Origin: Allostella vacuolata
GTDB taxonomy: Bacteria > Pseudomonadota > Alphaproteobacteria > ATCC43930 > Allostellaceae
Direction of reading: 5' to 3'
Assembly: GCA_006739055.1 (NCBI GenBank)
Contig: AP019702.1
Span: forward strand, 4,613,388 to 4,677,387
Length of the DNA: 64,000 bases
Positions 1-64,000 of this stretch are shown one piece after another. The stretch's first letter is position 1, and each line of letters starts with the position of its first letter. The notes beneath the pieces were generated by a model. That model saw only the letters and a program-made list of their open reading frames with translations. It had not been told where the DNA came from and did not search any database. A program made the translations under genes and the position numbers.

Positions 1-345
1 GCCCACAGCCAGGCGCCCGCCTGGTACACGACGGCGCCGATCCCGGCGATCGGCAAGCTGCTCGACCGGACCGGCTGGTCGGTCGGCGACGTCGACCTGT
101 TCGAGATCAACGAGGCCTTCGCGGTCGTCCCCATGGCGGCGGCCAGGGACCTCGGCATCCGGCGCGAGCGGCTCAACATCCATGGCGGCGCCTGCGCGCT
201 CGGCCATCCGATCGGCGCCACCGGCGCGCGCCTGATCGTCACCCTGCTGCATGCGCTGCAACGCCATGACCTGCGCCGCGGCGTGGCCGCGCTCTGCATC
301 GGCGGCGGCGAGGCGACCGCGGTCGCCATCGAGCGCCCGCTATGA
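1..345 (+). CDS. Thiolase (acetyl-CoA acetyltransferase family), 3' part
   Basis: C-terminal 114 residues of a thiolase; the 5' part, including the nucleophilic Cys, lies outside the window. Seen: the NEAFA motif, the GGACALGHPIGATGAR block holding the catalytic His, and CIGGGEATA with the second catalytic Cys. Together they place it among functional degradative or biosynthetic thiolases that make or cleave 3-ketoacyl-CoA in the cytoplasm. The stop overlaps the start of the next gene (ATGA), so the two are probably co-transcribed. Substrate chain length cannot be judged from the fragment. Confidence 0.93.
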   Translation, partial: AHSQAPAWYTTAPIPAIGKLLDRTGWSVGDVDLFEINEAFAVVPMAAARDLGIRRERLNIHGGACALGHPIGATGARLIVTLLHALQRHDLRRGVAALCIGGGEATAVAIERPL

Positions 346-1571
346 GCGCGATGGCCGGCGAGGTACCGGCCGCGTCATCCCCCCGCCAACGCCGGCTGAC
401 CGGGGGGCTGCTGCTGGTCCTGGGCGGGCTGGCGGCGATGGGGGCCCTGTCGACCAACATCATCCTGCCGTCGTTCCCCAGCATCGCGTCGTCGTTCGGG
501 GTGCCGACCGCCGAGCTCGGCATCACCCTCAGCGTCTTCTTCCTGGTGTTCGCCCTGGCCCAGCTCTTCGTCGGCCCGCTGTCCGACCGCTTCGGGCGCC
601 GGGTCGTGGTGCTCTGCGGGCTGGCCCTGTTCCTGGCCGGCAGCCTGCTGGGCGCGGCGGCGACCGGCCTCGGCACGCTGGTCGCCGCGCGCGGCATCCA
701 GGCGCTGGGGGTGAGTGCCGCCTCGGTCCTGGCCCGCGCCATCGCCCGCGACCTGTTCGAGGGCGAGGCGCTGGCGCGCGCCCTGTCGCTGACCATGGTG
801 GCGATGGCGGCCGCCCCCGGCTTCTCGCCGCTGCTCGGCAGCGCGCTCGACCACCTGTTCGGCTGGCGGTCGGCCTTCGTCGTGGTCGGGTTGCTGGGTA
901 TCCTGGTGGCCGGGCTCTATGCCCGCGGCATCGGCGAGACACATCCCGCCGCCCGCCGCCGGCCGATCGCCCCGCGCTCGATCCTGGCCGCCTATCGCGA
1001 GCTCGGCGCCGATCGCCGCTTCGTGCTGCCGGCGCTGGCGGTGTCCCTGGTCATGAGCGGGCTCTTCGGCATGTTCGCCGCGACCCCGGCCATCCTGATG
1101 GAGCGGCTCGGCTTCTCGACCGTCGAATTCGGGCTGTTCTTCGCCGCCACCGTCTTCCTGGTCTTCGCGGCCGGGCTGGCGGCACCCCGGCTGGCCCGCC
1201 GCTTCGGGCTGAAGGGCACGGCCCTGGCGGGCCTGGGCCTGGCCTTCGCGGGCGGGGCGCTGCTGCTCGGCTTCAGCCTCGCCGGAATGGAGGCGATCGG
1301 GCCGTTCGCGGTCGCCAACGCGGTCTTCCTCCTCGGCATGGGGCTGGCCAACCCGCTCGGCACTGCGCTCGCCCTGTCGCCGTTCGGCGCCCGGGCGGGG
1401 CTGGCGTCGGCGCTGCTGGGCTTCCTGCAGATGGCTGGGGCCGGGATCGGTGCCGCGCTTGCCACCTCGGCCGGGGCCGATCCTTTCCGGGCCCTGGGGC
1501 TGGTCCAGGCCGTGTTCGGCGGGGTGGCGATCCTCCTCCTGGCCCTACCCATCGGCCGCGCCGTCAGATAG
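342..1571 (+). CDS. Bcr/CflA-type MFS drug efflux transporter
   Basis: Protein of 409 residues with the usual 12 hydrophobic segments of the major facilitator superfamily. The first membrane segment ends in STNIILPSFPSIASSFGV, the N-terminal hallmark of Bcr/CflA pumps (family usually 390-410 residues). Loop 2-3 carries the MFS motif A (GPLSDRFGRR). Such inner-membrane pumps export bicyclomycin, sulfonamides, chloramphenicol or dipeptides by proton antiport; the substrate here is unknown. It starts inside the stop of the upstream thiolase and is followed by a 77-base gap before fabF, so a three-gene unit is possible but not shown. Confidence 0.9.
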   Translation: MSAMAGEVPAASSPRQRRLTGGLLLVLGGLAAMGALSTNIILPSFPSIASSFGVPTAELGITLSVFFLVFALAQLFVGPLSDRFGRRVVVLCGLALFLAGSLLGAAATGLGTLVAARGIQALGVSAASVLARAIARDLFEGEALARALSLTMVAMAAAPGFSPLLGSALDHLFGWRSAFVVVGLLGILVAGLYARGIGETHPAARRRPIAPRSILAAYRELGADRRFVLPALAVSLVMSGLFGMFAATPAILMERLGFSTVEFGLFFAATVFLVFAAGLAAPRLARRFGLKGTALAGLGLAFAGGALLLGFSLAGMEAIGPFAVANAVFLLGMGLANPLGTALALSPFGARAGLASALLGFLQMAGAGIGAALATSAGADPFRALGLVQAVFGGVAILLLALPIGRAVR

Positions 1572-1648
1572 TCATGAATATGCAGGGCAATTGTCGTATC
1601 GATGGGGCGGGGTCGCGATCCCGCCCCGGGGATGACAGGAAGCAAGAC

Positions 1649-2920
1649 ATGAATGCGAGCAGACGGGTCGTGGTCACCGGCATGGGGGTGGTGTCGCCGC
1701 TCGGCTGCGGCGTCGAGCGGACCTGGGAGCGGCTGGTCGGCGGCCGCTCCGGCATCCGCCGGCTGCCCGAGGCGCTGGTGCCCGACGTGCCGTGCAAGGT
1801 GGGCGGGGTGGTCCCCTCGGCCGAGGAGGATGCCGACGGCGGCTTCGACCCCGGCCGGCTGATCGCCGAGAAGGACCGCAAGAAGATGGACCGCTTCATC
1901 CAGATGGCGATCCAGGCGGCCGACGAGGCCCTGGCCCAGGCCGGCTGGCAGCCGGCCAGCGAGCACGACCAGGAGCGCACGGCGACCATCATCGCGTCGG
2001 GCATCGGCGGCTTCGTCGCCATGATGCAGGCGGCCGAGATCACCGCGACCAAGGGCGCGCGGCGCCTGTCGCCCTTCACCGTGCCGTCCTTCCTGGTCAA
2101 CATGGCGGCGGGCCAGGTCTCCATCCGCTACGGCTTCAAGGGACCGCTCGGCGCGCCGGTGACGGCGTGCGCGGCCAGCGTGCAGGCGATCGGCGACGCC
2201 GTCCGCATCGTCCGCTCGGGCGAGGCGGACATCGCGCTCGCCGGCGGGGCGGAGGCCTGCATCGACCGGGTCAGCCTCGGCGCCTTCGCCGCCGCCCGCG
2301 CGCTCTCGACCGGCCGCAACGACACGCCCGAGCTGGCATCCCGGCCGTTCGACCGCGACCGCGACGGCTTCGTCATGGGCGAGGGTGCGGCCCTGCTGGT
2401 GGTCGAGACGCTGGAGCACGCCCAGGCGCGCGGCGCCCGGCCGATCGTCGAGGTGGTCGGCTACGGCACCACCGCCGACGCCCACCACATGACGGCGGCC
2501 CCGGAGGATGGGGCCGGCGCCCGGCGCGCCATGCAGATCGCGCTGGCCCAGGCCGGCCTGGCGCCCGAGGCGATCGGTTACCTCAACGCGCACGCCACCT
2601 CGACCCCGGTCGGCGATGCGGGCGAGCTGGCGGCGGTGCGCACGGTGTTCGGCCCGCACCCGGTCGCCATCTCGTCGACCAAGTCGGCGACCGGCCATCT
2701 GCTCGGGGCGGCCGGCGGGCTGGAGGCGGTGTTCACCGCGCTGGCGCTGCGCGACGGCATCCTGCCGCCGACCCTCAACCTGGCCCAGCCGGACGAAGCC
2801 TTCGCCGGGCTCGACCTGATCGGGCCGCAGGCCCGCGCGGCGCCGATCGAGTATGCGATGTCGAACGGCTTCGGCTTCGGCGGCGTCAACGCCTCGGTGA
2901 TCCTGCGCCGCTGGGGATGA
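1649..2920 (+). CDS. fabF: Beta-ketoacyl-ACP synthase II (KAS II)
   Basis: Condensing enzyme of 423 residues that elongates acyl-ACP with malonyl-ACP. The complete Cys-His-His triad is visible: C174 in VTACAASVQAIGDA, H315 in NAHATSTPVGD and H350 in KSATGHLLGAAGG, with the conserved Lys at 345. Length matches FabF. The chosen ATG begins the standard RRVVVTGMGVVSPLG strand; the frame stays open far upstream but that stretch lies inside the MFS gene in another frame. No acpP, fabG or fabD is adjacent, so this may be a paralogue serving a special lipid rather than the housekeeping copy. FabF itself is a confident call, the role of this copy is not. Confidence 0.92.
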   Translation: MNASRRVVVTGMGVVSPLGCGVERTWERLVGGRSGIRRLPEALVPDVPCKVGGVVPSAEEDADGGFDPGRLIAEKDRKKMDRFIQMAIQAADEALAQAGWQPASEHDQERTATIIASGIGGFVAMMQAAEITATKGARRLSPFTVPSFLVNMAAGQVSIRYGFKGPLGAPVTACAASVQAIGDAVRIVRSGEADIALAGGAEACIDRVSLGAFAAARALSTGRNDTPELASRPFDRDRDGFVMGEGAALLVVETLEHAQARGARPIVEVVGYGTTADAHHMTAAPEDGAGARRAMQIALAQAGLAPEAIGYLNAHATSTPVGDAGELAAVRTVFGPHPVAISSTKSATGHLLGAAGGLEAVFTALALRDGILPPTLNLAQPDEAFAGLDLIGPQARAAPIEYAMSNGFGFGGVNASVILRRWG

Positions 2921-2975
2921 CGTCGCCCATTGCCATCTGGCCGCATCGGTCCCATTTTCGGCCAAAGGGAGGCCG

Positions 2976-3392
2976 ATGATGCGCCAGCTGCTGCCGGTCG
3001 ACACCACCCCGCCCGCCTTCGTCGCGGGGCCGGTCACCGACACGGAGGCCGCCGCCCTGTTCCGGGCGGCGGTGAACCTCTTCGCCCGCTGGGGCCTGAC
3101 CGACGAACAGGCCGCCACCCTGCTCGACCTGCCGGCGCGCACCTATCGCCGGTGGAAGGCGGGCGATCCGGGCCGCATCGACCGCGACGGCCGGGCAAGG
3201 CTGTCGAACCTGATGGGCATCCACAAGGGCCTGCGCCTGGTCTTTCGCGAGCCGCAGCGCGGCTACGACTGGATCCGGGCGCCCAACGCCGCCTTCGCCG
3301 GCCGGTCGGCGCTGGAGGTGATGCTGGGCGGGGAGCTGACCGACCTGATGCGCGTGCGCCGCCTGCTCGACGCGGAACGCGGCGCCTGGTGA
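2976..3392 (+). CDS. Xre/MbcA/ParS-type antitoxin (DUF2384)
   Basis: Small protein of 138 residues. A helix-turn-helix-like middle part (LLDLPARTYRRWKAGD) is followed by the DUF2384 C-terminal region (GGRSALEVMLGGELTDLMRVRRLL in relaxed form), the layout of antitoxins paired with RES toxins. Two ATGs stand in tandem; a strong ribosome site, AAAGGGAGG, precedes them. Its stop overlaps the GTG start of the RES gene (GTGA), so the pair is translationally coupled. In the known family, antitoxin dimers cap the toxin active site and repress their own promoter; that activity is inferred here. Confidence 0.88.
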   Translation: MMRQLLPVDTTPPAFVAGPVTDTEAAALFRAAVNLFARWGLTDEQAATLLDLPARTYRRWKAGDPGRIDRDGRARLSNLMGIHKGLRLVFREPQRGYDWIRAPNAAFAGRSALEVMLGGELTDLMRVRRLLDAERGAW

Positions 3393-4093
3393 CCGACCCG
3401 CCGCTGGCGACGGTCGCCTGGCCGGCCGCGGTGCGCGTGATCCGCAGCCTCTACCCGCCGATCGACCTGTTCGAGGACATCGCCGACCCGGCCGACTGGC
3501 CCCTGCTGCTGTCGGCCGAGCAGAAGACCAACCCGCGGCTGGTGGAATCGATCGGCACGCTGGACCTGGTCCCGCCCGGCCGCCGGGTGGGCGGGCCCGG
3601 CGCCAGCTGGCTGATGGCGCCCTTCACCCATGTCAGCGCCGACCGCCGGAGCCGGTTCGGCGACGGCACCTACGGCGTGCTCTATGCCGGCGACCGCTTC
3701 GAGGTCGCCCTGCTGGAGACCGTGCACCACCATGAGCGCTTCATGGCCGCGACCCGGGAGGCACCCGGCTGGACGTCGCAGTTCCGCGAGATCGTGCTGC
3801 GGGTCGCGGGCCGGCTGCACGACCTGCGTGGCGCGCCGCCGCCGCTTGCCGAGGCGCTCGCCCCCGACGACCACGCGGCCGGCCAGCGGCTCGGCCGCCG
3901 GCTGCGGGCGGCGGGATCGGACGGCATCGTCTATCCGAGCCGGCGCTGCGACGGCGGCGCGTGCGTCGGCCTGTTCTATCCCGACCTCGCCTCCGCCCCG
4001 GTCCAGGGCCGGCATCTCGACTATCACTGGGACGGGGTGCGGGTGGATTTCTACCGCGATGCCGGCAGCGGGCAGGTGTTCCGGATCGTCTGA
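3389..4093 (+). CDS. RES-domain toxin (NAD+-degrading family)
   Basis: Protein of 234 residues if read from the GTG that overlaps the antitoxin stop; the frame is open further upstream but only as an alternative reading of the antitoxin. The RES domain is visible: Arg in RVIRSLYPP, Glu in YAGDRFEVALLET, and Ser in SDGIVYPSRR, the residues that name the family. Characterised RES toxins (MbcT, ParT, Res) remove NAD+ by phosphorolysis or hydrolysis, or ADP-ribosylate a target, and stop growth. It ends only four bases before the convergent HxlR gene. Intact-looking, so probably a live module; the actual reaction cannot be told. Confidence 0.88.
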   Translation: MTDPPLATVAWPAAVRVIRSLYPPIDLFEDIADPADWPLLLSAEQKTNPRLVESIGTLDLVPPGRRVGGPGASWLMAPFTHVSADRRSRFGDGTYGVLYAGDRFEVALLETVHHHERFMAATREAPGWTSQFREIVLRVAGRLHDLRGAPPPLAEALAPDDHAAGQRLGRRLRAAGSDGIVYPSRRCDGGACVGLFYPDLASAPVQGRHLDYHWDGVRVDFYRDAGSGQVFRIV

Positions 4094-4097
4094 GCCG

Positions 4098-4481
4098 TCA
4101 CCCGGCCGGCTCCGCGCCCTCGCGGAGTGCCGCCCATTTCAGCAGCGCGTCGAGCGCCGGGCACAGCGCCTGGCCCCATTCCGTCAGGCCATATTCCACC
4201 TTGGGCGGCACCTGGTGGTGGATGATCCGGCGCACCACGCCGTCGGCTTCCATCTGCCGCAGCTGCTGGATCAGCATCTTCTGCGAGATGGCCGGGATCG
4301 CGCGCTCGAGCTCGGAGAAGCGCAGCAGGCGGCCCCCGAACAGGTGGAAGAGGATCACCAGCTTCCACCGCCCTTCCAGGATGCGTAGCGCCGCCTCGAC
4401 CCCGGCGGCGGCCGAGGCAGGCGTGTGCCCACCCTGCTCACCTTCGGGTAAGTACCTTACCTTTTCGTCGGTTCTTGTCAT
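4098..4481 (-). CDS. HxlR-family transcriptional regulator
   Basis: Winged-helix protein of 127 residues. The HxlR core runs from VEAALRILEGRWKLVILFHL through RFSELERAIPAISQKMLIQQLRQME to VEYGLTEWGQAL, full length for the family. The N-terminal redox-sensing Cys seen in many members (Cys-Pro before the EAAL helix) is absent. It is divergent from a small NTF2-like protein across 68 bases, so it probably controls that gene and itself. No ribosome site is visible before the ATG, and a 15-bp palindrome typical of HxlR operators lies inside codons 7-12, so transcription may start very close to the ATG or translation further in. Confidence 0.88.
   Translation of the reverse strand: MTRTDEKVRYLPEGEQGGHTPASAAAGVEAALRILEGRWKLVILFHLFGGRLLRFSELERAIPAISQKMLIQQLRQMEADGVVRRIIHHQVPPKVEYGLTEWGQALCPALDALLKWAALREGAEPAG
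4447..4461. promoter_or_regulatory. Candidate HxlR operator (GGTAAG-TAC-CTTACC)
   Basis: Perfect 6-bp inverted repeat with a 3-bp spacer. HxlR-family regulators commonly bind GTAAGTA-like dyads near their own promoter. It lies in the first codons of the regulator gene and about 90 bases upstream of the divergent NTF2-like gene, so one site could serve both. Assignment is by pattern and position only. Confidence 0.45.
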
Positions 4482-4549
4482 CCGGGAAGGCTAGCGACAC
4501 CTCTCGCGTCGGGCAACGTGCCCACCAGCCGAACTGGAGAGGATCGACC

Positions 4550-4876
4550 ATGGCCATCGCGCTGCCCGACCCGATCGCCCGCTACTTCGCCTCCGAGACC
4601 GCCCCCGACCGCCCGGCGGTGGAAGGATGCTTCGCCCCCGACGCCACGGTCCGCGACGAGGGCCGGTCGATCCGCGGCATCGACGCCATCCTGGAATGGC
4701 GGGCCGAGGCCATCCGCAAGTACGCCCATACCTCCCGGCCGGTCGGGCTAGTCGAGCGGGACGGCCGCACCGTCGTCGCGGCCGAGGTCGCCGGCAACTT
4801 TCCCGGCAGCCCGGTCACGCTCGACCATGTCTTCGAGCTGGCGGACGGGCGCATCCGGTCGCTGAAGATCGGCTGA
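4550..4876 (+). CDS. SnoaL/NTF2-like protein
   Basis: Small soluble protein of 108 residues with the NTF2-like cone-fold pattern: an N-terminal helix (DPIARYFASE), the FAPDATVRDEGRSIRG strand-turn, IDAILEWRAEAI helix, then strands ending in LDHVFELADGRIRSLKIG. The family includes small isomerases, hydrolases and ligand carriers, so the name gives a fold, not a function. The ATG is chosen because GGAGAGGA sits just before it; a longer in-frame start would overlap the HxlR promoter region. Divergent from HxlR, which is its likely regulator. Confidence 0.78.
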   Translation: MAIALPDPIARYFASETAPDRPAVEGCFAPDATVRDEGRSIRGIDAILEWRAEAIRKYAHTSRPVGLVERDGRTVVAAEVAGNFPGSPVTLDHVFELADGRIRSLKIG

Positions 4877-4927
4877 GGCCGCCGGCCCACCCGTGAACCA
4901 AACCCGCGGTCGCGGGGTTGCCCCTGC

Positions 4928-5668
4928 ATGACGGACCAACCCCGCAGCGGGAACCGGTTGCTGGATCGCCTGCCCGAGCAGGACTGGCAGCGGATGCGCC
5001 CGCATTTCGAGCCGGTCGAGCTGCCGCTCGCCAAGGTGCTGTTCGAGGGCGACGAGCCGTACCGGCGCCTCTATTTTCCGACCGACGGCATCGTCTCGGT
5101 CGTCGCGGTGTTCGAGAGCGGCGCCACGGCCGAGATGGCGACCGTCGGGCGCGAAGGAATGGTCGGGGCGGGGGCCATCCTGTCCAGCGACACCGCACTC
5201 GGTCGTCACCTGGTGCAGGTGCCGGGCGCCGGCCTGATGATCGGCTATGCGGACTTCCGCCGCCTCGAGCGCGAGTTCCCCGCCCTCCGCCGCGTGCTGC
5301 TCGCCTATGGCCAGGCGTTCCTCATCCAGGTGCTGCAGTCGGTCGCGTGCAACGGCGTGCATTCCGTGGAGGAGCGCGCCGCGCGCTGGCTGCTGATGTG
5401 CCACGACCGCAGCCACGGCGACACCTTCCTGCTGACGCAGGAGTTCCTGGCCGAGATGCTGGGCGTCAGCCGGCCGGCGGTCAGCACGGTGGCGAGGACG
5501 CTGCAGCGCGCCGGCCTGATCCGCTACAGCCGCGGCGTCATGACCGTCGAGGACCGGCCCGGGCTCGAGGAGGCATCCTGCGAATGCTATCGGATCATCA
5601 GCCGCGAGTACGGCTTGCGCATGGGTGCGCTGACGGACGATGCGACGCAGGCGCGGGGGGCCTCCTGA
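4928..5668 (+). CDS. Crp/Fnr-family transcriptional regulator
   Basis: Protein of 246 residues: an N-terminal cyclic-nucleotide-binding-like beta-roll (about residues 10-130, with LYFPTDGIVSVVAVFESG), a dimer helix, and a Crp_2-type helix-turn-helix (LTQEFLAEMLGVSRPAVSTV, near 180-200). There is no Fnr-like four-Cys cluster at the N-terminus, so oxygen sensing by an Fe-S cluster is unlikely. This short-arm type is common in alphaproteobacteria next to sensor kinases and stress genes, as here with the HWE-type kinase 120 bases downstream. Signal and targets are unknown. Confidence 0.88.
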   Translation: MTDQPRSGNRLLDRLPEQDWQRMRPHFEPVELPLAKVLFEGDEPYRRLYFPTDGIVSVVAVFESGATAEMATVGREGMVGAGAILSSDTALGRHLVQVPGAGLMIGYADFRRLEREFPALRRVLLAYGQAFLIQVLQSVACNGVHSVEERAARWLLMCHDRSHGDTFLLTQEFLAEMLGVSRPAVSTVARTLQRAGLIRYSRGVMTVEDRPGLEEASCECYRIISREYGLRMGALTDDATQARGAS

Positions 5669-5788
5669 TCGGGCGCGCTATGTAGTCCAGTTTACAGACG
5701 CGTCCCCTCGCTTGCCGCGATGGTCGAAGTCGCCGCGATGGCGGCGACCGGGGCGTACCCGCGCCCGCCGGCCAGAGAGGGCATCGCG

Positions 5789-6844
5789 ATGCAGAACGGG
5801 CGACACTCGGAAACGGCCGCCGGCCGGCCCGCCGACGGAGCCATCCGGCAACCGACTCCGCAGCCGCCGCCGGCCGTTTCGCTGCCCGAGGACTCGCCGG
5901 ACGGCCTGGAGCTTCTGGGCAGCGACGGCACCGTCCTCTACCGCAATGCCGCCGCCCGGGAGCGGGGGCAGGTCGAGGTCCCGGACCAGGCCCCCGGCGC
6001 GAAATGGAGCGCGTCCTGGCACGACGGCCATCTGGAAGCGGCGATCCTGGCGATCGCCGAGGCGGCGGCCGGCCGGCCCGGCCATTTCATCGGCTCCTCC
6101 CTCGACCGGCTGGGCCGGACGCGCTGGTGGGACGTGGTGGTGGCGCCCGTCCCGGCCTCCCCCGGGCAGCTGCTCGCCGTCTCGCGCGAGGTGACGCGCT
6201 ACAAGCAGGCCGAGGAGGCGCTGGCCGTGGCGCTCGCCCATCGCGAGGTGCTGTTCCGCGAGATCAGCCACCGCGTGGTGAACGGCTTCCAGGTCGTCCA
6301 GGGCATGATCCGGCTGCAGCGCCGCCGGCTGGACGAGACCAACGCCCAGGACGTGCTGCAGTCCGCCGAGCAGCGGGTGCAGGCGATGGCCCTGGTCCAC
6401 CGCCGGCTCTATGCGGCCGACGCCTCGGGATCGGTCACGGCGTCGGGCTACCTCGCCGGCCTGTGCGACGACCTGCGGGTCGCCCTGATCGAGGGGCACA
6501 CGCAGCAGACCCTGCATTGCGACATCGGCTCGGGCTTCACCATGAGCGGGGACCGGGCGATCCTGCTCGGCCTGCTGGCGGCGGAGCTGGTGACCAATGC
6601 CAGCAAGCATGCCCATCCGCCGGACCGGCCCGGCACGATCACGCTGGCGCTGCAGCGCGCGGGGCGCGGCTACTGCCTGTCGGTCAGCGACGATGGCGAC
6701 GGGCTTCCGCCCGCCTTCGAGCCGGCCGCCAGCACCGGCCTCGGCATGACCATCATCCGCGCCCAGGTGCAGCAGCTGGGCGGGGTCCTGGAAGTCTCCC
6801 GCCTGGACCCGGGCACCCGTTTCGCGGTGATGTTTCCCGCCTGA
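5789..6844 (+). CDS. PAS/HisKA_2 (HWE-like) sensor histidine kinase
   Basis: Cytoplasmic kinase of 351 residues. A degenerate PAS-like domain (LELLGSDGTVLYRNAAARE) is followed by a HisKA_2 dimerisation region with the phospho-acceptor His at about residue 161 in REISHRVVNGFQVVQGMI, and a HATPase with the N box (AAELVTNASKHAHPP) and G box (STGLGMTIIRAQ). No membrane segment is seen. The start is placed at the ATG preceded by GAGAGGG; an upstream ATG adds 23 residues. In alphaproteobacteria this kinase class often feeds the general stress response through PhyR, but no phyR, nepR or ecfG is in the window, so it is an orphan kinase here. Confidence 0.87.
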   Translation: MQNGRHSETAAGRPADGAIRQPTPQPPPAVSLPEDSPDGLELLGSDGTVLYRNAAARERGQVEVPDQAPGAKWSASWHDGHLEAAILAIAEAAAGRPGHFIGSSLDRLGRTRWWDVVVAPVPASPGQLLAVSREVTRYKQAEEALAVALAHREVLFREISHRVVNGFQVVQGMIRLQRRRLDETNAQDVLQSAEQRVQAMALVHRRLYAADASGSVTASGYLAGLCDDLRVALIEGHTQQTLHCDIGSGFTMSGDRAILLGLLAAELVTNASKHAHPPDRPGTITLALQRAGRGYCLSVSDDGDGLPPAFEPAASTGLGMTIIRAQVQQLGGVLEVSRLDPGTRFAVMFPA

Positions 6845-6925
6845 GCACCCCGCCTTGCCGGTGGCCGCCGGCGCCGGGTGTGCTATGGATATGTTCGCAT
6901 TTCGTTCCCGAGGAGGATTCCGTCC

Positions 6926-8263
6926 ATGGCCAGGCGCACGGGCGGGGCCGACCTGCCCCTGCATCACGGCCGGGTGCCGGCCTGGCTCGGCCAGCGCATG
7001 GCGCGGCTGGGCGCGGTGATGGCCGAGGCGATCATCCACCATTACGGCCGCGACGAGTTCCTGGCCCGGCTCGCCCACCCCTTCTGGTTCCAGTCCTTCG
7101 GCGCCGTGATGGGCATGGACTGGCATTCGTCCGGCATCACCACCAGCGTGATCGGCGCGCTGAAGCGCGGGCTGGCGCCGCTTGCGGGCGAGATCGGCCT
7201 GCATGTCTGCGGCGGGCGCGGCCGGCATTCGCGCGCGACGCCGGCCGAGCTGGTAGCGATCGGCGGGCGGGTGGGATTCGACGGCGAGGGCCTGGCCCGG
7301 GCGAGCCGCCTCGTCGCCAAGGTCGACAGTGCCGCGGTGCAGGACGGCTTCGACCTCTACCTGCATGGCTTCATCGTCGCCGACGACGGCCAGTGGGTGG
7401 TGGTGCAGCAGGGCATGAACGGCGACAGCCGGCTGGCGCGGCGCTACCACTGGCAGTCGGCCGGCCTCGCGAGCTTCGTCGAGGCGCCGCACGCGGCGAT
7501 CGACGGGCGGAACCAGGGCCGGATCGTCAACCTGACCGACCGCCGGGCGGCCGCCGCGCGCGGCGGCCAGCTCGACCTGCTGCGCGACCTCGGCCCCGAC
7601 CGCCTGGTGCGCGAGGTGGCGCGGCTGGAGGGCAAGCCCGAGGAGCCGGCCGCCCCGGCCCAGGCGACGCTGCCGCACCTGGTCCTGCCCGGCCATCACG
7701 AGGTCCGCCCGTCCGACGTCATGCTGCGCCGCCTGCACGGCGCGCTGGCCGCGGCCGCCGAGGCCGGCCCGGCCGACTTCCCCGAGCTGCTGCTGGTGCC
7801 GGGCGTGGGCGCCCGCACCGTGCGGGCGCTGGCCCTGGTGGCCGAGGTGCTGCACGGCGCCCCCTGCCGCTTCGCCGACCCGGCCCGCTTCTCGCTCGCC
7901 CATGGCGGCAAGGACCGCCACCCCTACCCGGTGCCGACGCTGGTCTACGACCGGACGATCGCGGTGCTGAAGGCGGCCGTCGCCCAGGCGAAGCTCGGCC
8001 AGGACGAGCGCCTCGACGCCATCCGCCGCCTCGACCGCCAGGCCCGCCGCCTCGAACGGACCGCGACCGGCCCGTCCCTGCCCGACTTCATCGCCGAGGA
8101 GGACCGCCGCTCGGCCGAATATGGCGGCCGCAGCGTGTTCGGATGGGAGGCGAGTGGCGACCGGCCGTCGGCGGCAGACACTGCCGAGTCAGAGCAGCCG
8201 CTGCGCAGGAAGCGAGAAAGCGGCCGGGCCATCGGCCGCCAGCGCGAACCGTCGACCTCGTGA
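6926..8263 (+). CDS. DUF763 protein with helix-hairpin-helix motif
   Basis: Protein of 445 residues matching DUF763, known by its N-terminal block: GGADLPLHHGRVPAWL, then FWFQSFGAVMGMDWHSSGIT. Function is not established. A feature suggesting nucleic-acid binding is LLLVPGVGARTVRALALVAE near residue 290, a good helix-hairpin-helix of the kind used by nucleases and DNA-repair proteins. The start ATG has AGGAGGA eight bases upstream; a longer in-frame start is less likely. The last 50 residues are charged and low-complexity. It is the last intact chromosomal gene before the decayed island. Confidence 0.85.
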   Translation: MARRTGGADLPLHHGRVPAWLGQRMARLGAVMAEAIIHHYGRDEFLARLAHPFWFQSFGAVMGMDWHSSGITTSVIGALKRGLAPLAGEIGLHVCGGRGRHSRATPAELVAIGGRVGFDGEGLARASRLVAKVDSAAVQDGFDLYLHGFIVADDGQWVVVQQGMNGDSRLARRYHWQSAGLASFVEAPHAAIDGRNQGRIVNLTDRRAAAARGGQLDLLRDLGPDRLVREVARLEGKPEEPAAPAQATLPHLVLPGHHEVRPSDVMLRRLHGALAAAAEAGPADFPELLLVPGVGARTVRALALVAEVLHGAPCRFADPARFSLAHGGKDRHPYPVPTLVYDRTIAVLKAAVAQAKLGQDERLDAIRRLDRQARRLERTATGPSLPDFIAEEDRRSAEYGGRSVFGWEASGDRPSAADTAESEQPLRRKRESGRAIGRQREPSTS

Positions 8264-8323
8264 GGAGAGGCGTTTGTCGAATTACATACGCATTTTCAAA
8301 TATTTACATATAGGCCGGATTGA

Positions 8324-8494
8324 TGTCGAATCCGGGACGAGGATGGCGCGTTCCAGATCGTCTATGTGGCGAAGTTCGCCGAGGCCGTTTTCGTGCTGCA
8401 CTGTTTCCAGAAGAAGTCGCAGCGCACCGCCCGGGAAGACATCGCGTTGGCAATGCGGCGCTACAGGGAGTTGGTGAGGGAGCTGACGCCATGA
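8324..8494 (+). pseudogene. HigB/RelE-type toxin, N-terminally truncated relic
   Basis: The frame reads DEDGAFQIVYVAKFAEAVFV, LHCFQKKSQRTAREDIALAM and RRYRELVRELTP, which is the C-terminal half of phage-Gp49-like/HigB toxins (full length about 110-120 residues). An in-frame TGA stands immediately upstream and no start codon or ribosome site is found, so the first half is lost. Its stop overlaps the ATG of the antitoxin remnant, as in intact pairs of this family. The DNA just upstream is AT-rich and unlike the chromosome, marking a likely deletion edge. Confidence 0.75.
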
Positions 8495-8532
8495 GCGACG
8501 AGAAGTTCGCCAGCGTGTGGGACGCCTTGGGC
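8491..8532 (+). pseudogene. HigA-type antitoxin, 5' stub
   Basis: Only the start MSDEKFASVWDAL of a Xre/HigA-type antitoxin survives. That opening is typical of antitoxins paired with the preceding HigB type. After Leu-13 the sequence passes directly into integrase-like sequence in another frame, so the helix-turn-helix is gone. The breakpoint lies within a few bases of position 8530. Confidence 0.6.
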
Positions 8533-8835
8533 GTTCGCGGCCGCGCGCGGCAATGGCCACTTCATCCGGGCCAAGCTGGCCGGGCGTCACTGTCCACGTC
8601 CTGTGGCACAGCTTCGCCGCGACAGCCGCCGAGATGGGGGTTCTCCGAGCTGACCATCGCCGGACTGCTCGGGCACACCGTGCCTGGCGTCACCGCCCGA
8701 TATGCGCGCGTCCCGGATGGCGCCCTGGTGATCGCCGCCGATCGGGTTTCGGCCCGGATCGCGGCGGCGCTCGCCGGCGAGAAGGAAGCGGCAAAGGTCA
8801 TCGAGCTGCCCCGCCGCGGGCGGGCGGAACCGTGA
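8531..8835 (+). pseudogene. Tyrosine recombinase (site-specific integrase), frameshifted relic
   Basis: Three pieces of an integrase catalytic domain follow in three frames. First AFAAARGNGHFIRAKLA, then after a small loss VTVHVLWHSFAATAAEMG, then after an extra G in a G-run at 8636-8640 FSELTIAGLLGHTVPGVTAR and YARVPDGALVIAADRVSAR. The last holds the GLLGH box and catalytic Tyr. In the box that should read HxLRHSFA the Arg is Trp (a CGG-to-TGG change), so the enzyme would be dead even without the frameshifts. It marks this spot as an old mobile-element insertion. Confidence 0.78.
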
Positions 8836-9146
8836 TTTCGCGCACAGGATGACTCTTTTTGTGGAGAACAAGGGGAATAAGCCTGAAGTATCCCTGAAAG
8901 ATCAATGGCTTAGTATGTTCTCCAGCTTGTTCCCAAGCTGCGGCCGATAAGGAAGGGAACAGGCTTGAGTCGCGGCATAATGGGGGACATGAGACACAAC
9001 GTCCCTTGGCTTCAAGCGATGAGAGCCAATTGCCGTTGTCTGTCAGGCAGGGCAGTTTTCTATATACAAGCCGCTTTGGCTATCGTATGTGACACACAAG
9101 GGGATTTGAATATGGCTAAAGCCGATTTTTGAGAGGCAAAGCGACT
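8836..9146. other. Non-coding stretch between integrase relic and Fic gene
   Basis: No coding frame with homology was recognised. Base composition is clearly lower in GC than the chromosome. It contains a 7-bp hairpin (CAGCTTG, loop TTCC, CAAGCTG, at 8923-8940) with no T-run, and a plausible promoter just before the Fic gene. The first part may be further decayed mobile-element DNA. Confidence 0.6.
9036..9064 (+). promoter_or_regulatory. Candidate promoter of the Fic gene
   Basis: TTGTCT and TCTATA separated by 17 bases, about 80 bases before the Fic ATG. It is the best sigma70-like pair in this AT-richer stretch, but each hexamer is two bases off consensus. Confidence 0.35.
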
Positions 9147-10289
9147 ATGGTTATCGCGCCCGCAGGCTTGGACCTATCTGAGGCCGTCCAGTACCACTAC
9201 GGGCGGTTCCCGCCAGAACTCCCCGACTACCGCATCTTGATGAAGCCCCTCTCCAGCGCTGCAGCGGCACTGGCCCGATATGACCAGATGCTGAAGGGAA
9301 TGCACAACAGCGACATACTGCTCGCGCCTCTCCGCAGCCAAGAAGCGGTGGTTTCGTCGCGGATGGAAGGAACGATCAGCACGCTAGACGAGGTGTTGCG
9401 CTACGAAGCCGAGAAGGAAGGGGATGGCGTCGATGAGCCAGAGTCCCATTTCCGAAGCGAGGCAATCGAGGTCCATCTCTACAGCAGAGCCATGCGATTT
9501 GCGCAGGAAGCCGTAAGGGATGGAGCCCCGCTATCCGACTGGCTTATACGATCCACCCATAAGCAGCTTCTCAGCTTCGGACGCGGCGCAAGTATGTCGC
9601 CAGGCATGTATAAGACGGAGCAAAATTATCTGGCTGATCGAGCAAGACGAAAGGTCTTATTCATTCCCATATCGCCGGATCAACTTCAATCTGGCATGGA
9701 TCTGCTCATAGGATTTATGAAGAACGACGAATGGGAGGTTCTTCTAAGGGCGGCCTTGATGCACCTTGAGTTTGAGGCGCTGCATCCGTTCAAGGATGGG
9801 AACGGCCGTATTGGCCGGATGTTGATACCATTGATGCTGTGGACGGAAGGAGCCATCTCGCAGCCGTATTTCTACATGAGCGGATACTTGGAGCAGAGAA
9901 GGGATGACTACATAGATTTGATGCGAAATGTGTCACAGGCCGGCGATTGGACCGGATGGATAGTATTCTTCCTGCAAGCCATAGAGTCACAGGCCAATGA
10001 AAATTTAAGCAAGGCAGAAAGCATCAGGCAGCTGTACGAACAAATGAAAGAGGAATTTCGCATACGTCTGGCGTCGCAGTGGAGCGTGGCCGCGCTCGAT
10101 TTTGTATTCAAGCGTCCAGTATTTAGAAACAACGTGTTTACATCTACCTCGGGAATACCAGCGCAGACAGCGCACAGATTTTCAAAGCTGCTGTCCGAGT
10201 GCGGGGTTCTCAGGACGATTGTCCCTGCCGCTGGCCGTAGGCCGGCGGTGTACTCATTCGAGCCGCTTCTGGCGATCGTTCGATCGTAG
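9147..10289 (+). CDS. Fic-family protein (AMPylase type, class II)
   Basis: Protein of 380 residues. The Fic active-site motif is complete at residues 213-224 (HPFKDGNGRIGR), with catalytic His 213. An inhibitory-helix motif of the (S/T)xxxE(G/N) type is at SSRMEG near residue 70-75, before the core, so this is a class II, self-inhibited Fic protein with an N-terminal Fic_N part and a C-terminal winged-helix-like tail (SGIPAQTAHRFSKLLSECGV). Known members transfer AMP or other nucleotides to proteins. The ATG with GAGAGG upstream is preferred to a TTG 18 bases earlier. GC is well below the neighbours, so it was probably acquired with the island. No Fic antitoxin (VbhA type) is adjacent. Confidence 0.88.
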   Translation: MVIAPAGLDLSEAVQYHYGRFPPELPDYRILMKPLSSAAAALARYDQMLKGMHNSDILLAPLRSQEAVVSSRMEGTISTLDEVLRYEAEKEGDGVDEPESHFRSEAIEVHLYSRAMRFAQEAVRDGAPLSDWLIRSTHKQLLSFGRGASMSPGMYKTEQNYLADRARRKVLFIPISPDQLQSGMDLLIGFMKNDEWEVLLRAALMHLEFEALHPFKDGNGRIGRMLIPLMLWTEGAISQPYFYMSGYLEQRRDDYIDLMRNVSQAGDWTGWIVFFLQAIESQANENLSKAESIRQLYEQMKEEFRIRLASQWSVAALDFVFKRPVFRNNVFTSTSGIPAQTAHRFSKLLSECGVLRTIVPAAGRRPAVYSFEPLLAIVRS

Positions 10290-10347
10290 CCGCACGCCGC
10301 CGCCACCCCTGTCCTCCGCAATGAACTTGCTATCCGTCGCGGAGCGC

Positions 10348-10854
10348 TCAACGCTTCCGCTCGGTATATCCCTGGAGCCTGGCCAGCCCGATGGCCACCC
10401 GCATATGTGGCTGCTCCATCGCTGCAGCCTCATCAAATTCGACCGCGCGCCACTCCGCTCCCTTCGCGGCTTCGGGAAGGAGGGCACCATCCACGGCATA
10501 TAGTTCCCGGGCGCCGGCCGTCCGGCCGAACTCAAGCGCCTCCACGAAATGCCGAACCGGCGGCAGTGCGACGCCTGCATCCGCGGAAAAGTATGGTGTC
10601 CTTGGTGCCCGGCCGAACTTCCAGTCCTGGAGCATCCGGCGGAGGCCTTCCGCCGACAGCATCTCGCGACCGTCCTGGAAAATGCCCCAGACATCGTAGC
10701 CAGGCCGCTGCTGCAGCGCGACAGCGTGCGCAAGCGCGTCCGGCCAAGGCTCGAAGCTGTCAACCAGACGATTGACCGGCTTGACCGCCTGAATGCTCCG
10801 GGGGTTCCGCGGGGATACGAGAGGCCCATCCAGATAGATGACGTCGAACGGCAT
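10348..10854 (-). CDS. Hypothetical protein, no family recognised
   Basis: Protein of 168 residues that I do not recognise. It begins MPFDVIYLDGPLVSPRNP, has no signal peptide, membrane segment or Cys cluster, and carries a charged, Arg- and Glu-rich C-terminus. Motif-like stretches are GYDVWGIFQDGREMLS and LYAVDGALLPEAAKGAEWRA. GAGGGGG lies a few bases before the ATG and codon third positions are GC-rich, so it looks like a real gene. It is convergent with the Fic gene and sits between Fic and tRNA-Gly, in the accessory stretch. It could be island cargo or a poorly conserved chromosomal gene. Confidence 0.6.
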   Translation of the reverse strand: MPFDVIYLDGPLVSPRNPRSIQAVKPVNRLVDSFEPWPDALAHAVALQQRPGYDVWGIFQDGREMLSAEGLRRMLQDWKFGRAPRTPYFSADAGVALPPVRHFVEALEFGRTAGARELYAVDGALLPEAAKGAEWRAVEFDEAAAMEQPHMRVAIGLARLQGYTERKR

Positions 10855-11015
10855 CTTGACCCCCTCTGCCTCGACAACCTACCGCGCCGCCGGCAGATAC
10901 CCCTTGTCCGCCAGCTACCCCCTTAGAGCCCGCTCGACCAGTCCGGACATTGGCGCCGCTGTCCAATCTCCCCCCCCCCGATTGGATCCGCCCTGGTTCC
11001 GTCGCGCACGCAACA

Positions 11016-11037
11016 AAGGCCCGCTTTCGCGAGCCTT
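11016..11037 (-). terminator. Rho-independent terminator of tRNA-Gly
   Basis: On the minus strand AAGGCTCGC, loop GAAA, GCGGGCCTT form a 9-bp stem (one G-T pair) with a GNRA tetraloop, followed by TTGTTG. It begins 30 bases beyond the tRNA CCA end, so it is the natural end of the tRNA transcript. Confidence 0.75.
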
Positions 11038-11066
11038 CTTAAATCCCTGATCCGTCTGAAGAAACC

Positions 11067-11141
11067 TGGAGCGGGCGAGGCGATTCGAACGCCCGACCCC
11101 AACCTTGGCAAGGTTGTGCTCTACCCCTGAGCTACGCCCGC
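11067..11141 (-). tRNA. tRNA-Gly (anticodon GCC)
   Basis: The minus strand folds as a full cloverleaf: acceptor GCGGGCG pairs with CGCCCGC, D-arm GCTC...GAGC, anticodon stem CAACC-TTGCCAA-GGTTG with anticodon GCC, T-arm GGGCG-TTCGAAT-CGCCT. The 3' CCA is encoded after discriminator T. It reads GGC and GGT glycine codons. It has a strong promoter upstream and a terminator downstream, so it is a single-gene unit. The mobile-element relic lies about 2.2 kb downstream, but I found no duplicated tRNA end that would prove integration here. Confidence 0.97.
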
Positions 11142-11184
11142 ATCCCGGTTCGTCGCAGCGCCGTGGGCGCCGGACAGGGCGCGG

Positions 11185-11212
11185 ATAATATCCAGGCGCG
11201 TTCGGTTTGCAA
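11185..11212 (-). promoter_or_regulatory. Promoter of tRNA-Gly
   Basis: On the minus strand TTGCAA and TATTAT stand 16 bases apart, giving a start site about 35 bases before the tRNA. Five of six bases match consensus in the -10 box. Confidence 0.65.
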
Positions 11213-11242
11213 GCGTCTTTTGCGGGGGGTTCTCGATCCGCG

Positions 11243-11271
11243 TTGCTGCGGCCGGCGGGCACCCGTATATA
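11243..11271 (+). promoter_or_regulatory. Promoter of the prolyl-tRNA deacylase gene
   Basis: TTGCTG and TATATA with a 17-base spacer. The predicted start site falls only about six bases before the ATG, so the message would be nearly leaderless; no ribosome site is present. Confidence 0.55.
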
Positions 11272-11283
11272 CGCGCTCGGATC

Positions 11284-11823
11284 ATGACAGCACCGACCGA
11301 AACCGCCGCCCCGGCACTCGTCCCCGGGCCGCACCACGCCACGCCCGAGGCCCTGCTGGCCCGGCTGGAGGCCCTTGGCATCGCCACCCGCACGGTGAGC
11401 CATCCGCCGCTCTTCACGGTGGAGGAGAGCCGCCGGCTGCGCGGCGACCTGCCGGGCGGGCACTGCAAGAACCTGTTCCTCAAGGACCGCAAGGACCAGC
11501 TGTGGCTGGTCGTGACCCTGGAGGACCGGCCGATCGAGATGAAGGGCCTGTCCGACCGCATCGGCTCGGCCCGGCTGTCCTTCGGCCGGCCGGAGCTGCT
11601 GGTCGAGGTGCTGGGCGTCACCCCCGGCGCCGTGACGCCGTTCGCGCTCATCAACGACACCGGGCACCGGGTGCGGGTCGTGCTCGACCGCGAGATGCTG
11701 GAGCGCGACCCGCTCAACTATCACCCGCTCACCAACACCGCGACGACGGCGATCGCATCGAAGGACCTGCTGCGCTTCATCGAGGCCTGCGGCCACCGGC
11801 CTTCGATCGTCGACCTCGCCTGA
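11284..11823 (+). CDS. proX: Prolyl-tRNA editing protein (YbaK/EbsC fold)
   Basis: Free-standing editing domain of 179 residues that hydrolyses mischarged Ala-tRNA(Pro) in the cytoplasm. Hallmarks are HPPLFTVEESRRLRGDLPGG, the conserved Lys in KNLFLKDRK, GVTPGAVTPFALINDT, and the tail HPLTNTATTAIASKDLLRF. These fit the ProX/PrdX branch rather than YbaK. The gene follows a near-leaderless promoter and is 13 bases before the RF3 gene, so the two are likely one translation-quality operon. An N-terminal extension of about 18 residues is low-complexity. Confidence 0.9.
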   Translation: MTAPTETAAPALVPGPHHATPEALLARLEALGIATRTVSHPPLFTVEESRRLRGDLPGGHCKNLFLKDRKDQLWLVVTLEDRPIEMKGLSDRIGSARLSFGRPELLVEVLGVTPGAVTPFALINDTGHRVRVVLDREMLERDPLNYHPLTNTATTAIASKDLLRFIEACGHRPSIVDLA

Positions 11824-11836
11824 CGCCGGAGCCGCC

Positions 11837-13432
<1,596 letters not shown>

Positions 13433-13552
13433 GCCGCCCCGGGGCCGGGCGCTCCGCCGCTCGGCACCCTTGCTTCCGCCGCCCCGACCCGCCATCTAAT
13501 TGCGACGTTTCGCCGATTTGCCCGTCCTTCCCGCTGAGCGAGAGTCCCGCCG

Positions 13553-14464
13553 ATGGAGCCCATCATCGCAGCTGCCCCCGCGGCCGCCGATCTGGTGAAG
13601 AACACCAGCACCGCCACCTTCATGGCGGACGTGGTCGATGCCTCGTTCGACCAGCCGGTGGTCGTCGACTTCTGGGCGCCCTGGTGCGGCCCCTGCCGCC
13701 AGCTCGGCCCCGCGCTCGAGAAGGCGGTGAAGGAGCAGCGCGGCGCGGTGCGGATGGTCAAGGTCAACATCGACGAGAACCAGGACCTGGCCGGGCAGAT
13801 GCGCATCCAGTCGATCCCGGCCGTCTATGCCTTCAAGGACGGGCGCCCGGTCGACGGCTTCGTCGGCGCGCTGCCGGACAGCCAGGTGAAGCAGTTCGTG
13901 CAGAAGCTGGCCAAGCTGGCCGGCCCCAAGACCTCGCCGATCGACGACGCGCTGGCGATGGCCAAGGAGGCCCTGGCGGAGGGCGACATCGGCACCGCCG
14001 GCAACATCTACGCCCAGATCCTGGAAGCCGAGCCGACCAACCCGCTGGCGCTGGCCGGCATCGTCCGGGTGCAGCTCGAGAGCAAGGATCTGGAGGGCGC
14101 CGAGGAGGCGCTGGCCCAGGTCCCGGCCGAGCATGCCAGCCACGCCGAGATCGTGGCCGTGCGCAGCGCCCTGGAACTGGCGATCGAGGGCGAGAAGGCG
14201 GCCGGCGCCTTCGCCGAGCTGGAGGCGAAGCTGGCCGCCAACCCCAACGACCACCAGGCGCGCTACGACCTGTCGACCGCGCTCTATGCCGCGGGCGACC
14301 GGGAAGGCGCGGTCGAGCAGCTGCTCGACATCGTCCGGCGCGACCGCAAGTGGAACGAGGAGGCGGCCCGCAAGCAGCTGCTGAAGCTGTTCGAGGCGTT
14401 CGGCTTCAGCGACCCCCTGTCGATGGACGCCCGCAAGCGCCTGTCGTCGATCCTCTTCTCCTGA
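13553..14464 (+). CDS. cnoX: Thioredoxin-TPR protein (CnoX/YbbN)
   Basis: Protein of 303 residues with an N-terminal thioredoxin domain and C-terminal TPR helices (about residues 130-300). The active site is WCGPC, Cys at 45 and 48, so unlike E. coli CnoX (SxxC) this protein should have real thiol-disulfide activity, as reported for Caulobacter. The family protects proteins from over-oxidation by HOCl and hands them to GroEL or DnaK; groEL-groES is also in the window but 45 kb away. It is followed closely by the LON-domain gene, a conserved alphaproteobacterial neighbourhood. Confidence 0.9.
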   Translation: MEPIIAAAPAAADLVKNTSTATFMADVVDASFDQPVVVDFWAPWCGPCRQLGPALEKAVKEQRGAVRMVKVNIDENQDLAGQMRIQSIPAVYAFKDGRPVDGFVGALPDSQVKQFVQKLAKLAGPKTSPIDDALAMAKEALAEGDIGTAGNIYAQILEAEPTNPLALAGIVRVQLESKDLEGAEEALAQVPAEHASHAEIVAVRSALELAIEGEKAAGAFAELEAKLAANPNDHQARYDLSTALYAAGDREGAVEQLLDIVRRDRKWNEEAARKQLLKLFEAFGFSDPLSMDARKRLSSILFS

Positions 14465-14498
14465 CCCAAGCCCACCCCGTGCCGGGGCCGGCCGCACC

Positions 14499-15170
14499 AT
14501 GAGCCGCCATCCGTTCGACCCGGAGTTCACGGCCCTGCCGCGGACGATCCCGGTCTTCCCGCTGACCGGCGTCCTGCTGCTGCCGGGCGGCCGGCTGCCG
14601 CTCAACGTGTTCGAGCCGCGCTACCTGCACATGGTGCAGGACGCGCTGGCCGCCGACCGGATGATCGGCATGATCCAGCCGCAGGCGGAGGAGCAGGAAG
14701 GCGCGCCGCCGGCCCTCTACCGCACCGGCTGCGCCGGCCGCATCGTCTCCTTCAGCGAGACCGACGACGGGCGCTACCTCATCACGCTGTCCGGCATCTG
14801 CCGCTTCGACGTGGGCGAGGAGATCGCCACCACCCGGGGCTATCGCCGGGTGGTGCCGTCCTGGCAGCCCTACGCCGCCGACCTGGCCGAGGAGCAGCCG
14901 CCCGCGCTCGACCGTGCCCGCCTGATGAAGGCGGTCGAGGGGTACTTCAAGGCGCAGGGCCTGTCGGCCGACTGGGACGCGATCAAGGGTACGCCCGACG
15001 GACGGCTGCTGGTGGCATTGTCCATGGTCTGCCCGTTCGGCCCGGCCGAGAAGCAGGCGCTGCTGGAGGCCGCCAGCCCGACCCGCCGCGCCGAGACGCT
15101 GATCGCCCTGATGGAGATGGCGGCGATCACCCCGCCGTCGGCCGAGGACCCGAGCAGCGCGCGCCACTGA
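14499..15170 (+). CDS. LON substrate-binding-domain protein
   Basis: Protein of 223 residues that consists of the Lon N-domain only: [21 protein letters not shown] at the start and helical tail with [20 protein letters not shown]. The ATPase and protease parts of Lon are absent, as is normal for this stand-alone family. Its job is not settled; the domain binds unfolded or specific substrates. It sits between CnoX and Trm112 in the same direction with short gaps, an operon-like order seen in many alphaproteobacteria and consistent with a protein-quality role. Confidence 0.88.
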
Positions 15171-15213
15171 GCCCCTGGATCCGCCGCCCCCGCCCTTCGT
15201 CCGGAGCCGCCCC

Positions 15214-15432
15214 ATGACCGAGCCGCGTCCCAGCGTCGATCCCAAGCTGCTGGAGATCCTCGTCTGCCCGCTGACCAAGAACCAGCTCGAGTACGACCAC
15301 GAGCGCCAGGAGCTGGTCAGCCGCCATGCCGGCCTCGCCTACCCGATCCGCGACGGCATCCCGATCATGCTGGTCGAGGAAGCCCGCCAGATCGACGATC
15401 CGGCCGGGGCGCGCGATGCCGGTCAGGAATAG
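15214..15432 (+). CDS. Trm112-family small protein
   Basis: Protein of 72 residues with the Trm112/YcaR signature: [20 protein letters not shown], then [18 protein letters not shown]. In other organisms Trm112 partners activate methyltransferases acting on tRNA, rRNA or release factors; the bacterial short form is poorly studied. Only one Cys remains, so a four-Cys zinc site is not possible. The 3' end overlaps the next gene by 17 bases. Confidence 0.9.
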
Positions 15433-15823
15433 CCCGCCGCCGCCCCGCGACGGGTTCCAGACCGCGCACTGGCCGCTGGAGATCCGCCTGCTGCGGGCCG
15501 AGCGGGCGCTGGAGATCGATTTCGACGACCACAGCACCTTCCGCTATCCGGCCGAGTTCCTGCGCGTCGAGAGCCCGTCGGCCGAGGTGCAGGGCCACGG
15601 TCCCGGGCAGAAGCAGCTCGTCGCCGGCCGGCAGGAGGTGGGCATCGTCGCCCTGGAGCCGGTCGGCAACTACGCCATCCGCATCCGCTTCGACGACCTC
15701 CACGACACCGGCATCTTCTCCTGGGCCTATCTCTACGAGATCGGCCGCGACCAGGCGCGCCTGTGGGGCAACTACCTGGCCGCCCTGAAGGCCGCCGGCA
15801 AGTCGCGCGACCCCCGCGCCTGA
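15416..15823 (+). CDS. DUF971 (gamma-butyrobetaine hydroxylase-like N domain) protein
   Basis: Protein of 135 residues containing DUF971: [36 protein letters not shown], then [20 protein letters not shown] and WAYLYEIG. The domain is the N-terminal part of gamma-butyrobetaine hydroxylases and also occurs alone or on ApbC/Mrp-type Fe-S carrier proteins, so an Fe-S or metal-related role is possible. The ATG overlaps the Trm112 gene; the frame is open further upstream but that would run back across most of Trm112. Confidence 0.85.
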
Positions 15824-15849
15824 CCGGATAGAATCGTTTACCAGCGGGA

Positions 15850-15874
15850 CATGGCCGGATATCTTCCGGCCATG
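15850..15874. promoter_or_regulatory. Palindrome over the Lrp-family start (CATGGCCGGA-N5-TCCGGCCATG)
   Basis: Perfect 10-bp inverted repeat with 5-bp spacer. It contains both candidate ATG codons of the regulator. Position and symmetry suggest an autoregulatory operator for the Lrp-type protein or a hairpin that limits its translation. Confidence 0.5.
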
Positions 15875-16342
15875 GACTCGATCGACCGGATTCTCCTCGA
15901 CGCGGTGCAGGCCGACGGGCGCCGCCCGCTGAGCCAGCTGGCCGAACTGGCCGGCCTCTCCACCTCCGCCGTCAACGAGCGCCTGCGCCGGCTGGCCGGC
16001 GACGGCGTCCTGGCCGGCATTCACGGCCGGGTGGAGCCGCGGCGGGCCGGCTTCGACGTCTGCGCCTTCGTCGAGGTGCTGCTGGCGGCACCCGGCGACG
16101 ATGCCGCCTTCATCGCCGGGTGCCGCGGCGAGCCGCAGGTCCAGGAATGCCACCATGTCACCGGCGACTGGTCCTACCTGCTGAAGGTGCGCGCCCGCAA
16201 CACCGCCGACCTGGAGCACCTGATCGGCCGGCGCATCAAGAGCTGGCCCGGGGTGGTGCGCACCCGCAGCACCATCGCGCTGTCCTCGCCGAAGGAGACC
16301 GCCGCCCTGCCCTGCGTGGCGCCGGAGGCCGAGCCGTGCTGA
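15872..16342 (+). CDS. Lrp/AsnC-family regulator
   Basis: Protein of 156 residues from the second ATG (163 from the first). N-terminal helix-turn-helix (RRPLSQLAELAGLSTSAVNE, RLRRL) and C-terminal RAM ligand domain (HHVTGDWSYLLKVRARNTAD) are complete. The second ATG matches the usual MDxxDRxLLxxxQ opening and leaves the palindrome upstream as operator; the first ATG would bury it in the coding region. The gene overlaps the next one, a LysE-type exporter, by seven bases, the standard pairing in which an Lrp regulator senses an amino acid and induces its export. Confidence 0.9.
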   Translation: MDSIDRILLDAVQADGRRPLSQLAELAGLSTSAVNERLRRLAGDGVLAGIHGRVEPRRAGFDVCAFVEVLLAAPGDDAAFIAGCRGEPQVQECHHVTGDWSYLLKVRARNTADLEHLIGRRIKSWPGVVRTRSTIALSSPKETAALPCVAPEAEPC

Positions 16343-16953
16343 CGCTGTTCGGCAAGGGCTTCGCCTTGGGCCTCGCCATCGCCGCGCCGGTCGGGCCGAT
16401 CGGGCTGCTGTGCATCCGCCGCGCCCTGTCGGACGGGCCCGCGCTGGCCTTCGCGACCGGGCTGGGGGCGGCGACCGCGGACGCCGCCTATGGTGCCGTC
16501 GCCGGCTTCGGCCTGGCCGCCGTGGCCGACCTGATGGTCGCGGGCCAGGGCTGGCTCGCGGCGGCCGGCGGGGTCGTGCTGCTGTGGCTCGGCTGGCGGA
16601 CGGCGATGGCGCCGGCCCCGCAGGCGGCCGCCGCGGCGCCGGCCGGCCGGGCGGGCCTGCTGCTCGCCTGGAGCACCACCTTCCTGCTGACGCTCGCCAA
16701 CCCCGCCACCATCCTGTCCTTCGTCGCGGCCTTCGCGGCACTCGGCCTCGCCGACTGGGCGGGCGACACGGCGGCCGCACTGGTCCTGGTGCTGGGGGTC
16801 TTCCTCGGCTCGGCCGCCTGGTGGCTCGGCCTGTCGACGCTGGTGGGCGGCCTGCGCGGGCGGATCCGGCCGTCGCTGCTGGCCTGGATCAACCGCGTCA
16901 GCGGGGCGGTGCTGGCCGCCTTCGGCCTGGCCGCGCTCTATTCCGCGCTCTGA
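16336..16953 (+). CDS. LysE-family amino-acid exporter
   Basis: Inner-membrane protein of 205 residues with six hydrophobic segments. The LysE/RhtB opening (GFALGLAIAAPVGPIGLLCI) and the mid-loop LTLANPATILSFVAAFAALG are clear. It starts with GTG inside the end of the Lrp gene, so it is translated from the same message. Family members export basic or neutral amino acids; the substrate is not readable from the sequence. Its 3' end overlaps the convergent HugZ-like gene by 16 bases. Confidence 0.88.
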   Translation: MLTLFGKGFALGLAIAAPVGPIGLLCIRRALSDGPALAFATGLGAATADAAYGAVAGFGLAAVADLMVAGQGWLAAAGGVVLLWLGWRTAMAPAPQAAAAAPAGRAGLLLAWSTTFLLTLANPATILSFVAAFAALGLADWAGDTAAALVLVLGVFLGSAAWWLGLSTLVGGLRGRIRPSLLAWINRVSGAVLAAFGLAALYSAL

Positions 16954-17693
16954 GCGAAGCGGCCCCGCGCCGCGCGCGCCAGCCGCACCAGCTCGGCGCG
17001 GACCGCCGCGGCATCGGCGGCGGGCCCGGAGAAGCCGATCCGCAGCACCTGGCCGCCCAGGCGCAGGTCGACGCCCTCCACGTCGACCCCGGTCATGCGC
17101 CAGCCGAGCTCGCGGCTGCCGGCCGCGCGCGCATAGAGCTGGATGGCGGCCGAATGGTCCTCGTTCATGTGGGCGACGATGTCGCCTTCGGCCGCGGCCA
17201 CCGCCCCGGGGTCGACCGGCGGGGCCAGCGCCTGGGCGTCGATCCAGCGGATCCGCCCGAAGCCCGCCACCAGGTGCCCCCGCTCCGGCACCACGCGATA
17301 GAAGCGGAAATCGCCGAAGCCGGCATAGAGGGCGGCATCCGGATGGCGCGCCAGGTAGCGGGCACGGGCCGCGGCATCCTCGGCCGCGACCACCCGGCCG
17401 AGCAGCGACAGCCGGGCACCGGCCAGCGGCCGGTCGAGCCCGGCGGTGCCGTCGAACAGCAGCGACACCCGGTCGTCCCGGGCCAGGTTCCTTGTATGGT
17501 CGGCCAGGTCCGACAGCAGCAGCAGCGGGCAGCCGGCGGCGTCGCGCGCGACCATCACCAGCGACGCGTAGGGCCATGCGCCGGCATCGCGCTGCCCACC
17601 GCCTTCGCGCTGCAAGGTCGCCAGTGTCGCCCGGTCCACCCCCTGCATCACCAGGCGCGCGGTCCGGGCCAGCGTCTCGATGTCTTCGACCAT
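16938..17693 (-). CDS. HugZ-like pyridoxamine-phosphate-oxidase-fold protein with DUF2470
   Basis: Protein of 251 residues: a split-barrel flavin/heme-binding domain (YASLVMVARDAAGCPLLLLS, HTRNLARDDRVSLLFDGT) and a C-terminal DUF2470 part (AAEGDIVAHMNEDHSAAIQL). This order is that of HugZ/HutZ heme-utilisation proteins and of similar chloroplast and bacterial FMN proteins. No heme-uptake gene is nearby, so a heme role is open. The start is placed at MVEDIETLARTARL, where homologues begin; a longer frame would enter the divergent oxidase gene. Confidence 0.85.
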   Translation of the reverse strand: MVEDIETLARTARLVMQGVDRATLATLQREGGGQRDAGAWPYASLVMVARDAAGCPLLLLSDLADHTRNLARDDRVSLLFDGTAGLDRPLAGARLSLLGRVVAAEDAAARARYLARHPDAALYAGFGDFRFYRVVPERGHLVAGFGRIRWIDAQALAPPVDPGAVAAAEGDIVAHMNEDHSAAIQLYARAAGSRELGWRMTGVDVEGVDLRLGGQVLRIGFSGPAADAAAVRAELVRLARAARGRFAQSAE

Positions 17694-17766
17694 GCGCGGA
17701 ATGTCCCAGAAGGGCCGGCGCTGGTCTACAGTCGGCGCAGACCATCTCCTGCGATGCGGGGCGCCC

Positions 17767-19056
17767 ATGAGCACGTCCACTCCCCTTCCCCCCTCGCTGT
17801 GGGCGGCGACCGCCCCGCCCGGCCCGCGCACCCGACCGCTGGCGGGGAACGTGACCGCGGATGTCGTCGTGATCGGCGCCGGCTACACCGGCCTGTCGAC
17901 GGCACTCCACCTGGCCGGGCGCGGCGCCTCGGTCGTGGTGGTGGAGGCGGCGGTCGCCGGCTGGGGTGCGTCGGGGCGCAACAACGGCCAGGTCATCCCG
18001 ACCCACCCGCGCTTCGACCCCGAGCAGTTCGTCGCCATGCTGGGGCCGGAACAGGGCGAGGCCTACGCGGCGCTGGTGCGCGATTCGGCGGCCTATACCT
18101 TCGACCTGATCCGCCGCCACGCTATCGACTGCGAGGCGGAGCAGAACGGCTGGATCCAGCCGGCCCACCGCCCGGGGCGGGTGGCGCTGAGCCGGCGCCG
18201 GGCCGAGCAGTGGGGCCGGCGCGGCGCCCCCGTGGAGCTGCTCGACCGGCAGCAGACCGCGGCCATCACCGGGTCGAACTTCTGGCATGGCGGCTGGCTC
18301 AACCGCGATGGCGGCCACGTCAACCCGCTCGCCTATGCCCGCGGCCTGGCCCATGCCGCGATCGCGGCCGGCGCGCGGCTGTTCGAGGAAAGCCCGGCCA
18401 CCGCGCTGGTGCGCGACGGCACCCGGTGGAAGGTCTCGACCCCGGGCGGCAGCGTCACGGCGGACCAGGTGGTGCTGGCGACCAACGCCTATTCCGAAGA
18501 CCTGTGGCCGGGCTTCCGGCAGACGGTGATCCCCGTCCGCTCCTACCAGATGGCGACCCGGCCGGTCGGCGAGAATGTCCGGCGCAGCATCCTGGTCGGC
18601 AACGTCGCCCTGTCCGACACCCAGGGCGACCTGCATTTCTTCCGCTTCGACCGCTCCGGCCGCCTCGTCTCCGGCGGGGCGCTGGTCGTCCATGCCGGGC
18701 ACGAGGCGCGCCTCAGGCGGCGCATCGGCGCGCGTCTGCACAAGGTCTTCCCGCAGCTCGGCCCGGACATCGCTTTCGACTACCTGTGGCACGGCTTCGT
18801 CGGCATCACCGCGGACCGCATGCCCCACCTGCACGAGCTGGCACCGGGCGTCGTCGCCTGGGTCGGCTGCCAGGGCCGCGGGGTGGCGCTCGCCTCGATC
18901 CTCGGGCGCGAGATCGCCCGCTGGCTTGACACGCGCTCGGCCGACGGGCTGCCCCTGCCGCTGTCGCCCCTGCAGCCGATCCCCGCCCACGGCTTCGCCC
19001 GCCGCATCGCCCGCGGCATGCTGCTGCTCTATCGCTGGCGCGACCGGCGCGGGTAG
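17767..19056 (+). CDS. FAD-dependent DAO-family oxidoreductase
   Basis: Protein of 429 residues with an N-terminal dinucleotide-binding motif (ADVVVIGAGYTGLSTALHLA) and the D-amino-acid-oxidase fold; GWGASGRNNGQVIPTH is the FAD-linking region typical of gamma-glutamylputrescine oxidase (PuuB)-like enzymes. It probably oxidises an amine or amino acid with release of H2O2. The ATG chosen is the one where the family begins; upstream ATGs overlap the divergent HugZ-like gene. It precedes, by 160 bases, a PotABC-like transporter operon, so an amine or related substrate shared by both is a reasonable idea but not shown. Confidence 0.87.
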   Translation: MSTSTPLPPSLWAATAPPGPRTRPLAGNVTADVVVIGAGYTGLSTALHLAGRGASVVVVEAAVAGWGASGRNNGQVIPTHPRFDPEQFVAMLGPEQGEAYAALVRDSAAYTFDLIRRHAIDCEAEQNGWIQPAHRPGRVALSRRRAEQWGRRGAPVELLDRQQTAAITGSNFWHGGWLNRDGGHVNPLAYARGLAHAAIAAGARLFEESPATALVRDGTRWKVSTPGGSVTADQVVLATNAYSEDLWPGFRQTVIPVRSYQMATRPVGENVRRSILVGNVALSDTQGDLHFFRFDRSGRLVSGGALVVHAGHEARLRRRIGARLHKVFPQLGPDIAFDYLWHGFVGITADRMPHLHELAPGVVAWVGCQGRGVALASILGREIARWLDTRSADGLPLPLSPLQPIPAHGFARRIARGMLLLYRWRDRRG

Positions 19057-19169
19057 TCGTCATCCCGCCGTCACATAACTTGGCGGAATGTATCCGTCCG
19101 AACTTGCGATTTGACCGTCACCGCCTATCCAAGCAGGCTTGCAGCAAGGCTCTTGGAGCGCCGCAGAAT

Positions 19170-19181
19170 TACCAAATGGTA
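19170..19181. promoter_or_regulatory. Small palindrome TACCA-AA-TGGTA upstream of the binding-protein gene
   Basis: 5-bp arms with a 2-bp spacer, 36 bases before the ATG of the Tat-exported binding protein. TGGT...ACCA dyads are used by GntR-family repressors. No GntR gene is in the window, so this is a weak call based on symmetry and position. Confidence 0.3.
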
Positions 19182-19217
19182 TGCGAGCGCATAAGTCGAA
19201 CAGGCGGGACCATCGAC

Positions 19218-20294
19218 ATGACGAAACCCTTCTCCGGCAAGACGACCGCGACACTCACCCGGCGCCAGCTCTTGGGAACCGGCCTGGCGCTCGGCCTGGT
19301 CGGACCGGCGATGGCGGCGGAGCCGCCGAAGCCGAAGACGCTGGTGGTGAATTCTTCGGGCGGCGTGGTGAACCGGGCGCTGCGCAAGGCCTTCTTCACC
19401 GAATTCGAGCGCCGCTACGGCATCCGTGTCGTCGACACCAGCCCGGCCGACACGGCCAAGCTCAAGGCGATGGTCGCATCCGGCAATGTCGAGTGGGACG
19501 TGACCGAGATCGCCGGCCAGGACGGTGTGCTGGTCGAGCGCCTGGGACTGGTCGAGCCGCTCGACCATTCCATCATCGACCTGTCGCGCTATCCGGAATC
19601 GGTCAAGCACAACAAGTTCCTGTTCCCGCGCTCGGTCTATTCGACGGTGCTCGGCTACCGCAAGGAGGCCTTCAAGAAGGGCCATCCGGTCGGCTGGGCG
19701 CAGTTCTGGGACGTGAAGGCGTTCCCCGGCCGCCGCGCGCTGCGCAACCATCCGGTCGACAACCTGGAATTCGCGCTGCTGGCCGACGGCGTGCCGGCCG
19801 ACAAGCTCTACCCGCTCGACCTGGACCGGGCGTTCCGCAAGCTGGACGAGATCAAGCCGCATATCGCGGTGTGGTGGCAGGCCGGCGCCCAGCCGGCCCA
19901 GCTGCTGATCGACGGCGAGGTCGACCTCGCTTCCGGCTGGAGCGGGCGCTTCTATGACCTGGTCATGAAGGACGCCCCGGTCGCCATCGAATGGCAGGGC
20001 GGCGCCATCAAGGAGAGCCACTTCGCGATCCCCAAGGGCGCCAGGAACCTCTACTGGAGCCAGAAGTACCTGGCCGTGATGGCCGAGGCCGAGCGCCAGG
20101 CGATCTACACCAACGAGCTCGGCTATCCCGGCCTCAACCTCGACGTGGTCAAATTCGTGGAGCCCAGGGTGGTGCCGCACCTGATCACCAGCCCCGAGAA
20201 TCTGAGCAAGCAGTTCTTCCTCGACCTGGTCTGGTGGGCGGACAACCAGGCCGTGGCGATGGACCGCTGGAACAAGTGGATGCTGAAGGGCTGA
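19218..20294 (+). CDS. ABC transporter substrate-binding protein (polyamine/Fe type), Tat-exported
   Basis: Periplasmic binding protein of 358 residues. The signal is of the twin-arginine type (TRRQLLGTGLALGLVGPAMA then AA), so it is exported folded. The mature part follows the PotD-like cluster (LVVNSSGGVVNRALRKAFFT, HIAVWWQAGAQPAQLLIDGE). It is the first gene of a six-gene co-directional run: binding protein, amidohydrolase, ATPase, two permeases, acyl-CoA ligase. Upstream in-frame starts exist but the chosen ATG places the RR signal correctly. The ligand is unknown; the neighbours argue for an organic acid or amide rather than a simple polyamine. Confidence 0.88.
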   Translation: MTKPFSGKTTATLTRRQLLGTGLALGLVGPAMAAEPPKPKTLVVNSSGGVVNRALRKAFFTEFERRYGIRVVDTSPADTAKLKAMVASGNVEWDVTEIAGQDGVLVERLGLVEPLDHSIIDLSRYPESVKHNKFLFPRSVYSTVLGYRKEAFKKGHPVGWAQFWDVKAFPGRRALRNHPVDNLEFALLADGVPADKLYPLDLDRAFRKLDEIKPHIAVWWQAGAQPAQLLIDGEVDLASGWSGRFYDLVMKDAPVAIEWQGGAIKESHFAIPKGARNLYWSQKYLAVMAEAERQAIYTNELGYPGLNLDVVKFVEPRVVPHLITSPENLSKQFFLDLVWWADNQAVAMDRWNKWMLKG

Positions 20295-20350
20295 TCGGGC
20301 CCTTCCGCACCGCCTCTCCTTCCCGACCCAGCAGGACTGCCGACCCACCC

Positions 20351-21214
20351 ATGATCATCGACTACCGCGTGCGCGTGCCGATCGAAGAGATCCGCCGCGT
20401 CATGATGCGAGGCCATCTCAAGGGCTACAAGCGGGTGTACGGCCCCTCGGCCGGCCAGTCCGACTTCGACGCCTGGTGCGAGCGGCCGCTCGAGGACTTC
20501 CTGGCCCATCTCGACGAGGCCGGCATCGACAAGGTGCTGTTCCAGGCCAAGGACGTGGAGACGACGTTCGGCGCCAAGCTGTCGAACGAGCTGGTGCACT
20601 CGGTCGTCCGCCGCGCGCCGGACCGCATCCTGTTCGGGGCGTCGGTCGACCCGCACAAGGGGCAGGCAGCGCTCGAGGAGATGGAGTACGCGGTCAAGGA
20701 GCTGGGCGCCGTCGAGGTCAACTTCCAGCTGTTCGAGCTGCAGCTGTTCGCCGACGACCCGAAGATGAAGCCGTTCTACACCAAGCTGTCGGAATGGGGG
20801 GTGCCGGCCGGCCTGCACACCGGCATGAACTTCTCCGACAGCATCCCGATGGAGTATGGCGACCCGATCCGCCTCGACCGGGTGGCGTGCGAGTTCCCGG
20901 ACCTGAAGATCGTCGCCTGCCCGCCCGGCTTTCCCTGGGTCAACCAGCTGGTGGCGGTCGCCTGGCGGCACCCCAACGTGCACATCTGCTCCGCCCCCGT
21001 CCGGCCCAAGTATTTCGGCAAGCCCGGCACCGGCTGGGAGCCCCTGCTGACCTACGGCGACAGCGTCCTGCAGGACCGGCTGATCTTCGGCACCTCCTGG
21101 CCGCTCCTGCCCTTCAAGCGCTCGATCGAGGAGATCCGGGCCCTGCCGATCAAGCCCGAGACGATCGAGAAGTGGCTGGGCGGCAACCTGGCGAGGCTGC
21201 TGAATGTCGCCTGA
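20351..21214 (+). CDS. Amidohydrolase-2-family metal-dependent hydrolase
   Basis: TIM-barrel protein of 287 residues. It opens MIIDYRVRVPIEE, in place of the usual metal-binding HxH strand, and contains MKPFYTKLSEWGVPAGLHTG, FPDLKIVACPPGFPWVNQLV and a terminal LIFGTSWPLLPF segment in which the family normally has GSDWP. Family members hydrolyse or decarboxylate ring compounds, lactones and amides. Replacement of the first HxH (here DYRV) and of the final Asp (GTSWP) suggests altered or no metal use. It lies between binding protein and ATPase, overlapping the latter by 11 bases, so it is tied to the transport system. Confidence 0.85.
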   Translation: MIIDYRVRVPIEEIRRVMMRGHLKGYKRVYGPSAGQSDFDAWCERPLEDFLAHLDEAGIDKVLFQAKDVETTFGAKLSNELVHSVVRRAPDRILFGASVDPHKGQAALEEMEYAVKELGAVEVNFQLFELQLFADDPKMKPFYTKLSEWGVPAGLHTGMNFSDSIPMEYGDPIRLDRVACEFPDLKIVACPPGFPWVNQLVAVAWRHPNVHICSAPVRPKYFGKPGTGWEPLLTYGDSVLQDRLIFGTSWPLLPFKRSIEEIRALPIKPETIEKWLGGNLARLLNVA

Positions 21215-22304
21215 CGGCGGAAGCGGCAGCCGGGCGCCGATCCTGGCCGTCTCGCACGCCCGCAAGACCTACGGCCCGGTGGTGGCGCTGGAAGGCGTCA
21301 GCCTGACCGTCGGCGAGGGCGAGTTCGTGACCCTGCTGGGCCCGAGCGGGTCCGGCAAGACGACCCTGCTGAAGGCGATCGCCGGCTTCGAGGAGATCGA
21401 CGACGGCCGCATCGAGCTGGCCGGCCAGGACATCACCGACATGCCGCCCGCCCGGCGCGGCATCGGCATGGTCTTCCAGAACTATGCGCTGTTCCCGCAC
21501 CTGACGGTCGCCCGCAACATCGCCTTCCCGCTGGAGATGCGGGGCGTGGCGCGGGCCGAGATCGACCGGCGGGTCGAGGAGATCCTGCGCCTGGTGGAGC
21601 TGGAGGGCTATGGCGCGCGCCTGCCCCGGCAGCTCTCGGGCGGGCAGCAGCAGCGCGTGGCGCTGGCGCGGGCCACCGTCTTCAATCCCCGCCTGCTGCT
21701 GCTCGACGAGCCCTTCAGCGCGCTCGACCGCAAGCTGCGCGAGAGCATGCAGGTGGAGCTGCGCCACCTGCAGCAGCGGCTCGGCCTGACCACGGTCTTC
21801 GTCACCCACGACCAGGAGGAGGCCCTGCTGCTGTCGGACCGCATCGCGGTCATGAACCATGGCCGGATCGAGCAGCTGGGCCACCCGGCCGCCATCTACG
21901 ACCACCCGGCGAGCCGCTTCGTCGCGGGCTTCGTCGGCGAGGCGAACATGCTGCGCGGCCATGTCGCCGGCAGCCGCGGCGGCCATGCCGAGGTCGCCCT
22001 GGACAGCGGCGACCGGCTGGCGGTCGACCTGCCGCCGGCGGCGCGGGGCGCGGGCGACCTGCAACTGGTACTGCGGCCCGAGCGCATCCGCTGGCTGGAC
22101 GACGCGGCCCAGGCCGACAATGCCTTCCCGGCCGTCCTGGTCGAGCACCTGTACCTCGGCCAGAACAGCAAGTACCGGGTCCGCCTCGCCTCCGGCCTGG
22201 AGCTGACGCTGCGCACCCAGGGCGAGGGCGAGCCGCTGGCGGCCGGGACCGAGCGGCTGGTCGGCTGGGACGCGCGCGACATCCGGGGCGTGCCGTGCAG
22301 CTGA
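21204..22304 (+). CDS. ABC transporter ATP-binding protein (PotA-like)
   Basis: Protein of 366 residues. Walker A GPSGSGKTTLLKAIAG, Q-loop in FQNYALFPHLT, signature LSGGQQQRVALARA, Walker B LLLLDEPFSALD and switch His in FVTHDQEEAL are intact; a TOBE-like regulatory domain follows from about residue 240. It drives the importer made of the two permeases downstream and the Tat-exported binding protein upstream. It overlaps both neighbours by about 10 bases, showing tight coupling. Confidence 0.94.
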   Translation: MSPDGGSGSRAPILAVSHARKTYGPVVALEGVSLTVGEGEFVTLLGPSGSGKTTLLKAIAGFEEIDDGRIELAGQDITDMPPARRGIGMVFQNYALFPHLTVARNIAFPLEMRGVARAEIDRRVEEILRLVELEGYGARLPRQLSGGQQQRVALARATVFNPRLLLLDEPFSALDRKLRESMQVELRHLQQRLGLTTVFVTHDQEEALLLSDRIAVMNHGRIEQLGHPAAIYDHPASRFVAGFVGEANMLRGHVAGSRGGHAEVALDSGDRLAVDLPPAARGAGDLQLVLRPERIRWLDDAAQADNAFPAVLVEHLYLGQNSKYRVRLASGLELTLRTQGEGEPLAAGTERLVGWDARDIRGVPCS

Positions 22305-23170
22305 CCGCGGCCACCGCGGCCCGCCCGGCCGGCCGGCGGGTGCGCCTGTCGCGCGCCGGCCGCTACCGGCTGCTCTATGCCGCGCTCGCGGCCCCGGGTG
22401 TGCTGCTGCTGGCCGTCGTCTTCGTCTATCCGCTGCTCGACCTGATGCGCCTCAGCTTCGAGAACGGCAGCCTCGCGCACTACGAGGAGGTGGTGTCGGG
22501 CGGGCTGTTCGGCACCGTCTTCTGGAACACGGTGCGCATCGCCCTGATCGTCACCATCGCCTGTGCGGTCCTCGGCTACCCGGTCGCCCACTTCCTGGCC
22601 ACGGCCTCGCGCGGCTGGGCCCTGTTCGGCCTGCTCTGCGTCGTCCTGCCGTTCTGGACCAGCCTGCTGGTCCGCACCTACGCCTGGATGATCCTGCTCG
22701 GCAACAACGGCATCATCAACAAACTGCTGGTCGGCGCCGGGCTGGTCGAGCGGCCGCTGCCGCTGCTGCACAACGAGTTCGGCGTGCTGGTCGGCATGGT
22801 CCACGTGCTGCTGCCCTACTTCGTCTTTCCGGTCTACGCCGTGATGCTGCGGGTCGACCGCACCCTGATGGCCGCGGCCGAGGGCCTGGGCGCCCCCCTG
22901 TGGCAGGTGCTGCGCCGCATCTACCTGCCGCTGACCCTGCCCGGCATCGCCGCCGGCGGCACGCTGGTCTTCATCCTGTCGCTCGGCTTCTTCATCACCC
23001 CGGCCCTGCTCGGCGGCGGCAAGGTCATGATGATCGCGCTCCTGATCGAGCAGCAGGTGGGCCAGATGCTGAACTGGGGCATGGCGGCCGCCATGTGCAT
23101 GACGCTGGTGGCGGCGATCCTGCTGGCCTATGCCGCCTTCAAGCGGCTCGGCCGGAGGAACGCGCCATGA
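22295..23170 (+). CDS. ABC transporter permease (PotB-like)
   Basis: Inner-membrane permease of 291 residues, GTG start overlapping the ATPase gene by 10 bases. Six hydrophobic segments are visible, with the EAA-type cytoplasmic loop AAAEGLGAPLWQVLRRIYLP that contacts the ATPase. It belongs to the spermidine/putrescine/thiamine-type importers. It forms the first half of the channel with the next gene. Confidence 0.92.
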   Translation: MQLTAATAARPAGRRVRLSRAGRYRLLYAALAAPGVLLLAVVFVYPLLDLMRLSFENGSLAHYEEVVSGGLFGTVFWNTVRIALIVTIACAVLGYPVAHFLATASRGWALFGLLCVVLPFWTSLLVRTYAWMILLGNNGIINKLLVGAGLVERPLPLLHNEFGVLVGMVHVLLPYFVFPVYAVMLRVDRTLMAAAEGLGAPLWQVLRRIYLPLTLPGIAAGGTLVFILSLGFFITPALLGGGKVMMIALLIEQQVGQMLNWGMAAAMCMTLVAAILLAYAAFKRLGRRNAP

Positions 23171-23994
23171 GCGCCGCCACCATCCGTCGCCGGGGCAGCA
23201 TGGGCCGCGGGCGCCGCGCCGCCCGCATCGCGCTCCACGCCTGGTGCGGCCTGGTCTTCTTCTTCCTGGTGCTGCCGCTGGTGGTGGTCTTCCCGATCTC
23301 CTTCAGCAGCTCCGCCTACCTGCAGTTCCCGCCGCCGGGCTATTCCCTGCGCTGGTACCGGGAGTTCCTGGCCGACCCGAACTGGGTCGACGCCGCCTGG
23401 CGCAGCGTCCTGATCGGGTCGGTCACCGCGGTCGCCGCCACCATCCTCGGCACGCTGCTGGCCATCAGCCTGGTCCGCGGCACCTACCCCGGCAAAGGCG
23501 CGGTCGAGCAGCTGGTGATGGCGCCGATCGCCCTGCCCAGCATCGTCTATTCGGTCGCGGCCTATCAGCTCTTCTCGACCCTGCACCTGGTGGGCTCGTG
23601 GCAGGGGGTGGCGGTCGCCCACACCGTCCATGCCCTGCCGCTGGTGGTCGTGGTGGTGGGGGCGTCGCTGCGCACCATCGACGTCTCGACCGAGATGGCG
23701 GCGCAGGGGCTGGGGGCCAGCTGGTTCACCGCGGTGCGGCGGATCACCCTGCCGCAGATCCGCCCGGCGCTGGTCTCGGCCGCCTTCATCGCCTTCATCA
23801 GCTCCTTCGACGAGCTGGTGATCGCGATGTTCCTGGGCGGCATCAACCTGACCCTGCCCAAGAAGATGTTCGACAGCATCCTCTACGAGATCGACCCGAC
23901 CATCGCCGCCGTCTCGGTCCTGCAGATCGCGCTGGTCGTCCTGGTCCTGGTCGTCATCGGCCGCTTCGGCTCGGGCGTCCGCCCGACCTCCTGA
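23167..23994 (+). CDS. ABC transporter permease (PotC-like)
   Basis: Second permease of the same importer, 275 residues, six membrane segments, EAA loop MAAQGLGASWFTAVRRITLP. Its ATG overlaps the stop of the first permease (ATGA). The C-terminal membrane segment is rich in Val and Leu. The acyl-CoA ligase starts 39 bases later in the same direction. Confidence 0.92.
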   Translation: MSAATIRRRGSMGRGRRAARIALHAWCGLVFFFLVLPLVVVFPISFSSSAYLQFPPPGYSLRWYREFLADPNWVDAAWRSVLIGSVTAVAATILGTLLAISLVRGTYPGKGAVEQLVMAPIALPSIVYSVAAYQLFSTLHLVGSWQGVAVAHTVHALPLVVVVVGASLRTIDVSTEMAAQGLGASWFTAVRRITLPQIRPALVSAAFIAFISSFDELVIAMFLGGINLTLPKKMFDSILYEIDPTIAAVSVLQIALVVLVLVVIGRFGSGVRPTS

Positions 23995-24033
23995 TCCCGC
24001 TCCCCCGCATCCTGCCGTTGGTGCCGCCCCGCG

Positions 24034-25662
24034 ATGAAGACCCATGCCCGCCTCCAGGACCTGCCGCCCGTGGCCGAGCGCTTCCGCCGGATCGAGGCGG
24101 AGCCGCTGCCGCGCAACCTGGGCGCCCTGCTCGACCAGATCGCCGACGACGTGCCGGAGCGCGAGGCGTGGCGCTTCTTCGAGACCGGCCAGACCATCAC
24201 CTATGGCGCGCTGCGCGGCCAGGTGAACCGGCTGGCGCACGGGCTGGCGGCGATCGGCATCGGCCACGGGACCCATGTCGGCATCATGCTGCCCAACGTG
24301 CCGGCGCTGCCGCTGACCTGGCTGGCGCTGGCCCGGCTGGGCGCGGTCATGGTGCCGGTCAACGTGCGCTACACCGCGCACGAGATCGACTACGTGATGG
24401 GCGACAGCGAGGCCACCTTCCTGGTCTTCGACCGGGAGTTCCTGCCGGCGGTCCGGGCGTTCGCCGACGGCCGGCCGGATGCCGCGGCCCTGGTCGCGGT
24501 CGGCGGGGCGGTCCCGGGCGCGCGGGCCTGGGAGAGCCTGGCCGACGGCCAGCCGGACACCTGGCATGGGCCGGAGGCGGATGCCGACGACCTGCTCAAC
24601 ATCCAGTACACATCGGGCACCACCGGCTTCCCCAAGGGCTGCATGCTGACCCAGCGCTACTGGCTGACGGTCGGCCGCGTCCACGCCCATTGCGACGCCC
24701 AGGACTTCCGCCGGATCCTGATCAGCCTACCCTTCTTCTACATGACCGGCCTGTGGCAGCTGATGATGGCGTTCAACCAGCGCGCCACCGTCTTCGTCGC
24801 CCAGCGCCAGAGCGGCAGCCGCTTCATGGACTGGGTGCGCGCGCACGAGATCGACTTCTGCATCTACCCGACCGTCGCCTACAAGCAGCCGCCCGCCGAG
24901 GACGACGCCCGCCACCTCGTCAAGCGCGCCAACATCTACGGCTTCCCGGCCGGCGACCACGCGGCCCTGGAAGCACGCTTCGACTTCCACGCCCGCGAGG
25001 GCTTCGGCATGACCGAGATCGGCTGCGGCACCATCGTGCCGATCGAGGCGACGGACATGGTCGGCACCGGCACTGTCGGCATCCCCGCCCCCTTCCGCGA
25101 ATGCCGGGTCGCCGACGAGACCGGCGCCACCGTGCCGGTGGGCGAGGTGGGCGAACTGCTGGTCCGCGGGCCCGGCATCCTCCAGGGCTACTACCGCAAG
25201 CCGGAGGCGACGGCGGCCGCCTTCTGGGGCGACTGGTTCCGCACCGGCGACCTGTTCCGCCAGGACGAGCGCGGCTACCTCTACATCCTCGGCCGGACCA
25301 AGGACATGGTCCGCCGCGCCGGCGAGAACATCGCCGCCCGCGAGGTGGAATCGATCCTGCTGGAGCTGCCGGAGATCGCCGAGTGCGCCGTCGTGCCGGT
25401 ACCCGACGACACCCGCGGCGAGGAGGTGAAGGCCTACCTCGTGCTGCAGCCGGGCCTGACCGCCGCCGACCTGCCCCCGGACCGGGTCATCGCCCACTGC
25501 CAGGGCAAGCTCGCCGTCTTCAAGGTACCGCGCTACCTCGAATACCGGACGGCGCCGCTGCCGCGGACGGAATCCGGCAAGATCTCCAAGCCGCCGCTGA
25601 TCCGCGAGAAATCCGACCTGCGCAGCAACAGCTGGGACCGGCTGACCGGTCGCTGGCCCTGA
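24034..25662 (+). CDS. AMP-forming acyl-CoA ligase (CaiC-like)
   Basis: Adenylate-forming enzyme of 542 residues that activates a carboxylic acid as its CoA thioester. Motifs: P-loop YTSGTTGFPKGCML, GFGMTEIG (A5), TGDLFRQDERGYLYILGRTK (A7/A8), and catalytic Lys near the C-terminus in TESGKISKPPL. Closest in pattern to crotonobetaine/carnitine-CoA ligases, but substrate assignment inside this superfamily is unreliable. As the last gene of the importer operon it probably activates the imported compound or the product of the amidohydrolase. Confidence 0.9.
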   Translation: MKTHARLQDLPPVAERFRRIEAEPLPRNLGALLDQIADDVPEREAWRFFETGQTITYGALRGQVNRLAHGLAAIGIGHGTHVGIMLPNVPALPLTWLALARLGAVMVPVNVRYTAHEIDYVMGDSEATFLVFDREFLPAVRAFADGRPDAAALVAVGGAVPGARAWESLADGQPDTWHGPEADADDLLNIQYTSGTTGFPKGCMLTQRYWLTVGRVHAHCDAQDFRRILISLPFFYMTGLWQLMMAFNQRATVFVAQRQSGSRFMDWVRAHEIDFCIYPTVAYKQPPAEDDARHLVKRANIYGFPAGDHAALEARFDFHAREGFGMTEIGCGTIVPIEATDMVGTGTVGIPAPFRECRVADETGATVPVGEVGELLVRGPGILQGYYRKPEATAAAFWGDWFRTGDLFRQDERGYLYILGRTKDMVRRAGENIAAREVESILLELPEIAECAVVPVPDDTRGEEVKAYLVLQPGLTAADLPPDRVIAHCQGKLAVFKVPRYLEYRTAPLPRTESGKISKPPLIREKSDLRSNSWDRLTGRWP

Positions 25663-25669
25663 GGGGCCG

Positions 25670-26590
25670 TCACTCGACGCTGCCGGCGCTGGGGGCCAGC
25701 GCCGCCCAGCGCCGGGCCGACGCCTTCAGCACCGGCACGAAGGCGTTGAGAAGCTTGCTGCGCTCGCGCGAGCGCGGGTAGAGCAGCTTGAAGTGGTAGC
25801 TGACGACCGGCCGGAACGGCCGGACGACGATGCCCCGGCCCAGGAAGTCCGCCGCCGAGAACGGGTCGACGATGGCGATCCCCAACCCCTGGGCGATCAG
25901 GCTGCAGGCCGTCGCGGAATTGAAGACGCGGCCGACGATCCGGCGCCGGATGCCGAGCGAATCGAAGACCTCGTCGACCACGCCCTGGATGCGCCCTTCC
26001 GAGCCGAAGGAGATGAAGCGCTCGCCCGCCAGGTCGTCGGCGGAGATCCACGGGCTATGGGCCAGCCGGTGGTCGGCCGGCAGGGCGCAGACCGCCTCGA
26101 TCACGCACAGCGTCTCGGTCTCCACCGCGTCATGGTCGATCGAATGCATGGCGATGCCGAGGTCGATGCGGTTGGTCACCACCCATTGCAGGATCTTGTT
26201 GGAACTGCGGACCTGGTAGGACAGGTTGACGGCCGGCCGGTCGCGCAGGAACGGGCCCAGCACCTCCGGCACCAGCCGGTGGCCGAGCGCCAGCAGGCTG
26301 GCGATGGCGAGCGTGCCGGAATTGAGCGACCGCAGTTCCTCCGCCAGCCGCTCGACGTCGGTCAGCCCGACCAGCAGATGCTGCGATTCCGCATAGAGCC
26401 GATGCGCCTCCGGCGTCGCCACCAGCCGCCGGTGCTCGCGCCGGAACAGCACCAGCTGGATGTGCCGCTCCAGGGTCGCCAGGAGCTTGCTGACCGCCGG
26501 CTGCGACAGGTTGAGGCGGTGCGAGGCCCCGGTGACGGACCCGGTCTCGATGATGGCGCAGAAGACCTCGAGCTGGCGCAGGGTGATCAT
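25670..26590 (-). CDS. LysR-family transcriptional regulator
   Basis: Protein of 306 residues from the ATG that opens the canonical LysR helix-turn-helix (MITLRQLEVFCAIIETGSVT, then LNLSQPAVSKLLATLE). The effector domain is complete. A longer frame exists upstream but adds 39 residues unlike any LysR start. It faces the acyl-CoA ligase gene with only seven bases between stops, so it may control the importer operon from a distance; equally it may control genes outside this stretch. Its own promoter lies next to the long palindromic repeat. Confidence 0.92.
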   Translation of the reverse strand: MITLRQLEVFCAIIETGSVTGASHRLNLSQPAVSKLLATLERHIQLVLFRREHRRLVATPEAHRLYAESQHLLVGLTDVERLAEELRSLNSGTLAIASLLALGHRLVPEVLGPFLRDRPAVNLSYQVRSSNKILQWVVTNRIDLGIAMHSIDHDAVETETLCVIEAVCALPADHRLAHSPWISADDLAGERFISFGSEGRIQGVVDEVFDSLGIRRRIVGRVFNSATACSLIAQGLGIAIVDPFSAADFLGRGIVVRPFRPVVSYHFKLLYPRSRERSKLLNAFVPVLKASARRWAALAPSAGSVE

Positions 26591-26691
26591 CGGCGGAACG
26601 GACCATGTTTCCGGGGGGCCGGCAATCGGCATCGCCGGCGAAGACCGGGGCATCAAGGCGGCCGTCGACAGGATCGCTGGCCACCGGTCAA

Positions 26692-26794
26692 AGCGTCCCT
26701 CGACCAAGGCTCGGGATGAGGAAATTTTCCTTTCTCCACAAGCGTTTGCGCCGATGGAGAAATTCCCTCATCCCGAGCCCCGTCGAGGGACGCT
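26692..26794. repeat. Long imperfect inverted repeat (REP/IPE-like element)
   Basis: Two arms of about 39 bases face each other around a 25-base loop. The left arm contains AGCGTCCCTCGAC, GGCTCGGGATGAGG and AAATTTTCC; the right arm is the reverse complement with a few changes. The core resembles the short palindromic repeats scattered between genes in many alphaproteobacteria. Transcribed, it would make a strong hairpin. Only this copy was noticed in the window. Confidence 0.8.
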
Positions 26795-26878
26795 ATGACC
26801 ATGGGGCAATGCGGCCATGATGGCGCCCCTTATGGAAACGATGGAGCCGGCCCCATTTCCATTGGACAGAGGTCGAGC

Positions 26879-27046
26879 ATGGAGGACCTGCAGCTGATCC
26901 GCACGGAGGCGGACCACGCGGCCGCGCTGGCCGAGATCGAGCGATTGTGGGGCGCCCCATCGGGCACGCCGGAAGGCGACCGGCTCGACAGGCTTGCTAC
27001 CTTGATCGATGCCTATGAGGCAGAACACCACCCGATGGGCAGCTAA
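26879..27046 (+). CDS. HigA-like antitoxin N-terminal region, truncated
   Basis: Protein of 55 residues. LIRTEADHAAALAEIERLW, then TPEGDRLDRLATLIDAYEAE and HHP match the first half of E. coli-type HigA antitoxins, whose helix-turn-helix should follow but is replaced by Met-Gly-Ser and a stop. AGAGG lies just before the ATG; a longer in-frame start upstream begins inside the repeat end. No HigB toxin is adjacent. It overlaps the convergent methyltransferase gene by four bases. It may be a decayed antitoxin, or a short form lacking DNA binding. Confidence 0.6.
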   Translation: MEDLQLIRTEADHAAALAEIERLWGAPSGTPEGDRLDRLATLIDAYEAEHHPMGS

Positions 27047-27696
27047 ACCGCCCCCGCCATCACCGCGATGTTGCCGTGCAGGTGGAGCGGCTGGAAGGCC
27101 AGGCCCGCGGCGGCGAACCACGCCGCGTAGTCGGCGAGCGTCGCCGGGCGGTTGTCGGTGCCGAGGTCGTGCTCGTAGGCGGCGAAGTCGGCGGCCGTGC
27201 GCATGCCCTCGCCGTGGATGCGTTCCAGGCGGGCCCAGAGGCTCTGCTGCAGCGGGAACAGGGCCGGCTCGGTGAGGCGGATGCGGTCGTAGAGCAGGAA
27301 CACCCCGCCCGGCGCCAGATGGCGCGCGGCCCAGCCGATCGTGCGGGCCTTGGCCTGGTCGTCCAGGTCGTGGAAGGTCAGCACGGTGACGATCGCGCGC
27401 CACGGCCCCTCCAGCCCCGCGATCGCCGCGATGGCGTCGAGATCGCCCTCCACCAGGCGCGCCGCATCGCCCCAGGGGGCGAGGTTGGCGGCGGCCGCCG
27501 CCAGGCTCTCGCCCTTGCGGTCGACGCCCACATACCGCAGGTCGCCGCGGCGCTGGCGCAGCAGGTGGCCGAGATAGCCGGTCCCGCAGCCGAGGTCGAG
27601 GACCCCGTCGCCCGGCCGGGCGAGGTCGGCGATGGCGGTCGCGACGATGTCGAGTTGCTCGGCCCGGGTCGGGTGGCGCCGGATGGGGTCTTCCAT
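27043..27696 (-). CDS. Class I SAM-dependent methyltransferase
   Basis: Protein of 217 residues with the Rossmann SAM-binding motif I VLDLGCGTGYLGHLL near residue 36, acidic motif II in YVGVDRKGESL, and VTVLTFHDLDDQ as motif IV. It has no recognisable specificity domain, so the acceptor (lipid, small molecule or protein) is unknown. It lies nine bases downstream of the PBP1A gene on the same strand and could be co-transcribed with it. Confidence 0.85.
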   Translation of the reverse strand: MEDPIRRHPTRAEQLDIVATAIADLARPGDGVLDLGCGTGYLGHLLRQRRGDLRYVGVDRKGESLAAAAANLAPWGDAARLVEGDLDAIAAIAGLEGPWRAIVTVLTFHDLDDQAKARTIGWAARHLAPGGVFLLYDRIRLTEPALFPLQQSLWARLERIHGEGMRTAADFAAYEHDLGTDNRPATLADYAAWFAAAGLAFQPLHLHGNIAVMAGAV

Positions 27697-27705
27697 GGAT
27701 GCTCC

Positions 27706-29712
27706 TCAATTGCTGCCGAAATCGTTGCGGAAGAGCTGCGGCGGGCTGGTGCCCCGGCCGCTCGGGGGCGGCGGGGGAGCGGCCGGGCGCGAGAAGAGCT
27801 CGCCCAGCCATCCGCCGCTGCCGCGCCCGTCCGCCGGCGGCGGAGGCGGCGGGGCGACGGCGGCCATCGGCGGCGGCGCATAGGTCGGGAACGGCTGCGG
27901 CCGGGTGCCCTTGACCGCCTCCTGCATGAAGCCGCGCCAGATGGTGGCCGGCACGGAGCCGCCGGTCACGCCGCGCATCGGCTGGCCATCGTCGTTGCCG
28001 ACCCAGACGACGGCGACCAGCTCCGGCGTCCAGCCGACGAACCAGGCGTCGCGATGGTCCTGGGTCGTGCCGGTCTTGCCCGCGGCGGGGCGGCCGATGT
28101 TGGCGGCCCGCGCGGTGCCGCGCTCGATGGTGCCGGACAGCATCCGGTTCATCTCCCCCGCCAGGTCCGCCTGGACCACCCGGCCGGGGCCCGAGCCGGT
28201 GCGGCGATAGAGGATGCGGCCCGACCGGTCGCGGATCTCGCGGATCGCGTAGGGGATGGCGGCATTGCCGTCGTTGGCGAAGGGGGCGAGCGCGCCCGCC
28301 AGCTCGACCGGCGACACCTCGCTGGTGCCGAGCGCCAGGCTGGCGTCGCGCCCGAGCTCGCTGGTGATGCCGAGGCGGTGGGCGACGGCGATCACCCGGT
28401 CGACGCCGATGCGCTGCACCAGCGACACCGACACCGTGTTGATCGACTGGGCGAGCGCGTCCGCCAGGCTCATCTCGCCCAGATAGCGGCCGTTGAAGTT
28501 GCGCGGCTGCCAGTTCCTGATCCGGATCGGCTGGTCGACCACCAGGGTCTCGGCCCGCCAGCCGGATTCGAGCGCCGCCAGCCAGACGAACGGCTTGAAG
28601 GCGGAGCCCGGCTGGCGCATCGCCTGGCTGGCGCGGTTGAACTGGCTCTCGGCATAATCGCGGCCGCCGACCATCGCCTGCACGGCGCCGTCGGGCGCCA
28701 TGGCGACCAGGGCCGCCTGGCCCACGCCCCCCTTGGCCCCCTCGGCCGCGAGGCCGCCCGCGACCGCCGCCTCGGCCAGCGCCTGGAGCCGCGGCTGGAA
28801 GGTGGTCGACACGACGAGGTCGCTGGTTGCCTGCCCGACATAGCCGGACAGCTGCTCCATCGCCCAGTCGGCGAAGTAGCGGTTGCCCTGGGACGGGCCG
28901 GACACGCGGGCAAGCTGGCTGCGGTTGGTCTTGGCCGCCTCGGCCTCGTTGCGGGCGAGGAAGCCCGCCTCGACCATGTTGTCGAGCACCTCGCCCGCGC
29001 GGGCGGCGGCAAGGTCGGGGTCGCGCAGCGGGTTGAGGCGCGAGGGCGCCTTGGGCAGGCCCGCCAGCACCGCCGATTCGTAGAGGCTGAGCCGGGTCGC
29101 CGGCTTGGCGAAGTAGCGCCGCGCGGCCGCATCGATGCCATAGGTGCCGGAACCGAAATAGACCCGGTTCAGGTAGATGGTCAGGATCTCGTCCTTGCTG
29201 AAGCGGCGCTCCAGCCACAACGCCAGCAGCGCCTCCTGCACCTTGCGCCGCGCGGTGCGGTCGGGCGTCAGGAACAGGTTCTTGGCCAGCTGCTGGGTGA
29301 TGGTGCTGCCGCCCTCGACCAGGCGGCCGGCCCGCAGGTTCTGGTAGATGGCACGGATCACCCCCAGCACGTCGACGCCGAAATGCTGGTAGAAGCGCCG
29401 GTCCTCGGTGGCGAGCAGGGCCGCCGGCATGTAGGAGGGCAGGTCGTGCAGCTGCACCGCCTCGCCATGCACCTCGCCGAAGGTCGCCATGACGCTGCCG
29501 TCGGCGGCCAGGAAGGTGACGCTCGGCCGCCGCTCGACCCCGGCCAGGTTGCGGGTGTCCGGCAGGTCGTAGGCATACCAGCCGACGAGGCCGAGCACCG
29601 CCACCATCGCCCAGATGCCGAGGATGAGCGTCCAGCGTGCCAGAAAGCCCAGCACCGAGCGGCGGCGCCTGGCCGGCCGCGGCTTCCCCTCGGTTCCCCC
29701 CTGCTGCGTCAC
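27706..29712 (-). CDS. Class A penicillin-binding protein (PBP1A type)
   Basis: Bifunctional cell-wall synthase of 668 residues. One N-terminal membrane helix (about 22-47), then a GT51 glycosyltransferase with catalytic Glu in ATEDRRFYQHFG near residue 103 and GGSTITQQLAKNLFL, then a transpeptidase with SxxK in PGSAFKPFVW, SxN in SINTVS and KTG in AGKTGTTQDHRDAW. The C-terminus is Pro-rich and likely disordered. It polymerises and cross-links peptidoglycan in the periplasm. Length is typical of the shorter PBP1C/2D-like alphaproteobacterial group. Confidence 0.94.
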   Translation of the reverse strand: MTQQGGTEGKPRPARRRRSVLGFLARWTLILGIWAMVAVLGLVGWYAYDLPDTRNLAGVERRPSVTFLAADGSVMATFGEVHGEAVQLHDLPSYMPAALLATEDRRFYQHFGVDVLGVIRAIYQNLRAGRLVEGGSTITQQLAKNLFLTPDRTARRKVQEALLALWLERRFSKDEILTIYLNRVYFGSGTYGIDAAARRYFAKPATRLSLYESAVLAGLPKAPSRLNPLRDPDLAAARAGEVLDNMVEAGFLARNEAEAAKTNRSQLARVSGPSQGNRYFADWAMEQLSGYVGQATSDLVVSTTFQPRLQALAEAAVAGGLAAEGAKGGVGQAALVAMAPDGAVQAMVGGRDYAESQFNRASQAMRQPGSAFKPFVWLAALESGWRAETLVVDQPIRIRNWQPRNFNGRYLGEMSLADALAQSINTVSVSLVQRIGVDRVIAVAHRLGITSELGRDASLALGTSEVSPVELAGALAPFANDGNAAIPYAIREIRDRSGRILYRRTGSGPGRVVQADLAGEMNRMLSGTIERGTARAANIGRPAAGKTGTTQDHRDAWFVGWTPELVAVVWVGNDDGQPMRGVTGGSVPATIWRGFMQEAVKGTRPQPFPTYAPPPMAAVAPPPPPPADGRGSGGWLGELFSRPAAPPPPPSGRGTSPPQLFRNDFGSN

Positions 29713-29838
29713 CCGTTGCCCACCCTTGATCCGCCATGCGCCCGCCCGACTCGCCTGCCCGGCGGCACGCGCGATAGTGCCGGTGCCGGGATGGCGATTT
29801 TCGGGCGGGACTCCGGTTTCAGGCCGAGAATCGGGCCG

Positions 29839-30600
29839 TCACCGCGGCTGCATGCGGATGGCGCCGTCGAGGCGGATGCATTCGCCGTTGATCATCGTGT
29901 TCTCGACGATGTGGCGGACCAGGCTCGCATACTCCTCCGGCGTGCCGAAACGGCTGGGAAAGGGCACGCTGGCGGCCAGGCTGTCCTGCACCGCCTGCGG
30001 CATGCCGAGCAGCATCGGCGTGGCGAACAGGCCGGGGGCGATGGCGTTGACCCGGATGCCGGAGCGGGCGAACTCGCGCGCGGCCGGCATGGTCAGCGCG
30101 ACGATGCCGCCCTTGGAGGCCGAATAGGCCGCCTGGCCGATCTGGCCCTCGAAGGCGGCGACCGACGCGGTCGACACGATCACCCCCCGCTCGCCGTCGG
30201 CCAGCGCCTCCAGCCCCTGCATGTCGGCGGCCGCCAGCCGCATCATGTTGAAGCTGCCGATCAGGTTGACCTCGATCACCCGGCGGAAATCATCGAGCGG
30301 CACCGGCCCGTCGCGGCCGACGATGCGCTGGGCGGGCGCGATGCCGGCGCAGTTGACCAGGATGCGGGCCGCGCCGTGCCGGTCCCGGGCGGCGGCGACC
30401 GCCGCCGCACCGGCCTCCGCGCTGGTGACGTCGGCCGCCACCGCGAAGCCGCCGATCTCGGCCGCGACCTTCTCCGCCGGCTCGGGCTTGACGTCGACCA
30501 CGGTCACCTTGGCCCCGGCCGCCGCCAGCATCCGCGCGGTCGCCGCCCCCAGGCCGGACCCGCCGCCGGTCACGATCGCCGCCACGCCATCAATACGCAT
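29839..30600 (-). CDS. SDR oxidoreductase (3-hydroxyacyl-CoA dehydrogenase type II-like)
   Basis: Short-chain dehydrogenase of 253 residues. The cofactor loop is VTGGGSGLGAATARML with the NAD-type acidic residue following in VVDVKPEP; the active site has Ser in STASVAAFEG and YSASKGG (Tyr-x-x-x-Lys). The segment RVNAIAPGLFATPML and the tail GECIRLDGAIRMQPR match the HSD17B10-like branch that oxidises 3-hydroxyacyl-CoA with NAD+. Probably a beta-oxidation or branched-chain step. Transcribed alone, away from the AT-rich membrane-protein gene. Confidence 0.9.
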   Translation of the reverse strand: MRIDGVAAIVTGGGSGLGAATARMLAAAGAKVTVVDVKPEPAEKVAAEIGGFAVAADVTSAEAGAAAVAAARDRHGAARILVNCAGIAPAQRIVGRDGPVPLDDFRRVIEVNLIGSFNMMRLAAADMQGLEALADGERGVIVSTASVAAFEGQIGQAAYSASKGGIVALTMPAAREFARSGIRVNAIAPGLFATPMLLGMPQAVQDSLAASVPFPSRFGTPEEYASLVRHIVENTMINGECIRLDGAIRMQPR

Positions 30601-30779
30601 CGCGCTCTCCTTGCTGCGCCTTTACCCTTGATCTGGGTATCAGCTTTTATGGGCTGATTGAACGGCCTTCGCCTGATAGCATCACGCGCCAATCGTGCTG
30701 GTCGATAGCGGAATCACGTTCGTGAGCGACCAAAATAGATAAAATGGGATATCGGCATTTCCAATAGACGGAGACTCAC

Positions 30780-31232
30780 ATGAATCCATCTGGCGACGAC
30801 ATGGAGAAACATATCCAAATTTTTTACAAAGATACCATCGACAATTTAGTCTTTCTGAAAAAACAACAATGGTTAGTTGCTAATTATTGCGTGCTATTTA
30901 GCGCGGCACTAGTAACAATTTTGGGGAGCGTCAAAAACATCAATCCCGTATGTTATATTGTATTTTCCGCTTTGGTGTTTTCCGTGTCTACAATTATATT
31001 TTATAAATTCATGGAAGATTCCGACAAGGGTATCTCTAAAAATAGAGAGCGTTTGTCCAAAATATACATGAAGTATTTTTCGCCAGAAGAGATCAATTCT
31101 TTGATCATCAAGCCAGAAAGCACGACGTCACAAATAGATACAACATCCATCATCTTGCGTTTATCTATAATTTTTATAGGAATATTTAGTTTCTTGTTTT
31201 TAATCATTCGATCAGACATCTTACTTAAATAA
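30780..31232 (+). CDS. AT-rich orphan membrane protein, three predicted TM helices
   Basis: Protein of 150 residues I cannot place in a named family. Predicted membrane helices are near residues 31-50, 56-77 and 122-143; between the second and third is a charged cytoplasmic stretch (DKGISKNRERLSKIYMKYFS). The N-terminal KKQQWLVANYC motif just before the first helix may be a family mark. GGAG precedes the ATG. Codon use is AT-rich and unlike every neighbour, so recent transfer is likely. Small two- to four-helix membrane proteins of this shape occur as effectors in defence systems, but no partner gene is beside it here; function unknown. Confidence 0.75.
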   Translation: MNPSGDDMEKHIQIFYKDTIDNLVFLKKQQWLVANYCVLFSAALVTILGSVKNINPVCYIVFSALVFSVSTIIFYKFMEDSDKGISKNRERLSKIYMKYFSPEEINSLIIKPESTTSQIDTTSIILRLSIIFIGIFSFLFLIIRSDILLK

Positions 31233-31261
31233 TATAACGGAACCTCTTATAGACAGTCGAC

Positions 31262-31735
31262 ATGGCCAGATCGACCTTGCACGACGTTCCCCGCCCGGCG
31301 CTCATCCTCGGGTTCGCCGGCCTCATCCCCTTCGCGCTGGGCGCGGTCGGGGCGTGGACCCTGGACGCCGAGCGGGCCGGGTTCGCCATCCCGCTGCAGT
31401 TCTTCTACGCCTCGGCGGTCCTGTCCTTCCTGGGTGCGGTGCATTGGGGCCTCGCCATGGCCGATGCCGACCGCCGGGCGGGCTGGGCCCGCTACGGCTG
31501 GGGCGTGGTGCCGGCCCTGGCGGGCTGGCTGCTGACCGCGCTGGAGTTCGAGCCGGTGCACATGGGCCTGGCGCTCACGCTGGCCTTCCCGGTCACGCTG
31601 GCCGCCGACATCGTCGCCGCCCGCTGCGGGCTGGCGCCCCGCTGGTACCCGGCGTTGCGCATCCCGCTCACCCTGGTGGCGACGCTCTGCCTTGCCGCCT
31701 CCACCCTGCGCTTCGTCTTCCCGCCAACCTCCTGA
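31262..31735 (+). CDS. DUF3429 membrane protein
   Basis: Inner-membrane protein of 157 residues with about five hydrophobic segments. The opening RPALILGFAGLIPFALGAVG and FLGAVHWGLAMADAD are the DUF3429 signatures. Function is not known. GC content returns to the chromosomal level here, immediately after the AT-rich orphan gene. Its stop codon lies in the first copy of a perfect 16-bp tandem duplication. Confidence 0.85.
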   Translation: MARSTLHDVPRPALILGFAGLIPFALGAVGAWTLDAERAGFAIPLQFFYASAVLSFLGAVHWGLAMADADRRAGWARYGWGVVPALAGWLLTALEFEPVHMGLALTLAFPVTLAADIVAARCGLAPRWYPALRIPLTLVATLCLAASTLRFVFPPTS

Positions 31736-31758
31736 GAGGCCGACCTCCTGAGAGGCCG
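31727..31758. repeat. Perfect 16-bp tandem duplication over a stop codon
   Basis: ACCTCCTGAGAGGCCG occurs twice in direct succession. The TGA of the DUF3429 gene lies in the first copy. Each copy holds a tiny CCTC-CTGA-GAGG dyad. Probably a replication-slippage event without effect on the protein. Confidence 0.9.
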
Positions 31759-31766
31759 CAACGCGG

Positions 31767-32738
31767 CTAGAGACGGTCACGCCCGCGCGGATCCGGCGCC
31801 CCCTGGTCGGCGGCGACCGCGGTCGCGGTGGTGGCGGCGCGGATGCGGCTCACCTTGGCCTCGCGGTGGGCGATGTAGAGGCCCGAGCAGCCGATGATGA
31901 CGGCGCCCAGCACGGTATACTCGTCCGGCCATTCCGAGAAGAAGATGAGCCCGAGCCCGGCCGAGATCGGCAGTCGGGTATAGTCGAAGGTCATCACCAC
32001 GGTGGCATCGGCCGCCGTGAAGGCGCGCGTCATCGCCATGTGGCCGAGCGAGCCCAGCACCCCCATCATGACGATCCACGGCCACAGGTCCCAGGCCGGC
32101 CATTCCCAGACGAACAGCGCCGGGATCAGCAGGAACGGCGTGTAGTAGAGCGCCATCCAGGTGACGATGGCGTTGGCGGGCTCGGTGCGCGCCAGCTGCT
32201 TGATGACGATGGTGTTGAGCGCGCTCGACGCGGCCGAGATGAGGGCCGCGATCATGCCGGCGTCGAGCGGCGTCCAGCCCGGCCGCAGGATCACCACCGC
32301 GCCGAGGAAGCCCATGATGATCGCCGACCAGCGCCGCAGCCGCACCACCTCGCCCAGCAGGAACACGGCCAGCACGGTCGTGAACATCGGCGCGGTGAAG
32401 CTGAGCGCGGTCGAGGTGGCGAGCGGCAGGTGGGCGATGCCGTAGAACGAGGCCAGCATGCCGATCACGCCGACCACCGCGCGGCGGATGTAGAGCGGGT
32501 TGTGGCGGCCGAGCCCGGCCTTCCCGGCCCGCACCATCAGCGGCACCATGAAGAGCAGGCCGAAGAAGATGCGGAAGAAGGCCGCCTGGAACGGGTGCAG
32601 TCCATGCTCGGCCGTCAGCCAGCGGATCAGGGTGTTGAGGCAGGAGAAGACGAGGGCCGCGATCAGCATCCAGATCGCGCCCTGGATCGGGGGCGACAGA
32701 TCCTTCATCCAGCGGTCGAAACGGAGCTTCATCGGCAT
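31767..32738 (-). CDS. EamA/DMT-family transporter
   Basis: Inner-membrane protein of 323 residues with ten hydrophobic segments in two EamA repeats (IQGAIWMLIAALVFSCLNTL opens the first; the second begins around residue 155 with MIAALISAASSALNTIVIKQ). Such drug/metabolite transporters export metabolites or take up small solutes; substrate unknown. Met-1 and Met-3 are both possible starts. It lies downstream of the NUDIX gene on the same strand. Confidence 0.88.
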   Translation of the reverse strand: MPMKLRFDRWMKDLSPPIQGAIWMLIAALVFSCLNTLIRWLTAEHGLHPFQAAFFRIFFGLLFMVPLMVRAGKAGLGRHNPLYIRRAVVGVIGMLASFYGIAHLPLATSTALSFTAPMFTTVLAVFLLGEVVRLRRWSAIIMGFLGAVVILRPGWTPLDAGMIAALISAASSALNTIVIKQLARTEPANAIVTWMALYYTPFLLIPALFVWEWPAWDLWPWIVMMGVLGSLGHMAMTRAFTAADATVVMTFDYTRLPISAGLGLIFFSEWPDEYTVLGAVIIGCSGLYIAHREAKVSRIRAATTATAVAADQGAPDPRGRDRL

Positions 32739-32884
32739 TGGGGCGGGAGCCTGGGGAAGGCCTGGAAAGGCGCGAGGCGGGGGTCGGGGAAGTGCGGCCG
32801 GGAAGGGGGCGCCCTGCGGGCGACAACAAGGCTAAGTGGTGGCGGCCGGCCATGCCAGCCCGGATCGTGCCGGCCGTGGCGGCT

Positions 32885-33286
32885 TCAGGCCACGATCCGG
32901 CGGAACATCGACCGATAGTCGTCGAGAGCGAGGTCGGCCAGCGCGCAGGCCTCCTCGATCCGGAACCAGCCGAGCTCGGTATGCTCGCGGTTGGCCATCC
33001 TCGGCCCCTCGCCCGCCCAGGATCGCACGAGATGCATGTGATAGGTCGCCCTGCCGCGTGCCTGCGGGCCGCGGTCGAGGACGGTGCAGAGGCGCTCCCA
33101 TGCCACGGGCGTGACGGCGATCTCTTCCGCGAGTTCCCGGCACAGGGCCTGGTCGATCGTCTCGCCGTCTTCGACGTGGCCGCCGATGACGTCCCATTTG
33201 CCGGCATATGCCCGTCGGTGCGGCGATCGTCGGCCGAGCAGGATGCGTCCGCCCCCGAACAGGATGGCACAAGCATAGTGACGCAT
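32885..33286 (-). CDS. NUDIX hydrolase
   Basis: Protein of 133 residues. The Nudix box reads GHVEDGETIDQALCRELAEE then IAV: the REUxEE core that binds Mg2+ is intact, while the usual Gly after EE-x is Ala. It hydrolyses a nucleoside diphosphate linked to another moiety (damaged nucleotides, ADP-ribose or similar). The start is set at MRHYACAILFGGGRILLGRR, where the fold begins; the longer frame adds a basic 58-residue stretch of no family value. Confidence 0.87.
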   Translation of the reverse strand: MRHYACAILFGGGRILLGRRSPHRRAYAGKWDVIGGHVEDGETIDQALCRELAEEIAVTPVAWERLCTVLDRGPQARGRATYHMHLVRSWAGEGPRMANREHTELGWFRIEEACALADLALDDYRSMFRRIVA

Positions 33287-33450
33287 CGCCCTTCTCCGGC
33301 AGATCGCAGCGGGGCGGAACCGCCGACGGGGCCGCCTCCGGCCGGCCCATCCGGAAGGGAGAGACGGCCCGGTAGCCGCCCCCGCCCGTTGCGCGGGGCC
33401 GCGGCGGAAGTCTATACCCGGACGGACCCGAACGCTTGGAGGAACTGGCC

Positions 33451-35412
<1,962 letters not shown>

Positions 35413-35522
35413 GAGACATTCCGCCGCTGCCACGAAAATTCCACTGTGCAACCCGGACGATGCCGGGCAATTGTCTTTCCGACGCGACGGACGTTCGCGG
35501 ACGCATCAACAGGGGGTTCGGC

Positions 35523-37091
35523 ATGGCCTTGGCGTTCCGGAAGCTTTCCGCCGGGGTGGCGGCCGCAGCATTGCTGGTCTTTTCCGCGCCCGTCGAGGCG
35601 GCCGATCCGGCAGCCATCAAGAAGGACCTGGATCAGATCGTCTCGGCCATCCGCCGGGCCGCCGGCCCGGGTCCCGGTCTGCAGATCGACGGCCAGGCGA
35701 CCGTGCGCGAGCAGGGCGGCGAGGTCATCGCGACCTTCCCGACCCTCACCTCCAAGAGCCCCGAAGGCGGGGTGGTGCTGCGGCCGATCACGCTGCGGGT
35801 CAAGGACATCGACGCCGACCAGCAGCAGATCCTGATCCAGTTGCCGCCGCGCATCGAGGCGACCGGGCCGGACGGCAAGCCGATGTTCGCGCTGGCGATC
35901 GGCAGCCAGAACCTGACCGGGGTCTGGCGCAAGTCGATCCAGAACTTCGAATCCCTGCAGATGACGCTCGACCGGGTGACGCTGCAGGACCCGGCGCAGA
36001 AGTCGCTGGTCGAGATCCAGCGCATCTCGGCGACGGGCGGCCTGAAGGAGGGTGCGCCCGGCCTGTGGAGCGGTGCCATCAAGTTCGCCGTTGACGGCAC
36101 CAAGGTCTCCGGCCCGGACGGCACCGCGGTCTCGGTCGGCAGCACTTTCTACGAATACACCCTGAAGGACGCGCGGCTGGTGGAATTCGCCCGCCTGACG
36201 GACGCGGCCGGCGTCTCCTTCTCGAACCCGCAGCTGCTGCTGTCGGGCGGCGGCATCTCGCTGCAGCAGTGGCAGCAGGTCGTCGACCTGCTGGCCCAGG
36301 TGCCGGCGCTGATCGGCGGCATGTCCATCCTCTATGGCGTCAACGACATCACCGTCGCCCATCCGATGATGGGCCCGCAGCCGATGTTCCGGGCGGAGAG
36401 CCTGGCCTTCGGCTTCGGCGTCGCCAATGACGGGGCGGGCGGCGCATCCCTGTCGGTCGGCATCGACCTGCAGCGCATGCTGGGGCCGACCGAGCTGCCG
36501 ATCGAGGTGCCGGCCGCCGCCGTCCCGCATTCGTTCGACCTGCGGATCGAGATCGACCAGCTGCCGACCGGGGCGGTGTGGGACGCGTTCTTCGGCACGC
36601 TGCGGCAGCAGCTCGCCCGTGCGCCCCAGGCCCGGCCGGGCCAGCGCCCGCCGCCCGCCGAGCAGATGCTGGAAGCCGCCGCCGGTGCCGCCTTCGGCAT
36701 GAGCCTGCCGACGGCGATGGAGAGCTTCGCCAAGGCGCGCCCGCAGCTGCATATCCGCAGCCTGTCGCTGGCCTTCCCCGATGCGCGCGTCGACGGCATC
36801 GGCACGGTGCGCTTCGCGCCGGAAGCGCCGCAGATGGCGAGCGGCTCCTTCGACGTGAAGCTGGCCGGGCTCGACGACGTGATCGAGAAGCTGGGCCGCG
36901 CGCCCAAGAACGACGAGGAGGCGACCGCGGTCGTCGCCCTCACCTTCCTGCGCGGCCTGGGCAAGCCGACGCCCGGCCCGGGCGGCAAGCCGATCTACGT
37001 CATCCAGGTCCAGGTGGGCGAGGACGGCAAGGTCATGGCCAACGGCATCGACGCCATGAAGGTGATCGAACTGCTCGACAAGTCCCGCTGA
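35523..37091 (+). CDS. Exported protein of unknown function (522 aa)
   Basis: Protein of 522 residues with a clear Sec signal peptide (FRKLSAGVAAAALLVFSAPV then EAA). The mature protein is acidic-neutral, rich in beta-strand-like patterns, with no Cys pairs or catalytic motif I know. Short features: ITLRVKDIDADQQQILIQLP, ELPIEVPAAAVPHSFDLRIE, and a Pro-rich insert around residue 380. It somewhat resembles large alphaproteobacterial periplasmic proteins of the DUF2125/DUF945 kind, but I would not assign it. AGGGGG precedes the ATG. It may be a lipoprotein-free periplasmic structural or binding protein. Confidence 0.7.
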   Translation: MALAFRKLSAGVAAAALLVFSAPVEAADPAAIKKDLDQIVSAIRRAAGPGPGLQIDGQATVREQGGEVIATFPTLTSKSPEGGVVLRPITLRVKDIDADQQQILIQLPPRIEATGPDGKPMFALAIGSQNLTGVWRKSIQNFESLQMTLDRVTLQDPAQKSLVEIQRISATGGLKEGAPGLWSGAIKFAVDGTKVSGPDGTAVSVGSTFYEYTLKDARLVEFARLTDAAGVSFSNPQLLLSGGGISLQQWQQVVDLLAQVPALIGGMSILYGVNDITVAHPMMGPQPMFRAESLAFGFGVANDGAGGASLSVGIDLQRMLGPTELPIEVPAAAVPHSFDLRIEIDQLPTGAVWDAFFGTLRQQLARAPQARPGQRPPPAEQMLEAAAGAAFGMSLPTAMESFAKARPQLHIRSLSLAFPDARVDGIGTVRFAPEAPQMASGSFDVKLAGLDDVIEKLGRAPKNDEEATAVVALTFLRGLGKPTPGPGGKPIYVIQVQVGEDGKVMANGIDAMKVIELLDKSR

Positions 37092-37401
37092 CCGGAGCGC
37101 GGCGTCCGGCGGGCCTGGCCCGCCGGACGGGGCCGGGACAAGGCGCCCAGGAACGACAGGATTGGCTTCCGATACCGGCGCGGAAGCGCCGATTGGCCGC
37201 ATGCATCAGGGCTGACGTCCTGGCTGCCGCCTCTTTCGGGGCTCCGGAAAAAGATCCGTTCAGCCGGGAACAGCCCCCGAAGGGACTGGTTGACGAAGGA
37301 TAGGGAGCGGCGGGGCGTGCGTAGGCCCACGCCGGGCGGCGTCGCAGCCACGAGCGAGACGGTGCCACTCCCACGGTCGACAACCGGACAGGAGACAAGC
37401 C
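37092..37401. other. Intergenic stretch upstream of the Cu/Zn SOD gene
   Basis: No gene is seen. Just after the upstream gene lies a perfect 11-bp stem (GTCCGGCGGGC, loop CTG, GCCCGCCGGAC at 37104-37128); without a T-run it is at best a Rho-assisted stop. TTGACG near 37289 is a possible -35 box, but no good -10 follows at 16-18 bases. Confidence 0.6.
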
Positions 37402-37923
37402 ATGCGGCGTCTTTCCGCAGGCCTAGCCCTTTGCTGCCTGGTGACGGTTTCCGCCTCGGCGGCGTCGCCGGAAGGCATGCAGGCGACGTTCGTCGATGCC
37501 AACGGAAAGAACGTGGGGGACGCCACGCTGGCGCAGACCCCGCACGGGGTCCTGATCACGGCCAGGATCAGCGGGCTTCCGCCTGGGGAGCACGGCTTTC
37601 ATCTGCACGAAACCGGTCGCTGCGACGCAGCCGGCGGCTTCGAATCCGCCGGTGGCCACTATGCGCCGCGGGGCAAGGCGCACGGCTTCAAGGCCGAGGA
37701 CGGGCCGCACGCCGGTGACATGCCCAACCAGTTCGTCGGCAGCGATGGCTGGCTGCGTGCCCACGTGCTCAACGCACGCGTGTCGATCGGCGGCGGAGCG
37801 GCGGCGTTGCTGGATGCGGACGGGTCGGCGCTCGTCGTCCATGCAGGCGCCGACGACTATGGCAGCCAGCCATCGGGCAAGGCCGGCAAGCGGCTGGCGT
37901 GCGCGGTGATCCGGCGCTCCTGA
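37402..37923 (+). CDS. sodC: Cu/Zn superoxide dismutase, periplasmic
   Basis: Protein of 173 residues with a Sec signal peptide (about 20 residues, ending near SASAAS). All metal ligands are visible: HGFHLHETGRCD gives two Cu-binding His and the disulfide Cys, GGHYAPRGKAHG the bridging and zinc His, and LVVHAGADDY the last Cu His and the zinc-site Asp pair. It dismutates superoxide in the periplasm. AGGAGAC lies before the ATG. The closing Cys (LACAVI) for the disulfide is present. Confidence 0.93.
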   Translation: MRRLSAGLALCCLVTVSASAASPEGMQATFVDANGKNVGDATLAQTPHGVLITARISGLPPGEHGFHLHETGRCDAAGGFESAGGHYAPRGKAHGFKAEDGPHAGDMPNQFVGSDGWLRAHVLNARVSIGGGAAALLDADGSALVVHAGADDYGSQPSGKAGKRLACAVIRRS

Positions 37924-38188
37924 CAGCTCGCCCGGGATCTCTACGGCGGATCTCCAGCGCCCATCGCGGCGGCCGCAGCTCCGGCCGCGCCGCCACTTCA
38001 TCAGAACCGACCAACCGCGGCGGCCGGAACAACCGGCTGCCGGGAGGTCCTTCCGCATCCATGATCGGACCGGGACAGGGAGACCTTCGTCGGCTACCGG
38101 GCCGGCGGCGACGGTTGCGCCGCCCGCTCGAGGGCGATCGCCGCGGGCGATCGCTCTTCCAGAAACCCCCACCAGGGAGATGCAGAGA

Positions 38189-39130
38189 ATGACTGCAAGA
38201 GCACTGTTGCACGCAAGCGTCGCCACCCTCGCCCTCTCGGCCGGCTTTCACTCGGCCGCGGCCCAGCAGCAGCCGGCACGGAACACCAACGCCGAGGCGG
38301 CGAACACCGCGCAGGGTTCGAATGCCGCGCAGAACTCGCGGACCATGGCTCGCGAATGCCTGAATGGCCTGCGGGCTTTCAATGATCGGATGGACCAGGA
38401 CGGCTTCTGGCTCGCCGGCTGGGGCAGCGGCTCCTACGGGACCGGCGCCACGGAGGGCCGACGGACCGGCACGGCAAGCCAGCCCGCCAACACCGCGACC
38501 CGCGCCGCGCGGGACAGGGCGGTGACCGACGCCCGGGCGCCCTGGACCCAGGCCGGCGGCTGGGGCATCGCCTCCCCGCCCTACCAGATCCGCACCCTGC
38601 ATGCCGCGGTCAACGTGCTCGGCCATCGCGGCGACGAGCCCGCCTGCCAGCAGGTCCTCGCCGAGCTTCGCGATGCCTATGGCACCTATGTCGGCCAGCT
38701 GAAGCAGGCCGGCGTGGAACCGGGGCAGGTGACCTCGTGGCGCCGGGAGCGCATCGTCTCGTCCCGGCCGGTCACCGACCTGAACCCGGGCCTCGTCAAC
38801 CTGGGCAGGGTGACGGGCACCGAGGTCCGGAACCTGCAGGATGAGGAACTGGGTACGATCGAGGACGTGGTCCTCAACCCGCAGTCGGGCGATATCCACT
38901 ACGTGATCGTCTCCAGCGGCGGGATCCTCGGCCTGGGTGAGGACATGGTGCCGGTGCCGTGGAGCGCGTTGCGGGCCACGCCGGGAATGAATACCTTCGT
39001 CCTCGACGCCTCCGAGCAGGTGGTCGAAGACGCCCCGGCGGTCGACGCCAGCCGTTTCACCGACCCCAACCAGTCCGCTGACGATCGCAAGAAGGTCGAT
39101 CAGTACTGGCAGCAGCGCACTCGCGGCTGA
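38189..39130 (+). CDS. Exported PRC-barrel protein
   Basis: Protein of 313 residues with a signal peptide (LLHASVATLALSAGFHSAAA). After a Gln/Asn/Ala-rich linker there is a helical middle part and, from about residue 210, a PRC-barrel: GRVTGTEVRNLQDEELGTIE, then DVVLNPQSGDIHYVIVSSGG. PRC-barrels mediate protein or RNA contacts, and exported ones in alphaproteobacteria are often stress-related. The second ATG is preferred: AGGGAG is nine bases before it but abuts the first. It ends at a strong hairpin shared with the convergent efflux genes. Confidence 0.82.
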   Translation: MTARALLHASVATLALSAGFHSAAAQQQPARNTNAEAANTAQGSNAAQNSRTMARECLNGLRAFNDRMDQDGFWLAGWGSGSYGTGATEGRRTGTASQPANTATRAARDRAVTDARAPWTQAGGWGIASPPYQIRTLHAAVNVLGHRGDEPACQQVLAELRDAYGTYVGQLKQAGVEPGQVTSWRRERIVSSRPVTDLNPGLVNLGRVTGTEVRNLQDEELGTIEDVVLNPQSGDIHYVIVSSGGILGLGEDMVPVPWSALRATPGMNTFVLDASEQVVEDAPAVDASRFTDPNQSADDRKKVDQYWQQRTRG

Positions 39131-39137
39131 TGCTGCG

Positions 39138-39171
39138 AAGGGAGGGGGAGCTTCCGGGCTCCTCCTCCCTT
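39138..39171. terminator. Bidirectional terminator hairpin
   Basis: AAGGGAGGGGGAGC and GCTCCTCCTCCCTT pair over 14 bases with one G-T, loop TTCCGG. It lies between convergent genes (PRC-barrel protein and EmrB-type pump) and is followed by TTCC on the plus strand. The U-tract is short, so strength is uncertain. Confidence 0.6.
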
Positions 39172-39193
39172 TCCGCCGGCTCGGCCCCCGCCC

Positions 39194-40768
39194 CTACCCC
39201 TTCGGCCTGGCCTTGGCGCGCGGCGGCACCACCCCCTGGCCCAGGAACCAGGCCGGGACCATGGCGCAGACGAAGATGACCGACACGGTCAGGAAGGCGT
39301 CCTGGAAGGCCATGGTGTTGGCCTGGGCGTAGATCACCCGGCCGAGGAAGTTGTAGGCCATGCCGGTGCGCTCGATGCCGGCCAGCCCCGCCTCCGCCAC
39401 CACCCGCTCCACCTGGTCGATGTAGGCGCGGGTCGCGGCGTTGCCGGCGGTCTGGGTCGCGGTCAGGATCTCCGCGTGGAAGGCGGTGCGGTATTCGATG
39501 ATGAAGGCGAGGCCGTTGACGCCGAAGGCCGCCCCCATCATGCGGATGAAGTTGATCGCCCCCGACCCCTGCCCGATCAGGTTGGCCGGCAGGGCGCGCA
39601 GCGCGCTCGAATTCACGTTGGAGACGACGAAGGCCAGCCCCGCCCGCCCGAAGGTGACGAGGAACACCATCATCCACCAGCCGGTGTTCACGTCGCAGCC
39701 CGCCAGGAAGTAGCCGGCGACGGCGAAGGTGAAGAGGCCGGTCAGGATCGGCCCGTGCGGCCGGACATAGTCGGACAGGCGGCCGGCGATCGGGAACAGG
39801 AAGACCAGCACGATCCCGGCCGGCATCAGCATCATCCCGGCGCCGGTCGGCGTCAGCTGCTGGATCTGCTGGGCGAACAGCGGGATCAGGTACATCGAGC
39901 CGAACATGCCCGCCCCGAAGATCAGGGCCACCACCGAGGCGCAGGCGAAGCGCGGCACCCGGTAGAGCGCCATGTTCAGCATCGGGTTGGGGATGTAGAG
40001 CTCCCACAGGATGAGGGCGACGGCAGCCGCCAGCGCGACCGCCACCAGCACCGCCAGCTCGACCGATTCCCAGCCCCAGCGCTGGCCGTTCGACAGGGCG
40101 TTCAGCAGGCAGGTGACGGCGATCGCGATCAGCGCCAGCCCGACCCAGTCGAAGCGGGTGCGGGGGGCCGCCCCGTCGCGGCCCGGCAGGAAGACGAACG
40201 CCATCATGATGCCGAGCGCGCACATCGGCAGACTGCCGAGGAAGACGTAGCGCCAGCCGAACTCGTCGACGATCAGCCCCCCGAAGGTGGGGCCGAGCGC
40301 CGGGCCCAGGATCACCCCCATGCCGAAGATGCCGCTGGCCAGCCCGCGGTCGTTGGGCGGGAAGAGCTGGAAGATGGTCATCAGCGCCAGCGGCTGGGAA
40401 ATGCCGGCGCACGCCCCTTGCACCACCCGCGCCAGGATCACCACCTCGATCACGTCGGCCGACTCGCCGACCAGCGCGGCCATGGAGAAGATGCCCATCG
40501 CGGCGATGAAGATGGCGCGGGCCCCGAAGCGGTCGCGCAGCCAGGCCACCGTCGGCATCGCCGCGGTGCTGGCGGCGAGGAAGCCGGTCGACAGCCAGTG
40601 CGCCTTGTCCTGGCCGACGCCGAAGGCGCCCATCACGTCCGGGATGGCGACGTTGGTCATGGTCGAGGACAGGATGCTGGCCAGCATCCCGCACAGGACG
40701 GTGGCCGTCGCCAGCCACTTGTAGGCCGGCCCGAGTTCCCGCGGGGCCGCGTCAGCGACCGCCGACAT
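39194..40768 (-). CDS. DHA2-family MFS multidrug pump (EmrB-like)
   Basis: Inner-membrane pump of 524 residues with 14 hydrophobic segments. Motif A (WLRDRFGARAIFIAAMGIF) and motif C (GMGVILGPALGPTFGGLIVD) are those of EmrB/QacA-type proton antiporters. Its start overlaps the end of the EmrA-like adaptor gene by 17 bases, so they form a tripartite exporter; no outer-membrane TolC gene is near. No TetR or MarR regulator is adjacent. Confidence 0.93.
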   Translation of the reverse strand: MSAVADAAPRELGPAYKWLATATVLCGMLASILSSTMTNVAIPDVMGAFGVGQDKAHWLSTGFLAASTAAMPTVAWLRDRFGARAIFIAAMGIFSMAALVGESADVIEVVILARVVQGACAGISQPLALMTIFQLFPPNDRGLASGIFGMGVILGPALGPTFGGLIVDEFGWRYVFLGSLPMCALGIMMAFVFLPGRDGAAPRTRFDWVGLALIAIAVTCLLNALSNGQRWGWESVELAVLVAVALAAAVALILWELYIPNPMLNMALYRVPRFACASVVALIFGAGMFGSMYLIPLFAQQIQQLTPTGAGMMLMPAGIVLVFLFPIAGRLSDYVRPHGPILTGLFTFAVAGYFLAGCDVNTGWWMMVFLVTFGRAGLAFVVSNVNSSALRALPANLIGQGSGAINFIRMMGAAFGVNGLAFIIEYRTAFHAEILTATQTAGNAATRAYIDQVERVVAEAGLAGIERTGMAYNFLGRVIYAQANTMAFQDAFLTVSVIFVCAMVPAWFLGQGVVPPRAKARPKG

Positions 40769-41894
40769 CGACGATCACTTCCACCATCATGCCGGGCGAG
40801 AGGTGCTGGTCCTTGTTCTCGAGATCGATGCGCACCGGCAGGCGCTGCGTCACCTTGGTGAAGTTGCCGCTCGGATTGGGGGTCGGCAGCAGGGCGAAGT
40901 TGCTGGTGGCGGTGCTGCCGATCCGCGTCACCCGGCCGCGGAAACTCTGTCCCGGATAGGCATCGACCTTGACGTCGACCGGCTGTCCCGGCGCCAGGCG
41001 GCCGATCTGGGTCTCGCGGATGTTCGCCTCGATGCGGATGTCCCTCGGATCGTGGATCATGACGATGCGCTGACCGGCATCGACGAATTCGCCGGGCCGC
41101 ACGAAGCGCCGGTCGACCACGCCCTCGATCGGGCTGCGGATGGTCCGGTCCTCGACATTGGTGCGGGCGCGGGCCAGGCGGGCCGCGGCCTCGGCCTCGC
41201 GATGGTGCAGGCGCTCGATCTCCTGGCGCAGCATGCCGATCTGCAGGCGCTCGGTCTCCACCTCGGCCAGCTTGGCGCGGGCGCCGGCGACATCGGCCTG
41301 GGCCCGGGCATGGCCGTGCTGGGCCTGGAAGAAGGCGGTGCGGACGCGGTCCCAGTCACGCTGCGCCATGACGCGGGCGGCCAGCAGCTGCTCGCCACGC
41401 TGGAACTCGTCGCGCGCCAGGGTCAGCTCGGAGCCGCGGGCAGCGAGCACCGCCTGCAGGGCGGCCACCTGGGCGCGCTCGCTGTCGGCGCGCGACTGGG
41501 TGCGCTCCTCGATCAGGCGGATCTCGGCCTCGGCCCGGGCGCGCTCGGCGGCGAAGCCGGCCTTCTCCGCCGCGATCTGCTCGACCTGGAGGCTGGCGTC
41601 GCGGGCATCGACCCGGGCCAGGACCTGGCCCGCCGTCAGCCGGTCGCCCTCGTCGACCGCCAGCTCGGTCAGCAGGCCGGCCACCCGGCTGGAGATGACC
41701 GTCATGTCGGCGACGATGCGCGCGTCCGTCTCGTACACATGGGTGGTGCGGTCATGGACCCAGTTCGCCGCATAGGCGGCGAGTGCTGCGGCCGCCACCA
41801 CGACGATGCCGATCAGCAGGCGCTTGCGGCGCCGCCGGGGATCGGCGACGCGGGTCGCGGTTCCAAGTTTCAGATCTGGGGCGATGTCGTTCAT
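40752..41894 (-). CDS. HlyD-family membrane fusion protein (EmrA-like)
   Basis: Periplasmic adaptor of 380 residues: one N-terminal membrane helix (LLIGIVVVAAAALAAYAANW), a biotinyl-lipoyl half (DARIVADMTVISSRVAGLLT), a long alpha-helical hairpin rich in Ala, Glu and Arg, and the closing lipoyl/beta-barrel parts (RSPIEGVVDRRFVRPGEF). It links the EmrB-like pump to an outer-membrane channel. The start is at MNDIAPDLKLG; the longer frame upstream adds 36 residues without family support. Confidence 0.92.
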   Translation of the reverse strand: MNDIAPDLKLGTATRVADPRRRRKRLLIGIVVVAAAALAAYAANWVHDRTTHVYETDARIVADMTVISSRVAGLLTELAVDEGDRLTAGQVLARVDARDASLQVEQIAAEKAGFAAERARAEAEIRLIEERTQSRADSERAQVAALQAVLAARGSELTLARDEFQRGEQLLAARVMAQRDWDRVRTAFFQAQHGHARAQADVAGARAKLAEVETERLQIGMLRQEIERLHHREAEAAARLARARTNVEDRTIRSPIEGVVDRRFVRPGEFVDAGQRIVMIHDPRDIRIEANIRETQIGRLAPGQPVDVKVDAYPGQSFRGRVTRIGSTATSNFALLPTPNPSGNFTKVTQRLPVRIDLENKDQHLSPGMMVEVIVDVGGR

Positions 41895-42163
41895 CGACGT
41901 CGCCCGGCCGCAAGGAGGCGGCGGCCGCTGCGCCTGGAGGGGATGTTCATCAGACCGAAGTTGTCCGCCGGCCCCCGTCGGGGTCCGTGCGCCTTCCGTC
42001 ATTGCAGGTCAAAAAAGCGACACACCATCGCGCGATTCCCCGGCGGTTTCCACTTGTTTCAATCGGGATCGCCCGGCCGACAGGGTGTTGCGGCACGCTG
42101 TTGACAGGGCGGGCCCGGCTCTGGATCGTGGCCCGCCACCCCACCAGCCGGACGCACACCGCG

Positions 42164-43330
42164 ATGGACCTGTCCTTCACCCCCGAGCAGGAGGCGATCC
42201 GCGCCCAGGTCGAGCGGATCTGCGCCCGCTTCGGCCTCGATTACTGGCGCGCGCGCGACGAGGACGGGCGCTTTCCCGACGCGTTCGTGGCCGCGATCGC
42301 CGAGGGCGGGTGGCTCGGCATCGCCATGCCGCCCGACTATGGCGGGGCCGGGCTCGGCATCACCGAGGCCGCCCTGATGCTGCAGACGATCGCCGAATCC
42401 GGCGCCGCCATGGCCGGGGTCTCGGCCGTGCACATGAACATCTTCGGCCCCAACCCGATCGCGGTGTTCGGCACGCCCGAGCAGAAGGCGCGGTTCCTGC
42501 CGCCCTTGATCGCCGGCCGCGAGCGCGCCTGCTTCGGCGTGACGGAGCCGGACGCGGGGCTCGACACCAGCCGGCTCGGCACCCGGGCGGTGCTGGACGG
42601 CGACCGCTACATCGTCAACGGCCGCAAGATCTGGACCTCGACCGCCCAGACCGCCCACAAGATCCTGCTGCTCGCCCGGACCACGCCGATCGACCGGTCG
42701 GCCCGGCCGATGGACGGGCTGTCGCTCTTCTACACCGACCTCGACCGGCGCCGCGTCGAGGTGCGGGAGATCGCCAAGATGGGCCGCCATGCGGTCGATT
42801 CGAACGCGCTCTTCATCGACGGGCTGGAGATCCCGGTCGCCGACCGCATCGGCGAGGAGGGCCAGGGCTTCCGCTACCTGCTGCACGGGCTGAACCCCGA
42901 GCGCATCATGGTCGGCGCGGAGGCGATCGGCATCGGCCGCGCCGCACTCGCAAGGGCCGTCCAGTATGCCAAGGACCGCGTCGTCTTCGGCCGGCCGATC
43001 GGCCAGAACCAGGCGATCCAGCACCCGCTGGCCGAGAACTGGATGGAGCTGGAAGCCGCCAACCTGATGATCTTCAAGGCGGCCGGCCTCTACGATCGGG
43101 GCCTGCCCTGCGGGGCCGAGGCCAATGCCGGCAAGTACCTGGGCGCGGAAGCGGCGTTCCGCGCCTGCACCCAGGCGGTCATGACCCATGGCGGCTACGG
43201 CTACGCGGCCGAGTTCCACGTCGAGCGCTTCCTGCGCGAGGTGATGATCTGCCGGATTGCCCCGGTCAGCCCGGAGCTCATCAAGTGCTACGTCGCCGAG
43301 CGTGTGCTGGGGCTGCCGAAGAGCTATTGA
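42164..43330 (+). CDS. Acyl-CoA dehydrogenase
   Basis: Flavoenzyme of 388 residues. Domains are in order: N-terminal helices (LSFTPEQEAIRAQVERI), the beta domain with CFGVTEPDAGLDTSRLGTRA and the FAD loop RKIWTSTAQTAHKILLLAR, and the C-terminal helices with RVVFGRPIGQNQAIQHPLAE and THGGYGYAAEFHVERFLRE. The usual catalytic Glu of medium-chain types (YEGT) is not where expected; the C-terminus resembles CaiA/FadE-like branches. It oxidises an acyl-CoA to the enoyl-CoA. It is convergent with the CoA-transferase operon, so a shared pathway is possible. Confidence 0.9.
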   Translation: MDLSFTPEQEAIRAQVERICARFGLDYWRARDEDGRFPDAFVAAIAEGGWLGIAMPPDYGGAGLGITEAALMLQTIAESGAAMAGVSAVHMNIFGPNPIAVFGTPEQKARFLPPLIAGRERACFGVTEPDAGLDTSRLGTRAVLDGDRYIVNGRKIWTSTAQTAHKILLLARTTPIDRSARPMDGLSLFYTDLDRRRVEVREIAKMGRHAVDSNALFIDGLEIPVADRIGEEGQGFRYLLHGLNPERIMVGAEAIGIGRAALARAVQYAKDRVVFGRPIGQNQAIQHPLAENWMELEAANLMIFKAAGLYDRGLPCGAEANAGKYLGAEAAFRACTQAVMTHGGYGYAAEFHVERFLREVMICRIAPVSPELIKCYVAERVLGLPKSY

Positions 43331-43369
43331 GGATCGATCCCGGTCGTCGCGCGAAATGCCATGAGCCGT

Positions 43370-43801
43370 TCACGCCAGCACGAACTTCGGCAAGGTCACC
43401 GTCTCGGTCACCTTCTCGAAGACCACCGACACCGGCCGGCCGACCCGCCCCTCGCCGGCATCGGCGCCGACCAGGTTGCTGTAGAGGAGCGGCCCCTCCT
43501 CGAGCTGCACCAGGCAGACACGATAGGGCAGGTCCGCCTTGAAGCCGTCCCAGTAGGCGCGGTGGAACTCCACCCACGAGACGAGCGTGCCGCGCCCGCT
43601 CACCACCTGCCATTCCTGATCGGTGGACAGGCATTCGGGACAGACGGGCGAGGCCGGGAAATGACGGTCGCCGCAGCTGCGGCAGGCCTGTACCGCCAGC
43701 CGCCCCTCGCGCGCCAGGTCCCAGAAGGGCTGGGTCAGCGGCGTCGGCTTCGGCAGGGGCTTGGCGTAGGGCGATGCGGTGGTCGAGCTATCCGAAGGCA
43801 T
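43370..43801 (-). CDS. DUF35 Zn-ribbon/OB-fold protein
   Basis: Protein of 143 residues. Zinc ribbon CRSCGDRHFPASPVCPEC (four Cys) at 40-57, then an OB fold (GRGTLVSWVEFHRAYWDGFK, PYRVCLVQLEEGPLLYSNLV). DUF35 proteins are obligate partners of thiolase-like proteins; with Ltp2 in steroid degradation the pair is a retro-aldolase, elsewhere it supports thiolase or HMG-CoA synthase reactions. The thiolase-like gene is 11 bases upstream in the same operon, so this is very likely its partner. Confidence 0.9.
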   Translation of the reverse strand: MPSDSSTTASPYAKPLPKPTPLTQPFWDLAREGRLAVQACRSCGDRHFPASPVCPECLSTDQEWQVVSGRGTLVSWVEFHRAYWDGFKADLPYRVCLVQLEEGPLLYSNLVGADAGEGRVGRPVSVVFEKVTETVTLPKFVLA

Positions 43802-43812
43802 CCGACGTCTCC

Positions 43813-44946
43813 TCAGCCGCGGGTGTAGATGATGGAGCGAGTGCAGACCGTGGCTGCGATGTACTGGGCGACCTCGCACCCCGGCACCTGGCGGTCGCCG
43901 CATTCGCCGCGCACCTGGCGCACCGCCTCGACGTTGAGCGCCCAGCCCTGCATGTAGGAGTTCGACAGGTGGCCGCCGTCGGTGTTGGTCGGCAGGCGGC
44001 CGCCCACCTTCAATGTGCCGCCCTCGACGAAGCGACCGGATTCGCCACGCGGACAGAAGCCCAGCCCTTCCAGGCTGAACAGCACGGTCGGGCTGAAATT
44101 GTCGTAGGACATCAGCACGTCGACATCGTCCCGCGCGACCCCGGCCATGCGGTAGGATTCCTCGCCCGACTCGCGGATCGGCCCGTGCCAGAAATCGAGA
44201 TCGAAGGTGCCGAGCGCGGACTGCCGGAAGCGGTCGCGCCCGCCGACGCCGGAGACCAGGACGGGCGGCTTCTTCAGGTCCCGGGCGCGCTCGGCGGTGG
44301 TCAGGATCAGGCACACCGCCCCGTCGGTGATGAGGCAGTAGTCGAGCAGGCCGAGCGGGGCCGCGATGCGCCGTGCCTCCTCATGGTCGTCGATGGTGAT
44401 CGGCTTGCGCATCACCGCGTCGGGATTGAGTCCGGCATTGTGGCGAATGGCGACCGAGACCTCGGCCAGCTGCCGGGTGGTGGTGCCGTACATCGCCATG
44501 TGGCGCTGGAACATCATCGCGTGGGCGGCCCCGGGCGAGGTCATACCCCACGGGTCCCAGATGTTCGGGCTCTCGTCGCCGCCATAGTTGACCCGGCGCG
44601 AGCGGCCGATGTTGGCGTAGATCAATGCCGCGTACTTCGCCCGGCCGGTCGCCAGCGCGGCCGTCGCCTCGATGATCGCCATGCCGGACATCCGGCCGTG
44701 CGCGGGCAGGGTGATGGTCCAGCGCGGGTCGATGCCCAGCACCTCGCCCATGCGCGCATAGGACGGGATGCGGTTCACCAGCAGGCCGTCGATCTGCGAC
44801 TTGTCGAGCCCGCAATCGGCGATCGCCTTGCCGAACGCCTCCGCCCCCAGCCCGTATTCGTCGGTCTCGGGAAAGCTGCCGTAGCGGGTCGTGCCGACGC
44901 CGACCACGGCGACCATGTTCTTCAGGTCCTGGAAATCGGACATCAT
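43813..44946 (-). CDS. Thiolase-like protein lacking the nucleophilic Cys (Ltp type)
   Basis: Thiolase-fold protein of 377 residues: VAVVGVGTTRYGSFPETDEY at the start, GGHLSNSYMQGWALNVEAVR near the end. Where true thiolases have the nucleophilic Cys followed by a helix, it reads HGRMSGMAIIEATAALATGR, without Cys, so Claisen thiolysis is unlikely. The pattern fits lipid-transfer/SCPx-like proteins, some of which act with DUF35 as retro-aldolases that cut a C-C bond in a CoA ester. The DUF35 partner is next in the operon, and the gene overlaps the upstream SMP-30 gene by four bases. Confidence 0.88.
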   Translation of the reverse strand: MMSDFQDLKNMVAVVGVGTTRYGSFPETDEYGLGAEAFGKAIADCGLDKSQIDGLLVNRIPSYARMGEVLGIDPRWTITLPAHGRMSGMAIIEATAALATGRAKYAALIYANIGRSRRVNYGGDESPNIWDPWGMTSPGAAHAMMFQRHMAMYGTTTRQLAEVSVAIRHNAGLNPDAVMRKPITIDDHEEARRIAAPLGLLDYCLITDGAVCLILTTAERARDLKKPPVLVSGVGGRDRFRQSALGTFDLDFWHGPIRESGEESYRMAGVARDDVDVLMSYDNFSPTVLFSLEGLGFCPRGESGRFVEGGTLKVGGRLPTNTDGGHLSNSYMQGWALNVEAVRQVRGECGDRQVPGCEVAQYIAATVCTRSIIYTRG

Positions 44947-45887
44947 GCAGCCCCCGTGCGGCCGTGGAAGGCGAAGGTCGGCTCGAGGATGCCGCGCACC
45001 CCGGGCCTGCAGCGGAAGACCGAGCCGGCCAGCGGCTCCCGCGCCCGGGCCGCGGCATCGGCGTAGTGCGAGCTGGAGGTCGTGAGGTAGAGCGTGTCGA
45101 GGTCGGCGCCGCCGAACGCCACCATGGTCGGGATCATGGTCGGCGCCTGGAGCTCGCGGTCGAGCGTGCCGTCGGGCCGGTAGCGCAGGATGCGGCCGCC
45201 GCGGATCATCGCCACCCAGTAGCCGCCCTCGGCATCGACCGTGGCACCGTCCGGCGAGCCGCCGTCCAGGTCGACACGGAAGAAGACCCGCCGGTTGCTG
45301 GGGGTGCCGGTCTCGATGTCGTAATCGAAGGCCAGTACCTGGCGGTTCGGGCCGTCGGCGATATACATGGTGCGGTTGTCGGGGCTCCAGGCCAGGCCGT
45401 TGGCGATCGACACGCCCGGGATCACCGCCTGGAACCCGCGCTGGTCGAGCCGATAGAAATGCGCGTTGCCATGGGGCAGGGGCGAAGTGTGCAGCCGCAT
45501 GCTGCCGACCCAGAACCGGCCCTGCCGATCGCAGCGCCCGTCGTTCAGACGGTAATGCGCCGGGTCGTAGGGGGCGGCGTGCAGCAGCGTCAGGGCGCCG
45601 GTCGCGAAATCGAGATCATGGACCCCGCTCTGCAGCGCCACCACCGCGCCGCCGCCCTCGCGCCACAGCGCGAAGGAGCCGATCGGCGACGGCAAGGTCC
45701 AGGACCGTTCCGCCCCGCCGGCCAGATCGGTGCGGTAGAGCCTGGGCGCGCGGATGTCGATCCAGTAGAGGACGTCGCCCTCCATCCCGGCCCAGACCGG
45801 GATCTCGCCGATCTCGGCCTGGCGCTCGACGACGCATTCCCACTCCGGCGTTTCCCGCGTCACGCGCCGCTCCGTCTTCGCTTGCAT
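44943..45887 (-). CDS. SMP-30/gluconolactonase-family protein
   Basis: Six-bladed beta-propeller of 314 residues. The metal-binding Glu appears in GEIPVWAGMEGDVLYWIDIR, the Asn in HYRLNDGRCDRQGRFWVGSM, a second Asn in SIANGLAWSPDNRTMYIADG, and the Asp in that last motif. Family members open lactones or esters with a divalent metal. No signal peptide. Its ATG shares a base with the stop of the CoA-transferase gene (TGATG), so it is read on the same message; it may hydrolyse a lactone intermediate in the pathway. Confidence 0.9.
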   Translation of the reverse strand: MQAKTERRVTRETPEWECVVERQAEIGEIPVWAGMEGDVLYWIDIRAPRLYRTDLAGGAERSWTLPSPIGSFALWREGGGAVVALQSGVHDLDFATGALTLLHAAPYDPAHYRLNDGRCDRQGRFWVGSMRLHTSPLPHGNAHFYRLDQRGFQAVIPGVSIANGLAWSPDNRTMYIADGPNRQVLAFDYDIETGTPSNRRVFFRVDLDGGSPDGATVDAEGGYWVAMIRGGRILRYRPDGTLDRELQAPTMIPTMVAFGGADLDTLYLTTSSSHYADAAARAREPLAGSVFRCRPGVRGILEPTFAFHGRTGAA

Positions 45888-48514
45888 CAGATGACCCCAT
45901 CTTCGGCGAGCCTGGCGATGGCGGCGGTCGAGTAGCCGAGCAACTCGCCCAGCACATACTCGTTGTCCTCGCCATAGCAGGGCGCGCCGCGATCGATCGG
46001 CCCGCCCGCATGGGTCGGGGTCCGGCTCAGCTTCATCGGCAGTTCCGGCACCGGCCAGGTGCCGATCTTGGTGCCGGTGATCTCCGTCATCCAGTCGAGC
46101 GCCGCCAGCTGCGGATCGTTGTCGCAGCGGTCGGCCGCCGTCTGGCAGACCCCCGCCGGGACGCCGGCCGCCTGGAGCGCATACATGCACGCATAGGGCT
46201 CCTGGGTCCGGGTCCACGATCCGACCGCCTGCTCCAGCGCATCCTGGTTGGCAAGCCGCGCCGCCAGGGTGACGAAGCGGTCGTCAGCCAGCCATTCCGG
46301 ACGCCCGGCCACCTGCGCCAGCCCCGCCCATTCGGCGTCGGTGAAGCAGGCGATGGCGATCCAGCGATCCTCGCCCGCGCAGCGGAAGGCGCCATGCGGG
46401 GCGGCCGGCTTGTAGGGCGAGCGGTTGCCGTAGCGGGTCCAGGGGCGGCCGTTGGCCGACCAGTCGAGCGTCGCCGCACCCGCCAGGAAGATCCCGGATT
46501 CGCATTGCGATGAGTCGATCCACTGCCCCTCGCCGGTCCGCGCGCGATGGTAGACGGCGCCGATGATCGCCATGGCGAAGCCGTAGGCGCCCACCCAGTC
46601 GAGGTAGGAATAGCCCCAGCCGACCGGCATCGCCGGCTCCGGCAGGCCCGACATGTCGGAGGTGCCGGCAAAGGCGGCCGCCACCGGGCCGATGGTGCGG
46701 AAGCGGCCATACTGGCCGATGCTGCCCATGCCCGACTGCTGGACGTAGATGATGTCCGGCTTGATCGATTTCATGACATCGTAGCCGAGCCCCAGCCGGT
46801 CGAGCACGCCCGGCGAGAAGCCTTCGGCGACGACGTCGGAGATAGCGACCATGCGCCGGGCGATCTCCAGTCCCTCGGGGTGGCGGATGTTGAGCGACAG
46901 GCCGCGCTTGCCGGCGTTCTTGTTGTTGAACTGGCCGCCCATGTCCGGGTCCTTAACCCCCGGCAGGGGCGCGGTCGCCGCCTGCCGCGCGGCGCGGCCG
47001 CCGATCGGCGCCATGGCTGCCAGGCGCGTGTCGGGGTTCTCCTTCCACTCGACCTTGATCGATTCGGCGCCGAGACCGGCCAGCAGGCGGGTGCCGCCGG
47101 CCGATGCCAGGAACCAGGAGAAATCGAAGATGCGGATATTCTGCAGCGCGAACGGCGTGCCGTGGCGCGACAGCGTCGGCGCGTCGGCAGGCGCCGTCGT
47201 GCGCGGCCGGGGCTCGACCTTCGGCCGTTTCGCCGCCGCCAGGACCGCCTCGCCGTCCTCGTCCAGCCGCGGTGCCCGGCGGCCGACCTGCCAGCTGGTG
47301 GCGTCGCTCAGCCACTTGCTGCTGGCGTAGCGGAACGCGCGGCCCTCTTCGGGGTGGTCGACGTCGGCGAAGGTCTGCCGCATCAGCCAATGCGGATCGA
47401 GCGCGTTCTCGTGCGGCTTGCGCAGGGGCGCCCACAGCAGGCCGGCGTCCTGCGCCGCGCGCCACGGCAGGTTCTCGTAGGTGTGCGCGCGGACGAAGCG
47501 GTGGGCCACCTCCAGCGCGTGGGCCGTCTTCTCGTCGGTCGGCGACGACCCGGGGATGTTGCGCGCCCGGAGGTCGGCCTCTCCGCTCGGCGCCTGCAGG
47601 TCGGCCGCCATGCCGTAGCCGGCCAGGAAGGGCGTCGCCTTGGCCTGGTCGCGCGGGGTGACGCCGGCGGTGATGCACCAGCGGCCGTCCTTGGTGATGC
47701 CGATATAGGGCACCCGGTTCGGGTTCTCCGAGGCGTGGCGGCAGGTCTGGCGATAGACCGGCGCCCGCCGCATGACCCAGGACATGACGTCGATCTCGGT
47801 GTTCTTCGACACCGCCTCGTGGATGGCGCAGGACACGTCCTGACCCTCGCCGGTCGCCTCGCGGTGGATCAGGGCCGCGATGATGGCGATGGTCAGCTGC
47901 TCGCCCGCGATGTGGTAGGCGTGCCAGGCCTGCGGGGCGATCGGCGGCAGGTCGTAGCGCCCTTGCGGATCCGAATCGTAGCCGCAGTTCATCATGATCC
48001 CGCCCAGCGCCAGGTGGATCAGGTCGGACGCCTTGAAGTCCCGCCACGGGCCGGTGTCGCCGAACGGCGTGATTCGCGCGGTCAGGAGGCGGGGAAAGCG
48101 CGCCCGCAGGCCTGCGGCGTCATGGCCGACCTTGCGGTCGAGCTCGCCGCAGGTGCCGTCCAGCAGGATGTCGGCACCGTCCAGCAGTTCCAGGAACGCC
48201 GTCTCGCCCGCGTCGCCATCGAGGTCGAGCACGGCCGACTTCTTGGCCCGGTTGTAGTACCAGAAATAGATCGAGCGCTCGGGATCGGGCGTATCGCCGA
48301 GGAACGGCCCGATCCGGCGCGTGCTGTTGCCGCCCGGCGGCTCGACCTTGACCACCTCGGCACCCAGCCCGGCCAGGAGCAGGCCCACATAGTCGCTGCG
48401 CTCGTCCCCGAGCTCGATCACGCGCAAGCCCGCGAGGATGCCCGGCTTGGCCGCCGCGCCGCTGGGCGCGTCCTCCGGCAGTTCGTCTTGGGCGCGGTTC
48501 TCCGTCCGTGTCAT
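45887..48514 (-). CDS. Tandem CaiB/BaiF-type (family III) CoA-transferase
   Basis: Protein of 875 residues made of two CoA-transferase halves, about 25-430 and 455-875; single enzymes are about 400. The second half has the catalytic Asp at 639 in SYLDWVGAYGFAMAIIGAVY. In the first half the same position, aligned without gaps to HR-x-x-TGEGQ, is Tyr 200 (WHAYHIAGEQLTIAIIAALI), so only the C-terminal half looks able to form the aspartyl-CoA intermediate. Family III enzymes normally work as interlocked dimers, and the fusion may form that pair within one chain. It likely activates an imported carboxylate. GAGAGGAA precedes the ATG. Confidence 0.9.
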   Translation of the reverse strand: MTRTENRAQDELPEDAPSGAAAKPGILAGLRVIELGDERSDYVGLLLAGLGAEVVKVEPPGGNSTRRIGPFLGDTPDPERSIYFWYYNRAKKSAVLDLDGDAGETAFLELLDGADILLDGTCGELDRKVGHDAAGLRARFPRLLTARITPFGDTGPWRDFKASDLIHLALGGIMMNCGYDSDPQGRYDLPPIAPQAWHAYHIAGEQLTIAIIAALIHREATGEGQDVSCAIHEAVSKNTEIDVMSWVMRRAPVYRQTCRHASENPNRVPYIGITKDGRWCITAGVTPRDQAKATPFLAGYGMAADLQAPSGEADLRARNIPGSSPTDEKTAHALEVAHRFVRAHTYENLPWRAAQDAGLLWAPLRKPHENALDPHWLMRQTFADVDHPEEGRAFRYASSKWLSDATSWQVGRRAPRLDEDGEAVLAAAKRPKVEPRPRTTAPADAPTLSRHGTPFALQNIRIFDFSWFLASAGGTRLLAGLGAESIKVEWKENPDTRLAAMAPIGGRAARQAATAPLPGVKDPDMGGQFNNKNAGKRGLSLNIRHPEGLEIARRMVAISDVVAEGFSPGVLDRLGLGYDVMKSIKPDIIYVQQSGMGSIGQYGRFRTIGPVAAAFAGTSDMSGLPEPAMPVGWGYSYLDWVGAYGFAMAIIGAVYHRARTGEGQWIDSSQCESGIFLAGAATLDWSANGRPWTRYGNRSPYKPAAPHGAFRCAGEDRWIAIACFTDAEWAGLAQVAGRPEWLADDRFVTLAARLANQDALEQAVGSWTRTQEPYACMYALQAAGVPAGVCQTAADRCDNDPQLAALDWMTEITGTKIGTWPVPELPMKLSRTPTHAGGPIDRGAPCYGEDNEYVLGELLGYSTAAIARLAEDGVI

Positions 48515-48612
48515 CGACGGTTCCTCTCTTCCATCTTCTGGCTGTGACGGGACCCCGGGGTCCCCTCGCCGGCACGGGCGAGCCGGACCCCGGCCGGACC
48601 CCGGATCGTGGG

Positions 48613-49698
48613 CTATTGCGCCGGCATCGCTTCATCCGGGAGCAGGATGACCTTGTCGGGCGGCATCTGGACCCAGAGCGACTTGCCGGGCGCCCAGGTC
48701 TCGGGCGGGCTCAGCTGGCCGCGCAGCTGGACGTCGCCGACGCTCAGATAGACGTCGGCGATGTTGCCGAGGAAGTAGCTGAGGTCGAGCCGCGCCTGCC
48801 AGGCGTTGGGGCCCTCCGGCCGGTCGATCGACACGCGCAGGTTCTCCGGCCGGCAGATCGCGGTGACCCGCTGCCCCGCCCGGAACCCGGTGTCGGCGCT
48901 GTGCAGCGCCAGCGCGCCGGCCGAGACGGTGGTGCCGCCGTCCGAGCTGCTCGCCACCGTGCCCGGCAGGATGTTGGCGAGGCCGATGAACTCCGCCGCG
49001 AACAAGGATTTCGGGCGCTGGTAAAGCTCGATCGGCCCGCCCATCTGCTCGATGCGGCCGCCGTTCATGAGCACGACGCGGTCGGCGATCACCATCGCCT
49101 CCTGCTGGTCGTGGGTGACGTAGATCGAGGTGATGCCGAGGCGCTGCTGCAGCTGGCGCAGCTCGAAGCGCATTTTTTCCCGAAGCTTGGCGTCGAGGTT
49201 GCTGAGCGGCTCGTCGAACAGCAGCACGCCCGGCTCCAGCACGACGGCGCGCGCCAGCGCCACGCGCTGCTGCTGGCCGCCGGACAGCTGGCTGGCTCCA
49301 CGGTCGCCATACCGCCCGAGCCCGACCAGATCGAGGGCGCGGGCGACGCGGTCGCGGATCTCGGCGGCGGGCAGCTTCTTCAGTTTCAGGCCGAAGGCGA
49401 CGTTCTCGGCCACCGAGAGATGCGGCCAGATCGCATAGGACTGGAAGACCATCCCCATCTCGCGCCGCTCGGGCGGCAGGGCATAGCCGGGGCGCGAGAC
49501 GACCTGGTCGCCAATGCGGATCTCGCCTTCGGCCAGCCCCTCGAGGCCGGCGATGCAGCGCAGCGTCGTCGTCTTGCCGCAGCCGCTCGGGCCCAGAAGG
49601 ACGACGAACTCGCCGTCCGCGATCTCCAGGTCGATGCCGGCCACGGCGACTGCCGGGCCAAAGCGCTTCACCAACCCGCGAATGCTTACTCGCGACAT
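48613..49698 (-). CDS. ABC transporter ATP-binding protein (Fe3+/phosphonate/polyamine type)
   Basis: Protein of 361 residues with complete motifs: Walker A GPSGCGKTTTLRCIAG, signature LSGGQQQRVALARA, Walker B GVLLFDEPLSNLDAKL, switch in YVTHDQQEAMVIAD, then a TOBE domain. It is the only ATPase near the fused permease and binding protein of 50.9-53.7 kb, which lack one, so it should power that importer although it lies in another transcription unit. It is the first gene of the leftward operon, behind a LysR-type box and promoter. Confidence 0.92.
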   Translation of the reverse strand: MSRVSIRGLVKRFGPAVAVAGIDLEIADGEFVVLLGPSGCGKTTTLRCIAGLEGLAEGEIRIGDQVVSRPGYALPPERREMGMVFQSYAIWPHLSVAENVAFGLKLKKLPAAEIRDRVARALDLVGLGRYGDRGASQLSGGQQQRVALARAVVLEPGVLLFDEPLSNLDAKLREKMRFELRQLQQRLGITSIYVTHDQQEAMVIADRVVLMNGGRIEQMGGPIELYQRPKSLFAAEFIGLANILPGTVASSSDGGTTVSAGALALHSADTGFRAGQRVTAICRPENLRVSIDRPEGPNAWQARLDLSYFLGNIADVYLSVGDVQLRGQLSPPETWAPGKSLWVQMPPDKVILLPDEAMPAQ

Positions 49699-49783
49699 CT
49701 CGCGTCAACCTTGTCTTCTTATGGAAGGGGCCGCCTTCGTTTCCATCCCGCGCCCGCCGGCCAGCGCCGGGGATGCGGACAGG

Positions 49784-49812
49784 ATGCTAGGCGTCGGCCG
49801 ACCGCAGGGCAA
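49784..49812 (-). promoter_or_regulatory. Promoter of the ATPase/CoA-transferase operon
   Basis: Minus strand TTGCCC and TAGCAT with a 17-base spacer; start site near 49777, 79 bases before the ATPase ATG. The same spacing and context occur at the binding-protein promoter at 53.8 kb. Confidence 0.6.
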
Positions 49813-49834
49813 AGACAGAGAAAGTATCCTGCTT

Positions 49835-49849
49835 ATGCTGTGGCGGCAT
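49835..49849. promoter_or_regulatory. LysR-type box, copy 1 (ATGCTG-TGG-CGGCAT)
   Basis: A T-N11-A dyad with one mismatch between arms. Its centre is about 65 bases upstream of the predicted start of the ATPase operon, the classic LysR recognition-site position. It sits in a 44-base block (49810-49853) with CAAAGACAG, ATCC, TTATGC and CGGCAT at the same spacing as copy 2, 31 of 44 bases being identical. Confidence 0.7.
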
Positions 49850-49910
49850 GAATGGTGAGTTTGGGCTAGAGTGCCGGGCCCAGAACGGCGCGGACAGGAC
49901 ACGAGCCCCG

Positions 49911-50840
49911 ATGGAGATCAAGGAACTCCGCTATTTCAAGGCGATCGCCGAGCTGAGCAGCTTCTCCAAGGCGGCCGTCCAGCTGCGCATCGCCCAGCCG
50001 GCGCTGAGCCGGCAGATGCAGAAGCTGGAGCGCGACCTGGGCACCGACATCTTCCTGCGCCAGGGGCGCACGATCAGCCTGACCGCGGCCGGAAGGGTCC
50101 TGCTCGGCGAGGTCGACCAGATCCTGCGCCAGCTCGAGCTGACGCGGCTGGCCGTCGTCGGCACGACCAGCCAGGCGACCGGGCACCTGTCGCTCGGCGT
50201 CACCCCGGCCACCGGCCGGCTGCTGGTGCCGCGGCTGCTGGAGCGCTATCGCGAGCGCTGTCCGGCAGTGACCATCCACGTCGTCGAGGGCTTCAGCGGC
50301 TATCTGCATGAATGGCTGGTCAACGGCCGCGCCGACCTTGCCATCCTGCACAATCCCAGCCATTCGCCCGAGCTGGTCATCAAGCCGCTGATCATCGAGG
50401 AGATGCACCTGATCAGCACCGCCGACCGGGCGGAGGCGATGCAGGACAACTACCGGCTCTACGACGCGGCGATGCTGCCGCTGATCCTGCCGCGGCGGCC
50501 GCACAGCCTGCGCAGCCTGATCGAATCCACCTTCGCCGGGCAGCGGCTGCCGACCAGGCCGATCATCGAGGTGGACGGCTACTCGACCCTGAAGGGGCTG
50601 GTGCGCAAGGGACTGGGCTACACCATCATGACCTATGGCAGCGTCGCCGAGGACATCGCCCGCGGCGAGCTGTGCGCCGCCCCGATCCGCCTGCCGACCG
50701 TGGTCTGGACGCTGTCGACGGCCGTGCGCAACGAATTGCGCGGCAATCAGGCGGTGAAGGAGATGCTGGAGCTGATCCAGGAGGAAACCGAGGCCCTGGT
50801 CGAGAAGGGCCTGTGGCGCGGCGAGATCTTCCGCGCCTGA
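49911..50840 (+). CDS. LysR-family regulator, probable activator of the flanking operons
   Basis: Protein of 309 residues. The helix-turn-helix begins at once (MEIKELRYFKAIAELSSFSK, then LRIAQPALSRQMQKLE), followed by the effector-binding domain (HLSLGVTPATGRLLVPRLLE onward). An earlier in-frame ATG would place the LysR box inside the coding region and add 21 residues foreign to the family, so the later ATG is used. It is divergent from the ATPase operon and convergent with the permease gene. Paired boxes at both leftward promoters make it the likely regulator of both; the inducer should be the imported substrate or a CoA derivative. Confidence 0.93.
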   Translation: MEIKELRYFKAIAELSSFSKAAVQLRIAQPALSRQMQKLERDLGTDIFLRQGRTISLTAAGRVLLGEVDQILRQLELTRLAVVGTTSQATGHLSLGVTPATGRLLVPRLLERYRERCPAVTIHVVEGFSGYLHEWLVNGRADLAILHNPSHSPELVIKPLIIEEMHLISTADRAEAMQDNYRLYDAAMLPLILPRRPHSLRSLIESTFAGQRLPTRPIIEVDGYSTLKGLVRKGLGYTIMTYGSVAEDIARGELCAAPIRLPTVVWTLSTAVRNELRGNQAVKEMLELIQEETEALVEKGLWRGEIFRA

Positions 50841-50862
50841 GCGGACGATCCCGCCGCCCCTC

Positions 50863-52626
50863 CTACTTCACCAGCGCCTTCTCGATCTGCACCCGGAAGA
50901 TTGCCCGGGTGACCAGGACCAGGCCCATCATCATCAGGCTCTGGATGACGCCGACGGCGGCGGCGAACTGGTAGTTGCCGGCATCCATGTAGTGCCAGGT
51001 CAGCACCGACAGCACCTGGCTTCGCTGGCTGTAGAGCAGCACCGATGCCGACAGCTCCTTGATGCTCATCAGCATGACGAAGAAGAGGATGGCGATCAGG
51101 GTCGGCTTCAGAAGCGGCATGACGACCTTCTGCACGCTCTGCAGCCCGGTCGCGCCGGACATGCGCGCGCCCTCCGCCAGCTCGGGGTGGATCTGCAGGA
51201 TGGCCGAACGGCTGACGATCACGCCATAGGGCAGGAACTTCGCGACGTAGGCCAGCAGCAGCACCCAGGGCGTGCCGTAGAGCGGCGTCTGGATGTAGAT
51301 CCACAACAGGCCGATGCCGTAGACGAGGCCGGGCACGGCGACCGGCAGCACCCCCATGAAGGCCAGCGACTTGGTGGCGAGGCTCGGCCGGCGCACCTCC
51401 ATGAAGCTGATGAGGAAGCCGGCCAGCACGCAGATGACCGCGCTCGCGACGGCCAGCCAGCTCGTGTTCCACAGGGCCTGGCGCATGCTGGGCAGCGCGA
51501 AGATCTCCCGGTAGTGGTTGAGGGTGAAGAGATCGGCGGTCAGGGCGGGCGCGGTGTACTTCATCACCGAGGACAGCAGGAGCGCCCCGAACGGCAGCAC
51601 GACCGCCGACAGCACATAGACGGCGATCCACAGGATCGCGATCCATTTCCAGCCGCCCAGCGGCAGCGGGTTGCCGCGGAAGCCCTTGCCGGTGATCGTC
51701 ACGAACCGCTCGGCGCGCCGCGTGATCCGGCGCTGCAGCCAGATGCCGAAGATGGTGATCCACAGCAGCAGCGTGCCGGAGGCGGCAGCATGGGCGCGGT
51801 GCACCGGAAAGACCGTCGAATCCTCGTAGATCTTCCATGGCAGGGTGGTGAAGCCGGCGTTGGAGCCGATGATGCCGGGGATGGTGTACATCTCGGCCGC
51901 CAGGATGAAGATCAGCAGGCCGGACGCCACGATCGCCGGCAGGGCGAGCGGCAACGTCACCCGCACCAGGGCCTGGACGGCGGTCGCCCCGTTCATTCGC
52001 GCCGCCTCCTCCAGCGAGGAGTCCATCGCCCGCAGGTTGCCGACCGTGAACAGGTAGGCGAACGGGCAGAAGAAGATCACCATGATCCAGGCGACGCCGC
52101 CGAAGGACCAGATGTTCATGAGCGGCCCGGGATCGAGCCCGACCGTGTTGAGGACGGCCGAGATCGCGCCGTTGATGAAGCCCGTCTTCTCCGACCCCAG
52201 CATGATCCAGGCGATCAGGCCGGTGAAGGGCGACAGAAACAGCGGCGTGATGATCAACAGGTCGATCACCCGCTTGGCGGGCAGGTCGGTGCGCCCGACC
52301 AGCAGCGCCATGGTGACCCCGATCGCCACCGACAGCATGGTGACCAGCACCGCCAGCAGCATGGCGAGCGCCAGGTAGCCCAGATATTCCGAACCCGTAT
52401 AGACGTTGAGCACCGCCTGCAGGCTGCGCTGGGCGCTGAGGCCGACGCGCGTCTCGCGATAGAAGGCGGCATCGACCGTGTAGAGCAGCGGCACGATCGC
52501 CACGATGAAGACGGCGCCGGCCAGGAACAGCCAGAGGATACGCTCGCCGGTCCAGCGCCACAGGAACCCGGGCACCGGGCCGGGCCGCGCCGAAGGCGCG
52601 AGGCCGATGTCGGAAGAAACGGTCAT
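50863..52626 (-). CDS. Fused ABC permease (FbpB/ThiP-like, two modules)
   Basis: Inner-membrane permease of 587 residues with about 12 hydrophobic segments in two copies of the binding-protein-dependent module. Both EAA loops are present: SLEEAARMNGATAVQALVRV and LAEGARMSGATGLQSVQKVV. This double permease is typical of Fe3+, 2-aminoethylphosphonate and thiamine importers. It follows the binding-protein gene by 25 bases on the same strand; the ATPase is encoded in the operon beyond the LysR gene. Confidence 0.93.
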   Translation of the reverse strand: MTVSSDIGLAPSARPGPVPGFLWRWTGERILWLFLAGAVFIVAIVPLLYTVDAAFYRETRVGLSAQRSLQAVLNVYTGSEYLGYLALAMLLAVLVTMLSVAIGVTMALLVGRTDLPAKRVIDLLIITPLFLSPFTGLIAWIMLGSEKTGFINGAISAVLNTVGLDPGPLMNIWSFGGVAWIMVIFFCPFAYLFTVGNLRAMDSSLEEAARMNGATAVQALVRVTLPLALPAIVASGLLIFILAAEMYTIPGIIGSNAGFTTLPWKIYEDSTVFPVHRAHAAASGTLLLWITIFGIWLQRRITRRAERFVTITGKGFRGNPLPLGGWKWIAILWIAVYVLSAVVLPFGALLLSSVMKYTAPALTADLFTLNHYREIFALPSMRQALWNTSWLAVASAVICVLAGFLISFMEVRRPSLATKSLAFMGVLPVAVPGLVYGIGLLWIYIQTPLYGTPWVLLLAYVAKFLPYGVIVSRSAILQIHPELAEGARMSGATGLQSVQKVVMPLLKPTLIAILFFVMLMSIKELSASVLLYSQRSQVLSVLTWHYMDAGNYQFAAAVGVIQSLMMMGLVLVTRAIFRVQIEKALVK

Positions 52627-52651
52627 CGCTCGCCCCTCGACCGGAAGAGCC

Positions 52652-53749
52652 CTACTGGGCCCGGATCAGGTTGATCCAGAAGCCCATGTCCTTGTCGTAC
52701 TGGGCTGCCCAGCGGTCGTAGTCGGGCTCGTAGACCTTGGTGATCGGCTTGTACCAGGGCTCCTTGCGCACGTCGCGCAGGTCTTCCGAGCCGGCCAGCA
52801 GCGGTGCCGAACCGTAGCGCGCCTGGAAGGCGGCGAGGCCGGCCTCGCTGGTGATCCAGTTCTGGAACAGGCGGGCGGCGTTGGGGTGCGGGGCGTGGCT
52901 GGAGACCCCCTGGAAGACCAGGGCGGCGACCGGCGTCGGCTCCGGCCGGACCCAGCGGATCGGCGCGCCCTGGCGCCACCGCGCCATCGCCCCGTTCTCG
53001 AAGCTCCAGTAGGCGAAGTCGACCTCGCCCGCGATCACCCGGTCGAGGACGACCAGCACGTCGGAATAGACGACGGGCTTCTGGGCGGCCAGCTTGCGCA
53101 CGAAGTCCGGCCCGTAGGTGCCCTTCAGCTTGGGGTCCATGAACATGTGCAGTGCCAGGTAGCAGGTGCCGCACTTCTGGGTGGTGACGGCGAAGCGCCC
53201 CTTGAAGCGCGGATCGAGGATCGCCTTCCAGTCGCTGGCCAGCAGCGCCACCTCTTCCGGGGTCACCTTGTTGGCGTTGTAGACGATGGAACTGTCGCTG
53301 ACATATTGGGCATAGGCTGCGGTGCCGAGCCGGGCCTGCGCCGGCAGCCGGTCATGGGACGGCACCTTCCATGATGCCAGGTGCTTCTCCTCGGCAAGCG
53401 ATTCCATCAACGGCCGGTCGGAGATGCTGACCAGGTCGGCCGTGTGCTGCCCGGCCTGCGTCTCCTGCATGAATCGCTGGTACTGCTGCGGGCCGACGAT
53501 GCGGAGCACCTCGACCTTGACGCCGGGATAGGCCTTCTCGAACTCCGTGGCGACCGCCTTCATCGGCTCCAGCGGCGCGCTGATGTACCAGACCAGCTTG
53601 CCTTCCTGTTTGGCGAGCTCCAGCAGCTTCGCCTCGTCGGACGGGTCCGGGAAGGTCTGGGCGGCGGCCGGGGCCGCCAGGAGCGCGACGGCGGCGGCGG
53701 ACACTGCGAATGCCTTGAGGCCGGTGGTGAACCGGCGGATGCATGTCAT
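52652..53749 (-). CDS. ABC substrate-binding protein (Fe3+/2-aminoethylphosphonate family)
   Basis: Periplasmic protein of 365 residues with a Sec signal peptide (LKAFAVSAAAVALLAAPAAA then Q). The fold is that of AfuA/PhnS-type proteins: GKLVWYISAPLEPMKAVATE, NANKVTPEEVALLASDWKAI, GVSSHAPHPNAARLFQNWIT. The Tyr pair used by ferric-binding proteins is not evident at the C-terminus, so an organic ligand is more likely. GGGAG is eight bases before the chosen ATG. It opens the uptake operon behind a LysR-type box; ligand unknown. Confidence 0.9.
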   Translation of the reverse strand: MTCIRRFTTGLKAFAVSAAAVALLAAPAAAQTFPDPSDEAKLLELAKQEGKLVWYISAPLEPMKAVATEFEKAYPGVKVEVLRIVGPQQYQRFMQETQAGQHTADLVSISDRPLMESLAEEKHLASWKVPSHDRLPAQARLGTAAYAQYVSDSSIVYNANKVTPEEVALLASDWKAILDPRFKGRFAVTTQKCGTCYLALHMFMDPKLKGTYGPDFVRKLAAQKPVVYSDVLVVLDRVIAGEVDFAYWSFENGAMARWRQGAPIRWVRPEPTPVAALVFQGVSSHAPHPNAARLFQNWITSEAGLAAFQARYGSAPLLAGSEDLRDVRKEPWYKPITKVYEPDYDRWAAQYDKDMGFWINLIRAQ

Positions 53750-53796
53750 GGCGTATTCTCCCGACTTCTTTTGCACTCGAACGCGAATTGGCCAGC

Positions 53797-53825
53797 ACGG
53801 TATGTCAGCCCCCGCCGCGAGACAA
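53797..53825 (-). promoter_or_regulatory. Promoter of the binding-protein/permease operon
   Basis: Minus strand TTGTCT and TACCGT with a 17-base spacer; start site near 53790, about 40 bases before the ATG. It matches, base for base in layout, the promoter of the ATPase operon. Confidence 0.6.
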
Positions 53826-53847
53826 AGACAGTCGAGGCATCCGATTT

Positions 53848-53862
53848 ATGCCGATCCGGCAT
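53848..53862. promoter_or_regulatory. LysR-type box, copy 2 (ATGCCG-ATC-CGGCAT)
   Basis: Perfect 6-bp inverted repeat with T-N11-A form, centred about 65 bases upstream of the predicted start of the binding-protein operon. It lies in the second copy of the 44-base block (53823-53866) shared with the ATPase operon. Confidence 0.7.
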
Positions 53863-53910
53863 CAATACTGCGGCGAGGGCGGGGCGGACGACCGACGCCG
53901 GCCCGTCCGG

Positions 53911-55431
53911 TCACCGATAGACGAAAACCGGGTCGTCGAGGTCGATCGCCGGGAACGCGTCCTTCTCGGCCCAGTAGTCCTGGGTGTGCTGCCATTCGGG
54001 CTTGTCGCCGCGGCGCGGCAGCAGGTGCATCCCCCGCATCAGATAGCCGGGGTTGAAGTTCTCCGGGTCGATCCAGGGCAGGATCGGCATGTCGCGGTCC
54101 TCCGGCCGCAGCGCCGGCTCGACGCTGGCGGCGCCCTTGGCCGTCATGTGCTTCAGCAGGCGGCAGACGAAGTCGCCCACCAGGTCGGCCCGGAGCGTCC
54201 AGCTGGCGCGGAAATAGCCGAACACCCAGGCGAGGTTGGGCACGCCCGTGAACATCATGCCGCGATAGGTGACCGTGCCGGAGAAGTCGAGCCGCCGGCC
54301 GTCGATCGAGAAAGCGATGTCGCCCAGCACGTTGAGATGGAAGCCGGTCGCGGTCACGACGATGTCCGCCTCCAGCTCCCGGCCCGAGCCAAGGCGGATG
54401 CCCGATGCGGTGAAGCGGTCGATCTCGTCGGTGATGACCGAGGCGGTGCCGGCGCGGACCGCCTGGAACAGGTCGCCGTCGGGGATGAAGGCGATGCGCT
54501 GCTGCCACGGCCGGTAGCCGGGGGTGAAGTCCGTCGCCACGTCGTAGTCGGGCCCGAGATAGGCGCGGACGCCGGACAGCAGCTCCTGCCGCACCGTCTC
54601 CGGCTCCTCGAAGCAGCGCCGGGTGAACACCGACTGGTCGTAGAGGATCTTCTGGCGCACGATCTCGTGGATCCAGTCCTCGCGGATCTGCAGCTGGCGC
54701 AGTTCGTCGGCGAGCTGGATGGCGTTGCGCCCGGTGCGGAAGAAGGTCGGCGTGCGCTGCAGCATGGTGACGTGGGAGCAACGGCCGGCGATTGCCGGCA
54801 CCAGCGTCGCCGCGGTGGCGCCGGAGCCGATCACCACCACCCGCCGGCCGGCGAGGTCGAGGTCGTCGGGCCAGGTCTGCGGATGCACGACCCGGCCGCG
54901 GAAGTCGGCGAGCCCCGGCCATTCGGGCGTGTAACCCTCGGCGTGGCGGTAGTAGCCCTGGCACATCCACAGGAAGCGCGCGGTGAAGCGCCGGGGCCGG
55001 CCCGTGTCGGTGCGGCCCGTGTCGGTGCGGACCACCTCGACCGTCCACAGGTTGGTCTCGCTCGACCAGCTGGCGGCGGCGATGGCGTGGCCGTAGCGGA
55101 TGTGGCGGGCGAGGTCGTTCTCGTCGATCACCTCGCCCATGTAGCGCAGGATCTCCTCGGAGGTGGCGATCGGGGCCCCGGTCCAGGGCTTGAAGCGGTA
55201 GCCGAAGGTGTAGAGGTCGCTGTCCGAGCGGATGCCGGGGTAACGGTGGGTGCGCCAGGTGCCGCCGAAGCCGCTCTGGGCCTCCAGCACCGCGAAGCTC
55301 GTGCCGGGGCACTGCGTCGTCAGGTGATAGGCGGCGCCGACCCCGGATATCCCCGCGCCCACGACCAGGACGTCGAAATGCTCCGCGGTCCGGGATGCGC
55401 CGGCGGTTGCGGTCTCGGTGCTGTCCATCAT
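53911..55431 (-). CDS. FAD-dependent Baeyer-Villiger-type monooxygenase
   Basis: Flavoprotein of 506 residues. FAD site VLVVGAGISGVGAAYHL near the N-terminus, NADPH site VVVIGSGATAATLVPAIAG, and between them the Baeyer-Villiger fingerprint FRGRVVHPQTWP at 177-188. It inserts oxygen into ketones or oxidises heteroatoms, using NADPH and O2. Residues 136-145 are a 5-residue tandem repeat (RTDTG twice) from a 15-base duplication. It lies 19 bases downstream of an alpha/beta-hydrolase gene on the same strand, a common pairing in which the ester formed is then hydrolysed. It ends just upstream of the LysR-controlled promoter. Confidence 0.9.
   Translation of the reverse strand: MMDSTETATAGASRTAEHFDVLVVGAGISGVGAAYHLTTQCPGTSFAVLEAQSGFGGTWRTHRYPGIRSDSDLYTFGYRFKPWTGAPIATSEEILRYMGEVIDENDLARHIRYGHAIAAASWSSETNLWTVEVVRTDTGRTDTGRPRRFTARFLWMCQGYYRHAEGYTPEWPGLADFRGRVVHPQTWPDDLDLAGRRVVVIGSGATAATLVPAIAGRCSHVTMLQRTPTFFRTGRNAIQLADELRQLQIREDWIHEIVRQKILYDQSVFTRRCFEEPETVRQELLSGVRAYLGPDYDVATDFTPGYRPWQQRIAFIPDGDLFQAVRAGTASVITDEIDRFTASGIRLGSGRELEADIVVTATGFHLNVLGDIAFSIDGRRLDFSGTVTYRGMMFTGVPNLAWVFGYFRASWTLRADLVGDFVCRLLKHMTAKGAASVEPALRPEDRDMPILPWIDPENFNPGYLMRGMHLLPRRGDKPEWQHTQDYWAEKDAFPAIDLDDPVFVYR
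54998..55027. repeat. 15-bp tandem duplication inside the monooxygenase gene
   Basis: CGGCCCGTGTCGGTG occurs twice in a row and adds five residues in frame (RTDTG repeated) in a loop before the Baeyer-Villiger fingerprint. The frame is kept, so the protein is probably unharmed. Confidence 0.9.
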
Positions 55432-55450
55432 TGCCTCCGGCGGCTGGAGC

Positions 55451-56185
55451 CTAGCTCTGGGGCGTATGAGCCGCGAAGAAGTCCAGGACGCGCGCCCGTG
55501 CGGCCTCCAGCGCCGGGCCCGTCTTCCACGCCTCGATCAACTCGCAGTCCGGGATGAGGTGGGCCAGCTCCTCGGAGATCGCCCGCGGGTGGACGTCGTC
55601 GGCGCCGGCCAGCACCAGGCAAGGCGCCTGGATGGCCCGCACGACGGCGCGGTCGGCGCAGTAGACGAAGCCGGCCGTGTAGAGGTTGCGGTAGAAGGCG
55701 CCCAGGACCTCGGGCGTCGCCTCCGGATGGTCGACCAGCGCCGCCGCCCACGCCCCGAACCGGGCCGGCGGCGGCGGCAGCTCGGGGGCGATGCGGCCGA
55801 TCGGCTGCGCCAGCACCGCCGAGGCGACGCGGCCCGGCGCCAGCTTCAGCATGTTGATGATGAACGATCCGCCGATGCATTGGCCGTAGAGGTGGCACCG
55901 CTCGACGCCCAGATGGTCGAGCAGGGCCACATGGTCGGCCGTATAGGTGTCCCAGCCGTCGCCGACCGTGATCGGCCCGTGCGAGCCGCCACCCGCGTTG
56001 CGCTGGTCCATCACGATCACCCGGTAGCGGCCGGCGAATTCCGCGATCGGGTTGATCGCCGCCATGGGCTGGTGCCACACCGCGATCACCGAGGCGAGCC
56101 CGGCCGGGGCGAAGGCGAGGACGGGAAACCCCTCGCCATGGACCTCGTAGTGGAGGGTGGCCCCGTCGCGCTCGAAGCTCGGCAT
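55451..56185 (-). CDS. Alpha/beta-hydrolase-fold protein with Cys at the nucleophile
   Basis: Protein of 244 residues with the alpha/beta-hydrolase core: VIVMDQRNAGGGSHGP, then the nucleophile elbow YGQCIGGSF, where Cys 103 replaces Ser, and the acid strand VLAGADDVHP. The C-terminal helix region (ELIEAWKTGPALEA) lacks the usual catalytic His after the last strand. So it is either a thiol-based enzyme like dienelactone hydrolase with an altered triad, or a non-hydrolytic member. It is upstream of the Baeyer-Villiger monooxygenase in the same operon. The start is the ATG at MPSFERDGATLHYE; the longer frame is not conserved. Confidence 0.85.
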   Translation of the reverse strand: MPSFERDGATLHYEVHGEGFPVLAFAPAGLASVIAVWHQPMAAINPIAEFAGRYRVIVMDQRNAGGGSHGPITVGDGWDTYTADHVALLDHLGVERCHLYGQCIGGSFIINMLKLAPGRVASAVLAQPIGRIAPELPPPPARFGAWAAALVDHPEATPEVLGAFYRNLYTAGFVYCADRAVVRAIQAPCLVLAGADDVHPRAISEELAHLIPDCELIEAWKTGPALEAARARVLDFFAAHTPQS

Positions 56186-56202
56186 GTCGACATCCTTTCG
56201 CC

Positions 56203-56222
56203 TGCCGCCCATGGTGGCGGCA
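56203..56222. promoter_or_regulatory. Inverted repeat before the hydrolase gene (TGCCGCC-N6-GGCGGCA)
   Basis: Perfect 7-bp arms, 17 bases upstream of the hydrolase ATG on the minus strand. It could be an operator or a hairpin near the ribosome site. No cognate regulator is identified. Confidence 0.3.
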
Positions 56223-56388
56223 AGCTGCCGATCTTGTCGAGACGGGCGGAGGCGGGAAACCCCGCATCGGCCGCCGGCCGTCCTTGGCAATGCCTTAGTT
56301 GCGGGGCAGGCTCCCTCGGGCCGGCGGCCCGGGGGGATTCCGGGATGGCCGCGGGCGACCGATCCTGGCCAGGAGGAATTTGGCAAAC

Positions 56389-58068
56389 ATGGCTTCCGCT
56401 GCGTCCGAGACCGCCCCGCGGCCACCCAGGACCTCGCTGCTCTCCCCGCTGCAAAGCCCGATCTTCCGTGCCGTCTGGATCGCCAGCTTCGCGTCGAACT
56501 TCGGCGGCCTGATCCAGTCGGTCGGCGCCTCATGGATGATGACGCATATCGGCACCATCGAGATGGTGGCACTGGTCCAGGCGTCGGTCACCCTGCCGAT
56601 CATGCTGCTGTCGCTGCCGGCCGGCGCGCTGGCCGACAATTTCGACCGCCGCATCCTGATGCTGGCCGCCCAGTTCTTCATGCTGGCGGTGTCGGTCGCG
56701 CTCAGCCTGTGCGCCTGGGCCGGGCTGATGACGCCCTGGGTCCTGCTGCTCTTCACCTTCCTGATCGGCTGCGGCACCGCCCTCAACGGCCCCGCCTGGC
56801 AGGCGTCGGTCGCCGAGATGGTGCCCCGGCGCGATCTTGCCGGCGCGGTCGCGCTCAACTCGATGGGGTTCAACCTGGCACGCAGCGTCGGCCCGGCGCT
56901 GGGCGGATCGATCGTGGCCGCGTTCGGGGCAGCCGCCGCCTTCACCGTCAACGCCTTCAGCTATCTCGGCCTGATCTTCGTCCTGGCGCGCTGGAAGCCC
57001 GAGCGGGTCGCCCGCACCCTGCCGCGCGAGGGGCTGCACGTCGCGATGGGGGCCGGGCTGCGCTATGCCGCCATGTCCGGCCGCATCGGCTCGGTGCTGC
57101 TGCGGGCGGTGCTGTTCGGCTTCGCCGCCAGCGCGGTGCAGGCATTGATGCCGCTGGTCGCCCGCGATTCCGTGGGCGGCGGGCCGCTGACCTACGGCCT
57201 GCTGCTGGGGGCGTTCGGGGCGGGCGCGGTCGGCGGCGCGATCGCCAGCGGGCGCCTGCGCGGCCTGCTGTCCAACGAGATGCTCGTCCGCTGGTCCTGC
57301 CTCGGCTTCGGCCTGGCCACCCTGGCGCTCGCGTTCAGCCCCTGGCTGTGGGCCAGCATGGCCGCGCTGGCGGTCGCCGGCGGCGGATGGGTGCTGACGC
57401 TGTCGACCTTCAACGTCACCGTGCAGATGTCGGCGCCGCGCTGGGTGGCCGCCCGGGCGCTCGCCCTCTACCAGGTGGCGGCCTTCGGCGGCATGGCGCT
57501 GGGCAGCTGGGCCTGGGGCGAATCGGCGGCCGCGGAGGGGCTGCTGGTCACGCTGTGCCTGGCGGGCGGGCTGCAGTTCGTGTGCGTGCTGATCGGCCTG
57601 CGTCTGCCCCTGCCCTCGACCTCGGGCCTCAACCTCGAGCTCGTCAATCGCTGGACCGAGCCCAACCTGGCCGTGGAGATCCAGCCGCGCAGCGGCCCGA
57701 TCGTCGTCACCATCGAGTACGTCATCGACGAGGCCGACGTGGACGAGTTCCTGGCCGCCATGGCCGACCGCCGCCGCATCCGGCGCCGCGACGGGGCCCG
57801 CCACTGGACCCTGATGCGCGACCTGGCCGACCCGCGCCTGTGGATCGAGCGCTACCACACCCCGACCTGGCTCGACTATGTCCGCCACAACCAGCGCATG
57901 ACGCTGTCCGACATCGCCGTCACCGACCATGTGCGCGGCCTGCATCGCGGGCCGGAGGCGCCGCGCGTCCACCGCATGATCGAGCGCCCGACCCGGCTCA
58001 CCCATCCCCACGCCCTGCACCCGCAGGAGATGCCGGAGCCGCTGACCGACCCGACCCGCGCGTCCTGA
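56389..58068 (+). CDS. MFS transporter (EntS/MFS_3 type) with C-terminal extension
   Basis: Protein of 559 residues. About 420 residues form a 12-helix MFS transporter of the MFS_3/EntS group (FGGLIQSVGASWMMTHIGTI, ALADNFDRRILMLAAQFFML, then FTFLIGCGTALNGPAWQASV). The last 140 residues are soluble: VTIEYVIDEADVDEFLAAMA, then RHWTLMRDLADPRLWIERYH and TPTWLDYVRHNQRMT, a ferredoxin-like fold also seen fused to other members of this group. Such proteins export siderophores or other small molecules; the role of the tail is unknown. AGGAGG lies 12 bases before the ATG. It is divergent from the hydrolase operon. Confidence 0.87.
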   Translation: MASAASETAPRPPRTSLLSPLQSPIFRAVWIASFASNFGGLIQSVGASWMMTHIGTIEMVALVQASVTLPIMLLSLPAGALADNFDRRILMLAAQFFMLAVSVALSLCAWAGLMTPWVLLLFTFLIGCGTALNGPAWQASVAEMVPRRDLAGAVALNSMGFNLARSVGPALGGSIVAAFGAAAAFTVNAFSYLGLIFVLARWKPERVARTLPREGLHVAMGAGLRYAAMSGRIGSVLLRAVLFGFAASAVQALMPLVARDSVGGGPLTYGLLLGAFGAGAVGGAIASGRLRGLLSNEMLVRWSCLGFGLATLALAFSPWLWASMAALAVAGGGWVLTLSTFNVTVQMSAPRWVAARALALYQVAAFGGMALGSWAWGESAAAEGLLVTLCLAGGLQFVCVLIGLRLPLPSTSGLNLELVNRWTEPNLAVEIQPRSGPIVVTIEYVIDEADVDEFLAAMADRRRIRRRDGARHWTLMRDLADPRLWIERYHTPTWLDYVRHNQRMTLSDIAVTDHVRGLHRGPEAPRVHRMIERPTRLTHPHALHPQEMPEPLTDPTRAS

Positions 58069-58113
58069 GCCCAAGGGGGAACCGCAGCGACCCGGCCGGG
58101 CTTACCCTGCCGG

Positions 58114-58893
58114 ATGAAGATCGCGACCTACAACGTCAACGGCGTCAACGGCCGCCTGCCGGTGCTGCTGCGGTGGCTGGCGGAGGCCCGGCCGGATGTC
58201 GCCTGCCTGCAGGAGCTGAAGGCGCCGCAGGCGCGGTTCCCTGAAGCAGCCATCCGCCAGGCCGGCTACGGCGCGGTCTGGCATGGCCAGAAGAGCAGGA
58301 ACGGCGTCGCCATCCTGGCCCGCGGCAGCGATCCGGTCGAGACCCGCCGCGGCCTGCCCGGCGACGCCGACGACAGCCAAAGCCGCTATCTCGAGGCGGT
58401 GGTCGACGGCCTGATCGTCGGTTGCCTCTACCTGCCGAACGGCAATCCCGCGCCCGGGCCGAAATTCGCATACAAGCTGCGCTGGCTCGACCGGCTCGCC
58501 GCCTACGCCGCCGAGCTGGTGGCGCTCGACCTGCCGGTGGTGCTGGCCGGCGACTACAACGTCATCCCCGACGACCTCGACGTCTATCGCCCCGAACGCT
58601 GGCGCGACGACGCCCTGTTCCGGCCGGAGGTGCGCGCGGCCTTCCACGGCCTGCTCGCCCAGGGCTGGACCGACGCCTTGCGCGCGCGCCACCCGGGCGA
58701 GCGGCTCTATACGTTCTGGGATTACCTGCGGGATGCGTGGGGCCGCGATGCGGGCCTGCGCCTCGACCATCTGCTGCTGAGCCCGGCGATGACAGGCCAG
58801 CTCCGCGAGGCCGGCGTCGACCGCCCGGTGCGGGGATGGGAGAAGGCCAGCGACCACGCGCCGGCCTGGATCACGCTTGGCCCGCCGCCATGA
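58114..58893 (+). CDS. xth: Exodeoxyribonuclease III
   Basis: DNA-repair nuclease of 259 residues of the EEP superfamily, acting at abasic sites and on 3' ends. Conserved blocks: ATYNVNGVNGRLPVLLRWL (Asn), CLQELKAP (metal-binding Glu), GCLYLPNGNP, LAGDYNVIPDDLDV (Asp and Asn), GLRLDHLLLSP, and the final SDHAPAWI (Asp-His pair). Length and order match XthA. It is convergent with groEL, separated by a GC-rich hairpin. Confidence 0.94.
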   Translation: MKIATYNVNGVNGRLPVLLRWLAEARPDVACLQELKAPQARFPEAAIRQAGYGAVWHGQKSRNGVAILARGSDPVETRRGLPGDADDSQSRYLEAVVDGLIVGCLYLPNGNPAPGPKFAYKLRWLDRLAAYAAELVALDLPVVLAGDYNVIPDDLDVYRPERWRDDALFRPEVRAAFHGLLAQGWTDALRARHPGERLYTFWDYLRDAWGRDAGLRLDHLLLSPAMTGQLREAGVDRPVRGWEKASDHAPAWITLGPPP

Positions 58894-58902
58894 CGGCCGG
58901 CC

Positions 58903-58927
58903 GGGCCGACGGCACTGCCGCCGGCCC
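58903..58927. terminator. Terminator-like hairpin between xth and groEL
   Basis: GGGCCGACGGC, loop ACT, GCCGCCGGCCC: 11-bp stem with one mismatch between two convergent genes. There is no T-run on either side, so it may act with Rho or only protect message ends. Confidence 0.4.
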
Positions 58928-58943
58928 TCCGATGCAGCCTGCT

Positions 58944-60921
<1,978 letters not shown>

Positions 60922-60983
60922 AGGGCGCAATCCTTCGAAGAATACCGTTTGGCCATGAGTTTCACGGCCGCATCCTTTCAAAA

Positions 60984-61011
60984 AATGCGCATTGCCCCAT
61001 CGGGGAACAAG
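60984..61011 (-). promoter_or_regulatory. Sigma32-like heat-shock promoter of groESL
   Basis: Minus strand CTTG, then 18 bases, then CGCATTTTT, close to the CTTGAAA-N11-16-CCCCATNT pattern. It lies about 60 bases before the GTG. No CIRCE repeat (TTAGCACTC-N9-GAGTGCTAA) was found upstream, so HrcA control is not indicated. Confidence 0.4.
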
Positions 61012-61131
61012 GGTATCCGCTCCGTGGACGAAAATAAAAGTGCGCCGAAGAATTCGTGATTTCGGGGATTTACTTAAATTCCAGAAAATGCTCGACGACC
61101 GTCTTCTAAGACGATATTTCCGGACCAGTGC

Positions 61132-62442
61132 CTACCGCGGGGCGAACGGCGCTCGTGGCCGGACCTCGGGCCAGACCAGCGCCACCGCGGCCAGGGCCGC
61201 CAGCGCCGCCGCACTCGTCACCAGGACCGCCGCCGGGCCGCCCAGCCAGTGGGCGAGCAGGCTCAGATGCACGAAGCCCAGCACCGCCGTGCCGATACAC
61301 ACCGACAGGACGCCCATCACCCGGGACCGGACCGCCGGCGGCGCGGACAGGAAGACGATCGTCGCCTGCATGGTGGCGAAGCAGGCGCTGCCCGCCCCGG
61401 CCGCCACCTGCGCCGCGCCGGACAGGACCGGCCAGGGGCTGAGGGCGAAGACGAGCGACGCGCAGGCGAAGAGCGCCACGCCCGCCAGGTACAGGCCGCG
61501 GAACATCGGCGGCCGCGCGCCCTGGGCGACCAGCACCGCGCCGATCAGCGCGCCCATGCCGTCGGCGCTCATCAGGAGGCCGATCGGGAAGGCCGTCAGG
61601 TGCAGCTGCTGCTCGCCGATCACCGGCACCATGGCCGTCGCGGGCCAGGCGAAGACGTTGAAGACGACGGTGATCGCCAGCGTGCCGGTCAGCGCCCGGT
61701 CGTCGGCGACGGCGCGCACCCCCTCGGCGATCCGGGCGAAGATGCGCGCGCCGCCGGCTTCGGGCAGCGCCTCCTCGCGCGGCAGCCGGTACAGCAGGAC
61801 GAGCCCGACGCCGTAGAGGCCGGCCCCCAGCAGGAAGGCGCCATGGATGCCCGCCATCTCCAGCAGCAGCCCGCCGGCGCCCGGCCCCAGCATCCGGGTG
61901 GCGTTGTTGGTGGCGGCATCGAGCCCCATCGCGCCCGCCGTGCGTCCCGGCCCGGCCAGCTCGCCCAGCATGGTGCGGCGCACCGGCATGTCGATCGCCC
62001 AGATCGCGCCGTTGACGAGCACACCCGCCGCCACGTGCCACAGTTCCAGGCTGCCCGCCCAGGCGAGCCATGCCTGCAGCAAGGAGACCAGCATCCCGGT
62101 CGCCAGGATCGCCAGCAGCAGGCGGCGGCGGCTGAACCGCTCGGCGATCGCCCCGGCGAAGGCGCTGAGCAGCGGCATGGGTAGCATGCGCAGCATCGTC
62201 AGCAGCGCCACCTGGACCGGCGACCCGGTCAGGTCCAGCACATAGACGCCGACGACCAGGAACTCGATCCAGCGGACCGTGCCGACCAGGCTGCCGACCA
62301 GCCAGACGCGCCGGAAGGCCGCCTCCCCGAGGAGGGACAGCGTCGGTCGGCGGCGGTGGTCGCCCGCGTGCGGCGAAGGGGTGGAAGAGGAGATGGGGGC
62401 CAGGGCTGTTCTTTTCCGTAGGCTTGCGCGCCCGTTCCCCAC
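61132..62442 (-). CDS. MFS transporter (EntS/MFS_3 type)
   Basis: Inner-membrane protein of about 436 residues with 12 hydrophobic segments: AFRRVWLVGSLVGTVRWIEF, then AFAGAIAERFSRRRLLLAIL (motif A) and NNATRMLGPGAGGLLLEMAG. Similar to the EntS group but without the soluble tail of the other copy in this window. The start is uncertain: the frame is open back to an ATG that overlaps the ATG of the divergent amidase, which leaves no room for a promoter; a GTG about 120 bases further in is used here. Substrate unknown. Confidence 0.85.
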   Translation of the reverse strand: MGNGRASLRKRTALAPISSSTPSPHAGDHRRRPTLSLLGEAAFRRVWLVGSLVGTVRWIEFLVVGVYVLDLTGSPVQVALLTMLRMLPMPLLSAFAGAIAERFSRRRLLLAILATGMLVSLLQAWLAWAGSLELWHVAAGVLVNGAIWAIDMPVRRTMLGELAGPGRTAGAMGLDAATNNATRMLGPGAGGLLLEMAGIHGAFLLGAGLYGVGLVLLYRLPREEALPEAGGARIFARIAEGVRAVADDRALTGTLAITVVFNVFAWPATAMVPVIGEQQLHLTAFPIGLLMSADGMGALIGAVLVAQGARPPMFRGLYLAGVALFACASLVFALSPWPVLSGAAQVAAGAGSACFATMQATIVFLSAPPAVRSRVMGVLSVCIGTAVLGFVHLSLLAHWLGGPAAVLVTSAAALAALAAVALVWPEVRPRAPFAPR

Positions 62443-62560
62443 ACGTTGCCGGCGATCGGTCCCGCACGCAAGGCGGCCGCGAAGTGCGTGCGAACGGACG
62501 GCGGCTTCCGCTAGGTTCGGATCGGCCCGCAGTCGGGCGGCTGACGATCCGAGGAGCGAC

Positions 62561-64000
62561 ATGAACCAGGCCGACTATCTCGCCTGCACCGCCACCCAGC
62601 TGGCCGACCTGGTGCGCACCGGCCAGGCCGGGGCCGGCGAGTTGCTGGCGGCCGCCCGGCTGCGCTCCGAGCAGGTCAACCCGCAGATCAACGCCGTCAT
62701 CCACACCTGGTTCGAGGAGGCCGGGCGCCGGCTTCTGGACCGGCCCTCCGGACGCTTCGGCGGCGTGCCGTTCCTCTACAAGGACCTCAGCATCACTTAT
62801 GCCGGGCAACCCTTCTCGTCCGGCAGCCGGTTCTGGGCGGGCGCGGTCGGGGCCGGGCATTCCACCATCTCCCGGCGCTATCTCGACGCGGGCCTGGTGC
62901 CGTTCGGCACCACCAACAGCTCGGAGCTGGGCCTTGCCTGCGAGACGGCGCCCACCGCCCACGGGCCGACCCGCAACCCCTGGAACCCGGCGCGCAGCAG
63001 CGGCGGCTCCTCGGGCGGGGCCGCGGCTGCGGTCGCCGCGGGGATCGTGCCGGTCGCCCACGCCACCGACGGGGGCGGCTCGATCCGCATCCCCTCGCAC
63101 TGCTGCGGGGTGTTCGGCCTGAAGCCGAGCCGCGGCCGGACCCCGTTCGGCCCGCTGCTGGGCGAGGGATGGAACGGGCTGTCGGCCCACCACGTCATCT
63201 CCCGCGACGTCGGCGACAGCGCCCGCTTCCTCGACGCGACCCACGGCGCGGAGCCGGGCGACCCCTATGCCGCCCCGGCCGTGCCGGAGGGTTTCGCCAG
63301 TGCCGTGGGACGGCCCGACCGGCCCTTCCGCATCGCCGTGCTGACCGAGACCTATGACGGCCGCCCGGTCCATCCCGACTGCCGCGCCGCGGTCGAGCAG
63401 GCGGCCCGCTGGGCGGAATCGGCCGGCCACCAGGTCGACCTTGCCCGCCCCGCGATCGACATGGAGGCGCTGAAGCGGGCGACACGGGTGCTGGTCGGCG
63501 CCAACGCCCGCGGCGCCCTGCTGCGCCGGTCGCGGGAGCTGGGCCGGCCGTGGACGGCCGAGGACGTGGAGCCCTCGACGCTCGCCTGGGCCGAGGAGGC
63601 CGGACGGTTGTCGGCCGACGACTATGTCGCCGCGGTGCTGACGATCCACGGGATCGGCCGCACCTTCGGCGCCTTCTTCGAGGGCTGGGACCTGATCCTG
63701 ACGCCGACCTTCGCCGCACCCGCGCCGCCGATCGACACCGTCGACGTGCGCGAGCCCGACCTCGACACCTACTATGCCCGGCTGCGCGGCCTCAGCGCGT
63801 TCACCTCGATCCACAACGCCACCGGCTGCCCCGCCTGCTCGCTGCCCGTGCACTGGAACGCCGAGGGCCTGCCGGTCGGCGTCCAGCTCGCCACCCGCCT
63901 CGGCGGGGAGCGCACCCTGTTCGCCGTTGCCGGGCAGTTGCAGGAGATCAGCCGCTGGACGGACCGGCAGCGGCGACTGCTCCAGCCCGGCCCGCTGGCG
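62561..64000 (+). CDS. Amidase-signature enzyme, 3' end cut by the window
   Basis: Open frame of 480 codons without stop at the window edge. The amidase signature is complete: Lys in FLYKDLSITYAG, the Ser-rich SSGGSSGGAAAAVAAG with the cis-Ser, and the nucleophile in HATDGGGSIRIPSHC. It hydrolyses an amide with a Ser-Ser-Lys triad. GAGGAG precedes the ATG. Amidases of this class run 460-500 residues, so only a short end is missing. It is divergent from the MFS gene; a shared substrate is possible. Exact amide not predictable; no GatC or GatB is adjacent, so a role in Gln-tRNA formation is unlikely. Confidence 0.93.
   Translation, partial: MNQADYLACTATQLADLVRTGQAGAGELLAAARLRSEQVNPQINAVIHTWFEEAGRRLLDRPSGRFGGVPFLYKDLSITYAGQPFSSGSRFWAGAVGAGHSTISRRYLDAGLVPFGTTNSSELGLACETAPTAHGPTRNPWNPARSSGGSSGGAAAAVAAGIVPVAHATDGGGSIRIPSHCCGVFGLKPSRGRTPFGPLLGEGWNGLSAHHVISRDVGDSARFLDATHGAEPGDPYAAPAVPEGFASAVGRPDRPFRIAVLTETYDGRPVHPDCRAAVEQAARWAESAGHQVDLARPAIDMEALKRATRVLVGANARGALLRRSRELGRPWTAEDVEPSTLAWAEEAGRLSADDYVAAVLTIHGIGRTFGAFFEGWDLILTPTFAAPAPPIDTVDVREPDLDTYYARLRGLSAFTSIHNATGCPACSLPVHWNAEGLPVGVQLATRLGGERTLFAVAGQLQEISRWTDRQRRLLQPGPLA

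Follow-up and report, generated by a model that had tools for sequence, protein, structure and literature searches.

A LysR-type regulator gene and a rare pair of control blocks suggest a two-operon regulon for uptake and CoA-dependent breakdown in Allostella vacuolata

Genes around lysR

The window, which is the whole 64,000-nucleotide stretch of the Allostella vacuolata genome that was analysed, contains a gene for a LysR-type regulator between two operons. This gene order, proposed by the first-pass annotation, is confirmed by the coordinates:

43370-43801, minus strand: operon 1, ChsH2-type zinc-ribbon OB-fold protein
43813-44946, minus strand: operon 1, thiolase / lipid-transfer-protein-like enzyme
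44943-45887, minus strand: operon 1, SMP-30/gluconolactonase-like protein
45887-48514, minus strand: operon 1, fused double family III CoA-transferase (875 aa), halves matching 9fn0 A and B
48613-49698, minus strand: operon 1, ABC transporter ATPase, PotA/PhnT-like
49911-50840, plus strand: lysR regulator gene (309 aa), HTH_1 and LysR_substrate domains
50863-52626, minus strand: operon 2, fused double ABC permease (587 aa)
52652-53749, minus strand: operon 2, periplasmic solute-binding protein, closest among solved chains to iron-transport binding proteins

The N-terminal HTH_1 domain (E 3.9e-21) and the C-terminal LysR_substrate domain (E 3e-39) of the regulator both score above the gathering scores. 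Its matches among solved chains are general LysR relatives only, the best being OxyR (4x6g, E 6e-23). A plasmid search gave a best LysR match of 38.7% among the matches listed, and a scan of genome contigs gave one relative at 30%.

The ABC transporter is divided: the ATPase is encoded in operon 1, the binding protein and the permease in operon 2, so that co-regulation would be needed to build the transporter. The binding protein had no match at E <= 1e-50 outside the window genome in sets of 61 and 240 genomes. Residues 30-427 of the CoA-transferase match 9fn0 chain A (E 1.3e-32) and residues 455-871 match chain B (E 7.3e-56), which indicates likeness, not functional identity. A second module in the window genome, at G000:C1:2272826, encodes a CoA-transferase, a thiolase and an OB-fold protein that are 70%, 75% and 65% identical to the operon 1 enzymes. 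This CoA-transferase copy has as neighbors genes for an IclR-type regulator, TctC, TctA and a family-5 binding protein, and therefore counts neither for nor against the regulon discussed below.

Two control blocks and their predicted promoters

Before each operon lies a 44-bp block containing a presumed recognition site and a presumed activation site, with a predicted promoter alongside:

49810-49853, plus strand: control block copy 1, in the divergent region between lysR and the ATPase/CoA-transferase operon
53823-53866, plus strand: control block copy 2, upstream of operon 2 (binding protein/permease)
49835-49849: dyad copy 1, presumed LysR recognition site, ATGCT-N5-GGCAT, T-N11-A, one arm mismatch
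53848-53862: dyad copy 2, presumed LysR recognition site, ATGCCGATCCGGCAT, ATGCC-N5-GGCAT, T-N11-A, perfect
49813-49827, minus strand: presumed activation site copy 1, ATACT-N5-TGTCT
53826-53840, minus strand: presumed activation site copy 2, ATGCC-N5-TGTCT
49784-49812, minus strand: predicted operon 1 promoter, TTGCCC (49812-49807), 17 bases, TAGCAT (49789-49784); top-scoring pair, consensus match
53797-53825, minus strand: predicted operon 2 promoter, TTGTCT (53825-53820), 17 bases, TACCGT (53802-53797); top-scoring pair, consensus match

The two intergenic regions (49699-49910 and 53747-53910) were compared for their best ungapped 44-base match, with both orientations allowed. With the regions in the same orientation, this match comprises 31 identical bases; in opposite orientation it comprises 24. 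Dinucleotide-shuffled pairs (n=2000) gave best matches with a mean of 23.8 (SD 1.1) and a maximum of 29, and none of them reached 31, which bears out the claim of a same-orientation block before both operons with 31/44 identical bases. Both copies fit the 44-bp pattern with 0 mismatches. A whole-genome scan (5.83 Mb, up to three mismatches) for unrelated promoters with the block returned the two window copies only, and the reversed control returned 0 matches.

T-N11-A is a signature of LysR-type regulators. As had been described, it is present in both blocks as a dyad that is perfect in copy 2 and has one mismatch in copy 1. The dyad with flanking TT/AA does not stand out genome-wide at up to two mismatches (10 matches listed, 11 in the reversed control). 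Within the window, scanning for the dyad with its flanks at up to three mismatches gave 7 matches against 2.6 expected, four of which are the two sites read on both strands.

Both predicted promoters point at the minus-strand operons, and their predicted start sites (~49777 and ~53790) lie 65 bases past the dyad centre in both copies. The earlier description of TTG and TAnnnT boxes separated by 17 bp, with the dyad centre about 65 bases before the start, is therefore accurate for both copies, as weak consensus matches: shuffled sequences reach the promoter scores in 112 (copy 1) and 953 (copy 2) of 2000 cases, and the -35 TTG common to the copies is itself part of the block. The block is better read as a recognition site plus a probable activation site; of the promoter it reaches only the -35 TTG, and the -10 box falls outside it.

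It is improbable that LysR represses both operons instead of activating them: a dyad at about -65 of the predicted start, paired with another conserved site next to the -35 box, is the activating layout, and a pure repressor needs no site at -65, although copy 1 adjoins the lysR start, as in autorepressing LysR systems, and the recognition site often takes part in repression according to PMC8407307. Dyad copy 1 has its centre 69 bases upstream of the start codon of lysR, a position consistent with autoregulation. Activation of both operons is the role we favor for LysR.

A related locus in another order

The closest LysR relative among 385 genomes of the class is encoded in G095, a genome from another order of the same class. 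The two proteins are 46-47% identical and are best matches in both directions, the window LysR being the best match of the G095 protein outside G095; common to their DNA-binding domains is SFSKAA..LRIAQPALSRQ. G095 is 87% complete with 5% contamination and is the single member of its order in the set; its lysR and both sites lie on one contig. As in the window, lysR sits between two minus-strand operons. The dyad pattern, written from the window alone before the G095 sequence was read, occurs exactly twice in 19 kb of this locus (L037), a count that 0 of 1000 shuffles reached:

L037:10373-10387: G095 dyad 1, between lysR and a divergent CoA-transferase gene, exact pattern match
L037:17131: G095 dyad 2, before DctP-DctQ-DctM-SMP30-thiolase-OB, exact pattern match

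A 15-mer identical to the copy 2 dyad, ATGCCGATCCGGCAT, is found upstream of the G095 lysR. When up to one mismatch was allowed, L037 gained four matches, and of 14 other loci scanned, 9 had one match or more.

With the nine pattern-fixed columns left out, all four copies agree in 9 of 35 block columns, compared with 7 of 141 in the flanks. When the G095 pair was shifted by 1-60 bases in either direction, the mean number of invariant columns was 2.6 and the maximum 7 (0 of 120 shifts reached nine). The presumed activation sites contain invariant columns; this second conserved site forms only a partial dyad and is centred 22 bases from the dyad centre in all four copies. The top-scoring promoter start likewise lies 64-65 bases from the dyad centre in 4/4 copies, a place that shuffles give in 89-112 of 2000 cases per copy; the promoter scores of the two G095 copies are reached by shuffles in 584 and 93 of 2000. 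The first-pass annotation had called the geometry 'seen twice independently', which is overstated for a pair inside one genome; the independent evidence is that from G095.

The pattern AARACA-N17-ATGCY-N5-GGCAT has 7 matches in 5 of the 385 class genomes, with 0 reversed-control matches among those listed. Two matches each are found only in the window genome and G095, and these four are the promoters described above. The pattern was written after the G095 copies had been seen, so these counts measure rarity and are no blind test. At up to two mismatches, the block pattern gave one further match in the window genome, as did its control, two in G095 against 0 in the control, and one or two in each of three same-genus genomes. 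The single matches in G047, G290 and G307 were taken as chance; ten window proteins were unmatched (E <= 1e-3) in their 3-kb loci.

The LysR gene adjoins its own block copy in both genomes, and these two, whose LysR genes are mutually best matches, are the only ones of the 385 sampled genomes to have the block pair. Together with the LysR signature of the dyad, this makes it very unlikely that a different regulator, encoded elsewhere, recognizes the blocks while the LysR gene is a bystander, an option raised by the 46 first-look candidates for LysR relatives in the window genome. That block 2 is a rearrangement copy of block 1 devoid of regulatory meaning, as 31/44 identity within one genome could suggest, has a next to negligible chance, because the same pair arrangement precedes non-homologous transporter genes in G095 with the same columns kept. 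Control of both operons by the LysR protein encoded between them is the interpretation carried forward.

Like the window, the G095 locus combines a related LysR and the same dyad and spacing with CoA-transferase, SMP-30, thiolase and OB-fold genes. It differs in having a TRAP transporter (DctPQM) rather than an ABC transporter, and two separate CoA-transferases rather than a fused one. In addition, its genes for the lactonase, the thiolase and the OB protein come after those of the transporter under box 2, whereas in the window they are under box 1. The window thiolase is 41% identical to the box 2 thiolase of G095, and the window CoA-transferase 27-34% identical to the G095 CoA-transferases. 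Because the window enzymes have closer relatives than those of G095, the operons are best regarded as analogous and not strictly orthologous; regulator and site are conserved, and the transporter is a different one.

G095 is the only other genome that shows the system in the 385-genome class sample. Among three same-genus genomes, two had no LysR match at E <= 1e-40 and one had two, at 36-37%. Footprinting inside the genus was not possible because neither LysR nor the binding protein has a close match in these genomes. The condition named for refutation, a block missing from orthologous promoters although both operons persist, was instead followed in G095, where the dyad and the remainder of the block occur before both operons. 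In seven weaker LysR relatives (35-41%), the dyad was absent from the 300 bases upstream in 7/7, and among nine LysR genes compared over this distance it is present in the window and L037 only. A four-copy matrix gave weak matches beside other LysR genes (18-23 bits, compared with 56-59); at L085, a 23-bit match that lacks the dyad lies directly upstream of the LysR gene. Elsewhere, in L079, the 3' end of a LysR relative is closely followed by an exact dyad with arms that lengthen to 7 perfectly matched bases, possibly a terminator hairpin, and L039 and L041 have one exact dyad each, at least 1.7 kb from the LysR starts. Footprinting on CoA-transferase copies was also tried and set aside: the seven loci (L045-L051, 68-70% identical) contain 0 exact dyads and appear to belong to a distinct module found in the genus and its kin.

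Proposed regulon and known systems

We conclude, with a probability of roughly 0.86, that LysR switches on both operons via a common site, forming a two-operon regulon for uptake and CoA-dependent breakdown of one compound. This regulon had been predicted from the window, and the prediction is now supported, mainly by the G095 site pair and the conserved columns. The two blocks would be operator-promoter units for the regulator encoded between them. One dimer of a LysR tetramer would anchor at ATGCY-N5-GGCAT, centred ~65 bases before the predicted start, and a second dimer would contact the weaker conserved site ATRSY-N5-TGTYT, 22 bases nearer the promoter, which at its far end touches or runs into the -35 TTG. 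Binding of a ligand, probably either the compound taken in or the first product formed from it, would change the grip of the tetramer. The altered tetramer would then activate operon 1 (ATPase, CoA-transferase, lactonase-like protein, thiolase, OB-fold protein) and operon 2 (binding protein, permease), both of which would have to be on for one transporter.

More tentatively, and at somewhat less than even odds, regulator and operator may form a portable control unit across orders, above a transporter that is non-homologous (ABC or TRAP) and enzymes refilled by the paralogous module of the genus. If so, the regulon would serve one compound and be defined by its switch, not its genes, and a lactone or its hydroxy acid would be a candidate substrate. 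The comparison turns a guess from a single genome into a footprint-backed prediction. It also ties the ABC transporter of the window and the TRAP transporter of another order to CoA-dependent breakdown genes of a similar kind, a link that helps to narrow down the compound. The two loci are a small but clear example of a control circuit that seems to persist while the genes under it change.

The mechanism looks ordinary and the controlled gene set looks new. Recognition and activation sites are part of the class description of LysR-type regulators in PMC8407307 and PMC11739112, and the window geometry agrees with the description in PMC8407307. With LysR-type regulators such as BenM, CatM and OxyR the window shares HTH_1 and LysR_substrate domains, a divergent gene arrangement and a T-N11-A dyad, and probably also the placing of this dyad near -65, as judged from the predicted start, and an activation site between the dyad and the -35 box. 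The window differs from these systems in its particular dyad (ATGCY-N5-GGCAT), its target genes and its predicted ligand.

The thiolase/OB-fold pair presumably resembles the BbsB/BbsA pair; the thiolase scored 84.1 in the NCBIfam BbsB model, below the cut-off of 750. Benzylsuccinate CoA-transferase (9fn0) likewise consists of two dissimilar family III CoA-transferase parts, and with the benzoylsuccinyl-CoA thiolase subunit (7pxp) the window has in common a thiolase, encoded here beside an OB-fold zinc-ribbon protein. Compared with the benzylsuccinate system, the window has the CoA-transferase parts fused in 875 aa and a lactonase-like gene added. The transporter belongs to the same ATPase, permease and binding-protein superfamilies as PhnSTU, PotABCD and the ferric ABC transporters (2-aminoethylphosphonate, polyamine and iron, respectively). 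It differs from them in NCBIfam equivalog scores below the cut-offs (PhnT2, 367 vs 457.7; PhnU2, 128.8 vs 593.25; PhnS, 20.7 vs 395.3) and in the division of its genes over two operons around a LysR gene.

Two predicted control blocks around one lysR gene

The control region under study is arranged around a single regulator gene:

49911-50840, + strand: lysR (window)

Operon 1 reads leftwards on the minus strand. Its first gene encodes an ABC ATPase and is followed by genes for a double family III CoA-transferase, an SMP-30/gluconolactonase-like protein, a thiolase-like enzyme and a ChsH2-type zinc-ribbon OB-fold protein. A gap of 98 bases separates the ATPase from the 875-aa CoA-transferase, and the last four genes abut or overlap. 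Operon 2 comprises a binding protein and a fused double permease. The ATPase on the one hand and the permease and binding protein on the other are of one ABC transporter type, so the transporter is divided between the two operons; its best NCBIfam scores lie below the cut-offs, so we assign it no substrate name.

The first-pass annotation had placed a shared 44-bp block before each operon, and this placement was right: the copies lie at 49810-49853 and 53823-53866, on the same strand, with 31 of 44 bases identical. In 2000 dinucleotide-shuffled pairs of the two intergenic regions, the best 44-base match averaged 23.8 and never exceeded 29, and the real pair in opposite orientation reached 24. 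Across all 5,834,761 bases of the single-contig genome, the annotated pattern matched these two places only, with up to three mismatches allowed, and its reversed control gave 0 matches; at this tolerance, occurrence at many unrelated promoters, which the annotation had named as a refuting outcome, was not seen. The presumed LysR recognition site within the block is the dyad ATGCY-N5-GGCAT. Searched genome-wide with its flanking TT and AA at up to two mismatches, it returned 10 rows (three of them the two window sites, one read on both strands) versus 11 in the control. Thus, the dyad alone is unspecific at this threshold, and the whole block is specific.

Several neighboring genes were also inspected. 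A flavin monooxygenase-like gene (53911-55431) on the same strand ends just before block copy 2; its position is upstream of the box, and copy 2 is not expected to drive it. An acyl-CoA dehydrogenase gene (42197-43330, + strand) runs towards the end of operon 1, and the genome-wide scan found no match to the block pattern at it. A chaperonin pair of the Cpn60 and Cpn10 families occupies 58944-60981.

A matching dyad pair in another order

The window LysR is rare, as judged from sequence searches that score only the first five or six candidates per genome and may therefore miss relatives. At E <= 1e-40, two of three same-genus genomes gave no match and the third gave two (36-37%). Apart from the own genome, the best-scoring relative among 385 class genomes comes from G095, an alphaproteobacterial genome of another order (E 4.3e-86, 46%; next E 6.6e-70). 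Reciprocally, the window LysR is the best match of the G095 protein outside G095 (E 1.8e-85, 47%; next E 3.3e-75). One more relative (40%, E <= 1e-62) came from a phylum sample of 398 genomes.

The dyad was written from the window alone, before the G095 sequence was read. In L037, the 19,001 bases of one G095 contig that carry the related lysR, it occurs exactly twice (mean 0.05 in 1000 shuffles, never two):

L037:10373: G095 dyad 1, between lysR and a divergent CoA-transferase gene; 15-mer identical to window copy 2
L037:17131: G095 dyad 2, before the DctP gene

With one mismatch allowed, four further matches appear, on the + strand. The genes behind the second site encode DctP, DctQ, DctM, SMP-30, a thiolase and an OB-fold protein. 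As in the window, the G095 lysR is placed between two operons and runs in the opposite direction to them. This pair independently supports the annotated finding of two operons sharing a LysR box and promoter around a lysR gene, which we consider correct.

The exact dyad occurs in two of seven loci with weaker LysR relatives (L038-L044), singly and at a distance from the LysR start, and in none of seven loci with CoA-transferase copies. AARACA and the dyad at fixed spacing matched five of the 385 class genomes, seven times in all. Only the own genome and G095 hold two matches, and these four are the described promoters; among the rows listed for the reversed control there were 0 matches. Since the G095 copies had helped to shape this pattern, its count measures rarity only.

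Three further observations concern G095 and other genomes with LysR relatives. Left of the boxed promoter, L037:485-9038 holds three thiolase-like and three OB-fold matches, two CoA-transferases and one Cyclase-family gene, with all matches on the minus strand. In genome G082, the same dyad core recurs exactly, with 7-base perfect arms, immediately beyond the 3' end of a LysR relative (44% to the G095 LysR); this copy (L079:1456-1499) is perhaps a terminator hairpin. In genome G148, L085:2422-2465 (minus strand), which immediately precedes a LysR gene 37% identical to the G095 LysR, matches the four-copy matrix weakly, at 23 bits, without the dyad.

Transporters and enzymes under predicted shared control

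Both boxed sets contain family III CoA-transferases, SMP-30, a thiolase and an OB-fold protein. The transporters differ: that of G095 belongs to the TRAP type, which is unrelated to the ABC type found in the window. The window CoA-transferase is 68-70% identical to copies in the genus versus 27-34% to those of G095. Likewise, a paralogue of the window thiolase near G000:C1:2272826 in its own genome is 75% identical to it and same-genus counterparts 75-77%, versus 41% for the G095 thiolase under box 2; another G095 thiolase, ~8 kb from lysR, reaches 56%. The loci with genus copies of CoA-transferase and thiolase show no LysR or SMP-30 match and no exact dyad. The predicted control unit is thus common to the two lineages, the transporter and enzymes having apparently been exchanged or refilled. 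SMP-30 is encoded in both boxed sets but matched in none of the genus module loci, which suggests a lactone step particular to this regulon.

Among solved structures, benzylsuccinate CoA-transferase is nearest to the window CoA-transferase (45887-48514); each half of the fused protein matches one of its two chains. Matches to this two-part enzyme at E <= 1e-120 were found in 17 of 61 genomes searched. A second module copy lies at G000:C1:2262000-2281900 (CoA-transferase 70%, thiolase 75%, OB-fold 65% identical), near genes for an IclR-type regulator, TctC, TctA and a family-5 binding protein; module copies also occur in three same-genus genomes.

Block anatomy and predicted promoters

In a dyad-anchored alignment of the four copies, 18 of 44 block columns are invariant, nine of them fixed by the dyad search pattern itself, versus 7 of 141 flanking columns. 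Nine of the remaining 35 block columns are thus invariant, a number reached at 0 of 120 positions when the G095 pair was slid 1-60 bases either way (mean 2.6, maximum 7). One of these is a G within the dyad; the others lie before it, AT by 9-8 bases and C.AA.ACA by 25-18 bases. In the direction of the operons, AT and C.AA.ACA together give ATRSY-N5-TGTYT, whose centre is 22 bases, or roughly two helical turns, away from that of the dyad. We infer that this only partly dyadic sequence would be the activation site.

The promoter scan covered every -35 position that starts between 8 and 67 bases beyond the dyad centre. In all four regions the highest-scoring -35/-10 pair falls at the same place, with TTG 29-30 and the predicted start site 64-65 bases from the dyad centre; the -10 boxes lie outside the block. 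The scores are unremarkable (reached by 112, 953, 584 and 93 of 2000 shuffles for the four copies). The place stands out more: per copy, 89 to 112 of 2000 shuffles have their best pair at 64-65. As TTG overlaps conserved block columns, the four placements are only partly independent.

The mechanism is standard for LysR regulators, with binding and activation predicted from sequence. As far as seen in a limited search of open-access literature, the predicted regulon, its operator and the operator pair shared with an unlike transporter are new. PMC11739112 describes a LysR tetramer that places two DNA-binding units on a recognition and an activation site. The layout predicted for the window and G095 is the one that PMC8407307 gives for LysR regulators: a dyad near -65 and an activation site at the promoter.
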